In this document: piece by piece, positions 1-35,920 of the stretch | Numbering within the stretch: the stretch's first letter is position 1 | Layout of the letters: the number at the start of each line of letters is the position of its first letter | NCBI GenBank assembly: GCA_018333535.1 | Contig: JAGXTA010000191.1 | Location: 1 to 35,920, forward strand | DNA: 35,920 nt | Reading direction: 5' to 3' | Source of the DNA: Deltaproteobacteria bacterium | GTDB taxonomy: Bacteria > Desulfobacterota > BSN033 > UBA1163 | Translations under genes and position numbers: made by a program | Notes under the pieces: generated by a model | What the model saw: the letters and a program-made list of their open reading frames with translations, nothing else | Database searches by the model: none | Told to the model about the DNA's origin: nothing

Positions 1-343
1 TCGATCAATGCAAGATGGGCTTCACGAAAAAGGGTCTTCCTAACCAGCCCTTTTTGAGGGGGTCCAAAGGCCCCCAAAATTGGCAAAACAGTTAGTAGCC
101 GGTTTGTAAGTATATGAATTACAAAGGTTTTTACTTGGTTAGGAAATGGCCATATCATGTATTAAATTACCTCAATAATATCAACATGTTAGAATTTCGT
201 GAAGCCCTCTTTGGGAAAGGGAGGTTAGGAGGGATTTTACAAATCAATGCCGTTACTATTTTGAGGCTGTTAATAACACAGGCGAATAAGCGGGATCTGT
301 TCAATAGAGGTCCCGAAAGAAAAGCAGGAGGATTCAAAGCGAG
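1..343. other. Intergenic DNA upstream of ettA, with an inverted repeat
   Basis: I see no convincing gene here. A 13-bp inverted repeat (GGGCTTCACGAAA at 17-29 and its complement at 195-207) flanks a segment containing short runs of the type 'CTTTGGGAAAGGG' that recur elsewhere in this window, so this is probably dispersed-repeat debris. A purine-rich Shine-Dalgarno sequence for ettA lies at 326-331. No clear promoter was identified. Confidence 0.4.
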
Positions 344-2029
344 ATGGCAAACGAATCACAGAAAATCATTTATTCCATGATCGGCGTCAGCAAGTACCAC
401 GATAAAAAACCAATCCTGAAAGACATCTCACTCTCTTATTTTTATGGAGCCAAGATCGGCGTCATCGGCCTGAATGGCTCCGGGAAGAGTTCTTTGCTTC
501 GCATCATCGCCGGCGAAGATAAAGAGTTCAATGGGCAGACCATCCTTACCCCGGGCAACACCATCGGTTTTCTCGAACAGGAACCGAAGCTCGATGATAG
601 CAAGACCGTGCGGGAGGTTGTAGAGGAAGGGGTTCAGGAGACGGTTGAACTTCTGAATGAGTTCAACCGGATCAGCGAACGTTTTTCAGAGCCCCTGTCG
701 GAAGAGGAGATGAATCGCCTGATCGAGCGGCAGGGCGAGGTGCAGGAGAAACTCGACGTCCTCGATGCCTGGGATCTCGATTCGCGTCTTGAAATGGCCA
801 TGGATGCCCTCCGTTGTCCTACAGGAGAGACATCGGTGAAAATCCTTTCGGGTGGAGAGAGAAGGCGCGTGGCGCTTTGCCGGCTTCTGCTTCGAAAACC
901 GAATATTTTACTCCTTGATGAGCCGACCAACCATCTCGATGCTGAGACCGTGGCCTGGCTTGAACAGCATCTGAAGCGGTATTCCGGAACAGTCATCGCC
1001 GTCACCCATGACCGCTACTTTCTTGACAATGTGGCCGGATGGATTCTGGAACTTGACCGGGGAGAAGGCATTCCATGGAAAGGGAATTATTCTTCATGGC
1101 TTGAACAGAAGGAGAACCGTCTGAGGGTTGAGGAGAAGACAGAGAGCGAGCGTCAAAAAACGCTTCAACGGGAACTCGATTGGATCCGGATGTCGCCAAA
1201 AGGAAGACATGCGAAACCGAAAGCCCGGATCGCCTCTTACGAAGCCCTCCTCGGACAGGAGGGTGAAAAGATAGCCAAGGACCTTGAGATCTATATTCCT
1301 CCGGGGCCACGGCTCGGAGATGTCGTGATCGAAAGCCATAATATCACCAAGTCGTATGGAGATCGAGTTCTGATGGAGAATCTCTCCTTTTTCCTTCCTC
1401 CGGGCGGGATCGTCGGAATCATCGGCCCCAACGGCGCAGGCAAGACCACGCTCTTCCGATTGATCACAGAACAGGAAAAACCTGATTCAGGGGTAATCCG
1501 GATAGGAGAGACGGTAAAAATGGCCTATGTCGATCAGAGCCGCGATGTCCTGAATCCTGACAAAACTATCTGGGAAGTAATATCAGAGGAAAAGGATACG
1601 ATTCAGCTTGGCAGCCGGCAGATCAATTCACGGGCCTATGTGGCCCGTTTCAATATCTCAGGCGCCGATCAACAGAAAAAGGTTGGAATCCTTTCAGGGG
1701 GAGAGCGAAACCGCGTCCACCTGGCACGGATGCTCAAAGAGGGAGCCAATCTCCTTCTTCTCGATGAGCCGACGAACGACCTGGATGTAGACACCCTTCG
1801 AGCGCTTGAGCAGGCTCTCGAGAATTTTGCAGGCTCGGTGGTGGTCATCAGCCACGACCGCTGGTTCCTCGACCGGATCGCAACCCATATTCTGGCGTTT
1901 GAGGGCGAGAGCGCCATTGTCTGGTTTGAAGGCAACTACTCCGAGTACGAGGCGGATCGAAGGCGTCGCCTCGGAGCTGCGGCGGACCAACCCCACCGGA
2001 TCAAATACCGGCACCTGACAAGAACTTAA
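344..2029 (+). CDS. ettA: Energy-dependent translational throttle protein EttA (ABC-F ATPase)
   Basis: This soluble ABC-F protein has two ATP-binding cassettes and no membrane domain. EttA binds the ribosomal E site and couples early translation elongation to ATP/ADP status. Cassette 1 has Walker A [9 protein letters not shown] (about 42-50), signature LSGGE (168-172) and Walker B LLLDEP (189-194). Cassette 2 has GPNGAGKTT (361-369), LSGGE (450-454) and LLLDEP (471-476). The inter-cassette linker and the run [25 protein letters not shown] match EttA rather than Uup or antibiotic-resistance ABC-F proteins. The C-terminal [10 protein letters not shown] also matches EttA, and 561 aa fits the usual ~555. 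AGGAGG lies 12 nt before the ATG. It is monocistronic as far as visible. Confidence 0.95.
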   Translation: [561 protein letters not shown]

Positions 2030-2123
2030 AAACCTTATCCATACACCACTTTGACTATAATACTACATACCCAGAGGGCACCCTTGAACCATGAAAATAA
2101 CCAATAGTCCTCCTCCCCCTTGA

Positions 2124-2255
2124 GAGACTGTGTCGTAATTCCGTTCATGGTTCGAGAACCTCACCACGAACGGACTACGGTATGTTAAGAATCAATGACT
2201 TAGCCGTTCGTCCTGAGCGTGTCGAAGGGCGAATGGCTAATTATGACACAGTCTC
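2124..2255. repeat. MITE-like element, family A copy 1
   Basis: A 132-bp non-coding element is bounded by a 17-bp terminal inverted repeat with one mismatch (GAGACTGTGTCGTAATT at the left, its complement at the right). Inside is the motif GTTCGTCCTGAGCG...TCGAAGG with flanking arms that pair. A second, longer copy with similar ends lies at 18861-19047, which supports a mobile or duplicated unit rather than chance. Confidence 0.7.
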
Positions 2256-2305
2256 TGACGGGGGAGGATTGAGGTGGGAGTGCAGACGTACTTCCCCCTC
2301 ACCCC

Positions 2306-2332
2306 CACCCTCTCCCCCGGCGGGAGAGGGTG
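2306..2332. terminator. Strong GC-rich hairpin between convergent genes
   Basis: A perfect 11-bp stem (CACCCTCTCCC / GGGAGAGGGTG) with a 5-nt loop lies between ettA and the convergent pxpA. It lacks a clear U-tract on either strand, so termination is only possible. It could equally be a dispersed palindrome, since similar CCCTCTCCC text recurs near 31.6 kb. Confidence 0.4.
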
Positions 2333-2415
2333 AAAAGTGCTATCTTCAAGCTAAGGTTGTTTTAAAACCATGTCCCCTCTTTCCTATTTCCCTTTTTTGA
2401 GATTATCTATCGCGG

Positions 2416-3201
2416 TCAAACGAACCATTTCATGGAGATCACATTGACGCCGGAGGTTTTCAGTTCCTCCCGGATCTTTTTGACCATCTGAACTGCGGCG
2501 GGATTATCTCCGTGGACACAGAGCGTGTCCGCCCAAAGATCGATCTCCGTTCCGTCGATGGCGATCACTTTTCCCTCAATGGCCATCTTCAACGCCCTTT
2601 GGGCAACGAGCTCATGGTCGTCAATGACCGCCCCTTTCTCTCTGCGGGGAACGAGGGAGCCGTCTTTCCGATAGGCCCTATCCGGAAAAGCCTCAAAGGC
2701 AATACGAATGCCGTAGTGTTTCCCCATATCGAGAAGAGACTCATTGTTCGAAGAGGCGAGAGCGACCAGAATGATATCCTTATCCACTCTGGAGACGGCC
2801 TCTGCCATGGCCTCCCAGATTTTGGAATTGGCCACGGCCATATTATAGAGCGCTCCATGGGCTTTCATATGCTGAAGCTTGAGCCCTTGAGAGACGGCAA
2901 AGGCCTGGAGGGCTCCTGTCTGGTAGATGACATAGTCCTGGATCTCTTCGAGGGTGGCGTCCATATTCCTTCTTCCGAACCCGATCAGATCCGGAAAGCC
3001 AGGATGGGCGCCGACCTCAACGCCATATTGTTTCGCCAGGGAGACGGTTTTTCGCATCACGGCCGGATCTCCTGCGTGAAACCCGCAGGCGATGTTTGCA
3101 GAGGTGAGATGAGGGATGACCTCCTCATCCAGTCCAAGTTTGTAGGCGCCGAAACTCTCTCCCACGTCGGAGTTCAGGTCAATCTGTATCTTACTGCTCA
3201 T
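2416..3201 (-). CDS. pxpA: 5-oxoprolinase subunit A (LamB/YcsF family)
   Basis: PxpA acts with PxpB and PxpC in ATP-dependent hydrolysis of 5-oxo-L-proline to glutamate. The 261-aa product has the family hallmarks: DLNSDVGESFG near the N-terminus, SANIACGFHAGDP, GVEVGAHPGFPD, the FGRR motif, KAHGALYN and CVHGDNP near the end. The length is normal (about 250). It is the last gene of the minus-strand operon and overlaps the ferredoxin gene by 4 bp (ATGA), which suggests translational coupling. No pxpB or pxpC is present in this window, so the complex would need partners elsewhere. Linkage to 2-oxoacid oxidoreductase genes suggests a role in using 5-oxoproline or glutamate. Confidence 0.9.
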   Translation of the reverse strand: MSSKIQIDLNSDVGESFGAYKLGLDEEVIPHLTSANIACGFHAGDPAVMRKTVSLAKQYGVEVGAHPGFPDLIGFGRRNMDATLEEIQDYVIYQTGALQAFAVSQGLKLQHMKAHGALYNMAVANSKIWEAMAEAVSRVDKDIILVALASSNNESLLDMGKHYGIRIAFEAFPDRAYRKDGSLVPRREKGAVIDDHELVAQRALKMAIEGKVIAIDGTEIDLWADTLCVHGDNPAAVQMVKKIREELKTSGVNVISMKWFV

Positions 3202-3518
3202 TTCGCCTCCTCCAGCACCATCTCAATGGCACCCTTCGGGCAGACGGATGCGCAGATGCCGCAGCCCTTACAGAAATCGAGATCGATCAAGACCTCTCCG
3301 GTCTTCTCGTCCCGGGTAATGCAGAGATCCGGGCAGAGGAGACCGCAGATCTCACAGTATTGACACTCCCTCAGACCCAGACAGCGCTCCGCCTCTTTGA
3401 TGGCCTCTTCCCTCAGAAGGCCATATTCAACAGGAGAGAAGCTTTTCCTTCTCGCTTTGACCGAAAGGGTCTTTCGCTTTATTTTTTGAACGGTTTCTTT
3501 TTTACATTCTTTGGTCAT
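3198..3518 (-). CDS. 2x[4Fe-4S] ferredoxin, probable delta subunit of the Kor complex
   Basis: This is a 106-aa ferredoxin-domain protein. Two cluster motifs are visible: CQYCEICGLLC followed by PDLC, and CKGCGICASVCPKG, each of C-x2-C-x2-C-x3-C form, in the arrangement of KorD-type subunits. An N-terminal basic stretch of about 40 residues precedes the domain. The open frame extends further upstream (to 3608), but that part lies in AT-rich repeat DNA; the ATG at 3518 is preferred, although its ribosome site is weak. It overlaps pxpA by 4 bp. It presumably accepts electrons from the Kor catalytic subunits and passes them to soluble ferredoxin or to the neighbouring flavoprotein. Confidence 0.8.
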   Translation of the reverse strand: MTKECKKETVQKIKRKTLSVKARRKSFSPVEYGLLREEAIKEAERCLGLRECQYCEICGLLCPDLCITRDEKTGEVLIDLDFCKGCGICASVCPKGAIEMVLEEAK

Positions 3519-3705
3519 ATCAACTTTCGAAATCCGAAATACGAATATCGTCATGTCAGAAGCAGATCCGCCTTTGGCGGAAAATCCGAAACAAATCCAA
3601 ATGTTCAAAATTCAAATGTCTTAAACTTTCTTCGTTTTGAGCATTTGGAATTCGGTCATTTAAAATTGTTTCGAATTTCGAATTTCGTGCTTCGAATTTA
3701 AATCT
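3519..3705. repeat. AT-rich dispersed repeat with TTCGAA/AATTTCG motifs
   Basis: The 187 bp between the ferredoxin and flavoprotein genes contain repeated TTCGAATTTCG-like words, ATTTGGAATT/AATTCAAAT words and a short palindrome (TCCGCC-TTTGGCGGA). This looks like a non-coding repeat inserted inside the operon. No internal promoter or terminator with a U-tract is evident. Confidence 0.5.
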
Positions 3706-5085
3706 TTATGTGAGATACTCCGCAATAGCCTTGGCGCCTCTTTTCCCTGCGGCGATGGCGTCAATGGCCCAGCCTGGCCCGGTGACCATATCTCCACCTG
3801 CAAAAATACCTTTCAGATTCGTCTTGCCTGTCTCCGGATCGACATGAATCGTTCCATCCGGATTCTTCTCCAGCCCCTTTAAATGGTTTTGATCCACTCT
3901 CTGGCCAATGGCTGAGATGATCATCTCCGCATTGACTTTGAAATTGGAGCCTTGAATCGGGATAGGTTTTTTTCTGCCCTTTTCATCGGGTTCACCCAGA
4001 CGCATCCGGATGCACTCCATCCCGACCGCTTTTCCGCTCCTCCCGATCATCCTGACCGGAGCGGTGAGAAGATGGATATTGACTCCTTCTCGAATGGCCT
4101 CCTCCACTTCTTCAGGAATGGCCGGCATCTCTTTTCTCGATCGCCGGTAATAGAGATCAACCTTCTTCGAACCGAGGCGAAGGGTTGATCGGGCCACATC
4201 AATCGCCACATTTCCGCCGCCAATGATTGCCATTTTTTTCCCCAACTCTACTTTCCTCCCGAGATTGATGTCCCTTAGAAACTCGACACCCGGAAAGATT
4301 CCGTGGAGAGACTCGCCGGGAACATCCAATTTTGAACTCCGGTGGGCTCCCATCGAAAGAAAGATGGCATCGAACCCGGATTTTTTAAGAGTTCTGCCGT
4401 TCCCATCGAAACGGAAGGGATGATTGATCTCCATCTCAACACCCAACTCTCTGATCCCGTCGATCTCCATCTTGATAATCTCTCTGGGCAGTCGAAATTC
4501 AGGTATTCCGACGGTGAGCATTCCCCCAAGAACGGGAAGAGCCTCAAAGATTGTCACCCTGAAACCCAAAAGGCTCAGGTCATTGGCGCAGGCTAGGCCG
4601 GCAGGCCCGGAGCCGACCACGAGGATTTTTTCCCGCCTCTTCCTTAACCCTTTCCTGGGCCTCTCTCTTTTTCGGTCATGCTCTGCGATAAACCGTTTCA
4701 GCAACCGGATGGGAACGGGGTGATCCACCTCTTCTCTCAAACAGGCCTCTTCACAGGGATGGTGACAGATGAATCCGCAGACCGCAGGCAGAGGGTTGAC
4801 CTCTCGGATCAACTCGAGGGCCTCTTTAAACTTCCCTTTGGCAATGAGGGCCACATAGCCCCTTGCGTCCTGATGGATCGGGCAGGCCTCCTGACAGGGA
4901 GGGAGCGGAACACCCCCCTTCCGGGCAACTTCACGCATCTTTCCCTGATAAAGACCTCCCCTGAGACTCTCTTCTTCCTTCCGATATTCCGGGATCAATT
5001 CGGCAGGGCATCCCCTGATACAGACATCGCAACTATGACATCTCGTGGATTGGATGAGCGGGCGATGGGTTCTTCCTTCAACCAT
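3706..5085 (-). CDS. GltD/NfnB-like NAD(P)-dependent iron-sulfur flavoprotein
   Basis: This 459-aa protein resembles the small subunit of glutamate synthase and the large subunit of NfnAB, which carry electrons between NAD(P)H, FAD and Fe-S clusters. It starts with an extra four-cysteine motif (CHSCDVCIRGC, residues 16-26). The DPYD-like Fe-S domain follows (PPCQEACPIHQD near 62-72; C103, C107, C111, C115). FAD sits at VVGSGPAGLAC (about 156-166), and the NAD(P) Rossmann motif is IGGGNVAIDVARSTLRLG. The C-terminal GIFAGGDMVTGPGWAIDAIAAGK closes the FAD site. It overlaps korC by 8 bp. Its place in the kor operon suggests it links 2-oxoacid oxidation to NAD(P). It has no NfnA partner beside it, and a separate, complete NfnAB pair lies at 20-22 kb. 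Confidence 0.85.
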   Translation of the reverse strand: MVEGRTHRPLIQSTRCHSCDVCIRGCPAELIPEYRKEEESLRGGLYQGKMREVARKGGVPLPPCQEACPIHQDARGYVALIAKGKFKEALELIREVNPLPAVCGFICHHPCEEACLREEVDHPVPIRLLKRFIAEHDRKRERPRKGLRKRREKILVVGSGPAGLACANDLSLLGFRVTIFEALPVLGGMLTVGIPEFRLPREIIKMEIDGIRELGVEMEINHPFRFDGNGRTLKKSGFDAIFLSMGAHRSSKLDVPGESLHGIFPGVEFLRDINLGRKVELGKKMAIIGGGNVAIDVARSTLRLGSKKVDLYYRRSRKEMPAIPEEVEEAIREGVNIHLLTAPVRMIGRSGKAVGMECIRMRLGEPDEKGRKKPIPIQGSNFKVNAEMIISAIGQRVDQNHLKGLEKNPDGTIHVDPETGKTNLKGIFAGGDMVTGPGWAIDAIAAGKRGAKAIAEYLT

Positions 5086-5626
5086 TGAACTCCCTCCCCA
5101 GCTCCATTCCGGCTTGAAGGGCCTTCAGGTTGAGCGACCGGAAACGTTCGCTGACATGCATAGAGATGGCCTTGCGTATCGCTCCAGCCGAGACAATTCG
5201 GGTTGCCTCAATCAGGGCTCCCAGGAAGACGATGTTGGACACCTGCTTGTTCTTTAATCTCTTGACGGAGACTTCGTTTGCAGGGATACCGAGGTGCTTC
5301 ACTTTTAGATTGTCCTTCGGCGTCACAAAGCCCTGATCATAAAGAATGAGGCCCGACTCCGTTCTCACGTCTGTACAATAGTTATCGTAAGCTCCCCGTG
5401 ACATGGCTATGAGAATGTCGGCAATCGTCAGATGGGGAAAATCGACCGGGCCATCAGAAAAGACGATCTCCGATTTACAGCCCGAACCCCTTGCCTGAGC
5501 CCCATAAGAATTGGAACCGGAGATATATTTTCCATCGAATACCCCTGCCTGGCCCAGAAGAAGGCCTGCGAGGACCACGCCCTGACCGCCGAAACCGCTC
5601 AGACGCACCTGTTTGATCTCGGTCAT
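5078..5626 (-). CDS. korC: 2-oxoacid:ferredoxin oxidoreductase, gamma subunit
   Basis: The 182-aa product is the gamma subunit of a CoA-dependent 2-oxoacid:ferredoxin oxidoreductase. The diagnostic N-terminal motif GFGGQGVVLAGLLLGQAG is present (residues about 11-28), followed by GSNSYGAQARGSGCKSEIV, typical of KorC/VorA-type gamma subunits. The ATG overlaps the korB stop by 4 bp (ATGA), and the 3' end overlaps the flavoprotein gene by 8 bp. This indicates tight translational coupling and equal stoichiometry. Substrate cannot be fixed by sequence; 2-oxoglutarate is favoured by the context with pxpA and the separate ferredoxin subunit. Confidence 0.92.
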   Translation of the reverse strand: MTEIKQVRLSGFGGQGVVLAGLLLGQAGVFDGKYISGSNSYGAQARGSGCKSEIVFSDGPVDFPHLTIADILIAMSRGAYDNYCTDVRTESGLILYDQGFVTPKDNLKVKHLGIPANEVSVKRLKNKQVSNIVFLGALIEATRIVSAGAIRKAISMHVSERFRSLNLKALQAGMELGREFNG

Positions 5627-6381
5627 GATAAAAATTCTCCCGTGATGATCTTTTCAGCCTTTTCCTCTTCGGTCAGCCCCTCCGCCTCCTGCTCGAGGAT
5701 GCAACGCTGGATCAGATCCTTCATCATCTCGTCCGGCCGGTCGAGGCGATTTCGCCTTCCGAATTGTGTGGGGCAGGGAGAGAGAACTTCGATGAAGGAA
5801 AATCCGACATGAAGGATTGCTTTCTTGATGGAGTCGATGAGCGAAACAGGCTGGGTGACGGAGAAGCGCGCCACATAGGTGGCGCCTGCTCCCTCCACAA
5901 GTTTGCACAGGTCAAATGGGCGAAAAGGATTCCCCTCCCCTGTGGTGGAGGTCTTTGAACCTCTGGGAGTGGTCGATGCCACTTGTCCTCCGGTCATGCC
6001 ATAGATCATATTATTGGCACAAATGACCTTCAGGTCGATATTTCTCCTTGCCGCATGGATGAGGTGGTTTCCGCCGATGGAGGAGAGGTCTCCATCGCCG
6101 CTCACCACCATCACACAGAGGTCAGGATTGTAGAGTTTGGCGCCTGTGGCAAAAGCCAGAGCCCTTCCGTGAAGAGTGTGGAGAGTGTCTCCGTTGTAGT
6201 GGGGGCTCGGTATCCATGCGGCACAGCCGATTCCCGAAACGAAGAGCATCTTCTTCATATCCATCTTCAGATCATCGATGGCCCTCAGAATGAGACCCAT
6301 CAGAATGCCGTGGCCGCATCCGGGGCAGAAGGGCGTGGCTTTTACTCCCGGACGGATATATTTCTCGAGTGCCCTAACCAT
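5623..6381 (-). CDS. korB: 2-oxoacid:ferredoxin oxidoreductase, beta (TPP-binding) subunit
   Basis: The 252-aa beta subunit binds thiamine pyrophosphate. The TPP motif is seen at VVSGDGDLSSIGGNHLIHA and continues to NNMIYGMTGGQ (GDG-x-N). The N-terminal TPFCPGCGHG carries the conserved cysteines of the beta chain, and ASTTPRGSKTSTT is typical of the 2-oxoglutarate/branched-chain type. The size is normal for KorB-like subunits (about 250-290 aa). It lies 136 bp downstream of korA; that gap holds an imperfect inverted repeat of GGGGAGATAGGGAG-like text but no clear terminator. Confidence 0.92.
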   Translation of the reverse strand: MVRALEKYIRPGVKATPFCPGCGHGILMGLILRAIDDLKMDMKKMLFVSGIGCAAWIPSPHYNGDTLHTLHGRALAFATGAKLYNPDLCVMVVSGDGDLSSIGGNHLIHAARRNIDLKVICANNMIYGMTGGQVASTTPRGSKTSTTGEGNPFRPFDLCKLVEGAGATYVARFSVTQPVSLIDSIKKAILHVGFSFIEVLSPCPTQFGRRNRLDRPDEMMKDLIQRCILEQEAEGLTEEEKAEKIITGEFLS

Positions 6382-6517
6382 TATTAAACCTTTTCCTATG
6401 CAGATGCCATGCAGTTATCAGTGCCCTGCCGTAAATGGAAATGGGGTGATAGGGGGATGAGGAGATGGGGTGAAATCCAATTTTTTAAACTCCCTATCTC
6501 CCCATTTCCCCAACTCC

Positions 6518-7657
6518 CTATATCTTCTTTAATGTTTCTATAAGAAGTTCCGGTCCGATTACCTCTCCATTGGTCTGGCTGAGGGAGATCACATCGCAGA
6601 CCACACACCTTTTTACTTCCCCTGCCACCTGTCCAAGATTCATCTCCGGGACCATAATCCTCTTCACCTTTTTCCCCACCTCTGCCACTCTCTCGTCCGA
6701 AAAGGGCCAGAGAGTCTTCAACCTCAACATCCCGATCTTTTGTCCTTCTTTTCTCAACCGCTTGACGGCATAGAGGCTGGTGCGGGCTGTAAACCCATAG
6801 GCAATGAGAGCGACCTCCGCATCCTCCAGGAGATAGTCCTCCGTTTCGATGATCGATCTCTTATGGTTCAAAATCTTTTGATTGATCCTTCCGACGAGTC
6901 TGGCGTGAACCTCGGGATCATCGGTTTTCCGAAAGCCGTAGGCATCGTGAGTGGACCCGGTCACCGAGAGGCGTTCTCCCTCTCCGAAGGCGGCCATGGG
7001 AGGCACGCCATCTTCTCCCTCGATATCAAAAGGAGCGCCGCCCTTCTTTTTCTTTCTGTCCCAGACCTCCACCCTGGGAGCCACCCGGATCGTCTCCCTG
7101 AGATGGCCGACGGCTTCATCCGCCATCACCATTGCTGGAACGCGGTATTGTTCGCTGAGGTTGAAAGCCCGAAGCGTAAGGTCATACATCTCCTGAGAAG
7201 ACCAAGGGGAGAGGGCGATCACCTGATAATCCCCATGAGAACCCCATTTGGCCTGCATGATATCCCCGCTTCCGACCTTGGTGGCCTGTCCGGTGCAGGG
7301 CCCTGCCCTCTGAACATCGACGATGACACAGGGGGTCTCGGTAAAAGCGGCATATCCGATCGACTCCTGCATCAGGCTGAATCCGGGGCCGGAGGTGGCG
7401 GTCATCGCCTTGGCCCCTGCCCAGGAGGCCCCGATCGTAGCGGAGATGGAAGCAATTTCGTCCTCCATCTGAATGAAAACCCCTCCGACCTCCTTCAGAC
7501 GGACGGCTATGCGCTCCATCAGTTCACTCGACGGAGTGATCGGGTAACCCGCATAGAATCGGCATCCCGCAGCGATCGCCCCTTCTGCGGCGGCTTCATT
7601 GCCGGAAAAGTAATACGTCCCTTTTGGAAAAGGGGATTTGACCCATCTGAATGGCAT
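6518..7657 (-). CDS. korA: 2-oxoacid:ferredoxin oxidoreductase, alpha subunit
   Basis: This 379-aa alpha subunit is the first gene of the operon. It holds the pyrimidine-binding domain: GNEAAAEGAIAAGCRFYAGYPITPSSE near the N-terminus, then EDEIASISATIGASWAGAKAMTATSGPGFSLM and QRAGPCTGQATKVGSGDIMQAKWG. The C-terminal transketolase-like domain contains AYGFTARTSLYAVK and LKTLWPFSD. The complex oxidatively decarboxylates 2-oxoacids with CoA to acyl-CoA, CO2 and reduced ferredoxin, or runs in reverse for carboxylation. The N-terminal gamma-type domain of fused alpha chains is absent, consistent with a separate korC. The ATG at 7657 starts a few residues before the conserved KGTYYFSGNEA block. Confidence 0.92.
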   Translation of the reverse strand: MPFRWVKSPFPKGTYYFSGNEAAAEGAIAAGCRFYAGYPITPSSELMERIAVRLKEVGGVFIQMEDEIASISATIGASWAGAKAMTATSGPGFSLMQESIGYAAFTETPCVIVDVQRAGPCTGQATKVGSGDIMQAKWGSHGDYQVIALSPWSSQEMYDLTLRAFNLSEQYRVPAMVMADEAVGHLRETIRVAPRVEVWDRKKKKGGAPFDIEGEDGVPPMAAFGEGERLSVTGSTHDAYGFRKTDDPEVHARLVGRINQKILNHKRSIIETEDYLLEDAEVALIAYGFTARTSLYAVKRLRKEGQKIGMLRLKTLWPFSDERVAEVGKKVKRIMVPEMNLGQVAGEVKRCVVCDVISLSQTNGEVIGPELLIETLKKI

Positions 7658-7836
7658 GTTTTATCCTTAAAACGGTTCCAAATACTGGTCCCTCGATCAC
7701 ACAACGTTTACACGAGATTACATTTATTTTCAACACATTTCTAATCGTTGTAATCGTTTCATAATCCCTGCCTCCCGGCAGACAGGGATGTAATCAGCGA
7801 TTTCTGTGCTTTTTGAGAAATCTCAAAAGAAAATTC

Positions 7837-7865
7837 TTGACAAATATTAAATTAAAAGGGATAAA
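7837..7865 (+). promoter_or_regulatory. Sigma-70-type promoter of the 22-codon ORF
   Basis: A perfect -35 TTGACA (7837-7842) is followed after 17 bp by GATAAA (7860-7865, 4/6 to consensus), in a very AT-rich stretch. The ATG lies 35 bp downstream. The promoter is inside the inverted-repeat arms, so it would travel with the cassette. Confidence 0.5.
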
Positions 7866-7900
7866 TAAATCAATAGACGGACGGAGGAGGTGATTGGACT

Positions 7901-7969
7901 ATGGCATGCGGAATGAAACATCCCAAACCCAAGAAGACAGTTAAGAAACCGACGCCGAAGAAGAAATAA
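7901..7969 (+). CDS. Very small basic peptide (22 aa), unknown function
   Basis: The ORF encodes MACGMKHPKPKK followed by TVKKPTPKKK and stops with TAA. Nine of the 22 residues are lysine, with a single Cys near the start. Support comes from context: a near-perfect Shine-Dalgarno GGAGGTGATT about 4 nt before the ATG, an upstream TTGACA promoter, and its central place in an inverted-repeat cassette. There is no signal peptide or membrane segment. It is too short for family assignment and could be a leader or nucleic-acid-binding peptide; both are guesses. Confidence 0.5.
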   Translation: MACGMKHPKPKKTVKKPTPKKK

Positions 7970-8082
7970 TTTGAGATTTCTGAAAAAGAATGGAAATCGC
8001 TGATTACACCGAATAGGGATCGATTACACAGATTAGACATGCAGAGAGCGAAAATAGTTTTTTAGAGCTCTCCATTTTTTTC

Positions 8083-8111
8083 TTGACAATAGAGGAGAAT
8101 TCTGTTATTCG
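8083..8111 (+). promoter_or_regulatory. Putative promoter of the small lipoprotein gene
   Basis: TTGACA at 8083-8088 is followed after 17 bp by a weak TATTCG (-10, 8106-8111). The leader to the ATG is about 65 nt and ends in a strong AAAGGAGGTGA ribosome site. Confidence 0.4.
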
Positions 8112-8182
8112 ATTGGCCTATATTTATTCCGGGCTTAAGGAGTCTTTAGGGAAAGAACACTGAATGAAAGGAGGTGAAAGTA

Positions 8183-8341
8183 ATGAGGAGAATGGTGTGT
8201 ATCTTTTTGGCATTGGCGATGTTGGCAATCTTTTCTTTCGGTTGCGGGACCGCAGGAGACGTAAAGATTAAATGTCCGAAATGCGGCGCCGTATTCACAG
8301 TGGATGAGGGCTTAGCCGAAATCCAGAAGAAAGGCTTCTAA
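8183..8341 (+). CDS. Small lipoprotein with a CPKCG zinc-ribbon-like motif (52 aa)
   Basis: The ORF begins MRRMVCIFLALAMLAIFSFG, a hydrophobic export signal, then Cys21, a plausible lipidation site although the lipobox (SFGC) is weak. After Cys21 comes GTAGDVKIKCPKCGAVFTVDEG, resembling the first half of an MJ0042-type zinc finger (CPxCG-x-x-F-x-V), with only one CxxC. A short acidic/basic tail ends in KKGF. AAAGGAGGTGA lies 5 nt upstream of the ATG, a promoter precedes it and a perfect terminator follows. It is therefore very likely a real monocistronic gene. A metal-binding or redox role at the cell envelope is possible but unproven. Confidence 0.75.
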   Translation: MRRMVCIFLALAMLAIFSFGCGTAGDVKIKCPKCGAVFTVDEGLAEIQKKGF

Positions 8342-8392
8342 TCTCTTCAGAAGAAGCTCAATTATTCCTCTAGAGGAAAGAGAAATAGTTTT

Positions 8393-8426
8393 AAAGGGAA
8401 GGGAAAAACTCTCTTCCCTTTTTTTT
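8393..8426 (+). terminator. Rho-independent terminator after the small lipoprotein gene
   Basis: A 9-bp stem AAAGGGAAG/CTTCCCTTT (8393-8401 / 8413-8421) runs into eight T residues (8419-8426). Confidence 0.85.
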
Positions 8427-8521
8427 CAAAAAGTAGGACCCCAATTGAGTGAAAAATTATTGCTTGATTGAGCTGCAAACATGATAGCGAGACTATTTAA
8501 AGGTTTGTTAAACCCTATATT

Positions 8522-8603
8522 AAAATCCCCCTTATTCCCCCTTTTCCAAAGGGGGATAATAATAAGTCCTCCCCTTTGGCAAAGGGGAGTTAGAGGGGAT
8601 TTT
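8522..8603. repeat. Dispersed palindromic repeat (CCCCTTTTCC-AAAGGGGG family)
   Basis: An 82-bp segment starts AAAATCCCC and ends GGGGATTTT. It contains two internal hairpins, CCCCCTTTTCC-AAAGGGGG and CCCCTTTGGC-AAAGGGG. The same family occurs at about 13147-13224 and in fragments near 200-235. It is non-coding. Confidence 0.7.
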
Positions 8604-8739
8604 GTCAAAATATTTTCACTCGATTGGAGTAGGACAACCCTTTCCGCCTGAGGCGGATCAGCCTCTGGCTGACAGGGTTGCTTTAGGCAAGGCTCCTGCG
8701 GCAGGGCCGTGCCCTATGCGTTTTCTCCCCCCTTTGATT

Positions 8740-9447
8740 TCAGAAAGAGAATTCTACGGATGGGTTTTCCCTGTTGAGGATGGCAGAAAAGAGGGTTCCC
8801 CCTAAAAACTTCGGGACCCCTTCGGAGAGGTCACGCACGATTTCGCCGGCCAGCCCACTTCCCACCTCGCCTAACACATCGATCGGGATGAAGATATTTC
8901 TTGTCTTTTCATCCGCCTTATCTTTTTCACATTGACGCCAGACCCAATTCCGGGTCAGCACCTCCTGGTCATCCCGATAGACCAGCTCCCCTTTCGGAAC
9001 CGCCACCCTCTCCCCGCCCCCCATGGGCGTGAAAGGTTCCCATCCCTCGGCGAATCGGAGATAGATATTCCCTTGAAGCGTATCCAGATCGTGACCTCCC
9101 ATGGGGACGAGATATCTCAGAGAGATGCTGTTATAGAGATCGACCAGGGGATTGATCTTCGGGAAAGGGTCTCCTTTAAGGATTCTCCTTGCCATCGATT
9201 CGACAGAACTTGGGAACTTGCTTCCTGAAATCCCGAGTCGGGTGAAGGCGGTTCTCCAGGGTTTGATCCTCGGATGATCCTGGGCCTTATCCCCGACGAA
9301 GTTTTTCTTCAATGCCTCGATGGCCTCTTGGAGGCGTTGGTCAATTTCGCTGGAAGAATGAGTGTTGTCCAGGCCCGTTGCCACGACCATTCCGATCGTG
9401 AGATCAGGCAGAAGATCGAAGAGTTCTTTTTGTATGGAAAAATACAT
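8740..9447 (-). CDS. B3/B4 tRNA-binding domain protein
   Basis: The 235-aa product resembles stand-alone B3/B4 domain proteins, related to the editing-type domain of the phenylalanyl-tRNA synthetase beta chain. Recognisable text: WRTAFTRLGISGSKFPSSVESMARRIL, LVDLYNSISLRYLVPMGGHDLDTLQGNI and GELVYRDDQEVLTRNWVWRQCEKD. The ATG at 9447 is chosen over the upstream in-frame start at 9477 because AAAGGAGGAAAGGG sits immediately before it. Homologues are usually annotated only as phenylalanine-tRNA ligase-beta-domain proteins; a role in clearing mischarged tRNA or modified amino acids is inferred. It is divergently oriented from the NtrC-type regulator at 9558. Confidence 0.85.
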   Translation of the reverse strand: MYFSIQKELFDLLPDLTIGMVVATGLDNTHSSSEIDQRLQEAIEALKKNFVGDKAQDHPRIKPWRTAFTRLGISGSKFPSSVESMARRILKGDPFPKINPLVDLYNSISLRYLVPMGGHDLDTLQGNIYLRFAEGWEPFTPMGGGERVAVPKGELVYRDDQEVLTRNWVWRQCEKDKADEKTRNIFIPIDVLGEVGSGLAGEIVRDLSEGVPKFLGGTLFSAILNRENPSVEFSF

Positions 9448-9520
9448 CCCTTTCCTCCTTTTTGTCTCAACTAACATCCCTTCCCTGAAAAGTCAACTTA
9501 GAGCCCTGTCCCGTTACATC

Positions 9521-9549
9521 TTGACGAAAAAGACCACTTCCTTTATAGT
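9521..9549 (+). promoter_or_regulatory. Sigma-70 promoter of the NtrC-type regulator; probable leaderless mRNA
   Basis: TTGACG (9521-9526), a 17-bp spacer and TATAGT (9544-9549) form a good promoter. The ATG at 9558 is only 8 bp past the -10 box and has no Shine-Dalgarno sequence, so transcription should start at or just before the start codon. Confidence 0.65.
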
Positions 9550-9557
9550 GACCACCG

Positions 9558-10940
9558 ATGGAGATAAAACCGACGATCTTAGTTGTGGACGATGAATTAG
9601 GAGCCAGACAGTCCCTCGAGGTGATCCTTGAAGATGACTACCGCGTTCTAAGTGCGGAAAGCGGTCGGGAAGCCCTGGAGGTTCTTCAGAGAGAGCTCGT
9701 CGATCTCGTCCTTTTAGATGTGAACATGCCCGAGATGGATGGGCTGGAGGTCCTTCGCAGGATCAGAGAGCAGGACGAAGCGTTGGATGTCATCATGGTC
9801 TCTGCACTCAATCTGGCCCGAAAGGCAGTGGATGCCATCCGATTAGGCGCTTACGATTATATCACCAAGCCTTATGAACCTGAGGACATCCTCTCGACCG
9901 TCCATCGGGCGATCAGCAAACAAAAGCTCCACAGAGAATTGGATTTTCTCCGGAGGGAGGTTGAAACGGTTCGGGGATTCGACCAGATCATCAGCCAGAA
10001 TAAGGCGATGCTCGAAATCTTTGAACTCGTAAAAAAGGTGGGTTACGCCTCCACCAACATTTTAATCATCGGCGAGAGCGGGACGGGTAAGGAACTGATT
10101 GCCCGTGCCATCCATCGCCAGGGGAGTAGAAAGAACGGACCTTTTGTGGCCGTCAACTGTGCAGCCATTCCCCCTGAACTGATGGAAAGCGAGATGTTCG
10201 GCCACGAAAAGGGGGCCTTTACAGGCGCTCATACACGAACCATCGGAAAATTTGAATATGCCAATGGGGGAACCCTCTTTCTCGACGAAATCTCAGCGTT
10301 AAGATCTGATCTCCAGGCGAAACTTCTTCGGGTCCTTCAGGAGAGGGAGATCGAACGGATCGGATCGAACAAACCCATCAAGGTCGATATCCGGGTCATC
10401 TCCGCCACCAATACCAACCTTGAGGATAGCGTTTTAAGCGGAAAATTCCGTCAGGATCTTTTCTTCCGGCTCAATGTGGTCCCCATCTCAATCCCTCCCC
10501 TTCGGGAGAGGAGGGAAGACATTCCCCTTCTTGCAAAACACTTTCTCAACAAATTCAACCTTTCCTTTAATAAGAGGATTTCCGGATTCTCCGATAAGGC
10601 AATGGGTGTTCTCCTCCGGTACCACTGGCCTGGAAACATCCGGGAATTAGAAAATCTCATCGAAAGGATCATCGTTCTGTCCAAAGGTAACGACCCGATC
10701 GAACTGGAGGACATCCCCCTTGAGATCTTAATGTCATCAGGCAAAACCACAAAAGATGACAAGCTCTCAAAGGCAGGGCTGATCAAGACGAGAGAAGAGT
10801 TTGAAAAAAGACTGATTCTCAATGTCCTTGAGGCTACCCGATGGAACCAGACAGAGGCCGCTAAAATTTTGAAAATCAGCCGGATCTACCTCATCCAAAA
10901 AGCAAAACAGTTTGGCATTCTGATGAAAAAGATGGACTGA
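9558..10940 (+). CDS. Sigma-54-dependent response regulator, NtrC family
   Basis: This 460-aa activator has three domains. The receiver (1-120) has DD at 11-12, phosphoacceptor Asp54 and Lys104. The AAA+ domain has Walker A GESGTGKE (172-179), the sigma-54 contact loop GAFTGA (219-224), Walker B TLFLDE (239-244) and an arginine-rich LRERREDI stretch. The C-terminal Fis-type helix-turn-helix (about 425-455) ends in SRIYLIQKAKQFGI, in place of the commoner RxTLYRKLKxYGI. It should bind upstream palindromes and activate sigma-54 promoters. Two such promoters lie at 11180 and 15233, and three matching palindromes lie at 10973, 11054 and 15119. The likely partner kinase is the NtrB-like protein at 13280. 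The mRNA appears leaderless. Confidence 0.93.
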   Translation: MEIKPTILVVDDELGARQSLEVILEDDYRVLSAESGREALEVLQRELVDLVLLDVNMPEMDGLEVLRRIREQDEALDVIMVSALNLARKAVDAIRLGAYDYITKPYEPEDILSTVHRAISKQKLHRELDFLRREVETVRGFDQIISQNKAMLEIFELVKKVGYASTNILIIGESGTGKELIARAIHRQGSRKNGPFVAVNCAAIPPELMESEMFGHEKGAFTGAHTRTIGKFEYANGGTLFLDEISALRSDLQAKLLRVLQEREIERIGSNKPIKVDIRVISATNTNLEDSVLSGKFRQDLFFRLNVVPISIPPLRERREDIPLLAKHFLNKFNLSFNKRISGFSDKAMGVLLRYHWPGNIRELENLIERIIVLSKGNDPIELEDIPLEILMSSGKTTKDDKLSKAGLIKTREEFEKRLILNVLEATRWNQTEAAKILKISRIYLIQKAKQFGILMKKMD

Positions 10941-10972
10941 TGCCCGATAGGACTGTAATGTTTTCTTTGGAA

Positions 10973-10990
10973 TGTAAACAATCGTTAACA
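10973..10990. promoter_or_regulatory. Putative activator binding site A
   Basis: TGTAAACAATCGTTAACA is an 18-bp near-perfect inverted repeat (TGTWAAC-N4-GTTAACA). It lies about 190 bp upstream of the sigma-54 promoter at 11180 and just after the regulator gene. It matches 17 of 18 bases of site C at 15119-15136. Confidence 0.6.
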
Positions 10991-11053
10991 GTTTAAACTA
11001 CTTTAATTAAATCAGAAGGTTTCATCTTCGAACCCATCCCTTTTCCATCTCGC

Positions 11054-11071
11054 TGTTAACAGTTGTTGACA
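11054..11071. promoter_or_regulatory. Putative activator binding site B
   Basis: TGTTAACAGTTGTTGACA has the same half-sites and 4-bp spacing as sites A and C. Its distance to the sigma-54 promoter (about 110 bp to the -24 element) is typical of an enhancer. Confidence 0.6.
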
Positions 11072-11179
11072 GTTAAGTTGAAAGGCATCTTTTTCTCCCT
11101 TAAAACCTCCCTTCTAAAAATCTCTTTGAGAACAGACACTTAATTGTCCACCGCGAAAAGGAGGTTTCTCTTTTTGTTC

Positions 11180-11195
11180 TGGCATTCGGATTGCT
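11180..11195 (+). promoter_or_regulatory. Sigma-54 promoter (-24/-12) of the small secreted-peptide gene
   Basis: TGGCATTCGGATTGCT has the invariant GG and GC with exactly 10 bp between them and fits TGGCAYR-N4-TTGCW at all but one of the constrained positions. The predicted transcript starts near 11207 and reaches the small ORF at 11262. Confidence 0.75.
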
Positions 11196-11261
11196 CTTAT
11201 CATCTGTATTAACTCGTTTCATTCCTCTCAACCTAAAACCATCAAAAAAGGAGGTGATATC

Positions 11262-11351
11262 ATGAAGAAGATCGCAATCGAGTTGGTCATCGTTGCATTG
11301 TCAGTGATGGCCTATGTGCTGCCGGTTTTGGCCGAAGGTGGTGGATATTGA
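11262..11351 (+). CDS. 29-aa pre-peptide, predicted secreted pentapeptide EGGGY
   Basis: The ORF has the form of an export signal with almost nothing after it: MKKIAIE (n-region), LVIVALSVMAYVL (h-region), PVLA (c-region; Val at -3, Ala at -1), then EGGGY and TGA. Signal peptidase I cleavage after VLA would release the five-residue peptide EGGGY. AAAGGAGGTGATATC gives a strong ribosome site 5-6 nt before the ATG. The gene is a self-contained unit between a sigma-54 promoter and a 16-bp-stem terminator. Next come an orphan oligopeptide-binding protein and a membrane histidine kinase, so a signalling peptide is a reasonable inference. Alternatively the uncleaved product is a small membrane protein. 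Confidence 0.65.
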   Translation: MKKIAIELVIVALSVMAYVLPVLAEGGGY

Positions 11352-11380
11352 TTTTTACCCCCATTTTTTAAATTCACAAA

Positions 11381-11418
11381 AAAGAAAGCATAACTATTCT
11401 TAGTTATGCTTTCTTTTT
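11381..11418 (+). terminator. Rho-independent terminator of the peptide gene
   Basis: A perfect 16-bp stem (AAAGAAAGCATAACTA and its complement) with a TTCT loop is followed by a T-run (to 11418). It isolates the peptide gene from the downstream binding-protein gene. With A-runs upstream of the stem it could also act in the reverse direction. Confidence 0.92.
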
Positions 11419-11427
11419 AAATAACCT

Positions 11428-11456
11428 TTGACATCCTTCCTATTTCTCCCTATATA
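11428..11456 (+). promoter_or_regulatory. Sigma-70 promoter of the oligopeptide-binding protein gene
   Basis: TTGACA (11428-11433), a 17-bp spacer and TATATA (11451-11456) lie directly after the terminator and about 40 bp before the ATG. Confidence 0.6.
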
Positions 11457-11496
11457 TATTTAAAACCCCTCTCTAAAATTTAGGACACTCTTACCA

Positions 11497-13104
11497 ATGA
11501 AATTTAAAGTTTTAATATTAGTTTTAGTCCTCTTATTTTCCTTTACCCTGCTCTTTGACCGGAATGGTTTTTCTACGGAAAAGAGCCCCGAGGTTCCGAG
11601 ATCAGGAGGAACTTACCACAGACCTCTCGAATTTAACCCTAAAACCCTTGACCCACCCCTTGCCATCGATATGTATGCCGTTACTATAATTCAACAGATT
11701 TTTGATGGATTAGTTCAATTTGATAAAGATCTTAATGTCATCCCGGCAGTTGCAAAATCATGGAAAATCTCTCCTGATGGGTTAACTTACAATTTTAATT
11801 TAAAAGAGGGGGTTAAATTTCATAATGGGAGAGAAGTGACTGCTGACGACTTTATTTACTCATTCACCCGCATCATCGATCCCAAAACGAAATCACCTGC
11901 TGCCCCTTTCTTAGAAAAAGTGATTGGCTTTAAAGAATTTCATGAAGGGAAAATATCCACTGTAAAAGGACTCAGAGCAATTGATAAATATACATTTGAA
12001 ATTAAACTTACTGAGCCTTATTCTCCATTTTTATCCATTTTAGGGATGAACAAGTTTAAGGTATTACCGAGAGAAGAGGTTGAAAAATCAGGAACGGATT
12101 TTGGGAAATCGCCGATGGGGACAGGTCCCTTTAAATTCGTTTCAATGAAGGAAAGAGAAGAAATAGTCCTTGAAGCAAATCCTGACTATTTTGAAGGGAA
12201 ACCTTTTCTAGACAAGATTATTTTTAAAATCTTCCATGGTGCCCCAAGGGAAGAAATTTTTCTTCGTTTTAAAGAAGGAGATTTGGAAGATTCGTTCATT
12301 CCCTTTAAAGACGTTGAAGAAATTATCAAGTCAAAACAATATATCTTTTTTCAAAAACCTATCTTGTCCCTTCGCTTCTATGGCTTGAACACCCAAACAA
12401 AACCTTTAAATTTAAAAAAAGTGAGAAAGGCTATTAATCTTGCTATTCCGAAGGAGGAAATTGGTAAAGATATTTTGAAGGGCATGGCTCATCTTACGGA
12501 CAGTATTATCCCCCTGGGAATGCCAGGCTATAAACCAGGCAAAGTAAGTTTGAAATACAACCCACAAAAGGCAAAAAGGCTGCTCAAGGAGGCAGGTTAT
12601 CCAGAGGGGAGAGGGATACAACCCATTCCATTCTGGTCAGCCGCTAAATCTGAATTGGCTGTGAAAGAGCTCGAAATGGTGAAAAATGCTCTTTCTCGGG
12701 TGGGTATCTCAATGGACATCCAATATGAAACCAACTGGCCAAAATTTCAAGAACTACTTTCATCAAAAAAGGCTCCAATATTCATGTATGCCTGGTATGC
12801 TGATTTTCCGGATCCTGATAATTTTCTTTGGACCCTCTTTCATTCAAAATCGAAATATAATTACACAAACTACCATAATCCGGAGGTAGATCGTCTTCTC
12901 GATAGGGCAAGGGCAGAACGGGATTACCTCAAGCGGATGGCAATGTATCGGAAGATTGAGGAGATCATTCTGGACGACGCACCGATCGTTCCCATGGTGA
13001 ACCATCTATTCCAGATGGTCTATCAGCCTTATGTCAGGGGCGTTGAGGTGAGCGCCCTCGGCGGCCCTTATATCCCGATGAAGAAGATATGGTTGAAGAA
13101 ATAA
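11497..13104 (+). CDS. Periplasmic oligopeptide-binding protein (SBP family 5), orphan
   Basis: The 535-aa extracytoplasmic solute-binding protein is of the DppA/OppA type. It has an N-terminal signal (MKFKVLILVLVLLFSFTLLF) with no lipobox Cys, so it should be soluble in the periplasm. Family motifs: LDPPLAIDMYAVTIIQQIFDGLVQFDKDLNVIPAVAKSW near the start, YNFNLKEGVKFHNGREVTADDFIYSFTRI, GTGPFKFV, and FYGLNTQTKPLNLKKVRKAINLAI. No OppB/C/D/F permease or ATPase genes are nearby. The next gene is a histidine kinase, so it may serve as a peptide receptor. The first ~1.4 kb is conspicuously AT-rich in third positions while the last ~150 bp resemble the neighbours, a possible sign of transfer or a mosaic. 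The ribosome site is weak. Confidence 0.9.
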   Translation: MKFKVLILVLVLLFSFTLLFDRNGFSTEKSPEVPRSGGTYHRPLEFNPKTLDPPLAIDMYAVTIIQQIFDGLVQFDKDLNVIPAVAKSWKISPDGLTYNFNLKEGVKFHNGREVTADDFIYSFTRIIDPKTKSPAAPFLEKVIGFKEFHEGKISTVKGLRAIDKYTFEIKLTEPYSPFLSILGMNKFKVLPREEVEKSGTDFGKSPMGTGPFKFVSMKEREEIVLEANPDYFEGKPFLDKIIFKIFHGAPREEIFLRFKEGDLEDSFIPFKDVEEIIKSKQYIFFQKPILSLRFYGLNTQTKPLNLKKVRKAINLAIPKEEIGKDILKGMAHLTDSIIPLGMPGYKPGKVSLKYNPQKAKRLLKEAGYPEGRGIQPIPFWSAAKSELAVKELEMVKNALSRVGISMDIQYETNWPKFQELLSSKKAPIFMYAWYADFPDPDNFLWTLFHSKSKYNYTNYHNPEVDRLLDRARAERDYLKRMAMYRKIEEIILDDAPIVPMVNHLFQMVYQPYVRGVEVSALGGPYIPMKKIWLKK

Positions 13105-13146
13105 TCCTTGGTTTGTAAATATTTAGCGGGTTGAAATAAAATTTTT

Positions 13147-13224
13147 AAAATCCCTCCCCACCTCCCTTTGCCAAAGGGAGGAAAAACATTTCCCCCTTTT
13201 GACAAAGGGGGATGGAGGGGGATT
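13147..13224. repeat. Dispersed palindromic repeat, second copy
   Basis: This non-coding repeat contains the hairpin CTCCCTTTG-CCAAAGGGAG and then CCCCCTTTTGACAAAGGGGG, the same family as 8522-8603. It lies between the binding-protein and kinase genes and contains the TTG at 13199 that could be mistaken for the kinase start. Confidence 0.65.
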
Positions 13225-13279
13225 AGATACCCTTTTTCAAAAAGCTAAAGTGTTACCTTTTTTTAATCTTCCCATTCAG

Positions 13280-15115
13280 ATGGAGTCAAAAAGATATCCC
13301 AAATCCATTCGTCTCCAGACAAGGCTCATCCTCTACTCCACTCTCCTCATTCTCCTTCTCATGGCCCTCGTCATTATCATCGTGGAAAAGCGGCAGACCG
13401 AAACGATTCAGGAGGAGGCCCAAAAACGGGGTGTCACCATGGCCAGGCATTTAGCGGCGGTGAGCACGAACGCTCTTCTTACTTATAACTATGTTGTCCT
13501 CAAGCAGAATGCGGAGAGGGTTGTCCTTGAAGAAGACGTCCTCTATGTCATCATCCACGATAAAGAAGACAAAGTGGCCGCCTACACTCAGCATGATGAG
13601 AAACAGGGGATGATCCTCACGGACGAAGTGAGTCAGAAAGCGACCAGAGCCAGAGCCCCATTGATTCAACCGATTCTCTATGGAGAAAAAGAAGTCAGGG
13701 TCCTGGATATCTCCATCCCGGTTTACATCAAAGAGTCTCAGGAGAAATGGGGGACCATCCGGATTGGTCTCTCGTTAGAAGGGATGTCCAGTCAGATTTT
13801 AAAGACACGCCTCAACCTCCTCGTTCTGGGTATTTTCGCCATTGTCCTTGGTATCCTTGGATCGGTTTTCTTCGCCAGGCGAATCACCCAACCCATTTCC
13901 AATCTTGTGGGAACGACCATCGCCGCTGCAAAAGGAGATCTCGAGCAGGTCATAGACATTCATACCGGAGATGAAATCGAAGAACTGGGGAAAAACTTCA
14001 ACCATATGATACAGCAGATCCGTCTCCATCAAACCGAACTGGAGAACCAGCTTCGTGAGATTACATACTTGAAGGCCTATACCGATAATGTGCTATCCTC
14101 GATGACCAACGGGCTGATTACCATCGATCTTGAAGAAAAGATCGTTACTCTCAATGAAATGGCTGAGCGCATCCTGGGAAAGAGAAGCGGCGAAATTGTA
14201 GGCCTTCCGTTGGAACGAGTTTTGAGTGAAGATCATCCTCTTTATCGAATGATGATCGAGACACTATCCTGTGAAGAAGGAGTATTTCGTTCGGAAATGG
14301 AGTTGAGAAAAGATGAGGGAAGCCTCTGGTTGACTGGAAGTGCTTCAGTCCTCACCGATGGAGAGGGAAAGAAAATTGGCGTTTTGGCGGTTTTTCAGGA
14401 TATTACAGAGATAAAGGCCCTCGAAGAGAAACTCCGACAGGCAGACCGGCTGGCCGCCCTCGGGACCCTCTCGGCAGGGTTGGCCCATGAGGTCAAGAAC
14501 CCTCTCTCCGCAATCAAGACATTTGTCCAGCTCCTTCCGAGAAAGCTTGAAAATCCCTCCTTTATGGAGAAATTTAATACTACGGTTCCAAGAGAAATCG
14601 ACCGGATCAATCAATTGGTGGAGGATCTGCTGGAATTGACAAGGAGAAGAACGCCCTCCTTCGTTGCCCTGGATGTAAACCATCTCATCCTTCAGGTCAT
14701 CGATCTTCACATCGAGGAGATGAAGAAAAAACAGATCCATTTTGAAGATCATCTGGACAGAACCCTTCCTTCCATCGGGGGCGACCCAGAGACGCTTTAT
14801 CGGGCTTTCTCCAATCTGGTCATCAATGCAATCCAGGCCATGCCGAACGGTGGGGTTCTCCGAATCTCATCGGCCATGGAGGGTTCAAAACGCCCCGAAT
14901 TGAATATCATCTTCAGGGATGCGGGAATCGGAATGGATGCGGAGACGGCGAAAAACATTTTTAATCCTTTCTTCACCACCAAGGACCGTGGCGTTGGCCT
15001 CGGAATGGCCCTCACCCATAAGATTATTGAAGACCATCGGGGGGCGATTGAGGTGATGAGTGAAAAAGGATTGGGAACTACCTTTATATTGAGGTTACCT
15101 GTAATCGGATTTTAA
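13280..15115 (+). CDS. NtrB-like membrane sensor histidine kinase (HAMP-PAS-HisKA-HATPase)
   Basis: The 611-aa kinase has TM1 at about 15-35, a periplasmic sensor of about 140 residues (36-176), TM2 (177-198), HAMP (198-250), a PAS domain (about 265-380) ending VFQDITEIKALEE, HisKA with His403 in SAGLAHEVKNPLSAIK, and a HATPase domain with NLVINAIQAMPNGG, GIGMD and GVGLGMALTHKII. The NtrB/AtoS-type H-box fits a partner of sigma-54 activators such as the regulator at 9558. The ATG at 13280 is preferred over the in-frame TTG at 13199, which is in repeat DNA; no Shine-Dalgarno is evident for either. A palindromic activator site follows directly after the stop codon. Confidence 0.92.
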   Translation: MESKRYPKSIRLQTRLILYSTLLILLLMALVIIIVEKRQTETIQEEAQKRGVTMARHLAAVSTNALLTYNYVVLKQNAERVVLEEDVLYVIIHDKEDKVAAYTQHDEKQGMILTDEVSQKATRARAPLIQPILYGEKEVRVLDISIPVYIKESQEKWGTIRIGLSLEGMSSQILKTRLNLLVLGIFAIVLGILGSVFFARRITQPISNLVGTTIAAAKGDLEQVIDIHTGDEIEELGKNFNHMIQQIRLHQTELENQLREITYLKAYTDNVLSSMTNGLITIDLEEKIVTLNEMAERILGKRSGEIVGLPLERVLSEDHPLYRMMIETLSCEEGVFRSEMELRKDEGSLWLTGSASVLTDGEGKKIGVLAVFQDITEIKALEEKLRQADRLAALGTLSAGLAHEVKNPLSAIKTFVQLLPRKLENPSFMEKFNTTVPREIDRINQLVEDLLELTRRRTPSFVALDVNHLILQVIDLHIEEMKKKQIHFEDHLDRTLPSIGGDPETLYRAFSNLVINAIQAMPNGGVLRISSAMEGSKRPELNIIFRDAGIGMDAETAKNIFNPFFTTKDRGVGLGMALTHKIIEDHRGAIEVMSEKGLGTTFILRLPVIGF

Positions 15116-15139
15116 AACTGTTAACAATCGTTAACAGTT
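15116..15139. promoter_or_regulatory. Putative activator binding site C (perfect palindrome)
   Basis: Two perfect 10-bp arms (AACTGTTAAC and GTTAACAGTT) are separated by AATC. The core TGTTAACAATCGTTAACA (15119-15136) matches site A except for one base. It lies 1 bp after the kinase stop and about 95 bp upstream of the sigma-54 promoter at 15233. There is no U-tract, so it is not a terminator. Confidence 0.65.
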
Positions 15140-15232
15140 CGGGTGGCCTTCCCTTAGCACCTTCATTTTCTTGCCTGCTTATAACCTACTAAAATTTAAG
15201 GCGATTTATTTTTTGAAAGGTTGAAAGCCCTT

Positions 15233-15248
15233 TGGCATTCTATTTGCT
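15233..15248 (+). promoter_or_regulatory. Second sigma-54 promoter, upstream of the single-domain response regulator
   Basis: TGGCATTCTATTTGCT keeps GG-N10-GC and differs from the promoter at 11180 in only three bases. The next gene downstream is the receiver protein at 15463; a mobile-element-like insertion (15288-15430) sits in its leader. Confidence 0.7.
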
Positions 15249-15287
15249 GAATCCCTTTATAGGGAGAATTTGATCTTCTGTAACACT

Positions 15288-15430
15288 TGATGGGCTCGTA
15301 AAAAGTCGAAAAATCCTAACGATCGTCATTCCGGCGAAAGCCGGAATCCAGTAATCTAAGACACTTATGAAAAAACTGGACACCGGTTCCTGCCGCAGGA
15401 CCGGTGAGACGACTTTTTACGAGACCATCA
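15288..15430. repeat. MITE-like element, family B
   Basis: This 143-bp element has 21-bp terminal inverted repeats with one mismatch (start TGATGGGCTCGTAAAAAGTCG). Internal palindromes include CATTCCGGCGAAAGCCGGAAT and ACCGGTTCCTGCCGCAGGACCGGT. It lies in the leader between the sigma-54 promoter and the receiver gene, and its right end supplies a spurious in-frame ATG (15367). A partial relative lies at 31131-31231. Confidence 0.75.
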
Positions 15431-15462
15431 TTGATAAGATGTTTTCAATTGAGGAGGGGGAA

Positions 15463-15828
15463 ATGGAACACCTTTCAAAACGAATTTTAGTGGTGGACGA
15501 TGATCAGGGGATTTTGGACTCCTTCGAGGTCCTGCTGGGCGACCGCTACGATCTTGTCATGACAGATAACGGTTATGAGGCCCTAAGGATTATCGAAACT
15601 AAACCGCCTCGTCTGGTGTTTTTAGATATCAAAATGCCCGGCCTGGACGGAATGGATGTGCTGAAAAGGCTTCGGAAAGATCAGAAGAAAGTGGAGGTTG
15701 TCATTATCACAGCCACCCACCGGGAGGAGACAGAGAAGGAGGCGAAATCCCTGGGAGCCATTGATTTTCTGATGAAGCCTCTCAATATCGTTGAGGTGGA
15801 GAGGATTGCCTCACAGATCCTCTCTTAA
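15463..15828 (+). CDS. Single-domain response regulator (CheY/Spo0F-like receiver)
   Basis: The 121-aa product is a receiver domain alone: acidic pair within VVDDDQ (11-14), phosphoacceptor Asp55 in VFLDIKMPG, Thr83 region IITATH, and Lys105 in LMKP. There is no output domain. The ATG at 15463 is chosen because GAGGAGGGGG precedes it by a few bases and the receiver fold starts straight after; an upstream in-frame ATG at 15367 lies in the inserted repeat. Expression should depend on the sigma-54 promoter at 15233 and the palindrome at 15116, hence probably on the NtrC-type activator. It may relay phosphate between the two kinases of this island. Confidence 0.9.
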   Translation: MEHLSKRILVVDDDQGILDSFEVLLGDRYDLVMTDNGYEALRIIETKPPRLVFLDIKMPGLDGMDVLKRLRKDQKKVEVVIITATHREETEKEAKSLGAIDFLMKPLNIVEVERIASQILS

Positions 15829-15966
15829 CTCAGAAAATAGGAACGAATAGCACGAATGACAGCAAATGACACGAATAGGTTTTATTCGTGAAATTCGTTA
15901 TTATTTGTGTAATTCGCCAAACCTTTCTAAAAATACGTTCGCAACAATCATTTTCATTTTTCGTGG

Positions 15967-18000
15967 GTGATGCCCCATCATAAAAGATTGCTGAGGAAGG
16001 GGAAGGTTGGGATGAAGCTACAACAAGGCGCAAGAAAAAGGGATCGTTTTGCAAAGAAGAAAGAAGAAGTGGAAGAGGAGAAAGGACTTCTTCCAACTTC
16101 TGGAATCGATTACCAAACTTTGTTGGAACAGATTCCGGCAGTCACTTACATCACCGCCCTTGATGAGACGGGAGGCCGACTCTACATCAGTCCCCAGATA
16201 GAGACCATGCTGGGTTTTCCATCCTCTGAATGGTCAACCGATCCCCAACTCTGGTTCAGGCAGATCTATCCTGATGACAGAAAGCGTGTTTTAATGGAAT
16301 TTTACAAGAGCCATGCTAATGGCCAACCGTTTCAATCTGAATATCGCTTGATCGCTCGTGATGGCCATATCGTCTGGGTGCGCGATGAAGGGACAGTGGT
16401 GAGGGATGAATCCGGCCATCCCTGTTTCATCCGGGGTTTCATGTTTGATATCTCAGAACTTATACGGACCAAAGAAGCGATTCAGAAGAGCGAGGCGAAA
16501 TTTCAAACCATTTTTGAAGGGATGGCCGTCGGCATCGCCCTGGTCAATACAGATGGGCGGGTCATGGAGAGCAATCAGGCCCTTCAAAAAATGTTAGGCT
16601 ACAGGGGAGAGGAACTTTACAACAAAGTTTTGAATGAACTCGCTCACCCGGAGGATGCCACTCAGGATCTGGATCTTCATAAGAAACTGATAGCGGGCGA
16701 GAAAGATCATTATCAAATCGAGAAACGTTACATTCGAAAAGACGGAGAGGTCGTCTGGGGTCGCGTGAACGTCTCTCTCGCCCGTGGGTTGGGAGGGGGC
16801 CCTTCATACACCATCCACATGGTTGAAGATATCACCGAATGGAAGCAACTGGAAATGCAGTTTCTTCAATCCCAGAAAATGGAGACGGTGGGCCAGCTCG
16901 CAGGCGGCATCGCTCATGATTTAAATAACCTCTTCACCATCCTCAGTGGTTATAGCCAGCTCTCCTTGCTTGAAATCAATGAAGATCATCCATTGAGAGG
17001 AAATTTACAAGAGATCAAGAGAACGACGGATCGAGCCGCTCAATTAACACATCAACTTCTGGCCATTAGTCGGCGCCAGGTAATGGACATGAAAGTGCTC
17101 AACCTGAACCAGCTTCTGAAGGGTCTGGAGAGGATGTTGGACCGGATCATTGGAGAGGATATTGAACTGATCATCCGCCTGGCGGAAAATCTGGGAAGGG
17201 TGAAGACCGACCCAGGCCAGATCGAACAGGCCATCCTCAATCTGGTCGTAAATGCGAGGGATGCCATGCCCAATGGAGGAAGGCTCATCATCGAGACCGA
17301 AAATGTTGAATTGGATAAGTCTTATGCTCGATCCCATTTCAACGTGACACCGGGTCGGTATATCCTGCTCTCCGTGACCGATACGGGATGCGGGATGTCA
17401 CCGGAAGTCAAAGAGAAGATCTTTGATCCATTCTTTACGACCAAGATAAAGGGGAGGGGGACAGGATTGGGGCTTTCTATGGTTTATGGTATTGTGAAGC
17501 AGAGTGGAGGTTACATCTGGGTCTACAGTGAAATCAATCAAGGGACGACTTTCAAGATCTATTTGCCATGGGTCAATGAAGAAGCAGATGACCTCTCCCG
17601 CCAAGAGGAGACAGGCGATTTCCCGCAAGGAGACGAAATCATACTCCTGGTGGAAGATGATGAATCGTTACGGAGCCTGGCAGCCAGGGTTCTGCGTGAT
17701 CAGGGTTACACGGTATTGGAGGCGGCCAATGGAGATGAAGCAATGAGATTGGCCCGTGAGCCCGCCCATCAGAAGATACACCTCGTGCTCACCGATCTGG
17801 TGATGCCACAAATGGGAGGAAAAGAACTGGTTGAACAGTTCAAACTCCTTCATCCCGATACCAGAATCCTCTTTATCTCTGGATACACCGATGGGATCAT
17901 GATCCATCAGGCCTCCCTCAAACCCGGAACACCTTTTTTGCAGAAGCCCTTCTCACCCATGGAACTTGCGAAAAAGATCCGCGAGGTTTTGGACCAGTAA
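15967..18000 (+). CDS. Hybrid sensor histidine kinase (PAS-PAS-HisKA-HATPase-REC), cytoplasmic
   Basis: The 677-aa soluble kinase has a basic N-terminus, PAS/PAC 1 (about 48-165, ending [16 protein letters not shown]), PAS 2 (about 178-293, ending [13 protein letters not shown]), HisKA with His317 in [18 protein letters not shown], HATPase ([35 protein letters not shown]) and a C-terminal receiver with Asp610 in [12 protein letters not shown]. No membrane segment or export signal is seen, so the PAS domains should sense internal cues. The annotated start is GTG 15967, followed by ATG 15970; ATG 16012, behind GGGGAAGG, is a serious alternative. It follows the single-domain receiver by about 140 bp containing ATTCGTG-type repeats. 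Confidence 0.92.
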
Positions 18001-18056
18001 CCTGTTTCTTGGCCTATTCGAAACTCTGTCATCTCTTATCCTTACGGTTGCATAAA

Positions 18057-18224
18057 CGGCCACGGGTAAACCGCTCTTCAAGGCTTCGGACGGCGATTGA
18101 GTTGACATGTTAAGGGAATGGGTAGATTTCACCTAAAGTGACCTCCAGCAGGGGTCGGAGACGTATGTGCTGATTGACTTAAAGGTTCGCCCCGAAGCCT
18201 TTACGACCGGTTCACCCATGTCCG
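18057..18224. repeat. MITE-like element, family C
   Basis: Terminal inverted repeats of about 33 nt bound a 168-bp non-coding unit. The inner 10 bp (AAGGCTTCGG / CCGAAGCCTT) are perfect and the outer part (CGGCCACGGGTAAACCG and its partner) is imperfect. The region could fold as a long-stem RNA. No second copy is seen in this window. Confidence 0.6.
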
Positions 18225-18305
18225 TATGACTAAATTTTCTGCAATGTTAAGGTTATCTTTCCACAGACCTTGACGGGTTAGCCAAGTTTTTATATAGTGC
18301 CATCC

Positions 18306-18830
18306 ATGGGTAGAATCTTTAGCCTTCCGCTTTTTACCCTCATTGTTTTTGCATTATCCTTCTTTACAAATATCAGTATTGCCCAGCCCCTTTTCGAAGT
18401 GGAAAGGGAATCCTTTTGCAGGGAGGTTCGGGACCACGAACCCCAACATCCGTTTTCAGATATTGCAGAGGTAAGAAAAGGTGAGGGCCTCTTCCTCTGG
18501 ATGGAAATCAAAGCCGGAGAGCGGGCTCTGACCATGCTGGAGGGAAAAGGAGAGCTGCCAGTCTATCATGCCTGGGCGTCGGAGATCGGGGTGATCGATT
18601 TGATCAATATTGGCATTACGAAACAGAGGTGGCTGGAACAGGCCGATGCGATCAGAAACGAAGTGATTCGTCGGGGTTTCTTCACATGGCGGACACAGAG
18701 TTATAAGAGGAACCTGAAAGAGGGGCGCTGGTATGTGTCGGTGCTCGATGCCAATAAGAAGCCCGTTAAAAAATCGGGCTCCGGGACAGAGGTTTTCCGT
18801 CCGGAAATTGTGGTTAAATTTTTACCCTAA
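18306..18830 (+). CDS. Exported DUF2914-like protein
   Basis: The ~174-aa product starts with an export signal (MGRIFSLPLFTLIVFALSFFTNISIAQ, cleavage likely near IAQ). The mature domain has a spaced pattern resembling DUF2914: ERALTMLEGKGELPVYHAWASEIGVIDLINIGITKQRW, then GFFTWRTQSYKRNLKEGRWYVSVLDANKKP and a hydrophobic terminal strand (EIVVKFLP). Function is unknown. The frame is open from GTG 18297, but ATG 18306 is preferred; neither has a clear ribosome site. A family-C repeat lies just upstream and a family-A repeat just downstream, so no operon partner is suggested. Confidence 0.65.
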   Translation: MGRIFSLPLFTLIVFALSFFTNISIAQPLFEVERESFCREVRDHEPQHPFSDIAEVRKGEGLFLWMEIKAGERALTMLEGKGELPVYHAWASEIGVIDLINIGITKQRWLEQADAIRNEVIRRGFFTWRTQSYKRNLKEGRWYVSVLDANKKPVKKSGSGTEVFRPEIVVKFLP

Positions 18831-18860
18831 CTGCGTTATCCCCTTTCCCTTGGTAGGGAA

Positions 18861-19047
18861 GATTGTGTCGCAAGTCCGTTTATGGTTCGGCAAGGCCTGT
18901 CCTGAGCGAACCGTTCGTCCCTTCGAGAACCTCATGGCGAACGGTGAGTCGAGGGCTCACCACGAACGGACCACGGCACATCAAAAAAATTGTTTAGCCG
19001 TTCGTCCTGAGCGTATCGAAGGATGAACGGCTAATTGGGACACAATC
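18861..19047. repeat. MITE-like element, family A copy 2
   Basis: The 187-bp element has ends GATTGTGTC... and ...GACACAATC and contains the palindrome GCCGTTCGTCCT...AGGATGAACGGC. It shares the GTTCGTCCTGAGCG/TCGAAGG core and the CACCACGAACGGAC segment with copy 1 at 2124-2255 but is about 55 bp longer. Confidence 0.7.
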
Positions 19048-19119
19048 TCGCGGCCAGGGGTGAGAGTGAATGAATATATGTAGCGCCCCCATTGATTAGG
19101 GGCGGAAAGGATGAGACAG

Positions 19120-19428
19120 ATGGCCAACAATGTAAAAGAAACCCTTCAGAACCTCATTCAGCAGGTAACAAACGATAATTCCTTATCTTCGGATCAGAAA
19201 GTGAAGCTCCTTGAAAGCCTTCAAACGTTATCCACACCCCTTCAATCCGATCGCTGGATCTTCCGGCTGGTGGTGGCTTTCCTCGGCCTGACGGTTCTTC
19301 TAACAGTCCTCGGAGGGTTCTATTTGAGCATCAAAACCGCAGCAACAATTCCCGAAGGGCTGATTGCACTGGGCTCAGCCGCTGTCGGCGCCCTGGCAGG
19401 CCTGTTAGCCCCATCTCCGATGAAATAG
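19120..19428 (+). CDS. Small membrane protein of unknown function
   Basis: The ~102-aa protein has a soluble N-terminal helix-rich part (MANNVKETLQNLIQQVTND) followed by two hydrophobic segments, WIFRLVVAFLGLTVLLTVLGG and a second near IALGSAAVGALAGLLAP. The second is Gly/Ala-rich. The ATG at 19120 is chosen because GGAAAGGA is correctly spaced for it but abuts the ATG at 19111. I do not recognise the family. A GGGGCG hairpin lies immediately before the ribosome site. Confidence 0.6.
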   Translation: MANNVKETLQNLIQQVTNDNSLSSDQKVKLLESLQTLSTPLQSDRWIFRLVVAFLGLTVLLTVLGGFYLSIKTAATIPEGLIALGSAAVGALAGLLAPSPMK

Positions 19429-19443
19429 AAGAAAGGATTTGAG

Positions 19444-19515
19444 ATGAATCGACGTGAATTTCTTCTTTATGGAAACCGGTTCTCCGAAGTTGTATCGGTT
19501 AGTGATAGATGGTAA
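19444..19515 (+). CDS. Possible 23-aa ORF starting with a Tat-like motif
   Basis: This short frame, behind AAGGA with good spacing, encodes MNRREFLLYGNRFSEVVSVS then DRW and stop. NRREFL resembles the start of a twin-arginine signal, but no hydrophobic stretch follows. It may be a remnant or leader, or chance. It lies between the membrane-protein and thioesterase genes. Confidence 0.2.
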   Translation: MNRREFLLYGNRFSEVVSVSDRW

Positions 19516-19548
19516 GGTAACTCCCAGAAAATAATGGAAAGGGGCCTT

Positions 19549-20004
19549 ATGGAAAAGGAGTTGGGCATAAAAAGGATTCAGTATTTAAAGAAGGATTATT
19601 CGAGGGGGTTCATTGAAGATGTGGGATATAGGGCGGTCAATTATGAGAGAGGCTATCTGGAGTCGCGGTTAAAGATATTAAATCGTCATCGTCAGCAGGA
19701 TAATTACATTCATGCCGGAGTCATCGCCACAATGGCCGACCATACCGCAGGGTATGCTGCCTTCAGCCTCGTCCCGGAAGACCATCGCATCCTGACGATC
19801 GAATTTAAAATCAACTTCCTCCAGCCCGCTTATGGTAAGACCCTCATCTGTAAATCCCGGATTCTCCGGGAGGGAGGACAGATTTTAGTGGGAGAGAGCG
19901 AGGTGTTTGATCAGAGGACCGATGGATCAGAGTTGGTTGCCAAGGCCATGGTGACTTTAAGATCGATTCACCAAAGCAAAATCAAATCCGTGAGGACCTC
20001 CTAA
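19549..20004 (+). CDS. PaaI-family hot-dog thioesterase
   Basis: The ~151-aa single hot-dog domain protein carries HAGVIATMADHTAGYAAFSL, the PaaI/YdiI-type active-site helix with its Asp, followed by ILTIEFKINFLQPAYGKTLICKSRILREGGQILVGESEVFDQ, the central strands. Members hydrolyse acyl-CoA thioesters; the substrate cannot be predicted. ATG 19549 with AAGGGG 5 nt upstream is preferred over ATG 19534. A strong terminator follows at 20056-20086, and the next gene is convergent. Confidence 0.85.
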   Translation: MEKELGIKRIQYLKKDYSRGFIEDVGYRAVNYERGYLESRLKILNRHRQQDNYIHAGVIATMADHTAGYAAFSLVPEDHRILTIEFKINFLQPAYGKTLICKSRILREGGQILVGESEVFDQRTDGSELVAKAMVTLRSIHQSKIKSVRTS

Positions 20005-20055
20005 ACTTCTTATCTTCAGGCGATGGAAATTCCTGACCTTTTTCAGAACTCTCAA

Positions 20056-20086
20056 AAAAGGGCAGAACAAATTGTTCCGCCCTTTT
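20056..20086. terminator. Bidirectional rho-independent terminator
   Basis: The stem AAAAGGGCAGAACA / TGTTCCGCCCTTTT (14 bp with one G-U type pair, 3-nt loop) lies between the convergent thioesterase and nfnB genes and has A/T runs on both sides. Confidence 0.85.
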
Positions 20087-20134
20087 CTTCTGTTAGTCAC
20101 AGCATGCGTCCTCTAGCAGGCAGGAATGGAGACG

Positions 20135-21550
20135 CTACTTACTCATCAAATAGTCGTGAATGGAGTTGGTGGCCTTTCTTCCGGCGCCCATGGCGAGGAT
20201 GACGGTTGCCGACCCGGTGACGATATCTCCTCCTGCCCAGACTCCAGGCTTGGAGGTTTTTCCGGTCTCGAGGTCACCCACAATGTATCCTCTCTTATTC
20301 AGTTCAAGCCCCGGGGTGGTCGTGGGAAGAAGCGGATTCGGGCCTGCGCCAATGGCAACAACCGCCAGATCGCACTCTAATTGAAATTCCGAACCTTTAA
20401 TCGGAACCGGCCTTCGCCTTCCTGATTCATCCGGCTCTCCTAACTCCATCCGCAGACATTCGACGCCTGTGACCCACCCGTTATCGTCTCCCAAAAATTT
20501 GATTGGAGCCGTGAGAAGGTAGAACTGGACACCCTCTTCCTCTGCATGGTGAATCTCCTCAATACGGGCGGGCATCTCATCCCTGGATCTCCGGTAGATG
20601 ATCCGGACCGTATCGGCCCCCAGGCGGAGGGCGGTTCGCGCTGAATCCATGGCCACATTCCCCGCTCCAAAAACAGCCACATTCTTTCCACGAGCAATGG
20701 GTGTGTCATATTGCGGGAAGAGGTAGGCTTTCATCAGGTTGGATCGCGTCAGATATTCATTGGCTGAATAGATCCCGCACAAGTTCTCACCAGGGACATT
20801 TAAGAACTGCGGAAGGCCTGCGCCCAACCCCAGAAAGATGGCGTCATATTCCTTGAGAAGTTCATCCACGGTCTCGATTCTTCCGATGACGCAATTACAT
20901 TCCACTTTTACACCCAACTGTTCCAGATAGTTGACTTCGGCCTGAACGATATCCTTGGGAAGCCGAAATTCCGGAATCCCATAGATCAGGACGCCCCCGG
21001 TTTTATGGAGGGCCTCAAAGAGGGTCACCTCATGCCCTTTAAGGATTAAATCCCCGGCCACCGTTAATCCCGCGGGTCCGGAACCCACTACCGCCACCTT
21101 TTTACCTGTGGCAGGCGCCTTTTCGGGGATAAAGACCTCTCCCTTCTCTCTTTCCCAATCCGCAGCAAATCTTTCCAAACGGCCAACGGCAACAGGTTCT
21201 TCCTTCTTTCCGACAATACAGACCTTCTCGCACTGGTCTTCCTGCGGGCAGACACGACCGCAGATGGCAGGAAGACTGTTTCGTTCCTTCAACTTCCGGG
21301 CCGACCCGATAAAATCTCCTTCAAGAATGAGTTTAATAAAGGCAGGGATATCGATCTCCACCGGACACCCCTCAATGCATTTCGGTTTCTTACACTGAAT
21401 ACAACGGCTCGCCTCTAACTGGGCCAATTCAGGCGTATATCCAAAGGGGACCTCATTAAAATTCTTCGCCCTCGCTTTGGGTTCCTGCTCAGGCATCTTC
21501 TGCCTTGGAATTTTCGGTTTCTCTTTTTTCTCTTTCTCTGCCATCTTCAT
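20135..21550 (-). CDS. nfnB: NfnB: large subunit of NADH-dependent ferredoxin:NADP+ oxidoreductase
   Basis: This 471-aa GltD-like flavoprotein catalyses, with NfnA, electron-bifurcating transhydrogenation between NADPH, NAD+ and ferredoxin in the cytoplasm. N-terminal cluster ligands lie in CIQCKKPKCIEGCPVEIDIPAF and CGRVCPQEDQCEKVC. FAD binds at VVGSGPAGLTVAGDL. The NADP site is FGAGNVAMDSARTALRLGAD with YRRSRDEMPAR. The C-terminal motif is GVWAGGDIVTGSATVILAMGAGR. It follows nfnA by 5 bp in the same operon. A lysine/proline-rich N-terminal extension of about 30 residues precedes the family core. Alternative annotations are glutamate synthase small chain or SudA; the adjacent NfnA gene argues for Nfn. 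Confidence 0.9.
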   Translation of the reverse strand: MKMAEKEKKEKPKIPRQKMPEQEPKARAKNFNEVPFGYTPELAQLEASRCIQCKKPKCIEGCPVEIDIPAFIKLILEGDFIGSARKLKERNSLPAICGRVCPQEDQCEKVCIVGKKEEPVAVGRLERFAADWEREKGEVFIPEKAPATGKKVAVVGSGPAGLTVAGDLILKGHEVTLFEALHKTGGVLIYGIPEFRLPKDIVQAEVNYLEQLGVKVECNCVIGRIETVDELLKEYDAIFLGLGAGLPQFLNVPGENLCGIYSANEYLTRSNLMKAYLFPQYDTPIARGKNVAVFGAGNVAMDSARTALRLGADTVRIIYRRSRDEMPARIEEIHHAEEEGVQFYLLTAPIKFLGDDNGWVTGVECLRMELGEPDESGRRRPVPIKGSEFQLECDLAVVAIGAGPNPLLPTTTPGLELNKRGYIVGDLETGKTSKPGVWAGGDIVTGSATVILAMGAGRKATNSIHDYLMSK

Positions 21551-21555
21551 CCCCC

Positions 21556-22389
21556 TTATCTTCCTATCTCTTTAAATCGATCCATGGACGCCTTCTCCTC
21601 AGTGAGATAGGCCCTCTGCCGCTTGACCAGCTCATCATAGTCCACTTCATGGCCGTCAAATTCAGGGCCATCCACACAGCAGAACATGGTCTTGCCTCCC
21701 ACGGTCACCCGGCAGGCTCCGCACATTCCTGTGGCATCGACCATAATGGGATTCAGGCTGACCATCGTCTTCACCCCATATCCCTTTGTCAACTTGCACA
21801 GGAACTTCATCATGGGCACTGGTCCGATTCCCACCACCAGTTTTACTTCTTTTGGTTCATCGAGGATTTTTTTGAGCACATCGGTCACGAAACCATGATG
21901 ACCGTAACTTCCATCATCGGTTGTCACCCTCAAGTCATGACTGGCCGCCTTCATCTCGTCTTCGAGAATGAGAAGGTCTTTGGTTCGGGCCCCGATGATG
22001 GCAATCACATGGTTCCCAGCCTCTTTGTAGGCTTTGGTGATCGGATACATCACGGCCACGCCTGTTCCGCCTCCCACGCAGACTATGGTTCCAAGGTCTT
22101 CGACGTGGGTCGGCTTTCCAAGGGGTCCGATAATATCCTGAATCGCATCTCCCACATTGAGGGTTCTCAGAAGAGCAGTGCTCTTTCCTACGACCTGAAA
22201 GATCAGATCGATGGTTCCATTCGACGGGTCTGTTCCCCCCATGGTCAGAGGAATCCTTTCCCCTGTCTCATTGGCCTTCAAGACAACGAATTGGCCTGGC
22301 TTGGCTTTCCTGGCAATACGGGGCGCATCCACCTTGAAGTGGCAGACCGTATTCTCAGCCATCTCTCTCTTATATGTGATCTTGTACAA
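21556..22389 (-). CDS. nfnA: NfnA: FAD/NAD-binding, [2Fe-2S] subunit of NfnAB
   Basis: The 277-aa protein of the ferredoxin-NADP reductase/dihydroorotate dehydrogenase electron-transfer type carries FAD and one [2Fe-2S] cluster. Visible: PGQFVVLKANETGERIPLTM (FAD site), VCVGGGTGVAVMYPITKAYKEAG (NAD site), and GMCGACRVTVGGKTMFCCVDGPEFDGHEVD, with the cluster cysteines spaced as in NfnA/SudB. The start appears to be TTG 22389: AGGAGG is correctly spaced and the resulting MYKITYKREMAEN matches the family N-terminus, whereas the ATG at codon 10 would remove it. With nfnB it balances the NADH, NADPH and ferredoxin pools. Confidence 0.9.
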   Translation of the reverse strand: MYKITYKREMAENTVCHFKVDAPRIARKAKPGQFVVLKANETGERIPLTMGGTDPSNGTIDLIFQVVGKSTALLRTLNVGDAIQDIIGPLGKPTHVEDLGTIVCVGGGTGVAVMYPITKAYKEAGNHVIAIIGARTKDLLILEDEMKAASHDLRVTTDDGSYGHHGFVTDVLKKILDEPKEVKLVVGIGPVPMMKFLCKLTKGYGVKTMVSLNPIMVDATGMCGACRVTVGGKTMFCCVDGPEFDGHEVDYDELVKRQRAYLTEEKASMDRFKEIGR

Positions 22390-22432
22390 AATCCCCCCTC
22401 CTTTCTGATAAATATTTCACAAAGTCTGCTAT

Positions 22433-22461
22433 TATATAAATCACCTCAAAAACAATGTCAA
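22433..22461 (-). promoter_or_regulatory. Promoter of the nfnAB operon
   Basis: On the minus strand TTGACA (22461-22456) is followed by 17 bp and TATATA (22438-22433), with TATAAT two bases further on. The leader to the TTG start is about 40 nt and contains AAAGGAGGGG. Confidence 0.6.
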
Positions 22462-22537
22462 TTCTTTTAATCATCTTTTTTGGTAACCCCAGTTATGAGG
22501 GGTCACAAAGTCCCTGATAAAAATTTAGTTACCCCCA

Positions 22538-22606
22538 GATAGGCGGGACATTCCTGCCCTGCCTATGTTGGAAGCGGGGTTAGACCTGCAGTAGGCCCCG
22601 CCTATC
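22538..22606. repeat. Intergenic inverted repeat GATAGGCGGG/CCCGCCTATC
   Basis: Perfect 10-bp arms (22538-22547 and 22597-22606) enclose about 50 bp that contain further GCCTAT/AGGC words. It lies between the divergent nfnA and RNA-binding-protein promoters. Nothing coding is seen. Confidence 0.4.
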
Positions 22607-22673
22607 GACTCCGACTATCAATGAAATGAAATCCCCCCCCAACGGAAGAATTACCTTTTTTGTGGAATTTAAC

Positions 22674-22702
22674 TTGACAGACGATTAAGTTTCGATTATA
22701 AA
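22674..22702 (+). promoter_or_regulatory. Strong sigma-70 promoter of the RRM protein gene
   Basis: TTGACA (22674-22679), exactly 17 bp, then TATAAA (22697-22702). Transcription would start near 22709, leaving a leader of about 108 nt that contains a terminator-like hairpin. Confidence 0.7.
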
Positions 22703-22760
22703 AGATAGAATTCTGGCACCCTTGAGACTAATTGCCTGAACTTAATAAAAAGTTTTTGGG

Positions 22761-22797
22761 AACCCCCAGAGGCTCTTTAGAAAGTCTTGGGGGTTTT
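22761..22797 (+). terminator. Terminator-like hairpin in the leader of the RRM gene (possible attenuator)
   Basis: AACCCCCA-GA pairs with TCTTGGGGGTT (one-base bulge, 14-nt loop) and is followed by TTTT. It lies after the promoter and about 10 bp before the ribosome site. It could therefore attenuate the downstream gene or respond to temperature or protein binding. Confidence 0.5.
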
Positions 22798-22816
22798 AAA
22801 TTGAAGAAGGAGGAAA

Positions 22817-23116
22817 ATGATGAGCCAAAAACTTTATGTAGGGAATCTTCCTTTTGGGGCATCGGAGGAGACATTGAAAAACCTCTTCGCAGAAGCAGGA
22901 ACAGTCGAATCGGTTAAAATCATTACCGACACCTATTCAGGACGGTCGAGGGGGTTTGGCTTTGTGGAGATGGCCTCAAAAGAAGAGGGCGAAAAAGCGA
23001 TTTCCCTGCTCAACGGCAAGACCTTCATGGAACGGGCCCTGGTTGTGAATGAGGCAAAGCCTCAGAAGAAAAAGGGCGGGGAGTTCAGGGGCGGCAGAAG
23101 AGATAGAGACAGATAG
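22817..23116 (+). CDS. RRM-type RNA-binding protein, glycine-rich tail
   Basis: The 99-aa protein carries one RNA recognition motif: RNP2 LYVGNL (residues 6-11) and RNP1 RGFGFVEM (about 45-52). It ends in a basic Gly/Arg tail (KKKGGEFRGGRRDRDR). Such proteins are abundant single-RRM RNA-binding proteins, often cold- or stress-linked and possibly RNA chaperones. AGGAGG is ideally placed; the start is ATG 22817 or the adjacent ATG 22820. The leader contains a terminator-like hairpin. rpsU follows 29 bp downstream and may be co-transcribed. Confidence 0.93.
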   Translation: MMSQKLYVGNLPFGASEETLKNLFAEAGTVESVKIITDTYSGRSRGFGFVEMASKEEGEKAISLLNGKTFMERALVVNEAKPQKKKGGEFRGGRRDRDR

Positions 23117-23145
23117 TCGGTCAACGGAGGCTAAAGGTAAAGGCT

Positions 23146-23337
23146 TTGGAAGTTAAAGTTCAAAACAATCAGATCGAAAATGCCATCAAGGCTTTGAAAC
23201 GCCAGCTCGCCAGGGATGGCATTCTCAAAGAATTGAAAAAGAGAAGGGCTTACGAGAAGCCTTCTGTTAAGAAGAAGAGGAAGCAGCAAGAGGCGAGGAG
23301 GAGAAGGCAGAAGGCGGCAAGAAGATTTTCAAGATAA
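23146..23337 (+). CDS. rpsU: 30S ribosomal protein bS21
   Basis: The 63-aa basic protein matches bS21 throughout: EVKVQNNQIENAIKALKRQL, then a central YEKPSVKKKRKQQEARRR and an Arg/Lys-rich tail. bS21 sits on the 30S platform near the anti-Shine-Dalgarno helix and aids initiation. The start is an apparent TTG at 23146; no ATG or GTG would give the conserved MEVKV start. GGAGG lies about 15 nt upstream and AAAGG close by, so initiation may be weak or regulated. It is downstream of the RRM gene in the same orientation. Confidence 0.92.
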   Translation: MEVKVQNNQIENAIKALKRQLARDGILKELKKRRAYEKPSVKKKRKQQEARRRRQKAARRFSR

Positions 23338-23392
23338 AGAGAACTTTTTCATCCCCTCCCCAATTCTCCCATCCATTATTCAGCCACAAGGG

Positions 23393-24208
23393 TTAATCAG
23401 AAGTTCCGGAAAGGTTGTAATAGTTCCTCTTGTAGGAGTCTCTCAAGAGAGTGAGCGACTCTTTGACCTCGTTGAAGGATCGCTTTAACGCCTCGTATTT
23501 CCTCTCCATCTCCGCATTTTGAGTCAGAGTCTCTTCGAGTCGGGACTGGAGTTCCCGGTTTTCTTCGTGGAAATGGGAGGCTTCACGTTCATTCAACCTT
23601 CCTTTGATTCGGGCCAGCTCGTTCTGACCCATCTGGGACTCCAGTTCGCTGATCCGGCCTAACGCTTCATCCCTCTCCCTGATGGTCTTGGTCAGGTTTT
23701 CTTTCATGCCCCTCAATTCCTGCTGAAACTCTCGTATCTTCTGGAGGGCCTCCTCGTTCTCCTCTTTCAGATAGATCGATTCGGCATGGGCCTCTCTGAA
23801 TCTCTGAAGTTCTTTTCTCTCCGCCTCCAGCTCGGCTCTCAAATCCTTATTGTCCTGAGCGAATTGATGGATGGTCTTCTGGTGGGAGGTCAAATCCATT
23901 TCAAGGGCCTTCTTCGCCCGGCTTGAGACCAGAAGCTGTGTGTGGAGGTCCTCGATCAGCCTGAACACATCGAGATTCTGGCCTGACTCCATAGCTAACC
24001 CAGAGGGTTCAAAAATAGCCCTTTTTTCAACCGGTTTTTCTAAAGGCAGTGTTTCCTGAGTCACTTCAGAGCGGCCCTCTTCGAGAGGCTGGAATTCCTC
24101 TTCCTGTTCCTGCAGAAGGGGCTCCTCCAATTTCCTCATCTTCGGCATCTTTTCCGCCACGCTCCGGTCGAACCCATCGGCTATCATGGTCTGAGTCTTT
24201 ATCTTCAT
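23393..24208 (-). CDS. Long coiled-coil protein of the ParA cluster (PomX-like candidate)
   Basis: The 271-aa protein has a short N-terminal region (to about 85) rich in charged residues and proline, then a nearly continuous coiled coil (about 90-265; runs such as LRAELEAERKELQRFREAH and LQSRLEETLTQNAEMERKYEAL). There is no signal or membrane segment. Its N-terminal DGFDRSVAEKMP and the start of its coil (IEDLHTQLL...KKALEMDL) align with the small protein at 24279 (DEFTNNVAQKFP; IHTLYSELR...RSALEFDL), so the two look paralogous. It is last in the cluster, 70 bp after the small coil gene. A scaffold or ParA-regulating role is inferred from context. Confidence 0.7.
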   Translation of the reverse strand: MKIKTQTMIADGFDRSVAEKMPKMRKLEEPLLQEQEEEFQPLEEGRSEVTQETLPLEKPVEKRAIFEPSGLAMESGQNLDVFRLIEDLHTQLLVSSRAKKALEMDLTSHQKTIHQFAQDNKDLRAELEAERKELQRFREAHAESIYLKEENEEALQKIREFQQELRGMKENLTKTIRERDEALGRISELESQMGQNELARIKGRLNEREASHFHEENRELQSRLEETLTQNAEMERKYEALKRSFNEVKESLTLLRDSYKRNYYNLSGTSD

Positions 24209-24278
24209 CGACCTGCCTCCTCCATACCCTGATTTATCCCTTGCACAATAAGGTCAAAAAGGAAGTTGGGCATGTTGT

Positions 24279-24611
24279 TTACTTGAGCCGTTCCCTCATA
24301 TAGTCTTCCATCGCCCTTAACATCTCGACAATCTTCTCCACCTCTGCCTTGATCTTATTGACTTCCTCAAGAACCCGGCTTGCTCGCTTGAGGTCGAATT
24401 CAAGGGCGGATCGCACGGTCAGGGAGGTGCGAAGTTCCGAATAGAGCGTATGGATCTTGTCCGTGATCTCTTCACGTTTGGGCTCCTCAACGATCCTCTT
24501 GATCGAGGAGACTGCTTTTGGCTCTCCGACATCCCAGGGTTTTTCGATCGATTCCTTGTTCAGGGTGTTGGGAAATTTCTGTGCGACATTGTTGGTGAAC
24601 TCATCCGTCAT
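24279..24611 (-). CDS. Short coiled-coil protein of the ParA cluster, paralogue of its neighbour
   Basis: This is a 110-aa protein. After the N-terminal TDEFTNNVAQKFPNTLNK comes a linker and a helix-rich part (ITDKIHTLYSELRTSLTVRSALEFDLKRA; RVLEEVNKIKAEVEKIVEML). It shares D-x-F-x3-V-A-x-K-x-P and the HT-x-L...AL-E-x-DL pattern with the long coiled-coil protein downstream. The ATG overlaps the parA-like stop by 11 bp, indicating coupled translation. The shared motif near the N-terminus is a candidate ParA-contact segment, by analogy with short basic N-terminal peptides that stimulate ParA ATPases in other systems. Confidence 0.7.
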   Translation of the reverse strand: MTDEFTNNVAQKFPNTLNKESIEKPWDVGEPKAVSSIKRIVEEPKREEITDKIHTLYSELRTSLTVRSALEFDLKRASRVLEEVNKIKAEVEKIVEMLRAMEDYMRERLK

Positions 24612-25632
24612 ATCCGTTTCCTTTCATTCCGAAAATTTCTCCGATCAGGTTTTGTATATCCTCAGCCCCCTTTGAGGAGCGAGCGAATAGAAAAATGGGG
24701 GTCCCCTGGCTGGTGGCCTCAGCTATCTTCGTGTCCTGGCGGATGACCGTGTTGATGAGGTACTTCTTGTAATGGGTCTCCAGGGCCTTCTTTGAGCGCC
24801 TGCAGATCCGGTGGGACTCGTTGTACCGGTTTAAAAAGATGAAGATGTTCTCAAAGACGAAAGAAAAATCCTCTTCAATGGTGGAGAGGGTCTCAAAGAG
24901 GATCTTCAGGCCATGATAGGAGAGAAAATCGGCCAGAACAGGGATGAGAAGGTCATTGGAAGCCAGGATCGCATTGAGGTTTAAGAGCCCGATGCTCGGA
25001 GAGGCATCCATCACGATCACATCATAATTCTTTTCCATTGAACTGAGCAGTCGTTTCAAGCGGAACTCCCTCGAGTTCATCGAAAAGAGTGAAAGCTCCA
25101 CGGGCGAGAGATTCAGGTTCGAAGGAATGATATCAAGCGTGGGGAGATCGGTTTTGACGATGACCTTTTCGATCTCCTCCTTTTCGACCAGCGCATTATA
25201 GAGGGTCTTCGTATACTGTTCGTTGTTAAGGCCCAAGCACTGGGTGAGGTGCCCCTGCGGGTCGAGATCGATCAACAGGATCCGGAATCCCATCTGGGCG
25301 AGACGAAACCCATAAGAAGCCGAGAGGCTGCTCTTTCCTGTTCCGCCCTTAAAGTTGAGGAAGAGCTGTTTCCGGACCGATGGAATGGGCGATGGAAGGG
25401 AGAGGTAGTTGCGATATTTGACCACATCCTCCGGTTTGTAATACCGTTCTTTTCGCTCATTTCTCTTGGCCGGAGGAATGATGCCCTGAGACTCTTTTTC
25501 GAGAAGCTCCTGTTTTGAGATTCCGAGAAGTCTGGCAAAGACCTGCGGAGAATAGACTCTGTCCCCAAAAATCTGAGCCTTTTGAATCAGAGGAAGAGAT
25601 TGGGTCGCCATCGTTTTCGGTCTCAACGTCAC
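24601..25632 (-). CDS. ParA-family ATPase with N-terminal MerR-like DNA-binding segment
   Basis: The 343-aa ATPase has the deviant Walker A KGGTGKSS (95-102, signature Lys95), switch I DLDPQGHLT (122-130) and Walker B IVMDASPSIG. A segment at about 26-78 (VYSPQVFARLLGISKQELLEKESQGIIPPAKR...RYYKPEDVVKYRNYL) looks like a MerR-type winged helix, so it may bind DNA specifically as well as through the usual nonspecific ParA surface. The GTG start overlaps the HEAT-gene stop (GTGA); ATG 25611 is an alternative. It belongs to a five-gene minus-strand cluster with RHH, HEAT and two coiled-coil proteins and presumably positions or segregates a cargo on the nucleoid. Confidence 0.9.
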   Translation of the reverse strand: MTLRPKTMATQSLPLIQKAQIFGDRVYSPQVFARLLGISKQELLEKESQGIIPPAKRNERKERYYKPEDVVKYRNYLSLPSPIPSVRKQLFLNFKGGTGKSSLSASYGFRLAQMGFRILLIDLDPQGHLTQCLGLNNEQYTKTLYNALVEKEEIEKVIVKTDLPTLDIIPSNLNLSPVELSLFSMNSREFRLKRLLSSMEKNYDVIVMDASPSIGLLNLNAILASNDLLIPVLADFLSYHGLKILFETLSTIEEDFSFVFENIFIFLNRYNESHRICRRSKKALETHYKKYLINTVIRQDTKIAEATSQGTPIFLFARSSKGAEDIQNLIGEIFGMKGNGYDG

Positions 25633-26378
25633 CTCGAAAGGAAAATGGTTGCTTTTGTTGCCGGTCTTTCGAGCATTCTATTCAACTGGTCTCTTGCCCA
25701 TTTACGAATATTTGGGTCCAAATCGGTCATCGTCTCCATCAACCTCTGCACTCCTTCTTCGGGATAGAGGGTGACGAGGGAAAAGAGGGCTGCCTTTCTC
25801 ACCTTTGGATCCTCATCTTCCGACATCTCCACGAGGATGGGCAAGACTCCTTCGATCTGATTCCATCCAAGAAGAGTGGCCACTTTCCGTCTCACCCAGG
25901 GAGAATCGTCGCTAAGAAACTGCATAAGAAGATTCAAATCTATCTTCTCCTTGAATCGGAACATCCCTTTGAGGGCAACCATCCTGACCATGGGGTCAGG
26001 ATCCCTTAAATGTTTTTTCAGGAAGGGAGAAATGATTGGGCTCCCGAATGTGACCAGAGTGGAAAGGGCTTGGGCCCTCACGCCTGAATCGGGATCGGAT
26101 AAAATTTCCTGAAGGAGAGGCATGGTGATGGAGAGATGGGATTTCTCGAGATAATATTTTACAGAGATAATCCTCACTTTCGGGTCAGGGTGTTTGAGGT
26201 CTGCCTTCGCCTGTTTCAGAATCTCCCTGGTCGCATGGGTTTCGGGAGCAGGATTAGGTGATGGGGTAGAAGGTCGGCCCGGACCTTTTCCTTTATTAGG
26301 TGAAGGGAGGGTTTGATCCAGCGGATTATTCTCCATCTCTGCGGATTTTAGATAGATCAGTCGAAAACGGTCTGTCAA
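25629..26378 (-). CDS. HEAT-repeat protein of the ParA cluster (PomY-like candidate)
   Basis: The 249-aa protein has a Pro-rich N-terminal linker (PSPNKGKGPGRPSTPSPNPAP), then about five HEAT/PBS-lyase-type repeats of ~30 residues. Recurrent blocks are HPDPKVRIISVKYYL, DPDSGVRAQALSTLV, DPDPMVRMVALKGMF, DSPWVRRKVATLLG, DEDPKVRKAALFSLV and DPNIRKWARDQL. Such repeats form protein-binding solenoids. The TTG at 26378 has GGGGAG correctly spaced; ATG 26336 is the alternative. It overlaps the ParA gene by 4 bp and follows the RHH gene by 12 bp. In Myxococcus, PomY is a HEAT-containing partner of ParA-like PomZ, which makes the combination noteworthy, although this protein is much smaller. Confidence 0.85.
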   Translation of the reverse strand: MTDRFRLIYLKSAEMENNPLDQTLPSPNKGKGPGRPSTPSPNPAPETHATREILKQAKADLKHPDPKVRIISVKYYLEKSHLSITMPLLQEILSDPDSGVRAQALSTLVTFGSPIISPFLKKHLRDPDPMVRMVALKGMFRFKEKIDLNLLMQFLSDDSPWVRRKVATLLGWNQIEGVLPILVEMSEDEDPKVRKAALFSLVTLYPEEGVQRLMETMTDLDPNIRKWARDQLNRMLERPATKATIFLSR

Positions 26379-26390
26379 AATGATCTCCCC

Positions 26391-26612
26391 TTAAAAACCA
26401 AAATCTTTCTGAATCGCTTTCTCTGTAAAGGAATCTTTAAATTCGAATTTCAACTGTTCAGAATACTTATCCAGAAGCATATCCAGGGCCTCCCTCACAT
26501 AGACAGCCTGGGGGACCTTCGTCCTGTCGGATAATTTTTTCAGGGCCTCTACCTGATCGCTATTGATATAGATTGTTCTGGCAACCTTTGTCTGAGACAA
26601 GTAAATCTCCAT
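26391..26612 (-). CDS. Ribbon-helix-helix DNA-binding protein, first gene of the ParA cluster
   Basis: The ~73-aa RHH (CopG/Arc-like) protein has strand ARTIYINSDQVEALKKLS, helix-turn DRTKVPQAVYVREALDMLLDKY and a charged tail ending FTEKAIQKDFGF. The start is ATG 26612 (a TTG at 26615 is adjacent). No ribosome site is present and the -10 box is about 15 bp upstream, so the mRNA is nearly leaderless. The promoter overlaps a repeated ATACAAT/ATTGTAT array likely bound by this protein. It may be an autorepressor, or the centromere-binding partner of the ParA, as in ParFG or delta-omega systems. Confidence 0.8.
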   Translation of the reverse strand: MEIYLSQTKVARTIYINSDQVEALKKLSDRTKVPQAVYVREALDMLLDKYSEQLKFEFKDSFTEKAIQKDFGF

Positions 26613-26625
26613 CAAATAGTTTAAA

Positions 26626-26653
26626 ATACAATATAATACAATACATATATTGT
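26626..26653. promoter_or_regulatory. Candidate RHH operator / iteron array
   Basis: ATACAAT occurs at 26626 and 26636 (10-bp period, one helical turn), and the second joins a perfect palindrome ACAATA-CATA-TATTGT (26638-26653). The array overlaps the spacer and -10 box of the ParA-cluster promoter, the expected place for an RHH autorepressor or partition site. Confidence 0.55.
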
Positions 26654-26656
26654 CAA
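26628..26656 (-). promoter_or_regulatory. Promoter of the RHH-HEAT-ParA-coiled-coil cluster
   Basis: On the minus strand TTGACA (26656-26651), 17 bp, then TATTGT (26633-26628, 4/6). The start codon at 26612 follows after 15 bp without a ribosome site. Confidence 0.6.
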
Positions 26657-27056
26657 GAAAAAAATTTAATGGCTTTAAATTATTTTTTCTAATTATTACA
26701 AAAAGTTATAAGTTTCTGTTTGCCTCCTTTGATTTTTCTCTAAAAGGGACCTGTTCCAGAAATAATTTTACGCGTCTCGTCATTCCTGACTTGATAGAGC
26801 CTGCCCCGTACTTGATATGGGGGAATCCAGTCTTTTCAGTTTGGGTTCCCGTCTGCCTGCGCCAAGCAAGTTTTCGTGGGAATAACAAAAAAATCGATTT
26901 CGATGAGCTGAAATATCATATTTTTTCTCATTCCTGTTGACAAAGACCAATGGTTACGTGAAAAGAATGAAGAGACGATAAACATAACCTTTTATTAACG
27001 ATACGGGCATTGTGACCATTTAACGAAACCTATTTCTAAATTAATGATCACCTGAT
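26657..27056. other. Intergenic, AT-rich, with a degenerate repeat
   Basis: The 400 bp contain no convincing gene. Around 26772-26833 is a degenerate relative of the CGTCATTCC...GGAATCCAG palindrome family also present in the family-B element. No clear promoter for the radical SAM gene was found. Confidence 0.4.
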
Positions 27057-28610
27057 ATGCTTCTCATCCATCCTCCTGTTGCCAAACCATGCGAGCCTCC
27101 AGCAGGTATCGCCAAGCTCTGCAGCGCCCTTAATCATCATGGGATTAGGTACAGTGTTTGTGATGCGAATTTGGAAGGGCTTCTCAGCCTTTTGAGGAAT
27201 CCACCTGCGTCATTTGATACATGGACCTCCCGAGCACTTCATCATCTTCCCGGACATCTCGATTCTTTCAAGGGTTGGGATGGATATAAAAATCAAGATC
27301 GTTATCGCCGGGCCATCAAGGATCTAAACCGGCTTCTTGAGATGAAGGCACGTTCCAGCAATGTGCGTCTTAGTCTCACAAATTATGAGCACGAAACACT
27401 CTCTTCTGTAAGAAGCGGGGATCTTTTAAGGGCTTCAGAACATCCAGAAGACAATCCTTTTTATCCCTATTTTAAGAAACGGCTCACCGAGCTTTTGAGA
27501 AATGAACCGCTTTCCCTGATCGGTTTTTCGCTCAACTATTTAAGCCAGGCCCTGTGCACATTCGCAATGATCGGTTTTCTTAAATGGGAGTGGCCAGGGA
27601 TAAAATTGATTCTGGGCGGAGGGCTCGTGACTTCATGGATGAGAAAGCCCCATTGGCAAAATCCCTTTAATGGGTTGGTGGATCATCTTGTGGCAGGACC
27701 AGGGGAAGTTCCTTTGCTTTTACTCATGGGGGTAAGGGAGGCCGGAGATATTCCTTATGCACCAAGTTATGATTCTTTCCCTCTCAAAGATTACTTTGCT
27801 CCCGGGCCTATTCTTCCCTACAGCGCCTCAAGCGGATGCTATTGGAACAGGTGTTCATTCTGTCCGGAAAGGGCCGAGGGAAATTCTTACCATGCCATTC
27901 CTTCAGACAAAGTGATTAACGATCTCCGCCACCTTGTTCATAAACATAAGCCGGTTCTTATCCATTTTCTGGACAATGCGATCAGTCCGTCATTGTTAAA
28001 GGCCATCTGCAAAAATCCTCCGGGTGCATCCTGGTATGGCTTTGCGAGGATCACCCGCGATCTCACCGATCCGGATTTCTGTTTGGCTCTGAAACGTTCG
28101 GGATGTGTAATGTTAAAGCTTGGTTTGGAATCGGGAGACCAGGGGGTGCTCGATGATCTGCAAAAGGGGATCGACCTTGAGGAGGCTTCGTCAGCATTAA
28201 AGAGCCTGAAAAAGGCGGGGATTGCCGCCTATGTCTACCTTCTGTTTGGAACTCCCGTAGAAGCCCTGACAGAGGCCCGAAGGACTCTTGCGTTTGTCGT
28301 TAAACATCATGATTGCATTGGTTTCCTCAATCTTGCCATCTTCAATATGCCGATCTACGGAGCCGAAGCCCATCAGATGGAGACGAAACAATTTTATGAA
28401 GGAGACCTCTCTCTTTATACAAGCTTCAATCACCCGAAAGGATGGAGCAGGCCATTGATCAGGCAATTCTTAGACAAGGAATTCAAGAGACACCCTGCCA
28501 TAGCGCCGATTTTGAGAAGAGATCCCCCGGTCTTCACCTCCAACCACGCCCCCTTCTTCGTTAGGGATGGAAGGCACGTTCCGCACAAACTTCCCCTTTG
28601 GTTTACTTAA
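27057..28610 (+). CDS. B12-binding-type radical SAM protein
   Basis: The 517-aa protein has an N-terminal cobalamin-binding-like region (MLLIHPPVAKPCEPPAGIAKL; LIGFSLNYLSQ...LILGGGLVTSW; DHLVAGPGEVPL) and a radical SAM domain from about 255. The cluster motif is SGCYWNRCSFC, giving C-x4-C-x2-C instead of C-x3-C-x2-C; a CYWxxC form is seen in part of the B12-radical SAM group. ELP3-like strands follow (RITRDLTDPDFC; MLKLGLESGDQGVLDDLQKGI; GIAAYVYLLFGTPVEAL). Substrate is unknown; such enzymes do methylations, rearrangements or RiPP modification. It has no operon partners and no clear ribosome site. Confidence 0.85.
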   Translation: MLLIHPPVAKPCEPPAGIAKLCSALNHHGIRYSVCDANLEGLLSLLRNPPASFDTWTSRALHHLPGHLDSFKGWDGYKNQDRYRRAIKDLNRLLEMKARSSNVRLSLTNYEHETLSSVRSGDLLRASEHPEDNPFYPYFKKRLTELLRNEPLSLIGFSLNYLSQALCTFAMIGFLKWEWPGIKLILGGGLVTSWMRKPHWQNPFNGLVDHLVAGPGEVPLLLLMGVREAGDIPYAPSYDSFPLKDYFAPGPILPYSASSGCYWNRCSFCPERAEGNSYHAIPSDKVINDLRHLVHKHKPVLIHFLDNAISPSLLKAICKNPPGASWYGFARITRDLTDPDFCLALKRSGCVMLKLGLESGDQGVLDDLQKGIDLEEASSALKSLKKAGIAAYVYLLFGTPVEALTEARRTLAFVVKHHDCIGFLNLAIFNMPIYGAEAHQMETKQFYEGDLSLYTSFNHPKGWSRPLIRQFLDKEFKRHPAIAPILRRDPPVFTSNHAPFFVRDGRHVPHKLPLWFT

Positions 28611-28618
28611 AATTAAAA

Positions 28619-28660
28619 TTTTGTTATAAATAGGTCAACTTCCGGGGGGATTAAAAATTC
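28619..28660. repeat. Short copy of the TATAAATAGG...CTTCCGGGGGG repeat
   Basis: About 42 bp match the left part of the two 107-bp repeats at 31843 and 33360 (TATAAATAGGTCAACTTCCG with one substitution, then GGGGATTAAAAATTC). It lies just downstream of the radical SAM stop codon. Confidence 0.7.
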
Positions 28661-28712
28661 GAATTCAGCATTCCGCATTTGGAAGGCGCTATGCGATATT
28701 TTGAGGTAAACC

Positions 28713-28895
28713 ATGCCAGCGATTGCATCTCTTGAAGATTTGAAAGCCGCCCAGAAAGATCTTCTGGAAGCGAAGGACTTAAACGAGTTGAAAGTAGCAT
28801 TTAAGAAATGGCGCAGGATCGGGTGGAAAAATATTTGTAAGCTATGGCTCGAGGAAAGCACACCGGAAAAATTGAAAGGCGAAAGAGGTCAGTGA
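28713..28895 (+). CDS. Possible 60-aa protein of unknown function
   Basis: The ORF encodes MPAIASLEDLKAAQKDLLEA, then a Lys/Trp-rich helix KVAFKKWRRIGWKNICKLWLEE and a short tail. GAGG lies 6 nt before the ATG. The composition looks protein-like (amphipathic helices) but I recognise no family, and upstream DNA is repeat-derived. Confidence 0.4.
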   Translation: MPAIASLEDLKAAQKDLLEAKDLNELKVAFKKWRRIGWKNICKLWLEESTPEKLKGERGQ

Positions 28896-29008
28896 ATAGG
28901 TTAGGCCAGATACGAATGGAGTTCTTACACATGAGGAAGCCCTACGGTAAATGTGCAAAACAGGACATAAGAAATAATGGCTGGAGGAAGTAAGGGGGGA
29001 TGTCTTGA

Positions 29009-30196
29009 ATGATTGGAAAGGAATCGCCAAAAAGGATGGATAAAAATAAATTTTCATATGAATGGATCGAGACCCTTCCACATCTGGAAGGGGTTGCCCG
29101 GATTCTGGGTCAGGCCAAAATCATCGGGGTTGACTTAGAAGCGGACTCTTTGTACCACTATTTCGAAAAGGTATGCCTCATACAGATCGCTACGGAATCC
29201 GCCTCTTATGTAATCGATCCCCTGGCGCTAAGGGATCTTTCCGCTTTACGCCCCGTTTTATCCAATCCCCGCATCCGGAAAGTATTCCACGGGGCGGATT
29301 ATGATATCCGTTCCCTGTACCGTGACTTCCGGCTCGAGGTCGAGAACCTCTTCGATACACAGTTGGCCTGTAAATTTCTGGGCCTCCGGGAGAGCGGCCT
29401 GGAAGCATTGCTCCGAAGTCGGTTCCATGTGGAGCTGAATAAGAAATATCAGCGGGCCGATTGGTCCCAAAGACCCCTTTCCCCGGAGATGGTGGAATAC
29501 GCAGCAATGGACGGCATGTACCTGATTCCCCTGGCCCGTATGCTGGAGAAGGAACTTGAGGAGAAGGGCCGATTATTCTGGGTGGAGGAAGAATGCCTAT
29601 TTCTGAGCAAGGTCCGATTCACGCCCCCCAGCCATACCCCCCTTTACCTAAAAGTGAAAGGGGCTTTTCTCCTGGATCCCAGGAGTCTTGCGGTTCTGGA
29701 GGCTTTGCTGGAATTTCGAGAAGCCCAGGCCCAAAAGTCGGATCTTCCCCCCTTTAAGGTGTTCCGCAACGAACTCCTCCTGGAATTGGCTATGAAAAAA
29801 CCTTTGCGCCTGGAAGAATTGGAAACGGCGAAAGTCCTGAGCCGGAAGCAAATCGACAGATATGGGACACGTCTGCTGCAGGAAATCCACCGGGCCATGG
29901 CCATTCCCGATGAAGAGCTTCCGGTGTACCCCCGGGAAGGAAGGCCGGATTTGTCCTCCCCCTTACGCAAAAGGGTCAAAGCGCTAAAAACCTGGCGGGA
30001 TATGCGGGCAAATCATTTAGAGGTGGAGCCTGGAATCCTTATGAATAACGCCTTGATCAATGGTTTCGCTTTGAAAAATCCACGGTCGATAAAAGAGATG
30101 GAAGGGATTCCGGGCTTGAAAAAATGGCTGCAAGATCATTTCGGCCGGGAGATTCTGGCTGCTCAAATAGAAATCGGCAAAGGGGTCAGCCCTTGA
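29009..30196 (+). CDS. rnd: Ribonuclease D
   Basis: The 395-aa DEDDy 3'-5' exoribonuclease is involved in tRNA 3' maturation and RNA turnover. Catalytic residues: Asp42 and Glu44 in GVDLEAD, Asp99 in HGADYDIRSL, and Tyr164/Asp168 in EYAAMDGMYLIPL (Y-x3-D). The C-terminal part from about 215 contains an HRDC domain (LAVLEALLEFREAQAQ...PPFKVFRNELLLELAMKKP) and a second HRDC-like part near the end (LRKRVKALKTWRDMRA...GIPGLKKWL). The length is close to E. coli RNase D (375). GGGGGA precedes ATG 29009; ATG 29036, next to AAAAGG, is an alternative. Confidence 0.92.
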   Translation: MIGKESPKRMDKNKFSYEWIETLPHLEGVARILGQAKIIGVDLEADSLYHYFEKVCLIQIATESASYVIDPLALRDLSALRPVLSNPRIRKVFHGADYDIRSLYRDFRLEVENLFDTQLACKFLGLRESGLEALLRSRFHVELNKKYQRADWSQRPLSPEMVEYAAMDGMYLIPLARMLEKELEEKGRLFWVEEECLFLSKVRFTPPSHTPLYLKVKGAFLLDPRSLAVLEALLEFREAQAQKSDLPPFKVFRNELLLELAMKKPLRLEELETAKVLSRKQIDRYGTRLLQEIHRAMAIPDEELPVYPREGRPDLSSPLRKRVKALKTWRDMRANHLEVEPGILMNNALINGFALKNPRSIKEMEGIPGLKKWLQDHFGREILAAQIEIGKGVSP

Positions 30197-30304
30197 CATG
30201 GGACAAAAGGATTAGCTGATAACAGATAGCCCAAGGCAGGTATCCACTTTTTTTGATAAGAGGGAAGGACCCAGAAATAGAAAGACTGAGGAGAGGAGGG
30301 TGTT

Positions 30305-30403
30305 ATGAAAGAGAAGAGCAAAGGGGTAAAGGAAAACAAGAAAGCGCCGCAGAAAAGCCTCAAAGAGAAGAGAAAAGAGAAGAAGGAGAAGAAGAACAGG
30401 TAG
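30305..30403 (+). CDS. Lysine-rich 32-aa basic peptide
   Basis: The ORF encodes MKEKSKGVKENKKAPQKSLK followed by EKRKEKKEKKNR. Sixteen of 32 residues are lysine, and there are no hydrophobic segments. GGAGGG lies 5 nt before the ATG, an unusually good ribosome site for this window. It begins about 100 bp after the RNase D stop on the same strand. Function is unknown; such peptides often bind RNA or ribosomes, but nothing here proves that. It is similar in character, not in sequence, to the 22-aa basic ORF at 7901. Confidence 0.5.
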   Translation: MKEKSKGVKENKKAPQKSLKEKRKEKKEKKNR

Positions 30404-30852
30404 GCTGGAGAGTGTCCAATATCCGGTAAGATAAATCGGGTCAAATGTTTGTCCTTGATCTTGCAATCGCAGCGTCGTGTATAAAAAAGTTGGCCCATTC
30501 AAATGCAGATTTCGGATTGCGGAATGAGGAATTGAAAACATTTTGGAATACGCCTGCCTACGCCTGCCTGCTGGTAGGCAGGGTAGGCAGGGAAATGAGG
30601 GACACTTCCTTATTTTAGAAAATATGTAGGGGATATTGTTGAAAATATTCACTTATTAAATCTCTCAATTTGGGGTCATACGATCGCAATAAAGTACTTT
30701 TTTCTTTCCCTTCTTGGTCAAATCTGCTTTCAACTTCTATAGGAATTGTTAGACTGCCAGATTGCGGAGCATGTTCCGAGCGAAGCGAGGAATCTCCGGG
30801 TTTGCTTCGGCTTGGCCTCGCAACCACTTCACTCCTCGCATCCAATTTAGTA
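30404..30852. other. Intergenic region rich in palindromes
   Basis: The region holds a perfect-type hairpin CCTGCCTACGCCTGCCTG...TAGGCAGGGTAGGCAGG (about 30553-30591) and GCGAAGCGAGG-type repeats near 30778. A minus-strand frame ends near 30615 with the protein-like SYDPKLRDLISEYFQQYP; it may be a gene remnant but I cannot assign it. Confidence 0.35.
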
Positions 30853-30880
30853 TTGACTTCGGTATAACTTCTATCATAAT
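30853..30880 (+). promoter_or_regulatory. Promoter of the orphan RHH gene, probable leaderless transcript
   Basis: TTGACT (30853-30858), 16 bp, CATAAT (30875-30880); the ATG at 30887 follows after only 6 bp and has no ribosome site. Confidence 0.5.
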
Positions 30881-30886
30881 GATTTT

Positions 30887-31135
30887 ATGAAAACAGCCAT
30901 ATCCATTCCAGATGAAATATTTCGCGAAATAGAAAGGTTTTCCAAGGAGCATCAGTATTCGAGAAGCCAGGTGTTCGTGATGGCGGTCAAGGAATTCTTA
31001 GAGAAATTGAAATCCAAGGAACTTTTCAACGCTTTGAACGAAGTGTATTCAGAGCCCGAGTCTTTAGAAGAAACAACTTTAAGAAAAAAAAGCAAAAGGC
31101 GCTATTCTAAGAAAATACTGAAGATGGAATCGTAA
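30887..31135 (+). CDS. Orphan ribbon-helix-helix antitoxin-like protein
   Basis: The 82-aa protein begins MKTAISIPDEIFREIERFSK, then EHQYSRSQVFVMAVKEFLEKL, a typical RHH strand-helix-helix of the antitoxins that pair with MazF-type toxins. A Lys/Arg-rich tail (TLRKKSKRRYSKKIL) follows, where such antitoxins usually carry the toxin-binding segment. No toxin gene follows: the DNA immediately after is a partial family-B repeat and then a gene remnant. It is either a solitary regulator or a leftover antitoxin. Confidence 0.75.
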   Translation: MKTAISIPDEIFREIERFSKEHQYSRSQVFVMAVKEFLEKLKSKELFNALNEVYSEPESLEETTLRKKSKRRYSKKILKMES

Positions 31136-31231
31136 AAAGTCGTCATTCCCGCGCTTACGCGCCAGAGCGCTTCAGCGTGCAGGCGTGAAACTTGTCCTCG
31201 AAGGTATCAATTGGGGAACGGGAATCCAGAA
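31131..31231. repeat. Partial copy of the family-B element
   Basis: CGTAAAAAGTCG followed by CATTCCCGCGC...GCGCC palindromes and GGGAATCCAG matches the left end and core of the element at 15288-15430. It overlaps the last codons of the RHH gene, so the repeat may have replaced the original 3' end or the downstream toxin. Confidence 0.55.
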
Positions 31232-31272
31232 GGTTTTACATTACGATTGTCTAACCCTCATTCTTTGCAACA

Positions 31273-31530
31273 GGGCAAGCTGCCGAACAAGTCGGTGAGC
31301 AAGTTAATGAGCAAGTCATGATCTTGAAGTTCTGCTCAATACCTAAACGAAAGCAAGATATCCTCGCCCACTTGGGACTGAAGCCGGTTTACATGAATTT
31401 CAAACGGCACATTCAGCCACTGGTCGAGCAGGGGTCCCTCGAAATGACAATCCCTGACAAGCCGCGAAGTCCGAAACAGCGTTACCGGACGACTGATCTT
31501 GGGCGTAAAGTGTTGGCCCCATGGAGTGGA
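31273..31530 (+). pseudogene. C-terminal remnant of an ATP-binding transcriptional-regulator-like protein
   Basis: In one frame the DNA reads GQAAEQVGEQVNEQVMIL, then SIPKRKQDILAHLGLK, NFKRHIQPLVEQGSLEMTIP and DKPRSPKQRYRTTDLGRK. The repeated EQV linker and the winged-helix tail ending in IPDKPxSxxQRYxTT are characteristic of the C-terminus of AlbA/HATPase_c_4 'putative DNA-binding' proteins. The ~350-residue N-terminal part is missing, and after LGRKVL the frame runs into palindromic repeat DNA (31540-31650). It is therefore a decayed fragment. Confidence 0.7.
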
Positions 31531-31663
31531 GGAAAAACAAAATCCCCCTCTCCCCTGGTGCCTGCCCGCCGAACCCGCCTTCGCCGAAACGCTTCGTGCA
31601 GGCAGGCAAGTTCTTTGGCAGGCGGGGGAGAGGGTGGGGGTGAGGGGGAAAGAAGAGAACGGT

Positions 31664-31735
31664 ATGGCGAAAATTGAAATAACCAAAACCGAGCTGGTGT
31701 GGGCGGGGAAATATTTGAGAAAAAATCATAAATGA
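31664..31735 (+). pseudogene. N-terminal remnant of a type III DNA methyltransferase (Mod)
   Basis: Twenty-three codons read MAKIEITKTELVWAGKYLRK then NHK and stop. IEITKTELVW-GKY is the usual start of type III restriction-modification Mod subunits and related site-specific methyltransferases. Everything after it is absent. The fragment directly follows the palindromic repeat and suggests a former restriction-modification or defence locus here. Confidence 0.5.
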
Positions 31736-31842
31736 TGTCATTTGCCTTGGGCATGCCTGGATAAAAAAGAATGAAAATCGAGAGGTTAACAAACCAACCT
31801 ATTTACCCCAAAAAAGTGCAGCGAAATTGCCATCATTTTCGG

Positions 31843-31949
31843 TTTTTGGTATAAATAGGCCAACTTCCGGGGGGATTAAAAATTCAAGACCGGGGTCGAA
31901 AACTGACTTCGTAAAGACCAGCCTTTCAGGGAAGTGATCGAGAATTTGA
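31843..31949. repeat. 107-bp direct repeat, left copy (flanks the toxin-antitoxin pair)
   Basis: This copy differs from the one at 33360-33466 at only about two positions. It starts TTTTTGGTATAAATAGGCC and ends GTGATCGAGAATTTGA. The pair bounds a ~1.4-kb segment carrying the UPF0175/DUF3368 module. A truncated third copy is at 28619. Confidence 0.85.
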
Positions 31950-32091
31950 GGAAGACTAAATCGAGAAAAGAAAAAATACTTTATTAGAATTGCTTGGCCT
32001 TCGTGCTCTCATGCTCAAGGTGACGAAAAGCGCTGGATTGTTGGGGTACTGGCGCGAAAGAAAGGGTTAGGATTTTGATAGCTATTTTTGT

Positions 32092-32122
32092 TATAATGCT
32101 ATAGTATTGTCAGGTCAATACT
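32092..32122 (+). promoter_or_regulatory. Promoter and operator of the toxin-antitoxin pair
   Basis: TATAAT at 32092-32097 is a consensus -10 (the -35 is weak). Overlapping the expected start is the inverted repeat AGTATTG-tcaggt-CAATACT (32103-32122), the expected place for antitoxin autorepression. TAGGAGG lies 5 nt before the ATG. Confidence 0.55.
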
Positions 32123-32134
32123 GTAGGAGGTATT

Positions 32135-32392
32135 ATGTCAGTAGCCATAACGATAGACCTGCCAGAAACGGTGTTTTCGGCGATTCGAAAGAGCCCTTCC
32201 GAATTCGCAGCAGAAATGCGACTGGCTGCAGCCGTGAAATGGTATGAGATGGGGGTTGTTTCACAGGAAAAGGCGTCTGAGATTGCCGGTCAGACGCGGG
32301 CTGACTTTATTCTCTCATTAGCCCGTTTCGGTGTATCACCTTTCCAATCTACTGCTGATGAAATAATGGAAGACCTTCGTCATGCCGATTAA
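32135..32392 (+). CDS. UPF0175-family antitoxin
   Basis: The 85-aa protein has the UPF0175 pattern: an N-terminal strand (VAITIDLPETVF), then EFAAEMRLAAAVKWYEMGVVSQEKASEIAGQTRADFILSLARFGVSPF. The middle is a helix-turn-helix-like element that probably contacts the inverted repeat just upstream. Its stop overlaps the toxin start by 11 bp, the usual coupling of toxin-antitoxin pairs. A strong TAGGAGG ribosome site gives high antitoxin synthesis. Confidence 0.88.
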   Translation: MSVAITIDLPETVFSAIRKSPSEFAAEMRLAAAVKWYEMGVVSQEKASEIAGQTRADFILSLARFGVSPFQSTADEIMEDLRHAD

Positions 32393-32873
32393 TCGCGTTG
32401 TGGTTAACGCCTCTCCGCTTATCTGCCTTTTCAAGAGCGGACTCGAAGATTTATTCCCTTCGTTGTTTAACGATATTGTTGTGCCGGAGGCTGTGATCAA
32501 GGAGGTCACAGCCAAAGGAGAAGTGGACCTTGCCGCTCAGACACTCATTTCGCTTTCATGGATACGGCGCATGGGCAATGGTCCCGTTGATCCTCGTGTG
32601 GCGGCATGGGACTTGGGTAATGGAGAGAGCGCTGTTCTTTCGTTTGCATTAAGAAATCCTGGGTATTGGGCGATTTTGGACGACCGTGAGGCCCGACGTT
32701 GTGCCTTATCGCTTCAATGCCACTGTATTGGGACTATCGGAATGATCGTCCTTGCCAAAAAGAGAGCATTAATCCGGTCACTTGGAGAAACTCTCAAAAG
32801 ACTTCAAAATGCCGGATTTTGGCTATCAGAGACTTTTTTGAACGAAATTTGCGAAAAGGTTGGAGAAAGGTAA
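32382..32873 (+). CDS. DUF3368 PIN-domain toxin
   Basis: The 163-aa PIN-fold ribonuclease-like protein partners UPF0175 antitoxins. It opens with VVVNASPLICLFKSG, in which the usual first Asp is Asn (NASPL, a variant also known in this family). It has the conserved Glu in PEAVIKEV, then DLGNGESAVLSFAL (Gly-x-Gly-Glu-Ser) and AILDDREARRCA with the central acidic pair, ending in LLKKRGLI-like AKKRALIRSL and LQNAGFWLSE. It would cleave RNA when the antitoxin is lost. Overlap with the antitoxin frame and flanking direct repeats suggest a mobile cassette. Confidence 0.88.
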   Translation: MPINRVVVNASPLICLFKSGLEDLFPSLFNDIVVPEAVIKEVTAKGEVDLAAQTLISLSWIRRMGNGPVDPRVAAWDLGNGESAVLSFALRNPGYWAILDDREARRCALSLQCHCIGTIGMIVLAKKRALIRSLGETLKRLQNAGFWLSETFLNEICEKVGER

Positions 32874-33359
32874 AATGTCTCTGGCACCCTATTCTCTTAG
32901 CATCTTTTCCACAAAAAAGTGCTTTTGGGTTTTCCTCCCGACCCGATCATGGAATATCCAGACGGGTCCCAGTGGTCCCTATTATTCCGATAGACAAATT
33001 AAGTGAGCATACGAAATCGCCCATAGGGGAGTCACGGGTTTCAGTGTTGGGATTGCCGTTCGACTCAGCGGTCCGCTCCTGTCAAGACGCCCCCCAACCT
33101 ACGCGTTATGTTCCACATCTCCCGTCTTCCCGGCAACCCCAGTAAGCTTCTTACCGATCTCAACCTGCCGTCCTTGCCACAATCCGCTTCCCCCATGATG
33201 GCGATCTTTCCCTTTCCCTCCCCTTCTTCATTATGAAAATGGACTTTGTTTTCCGTAGTTAGGCTATGCGCTATGCTATCAGTTACGGGCACGCTCAATG
33301 GACACGGACACGTTATTTTCTAAGGAATGGAATCATTTGGAAATTGCTATAAAATTAAA
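32874..33359. other. Gene-free stretch within the repeat-bounded segment
   Basis: I find no supportable gene. Open frames on both strands around 33000-33300 have low-complexity or arginine-rich translations that match no family I recognise. They are likely the remains of a mobile element. Confidence 0.35.
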
Positions 33360-33466
33360 TTTTTGGTATAAATAGGCCAACTTCCGGGGGGATTAAAAAT
33401 TCAAGACCGGGGTCCAAAACTGACTTCGTAAAGACCAGCTTTTCAGGGAAGTGATCGAGAATTTGA
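33360..33466. repeat. 107-bp direct repeat, right copy
   Basis: This matches 31843-31949 in the same orientation with about two differences (GTCC for GTCG; GCTTTTC for GCCTTTC), and the two diverge abruptly after GAGAATTTGA. Confidence 0.85.
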
Positions 33467-33539
33467 AAACCGGTAGGGTCAAGGAATGGCGAGTTACTTT
33501 AGGTGTCCCCTTGGCCGTGTCCACCGTTTGCAGTTTCGT

Positions 33540-35467
33540 GCCCGTTTAGGTTCTCCATAGCACTTCTCCATCCCCTGCCACCTCAAACCGTACGTGAGGT
33601 TTTCCCCCATACGGCTTTCCTGTTCTCTTCGCAACAAAGTCTATACACCTATCGACTTGGAGCCGCTTTCGGAGAGAGATATCGGATCTGGTAGTCGTTG
33701 TATAATCCCCATTTCCCGTAAATCTCTTCCCTACTCCACCGCTTCCAGCCGAAGCCCTTCCATCCCTTTCTCTTCATGACAAACCGTCTCACCTTCTTCT
33801 CAATAAAGTGCTTCACTTTGTCAAAGGTGCTACTACTATTGCCTATCTTGAAGTAGTTCACCCAGCCCCGCACCACTGCATTGACGGCCTGGATCACTTC
33901 CTCCAGCGGTTTGTCATGATGGAACTTGAGCACCGCCCTCACCTTTCTACCAATCTCTTTACGCTTCTTCATCCGGGGAGTCTTACTGACGTAGGTATTC
34001 CCTTTTCGATTCCGATTGAGCCGTATGTCGAACCCAAGAAAGCTAAAACAACCACTGTTTTTCAGGTTCACTTCCCTGGTCTTTTCCAGGTTCATCTGTA
34101 CTTGAAGCTTGTCCAACTCTTCCTTCAACCGCCTCTGTACAGTCTTAAACAGCCACTCTTCACTCGGATGACCGTGAACCAGGATTACCATATCGTCCGC
34201 ACTTCGGATGTAGTCGAGGTTATAGTACCCTTTGCGCCGGGTGACTTCCCGCGCCCTCTCCATCATCTCATCCACCCCATTGAGGTACAGGTTCGACAAC
34301 AGGGGCGAGATCACCCCTCCTTGTGGCACCCCCTTGGTTCCATTGGCTTTGAGGATCAGTCTCAACAAGTGCATGATTTCTGCATCCTGTACCCGACGCC
34401 CCACCTGCTCCAATAGAAGATGATGCCTGATGTTATCGAAGTATCCGCTCAGATCAACGTCTACCACCCTCGTCAGTCCCTGCAATATCCCTCTCGTTAC
34501 TCGGTCTATCGCTTGATGGGCATGTCGCCTCGGCCTGTACCCATAGGAGCACCCCCTGAAGTCCGCTTCAAAGATCGACTCAAGAATCAGTTTCAGCGCC
34601 CCCTGCACCACCCGGTCTTTCACCGTCGGTATCCCCAGGATTCGGGTCTTACCATTCTCTTTCGGTATCTCCACCCGCCTGTTGGACATCGGTCGGTAAG
34701 TCCGGTTGAGTAGTTCCTGTCTGATCCCTTCCAGAAATCCATCCACTCCCTCCGCTTCGATGTCCTCAAAACTCTTCCCATCGATGCCGGGCGCCCCTTC
34801 ATTTGCTTTTGCTATTCGATAGGCTTCTTCCAGGACTTCCTTCTTCGAGATGTGACAGTACAGCCCCCAGAACTTCCAGTGCTTCTCGGTCTTCGCTTTG
34901 CTGTATATCTTTCGCCTCAGCTCCTGCAGATTTACGGAAGCTTTTATCATTCTCCCCTGCCTCACCTCCGTCGAAAGACCCAAGATACAGCAGAGCCCCT
35001 TCGCTCCGGTAAGGTTATGTTGTCCTTACCCTCCTCGCTACTACAGACTCATCCGCCACCCTCTCGCCTGTCAGTCCATTTCGTCTTTCAACTTATAGGA
35101 CCTACTTTTCTCCTGCCGTTTCCGTCAGGGACGAGGAGGGCTTCCCCAGTTGACAGCGCCTCTCTCTATCCATGTCGCCGCTGCTACCCCGCCGCCGCCC
35201 TTTTCCCTTTCAGCCAGTCTTAGGAATAGGATTCTGCCTTCGCCTGGTAATTACTGGCTCGGCCAGTGGAACTTGGCAATTACGAGGCTACTTCTACGTT
35301 CACGTAAGTTACGACCTGGATAGTTGCTCATCCCGCCTTGCGGGACTTCGTCGATGGGCTTCAGAAGGAAGCGTTTCCCCTTCCCCCTGCCATCCAAGCT
35401 ACATGGCTCTGGCTTCTACCATGACGGGACTCTCACCCGTTAGAATGCACTGCCCTTCGCTGGGCAC
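33540..35467 (-). ncRNA. Group II intron (ribozyme with intron-encoded protein)
   Basis: On the minus strand the 5' end is probably GTGCCCAGCGAAGGGCAGTG at 35467 (GUG-type intron start), followed by the domain I text GGGTGAGAGTCCCGTCA. The reverse transcriptase lies in domain IV. Domain V is clear near 33616-33573: AAAGCCGTATGGGGGAAAA then CCTCACGTACGGTTT, a GCCGTA...TACGGT stem capped by a GGAAAAC-type loop. A domain VI-like segment with a candidate branch-point A follows, so the 3' splice site should be around 33535-33555; its exact place is uncertain. Size is about 1.9 kb. Confidence 0.8.
33649..34950 (-). CDS. Group II intron reverse transcriptase/maturase, YADD replaced by SADD
   Basis: The ~433-aa intron-encoded protein has an RT domain (GAPGIDGKSFEDIE; RRVEIPKENGKTRILGIPTVKDRVVQGALKLILE; SYGYRPRRHAHQAI; VVDVDLSGYFDNI; KGVPQGGVISPLLSNLYL) and the maturase X domain (ending KGWKGFGWKRWSREEIYGKWGL). 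There is no HNH endonuclease domain, so mobility would be endonuclease-independent. The catalytic box reads DYIRSADDMVIL: both aspartates remain (252, 253), but the usual Tyr is Ser250 (codon AGT at 34203-34201). A codon change from TAT/TAC needs two substitutions. The ATG at 34950 is preferred to the upstream TTG at 34983. It splices and retro-mobilises the surrounding intron if active. Confidence 0.93.
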   Translation of the reverse strand: MIKASVNLQELRRKIYSKAKTEKHWKFWGLYCHISKKEVLEEAYRIAKANEGAPGIDGKSFEDIEAEGVDGFLEGIRQELLNRTYRPMSNRRVEIPKENGKTRILGIPTVKDRVVQGALKLILESIFEADFRGCSYGYRPRRHAHQAIDRVTRGILQGLTRVVDVDLSGYFDNIRHHLLLEQVGRRVQDAEIMHLLRLILKANGTKGVPQGGVISPLLSNLYLNGVDEMMERAREVTRRKGYYNLDYIRSADDMVILVHGHPSEEWLFKTVQRRLKEELDKLQVQMNLEKTREVNLKNSGCFSFLGFDIRLNRNRKGNTYVSKTPRMKKRKEIGRKVRAVLKFHHDKPLEEVIQAVNAVVRGWVNYFKIGNSSSTFDKVKHFIEKKVRRFVMKRKGWKGFGWKRWSREEIYGKWGLYNDYQIRYLSPKAAPSR

Positions 35468-35481
35468 GCAATTACCGATGC

Positions 35482-35509
35482 CTGGCACCAATTTGCTGGC
35501 ACCAATTTG
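35482..35509. repeat. 14-bp exact tandem duplication next to the intron 5' end
   Basis: CTGGCACCAATTTG occurs twice without a gap, 15 bp outside the proposed intron boundary, in the presumed 5' exon. It may be a small local duplication. Confidence 0.7.
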
Positions 35510-35688
35510 CACACGATAAGTTTGAATATACCTACTGATTTCACATTGAGGGTCTATATAAGCTGAATGCGGGCCAGCGGGCGATCTTCCCACTATTTTA
35601 CCCACGGTTAAAGGGAGGGGGCAAGAAGGCTCTTCCCCTTCTCTTTCAATGGATACAAAAATTTGTTTATAATATTTTACGGATCGTC

Positions 35689-35694
35689 TATAAT
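35689..35694 (+). promoter_or_regulatory. -10 element upstream of the small lipoprotein ORF
   Basis: A perfect TATAAT lies 18 bp before the ATG at 35713; a second TTATAAT lies at about 35667. The -35 region is weak (TTTATA). A G-run and GGTGATT just before the ATG act as the ribosome site. Confidence 0.45.
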
Positions 35695-35712
35695 GGCAGG
35701 GGGGGTGATTTT

Positions 35713-35859
35713 ATGAAAAGAACCGTTCACATTATTATCGTGCTGTTAATCTTAATCGGAAGTATTTTCTTAGGTTGTAGCGGTAGCCACGTTAAATATA
35801 TTAGTAACGTTCAAAAGGTGAGGCATAAATGTTTTGACAAGAGCACGATCTCCCTCTAA
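35713..35859 (+). CDS. Small lipoprotein ORF, probably truncated by an insertion element
   Basis: The ORF begins MKRTVHIIIVLLILIGSIFL then GC, a lipoprotein signal with lipobox FLGC (Cys22), followed by SGSHVKYISNVQKVRHKCFD and a stop at 48 aa. The last eight or so codons lie in what looks like the left end of an insertion element (from about 35841), so the natural C-terminus may be lost. It has a consensus -10 box. Family unknown. Confidence 0.5.
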   Translation: MKRTVHIIIVLLILIGSIFLGCSGSHVKYISNVQKVRHKCFDKSTISL

Positions 35860-35920
35860 GGTTAGAGTCGCCAGACAAAAACCATAAGAAGGAGATCGTG
35901 ATGGAACAAGAAATACATAT
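35841..35920 (+). mobile_element. Left end of a probable insertion sequence, cut by the window edge
   Basis: CACGATCTCC (35844-35853) is complementary to GGAGATCGTG (35891-35900), which contains the ribosome site of the ORF starting at 35901. A terminal repeat followed closely by a transposase-like start is typical of an IS end, and a hairpin that hides the ribosome site is a known way IS elements avoid expression from outside transcripts. The family cannot be named from 80 bp. Confidence 0.5.
35901..35920 (+). CDS. Start of an ORF (possible transposase), truncated by window end
   Basis: AAGGAGATCGTG precedes an ATG, and the visible codons read MEQEIH. The product is unknown; transposase is inferred only from the inverted repeat that encloses its ribosome site. 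Confidence 0.4.

Follow-up and report, generated by a model that had tools for sequence, protein, structure and literature searches.

The five-gene cluster described here is best explained as a Pom-type positioning module that is homologous to PomY-PomZ-PomX of Myxococcus and most likely marks the division site; we give this reading, taken as a whole, a probability of about 0.75. The cluster lies in a window of 35,920 nucleotides, a contig of a 4.39-Mb assembly (97% complete) of a Deltaproteobacteria bacterium. A first-pass annotation of this DNA had pointed out a resemblance to the PomXYZ system. Reciprocal best hits, membership of the PomZ clade, the gene order, a unique PomY match, and PomX-type peptides carry this comparison beyond resemblance to homology.

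Gene Layout and Flanking Genes

All five annotated ORFs were found at positions 23393-26656 on the minus strand (table 1). They are as tightly packed as had been claimed: the HEAT and ParA genes overlap by 4 bp, the ParA and short coiled-coil genes overlap by 11 bp, and the gaps are 12 bp (RHH-HEAT) and 70 bp (short-long coiled-coil genes). In addition, the deviant Walker A motif of ParA, described earlier as intact, was found whole. The cluster is flanked by ordinary chromosomal genes on the opposite strand, with those of an RRM protein and S21 on one side and a radical SAM gene on the other, and the flanking genes are kept across the window's family.

The adjoining radical SAM gene is of the B12 type, runs in the opposite direction, and has a best NCBIfam match far under the cut-off. 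At five loci of the family (L045-L047, L049, L051), a distant radical SAM gene sits between the long coiled-coil gene and S21. Elsewhere in the window, there is a likely toxin-antitoxin pair, in which an 85-aa small protein overlaps a DUF3368 (PIN-like) protein, and a group II intron with an RNA match (group-II-D1D4-4) and a reverse transcriptase/maturase ORF. The catalytic motif of such maturases is normally YADD. Here, it is SADD (IRSADDMVIL), a change that may impair the enzyme.

Table 1. Features of the cluster and other elements of the window
Feature	Position	Strand	Remarks
Cluster promoter/putative operator	26627-26656	-	TTGACA / 17 / TATTGT, overlapped by ACAATA-N4-TATTGTATTATATTGTA
RHH protein	26391-26615	-	RHH_3, E 1.6e-15
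HEAT-repeat protein, 249 aa	25629-26378	-	HEAT_2, E 1.9e-33
ParA ATPase, 343 aa, PomZ orthologue	24601-25632	-	AAA_31, E 4e-47
Deviant Walker A motif of ParA	25327-25350	-	KGGTGKSS
Short coiled-coil protein, 110 aa	24279-24611	-	N-terminal PomX-type peptide, PWDV motif, one short coil
PomX-NPEP-like peptide of short coiled-coil protein	24567-24611	-	MTDEFTNNVAQKFPN; 21.0 bits, other-lineage profile
Long coiled-coil protein, 271 aa, PomX-like	23393-24208	-
PomX-NPEP-like peptide of long coiled-coil protein	24140-24184	-	IADGFDRSVAEKMPK; best window 20-mer, myxobacterial PomX profile
B12-type radical SAM gene	27057-28610	+
Likely toxin-antitoxin pair	32135-32873	+
Group II intron	33649-34983 with 35304-35442	-

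The ParA Protein Is an Orthologue of PomZ

Comparison in both directions gave reciprocal best hits. The best match of the window ParA in three Myxococcaceae genomes is PomZ (51-52% identity, E about 1e-94), with Soj at about 31-33%, and the best match of PomZ in the window's genome is the window ParA (E 5.7e-95, against 1.1e-41 for Soj). Furthermore, the window ParA and PomZ fall into one clade with 100/100 support, which also takes in a long-branch control (L025). Thus, at the level of sequence comparison, the window ParA is an orthologue of PomZ.

The functional residues of PomZ point in the same direction. The equivalents of G62, K66, D90, and the DNA-binding Lys268 are all present, and DNA binding is predicted for the window protein. 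With both activator pockets of PomZ taken as modelled in PMC13170346, most of their non-polar residues are identical or conservatively replaced in the window ParA, but not in Soj. Among the positions reported to contact the PomX peptide, F202, E219, A249, Y254, and S274 are kept and positions 205, 229, 242, and 257 have changed conservatively, whereas the Soj proteins have different residues at most of them. The acidic residues at positions 248 and 256 are replaced by Lys in the window ParA. Among 67 loci, all 30 with a basic residue at peptide position 13 have an acidic residue at PomZ position 256, which otherwise occurs in 5 of 37; the Fisher value for this pairing (5e-14) is not a probability because the 67 loci are related by descent. 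This pattern fits a contact shared by peptide and ATPase.

The MerR-like head ascribed to ParA was upheld in part. A helical head is confidently modelled at residues about 20-80, but the match to Pfam MerR_1 stays below the threshold (19.5 vs. 21.6 bits). Owing to a shallow alignment, AlphaFold gave low confidence for the rest of the protein. PomZ likewise has an N-terminal extension ahead of its ATPase domain.

The genome contains a separate rsmG-soj-parB locus, and thus the window ParA is not the one of an ordinary ParABS system. We rejected the reading as chromosomal ParABS: a ParB-like gene was found next to a different ParA, on contig C24, and none beside the window ParA at the locus.

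The HEAT Protein and PomY

As for PomY, the HEAT-repeat gene is next to a pomZ-type gene, and it is the sole match of PomY in the whole genome of the window (E 9.7e-6). Comparison of its profile with the HEAT region of PomY gave a probability of 97.6, although HEAT repeats match one another easily. In the AlphaFold model, a disordered N-terminal part (low pLDDT, residues 1-42) that comprises a short helix and a disordered stretch is followed by six HEAT helix pairs, and the protein ends just past them. The N-terminal coiled coil of PomY, its long disordered region, and its winged-helix end with activating function are absent from the window protein of 249 aa. The coiled coil of PomY is required for condensates (PMC10307791), and its C-terminal region 496-682 carries the activating function (PMC13170346).

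Two Coiled-Coil Proteins with PomX-Type Peptides

Residues 1-22 of PomX activate PomZ, and K13 and R15 are required for this activation (PMC7993993). Both coiled-coil proteins of the window have, as PomX does, an N-terminal peptide of the activating type followed by a coiled coil; the C-terminal part of the long protein is heptad-like as judged by eye. A profile trained only on myxobacterial PomX ranked the peptide of the long protein first in the window and did not detect the short protein (-0.9 bits). With a profile from other lineages, the two peptides ranked first (long, 38.7 bits) and second (short) in the window, the next window 20-mer reached 10.5 bits, and the best unrelated one among 153,550 20-mers of the family scored 13.2 bits. 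K13 and R15 themselves are not kept: position 13 is Met or Phe, R15 is replaced by Lys in the long and Asn in the short protein, and there is a Lys at position 12. A search of the window's genome with full-length PomX gave no match, so gene order and a peptide of about 15 residues are what supports the homology of the coiled-coil proteins.

In a single comparison, the short protein aligned over nearly its whole length with the only coiled-coil protein at the locus of a Planctomycetota MAG (E 3e-8), and the PWDV motif and coil are common to both. Direct comparison of the short and long proteins gave a weak match (E 0.013). Probably, the short protein is a paralogue of the long one that has been shortened, and it would provide a second activating peptide. 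We also considered a client protein elsewhere with the same peptide; a pattern scan of the genome returned the two cluster genes and one match opposite an ABC-transporter permease-like gene, which was judged spurious.

The RHH Gene and Its Promoter

The promoter, with its overlapping 27-bp putative operator, is conserved ahead of RHH in an alignment of 10 family members, and a scan of the 4.39-Mb genome allowing up to 3 mismatches found only one operator match. Conservation suggests that the real start of RHH is likely the TTG at 26600, which would give a protein of 69 aa beginning about 10 residues ahead of its domain. Most likely, RHH represses its own promoter.

Conservation in the Family and Phylum

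A gene-neighbourhood survey, which the first-pass annotation had suggested as a check, recovered all five genes, identically ordered, in 12 of the 16 other genomes of the family. In all 13 genomes with a ParA match (81-95% identity), the RHH, HEAT, and long coiled-coil genes keep this order. The thirteenth, G001 (L043/L058), has four of the five genes: the short coiled-coil gene is cleanly gone from between ParA and the long coiled-coil gene, which indicates that it is dispensable or was recently lost there. No ParA match was found in the other three genomes, which belong to the same genus. One of them (G005, 98% complete) has neither the cluster nor the neighbouring RRM gene; in another (G007), the cluster is also missing, but the neighbouring RRM gene is only 572 bp from the contig end. 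Across the phylum, a ParA orthologue is present in 19 of 297 evenly drawn genomes, and these belong to three families.

Distribution of Pom-Type Modules across Phyla

With the ParA alignment as the only query, named genomes yielded 80 loci, which come from Syntrophaceae and other "Deltaproteobacteria" MAGs, Planctomycetota, Latescibacterota, Gemmatimonadota, and many Myxococcaceae. A HEAT gene adjoins ParA in 71 of them, and in 78 the gene directly downstream of ParA starts with a PomX-type peptide. The common order, HEAT-ParA-coiled-coil, is that of pomY-pomZ-pomX. For instance, Myxococcus sp. RHSTA-1-4 (L132) has a coiled-coil/HEAT protein, then ParA, and then a coiled-coil protein starting MKKAFEQNVSRAKPRLRLG. 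We took these genes as pomY, pomZ, and pomX because the architecture is the published one (PMC13170346), ParA has 319 residues, and the PomZ positions agree; the expected residue was present at 25 of 25 positions looked up, some of them taken from PMC13170346. The downstream protein starts like MKDGFDKSVAEKMPK in Syntrophaceae, MGNKFDENVAGKMPK in Planctomycetota, MADNFDTNVAKRKPN in Latescibacterota, MSSRFNDNVPSRKPR in Gemmatimonadetes, and MKRGFEENVPKVRPR in other delta loci. Among the 80 loci, the RHH gene is restricted to those of the window's own family.

At two Planctomycetota (L067, L092) and two Latescibacterota (L091, L093) loci, the survey detected no HEAT gene next to ParA; L092 lies on a short contig. 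With a PomZ-type ParA and a peptide-bearing coiled-coil protein, these four are possibly two-part versions of the module.

The neighbours of the module are lineage-specific, and across the whole locus set no cargo gene recurred beside it. In G026 (L052, 8828-13426, minus strand), the three genes come directly after an apparent ruvC-ruvA-ruvB, which ties the module to a recombination operon there. In family f34 (L068-L086), it is repeatedly near a priA-like gene, and its neighbours include genes judged by eye to encode a membrane sensor kinase, a response regulator, and a PEP-CTERM-like protein.

On these comparisons, the Pom-type module occurs well beyond myxobacteria, in several phyla. Previous studies described the co-occurrence of PomXYZ in Cystobacterineae (PMC7993993) and its conservation "in myxobacteria" (PMC13170346). 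In the literature outside subscription journals, our search found PomXYZ described in myxobacteria only and no report joining PomZ with Desulfobacterota, and no Pom family in NCBIfam names the window proteins.

Proposed Mechanism

In the mechanism that we propose, ATP-bound ParA dimers would bind the nucleoid, and the long coiled-coil protein, the short one, and the HEAT protein would build one large assembly. Docking of the N-terminal peptides in the ParA dimer cleft would trigger ATP hydrolysis, and the assembly would travel over the nucleoid to the point of balanced ParA fluxes, near midcell. There, it would most likely mark the division site for FtsZ. Perhaps the short coiled-coil protein replaces the activating C-terminus that the HEAT protein lacks, and self-repression by RHH would keep dosage low and fixed.

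The division site is likely the cargo. We keep this claim at likely because the HEAT protein is without the regions of PomY that are linked to FtsZ, and because a few close relatives do not have the module. FtsZ is present in the window's genome, and no division gene adjoins the cluster. MinC was not found in this genome or the 16 other family genomes; this lends little weight to a division role, as MinC is rare in the phylum sample anyway (3 of 59 genomes).

Alternative Explanations

The RHH gene and the head of ParA had been taken as hints of a plasmid segrosome. On this account, the cluster is a plasmid-type DNA segregation cassette in which RHH binds the centromere and ParA is the motor. 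An RHH gene beside a ParA with a helical head does recall ParFG and delta-omega, and the best NCBIfam match of ParA is plasmid RepA, though at 117 bits against a cut-off of 348. Nevertheless, the hints were not supported. RHH is confined to one family, the few residues ahead of its domain leave no ParG-like tail, the putative operator consists of one short site at the promoter of RHH and not of an array, and an N-terminal extension is present in PomZ as well. The chromosomal flanks kept across the family, the rsmG-soj-parB locus elsewhere, and the grouping of ParA with PomZ also speak against it. With no iterated centromere, and with RHH outside the conserved module, we rejected this account as very improbable. 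A chance neighbourhood of unrelated genes is more improbable still, to the point of being negligible. HEAT and coiled-coil proteins are frequent and information-poor, but linkage by chance is contradicted by the family survey and by the recurrence of the HEAT-ParA-peptide order over several phyla.

More serious, though still unlikely, is a Pom-type machine with the same ParA, scaffold, and peptides but a cargo other than the Z-ring, such as an assembly of enzymes, a chemosensory array, or a structure at the cell pole. The PomY parts for FtsZ recruitment and condensation are absent here, and neighbours vary by lineage with none recurring across the set. In addition, the apparent absence of ParA from three genomes of the same genus, and with it of the module from some close relatives, would be odd for an essential division factor. 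Against this, no chemotaxis or other cargo genes are linked within the window, the closest characterised relative positions FtsZ, and the family has FtsZ in the window's genome and no detected MinC. We prefer the division site as cargo.

Comparison with Known Systems

With the module present in more than one phylum, what looked like a peculiarity of a single organism becomes a positioning machine of a general kind. Its natural minimal versions, with a short or no HEAT protein and one or two short scaffolds, offer a way to ask which component is responsible for moving the assembly and which for choosing the cargo. Furthermore, where MinC is rare in a lineage, the module is a candidate for the system that places the division site.

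PomXYZ was reported in recent work as the sole ParA/MinD system with two activators. Joining all loci, we tentatively propose, at somewhat less than even odds, that the cross-phylum core may be only PomZ and a peptide-bearing coiled-coil protein, with HEAT/PomY present in most lineages and the division-specific parts of PomY belonging to the branch with myxobacteria. In the window's family, the duplicated coiled-coil protein would supply the second activator; the two-activator logic would thus have two origins, each by its own route, and the charges at the peptide-ATPase contact would have been rebuilt.

The ParFG and delta-omega segrosomes share with the window a ParA-type ATPase and an RHH partner gene nearby. 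However, the window has no centromere array, its RHH is found in one family and lacks a ParG-like tail, and its ParA goes with PomZ. The Pom-type modules of Syntrophaceae-type MAGs (L066, L081, L089) are closer, with a short HEAT protein, a PomZ-type ParA, and a peptide-bearing coiled-coil protein. They differ in having one coiled-coil protein, no RHH gene, and other neighbours (ruvCAB in L052; priA-like and others in f34).

The PomXYZ system of Myxococcus xanthus (PMC7993993, PMC10307791, PMC13170346) shares with the window a PomZ orthologue, the HEAT-ParA-coiled-coil order, the PomX-type peptide, and HEAT repeats. The window ParA keeps the DNA-binding Lys and much of both activator pockets of PomZ. 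The HEAT part of PomY is alike, whereas the coiled coil and the C-terminal activating region occur in PomY only. Moreover, in the window the role of PomX is split over two proteins, the charge of the activating peptide is shifted, an RHH regulator is added, and the host is not a myxobacterium.
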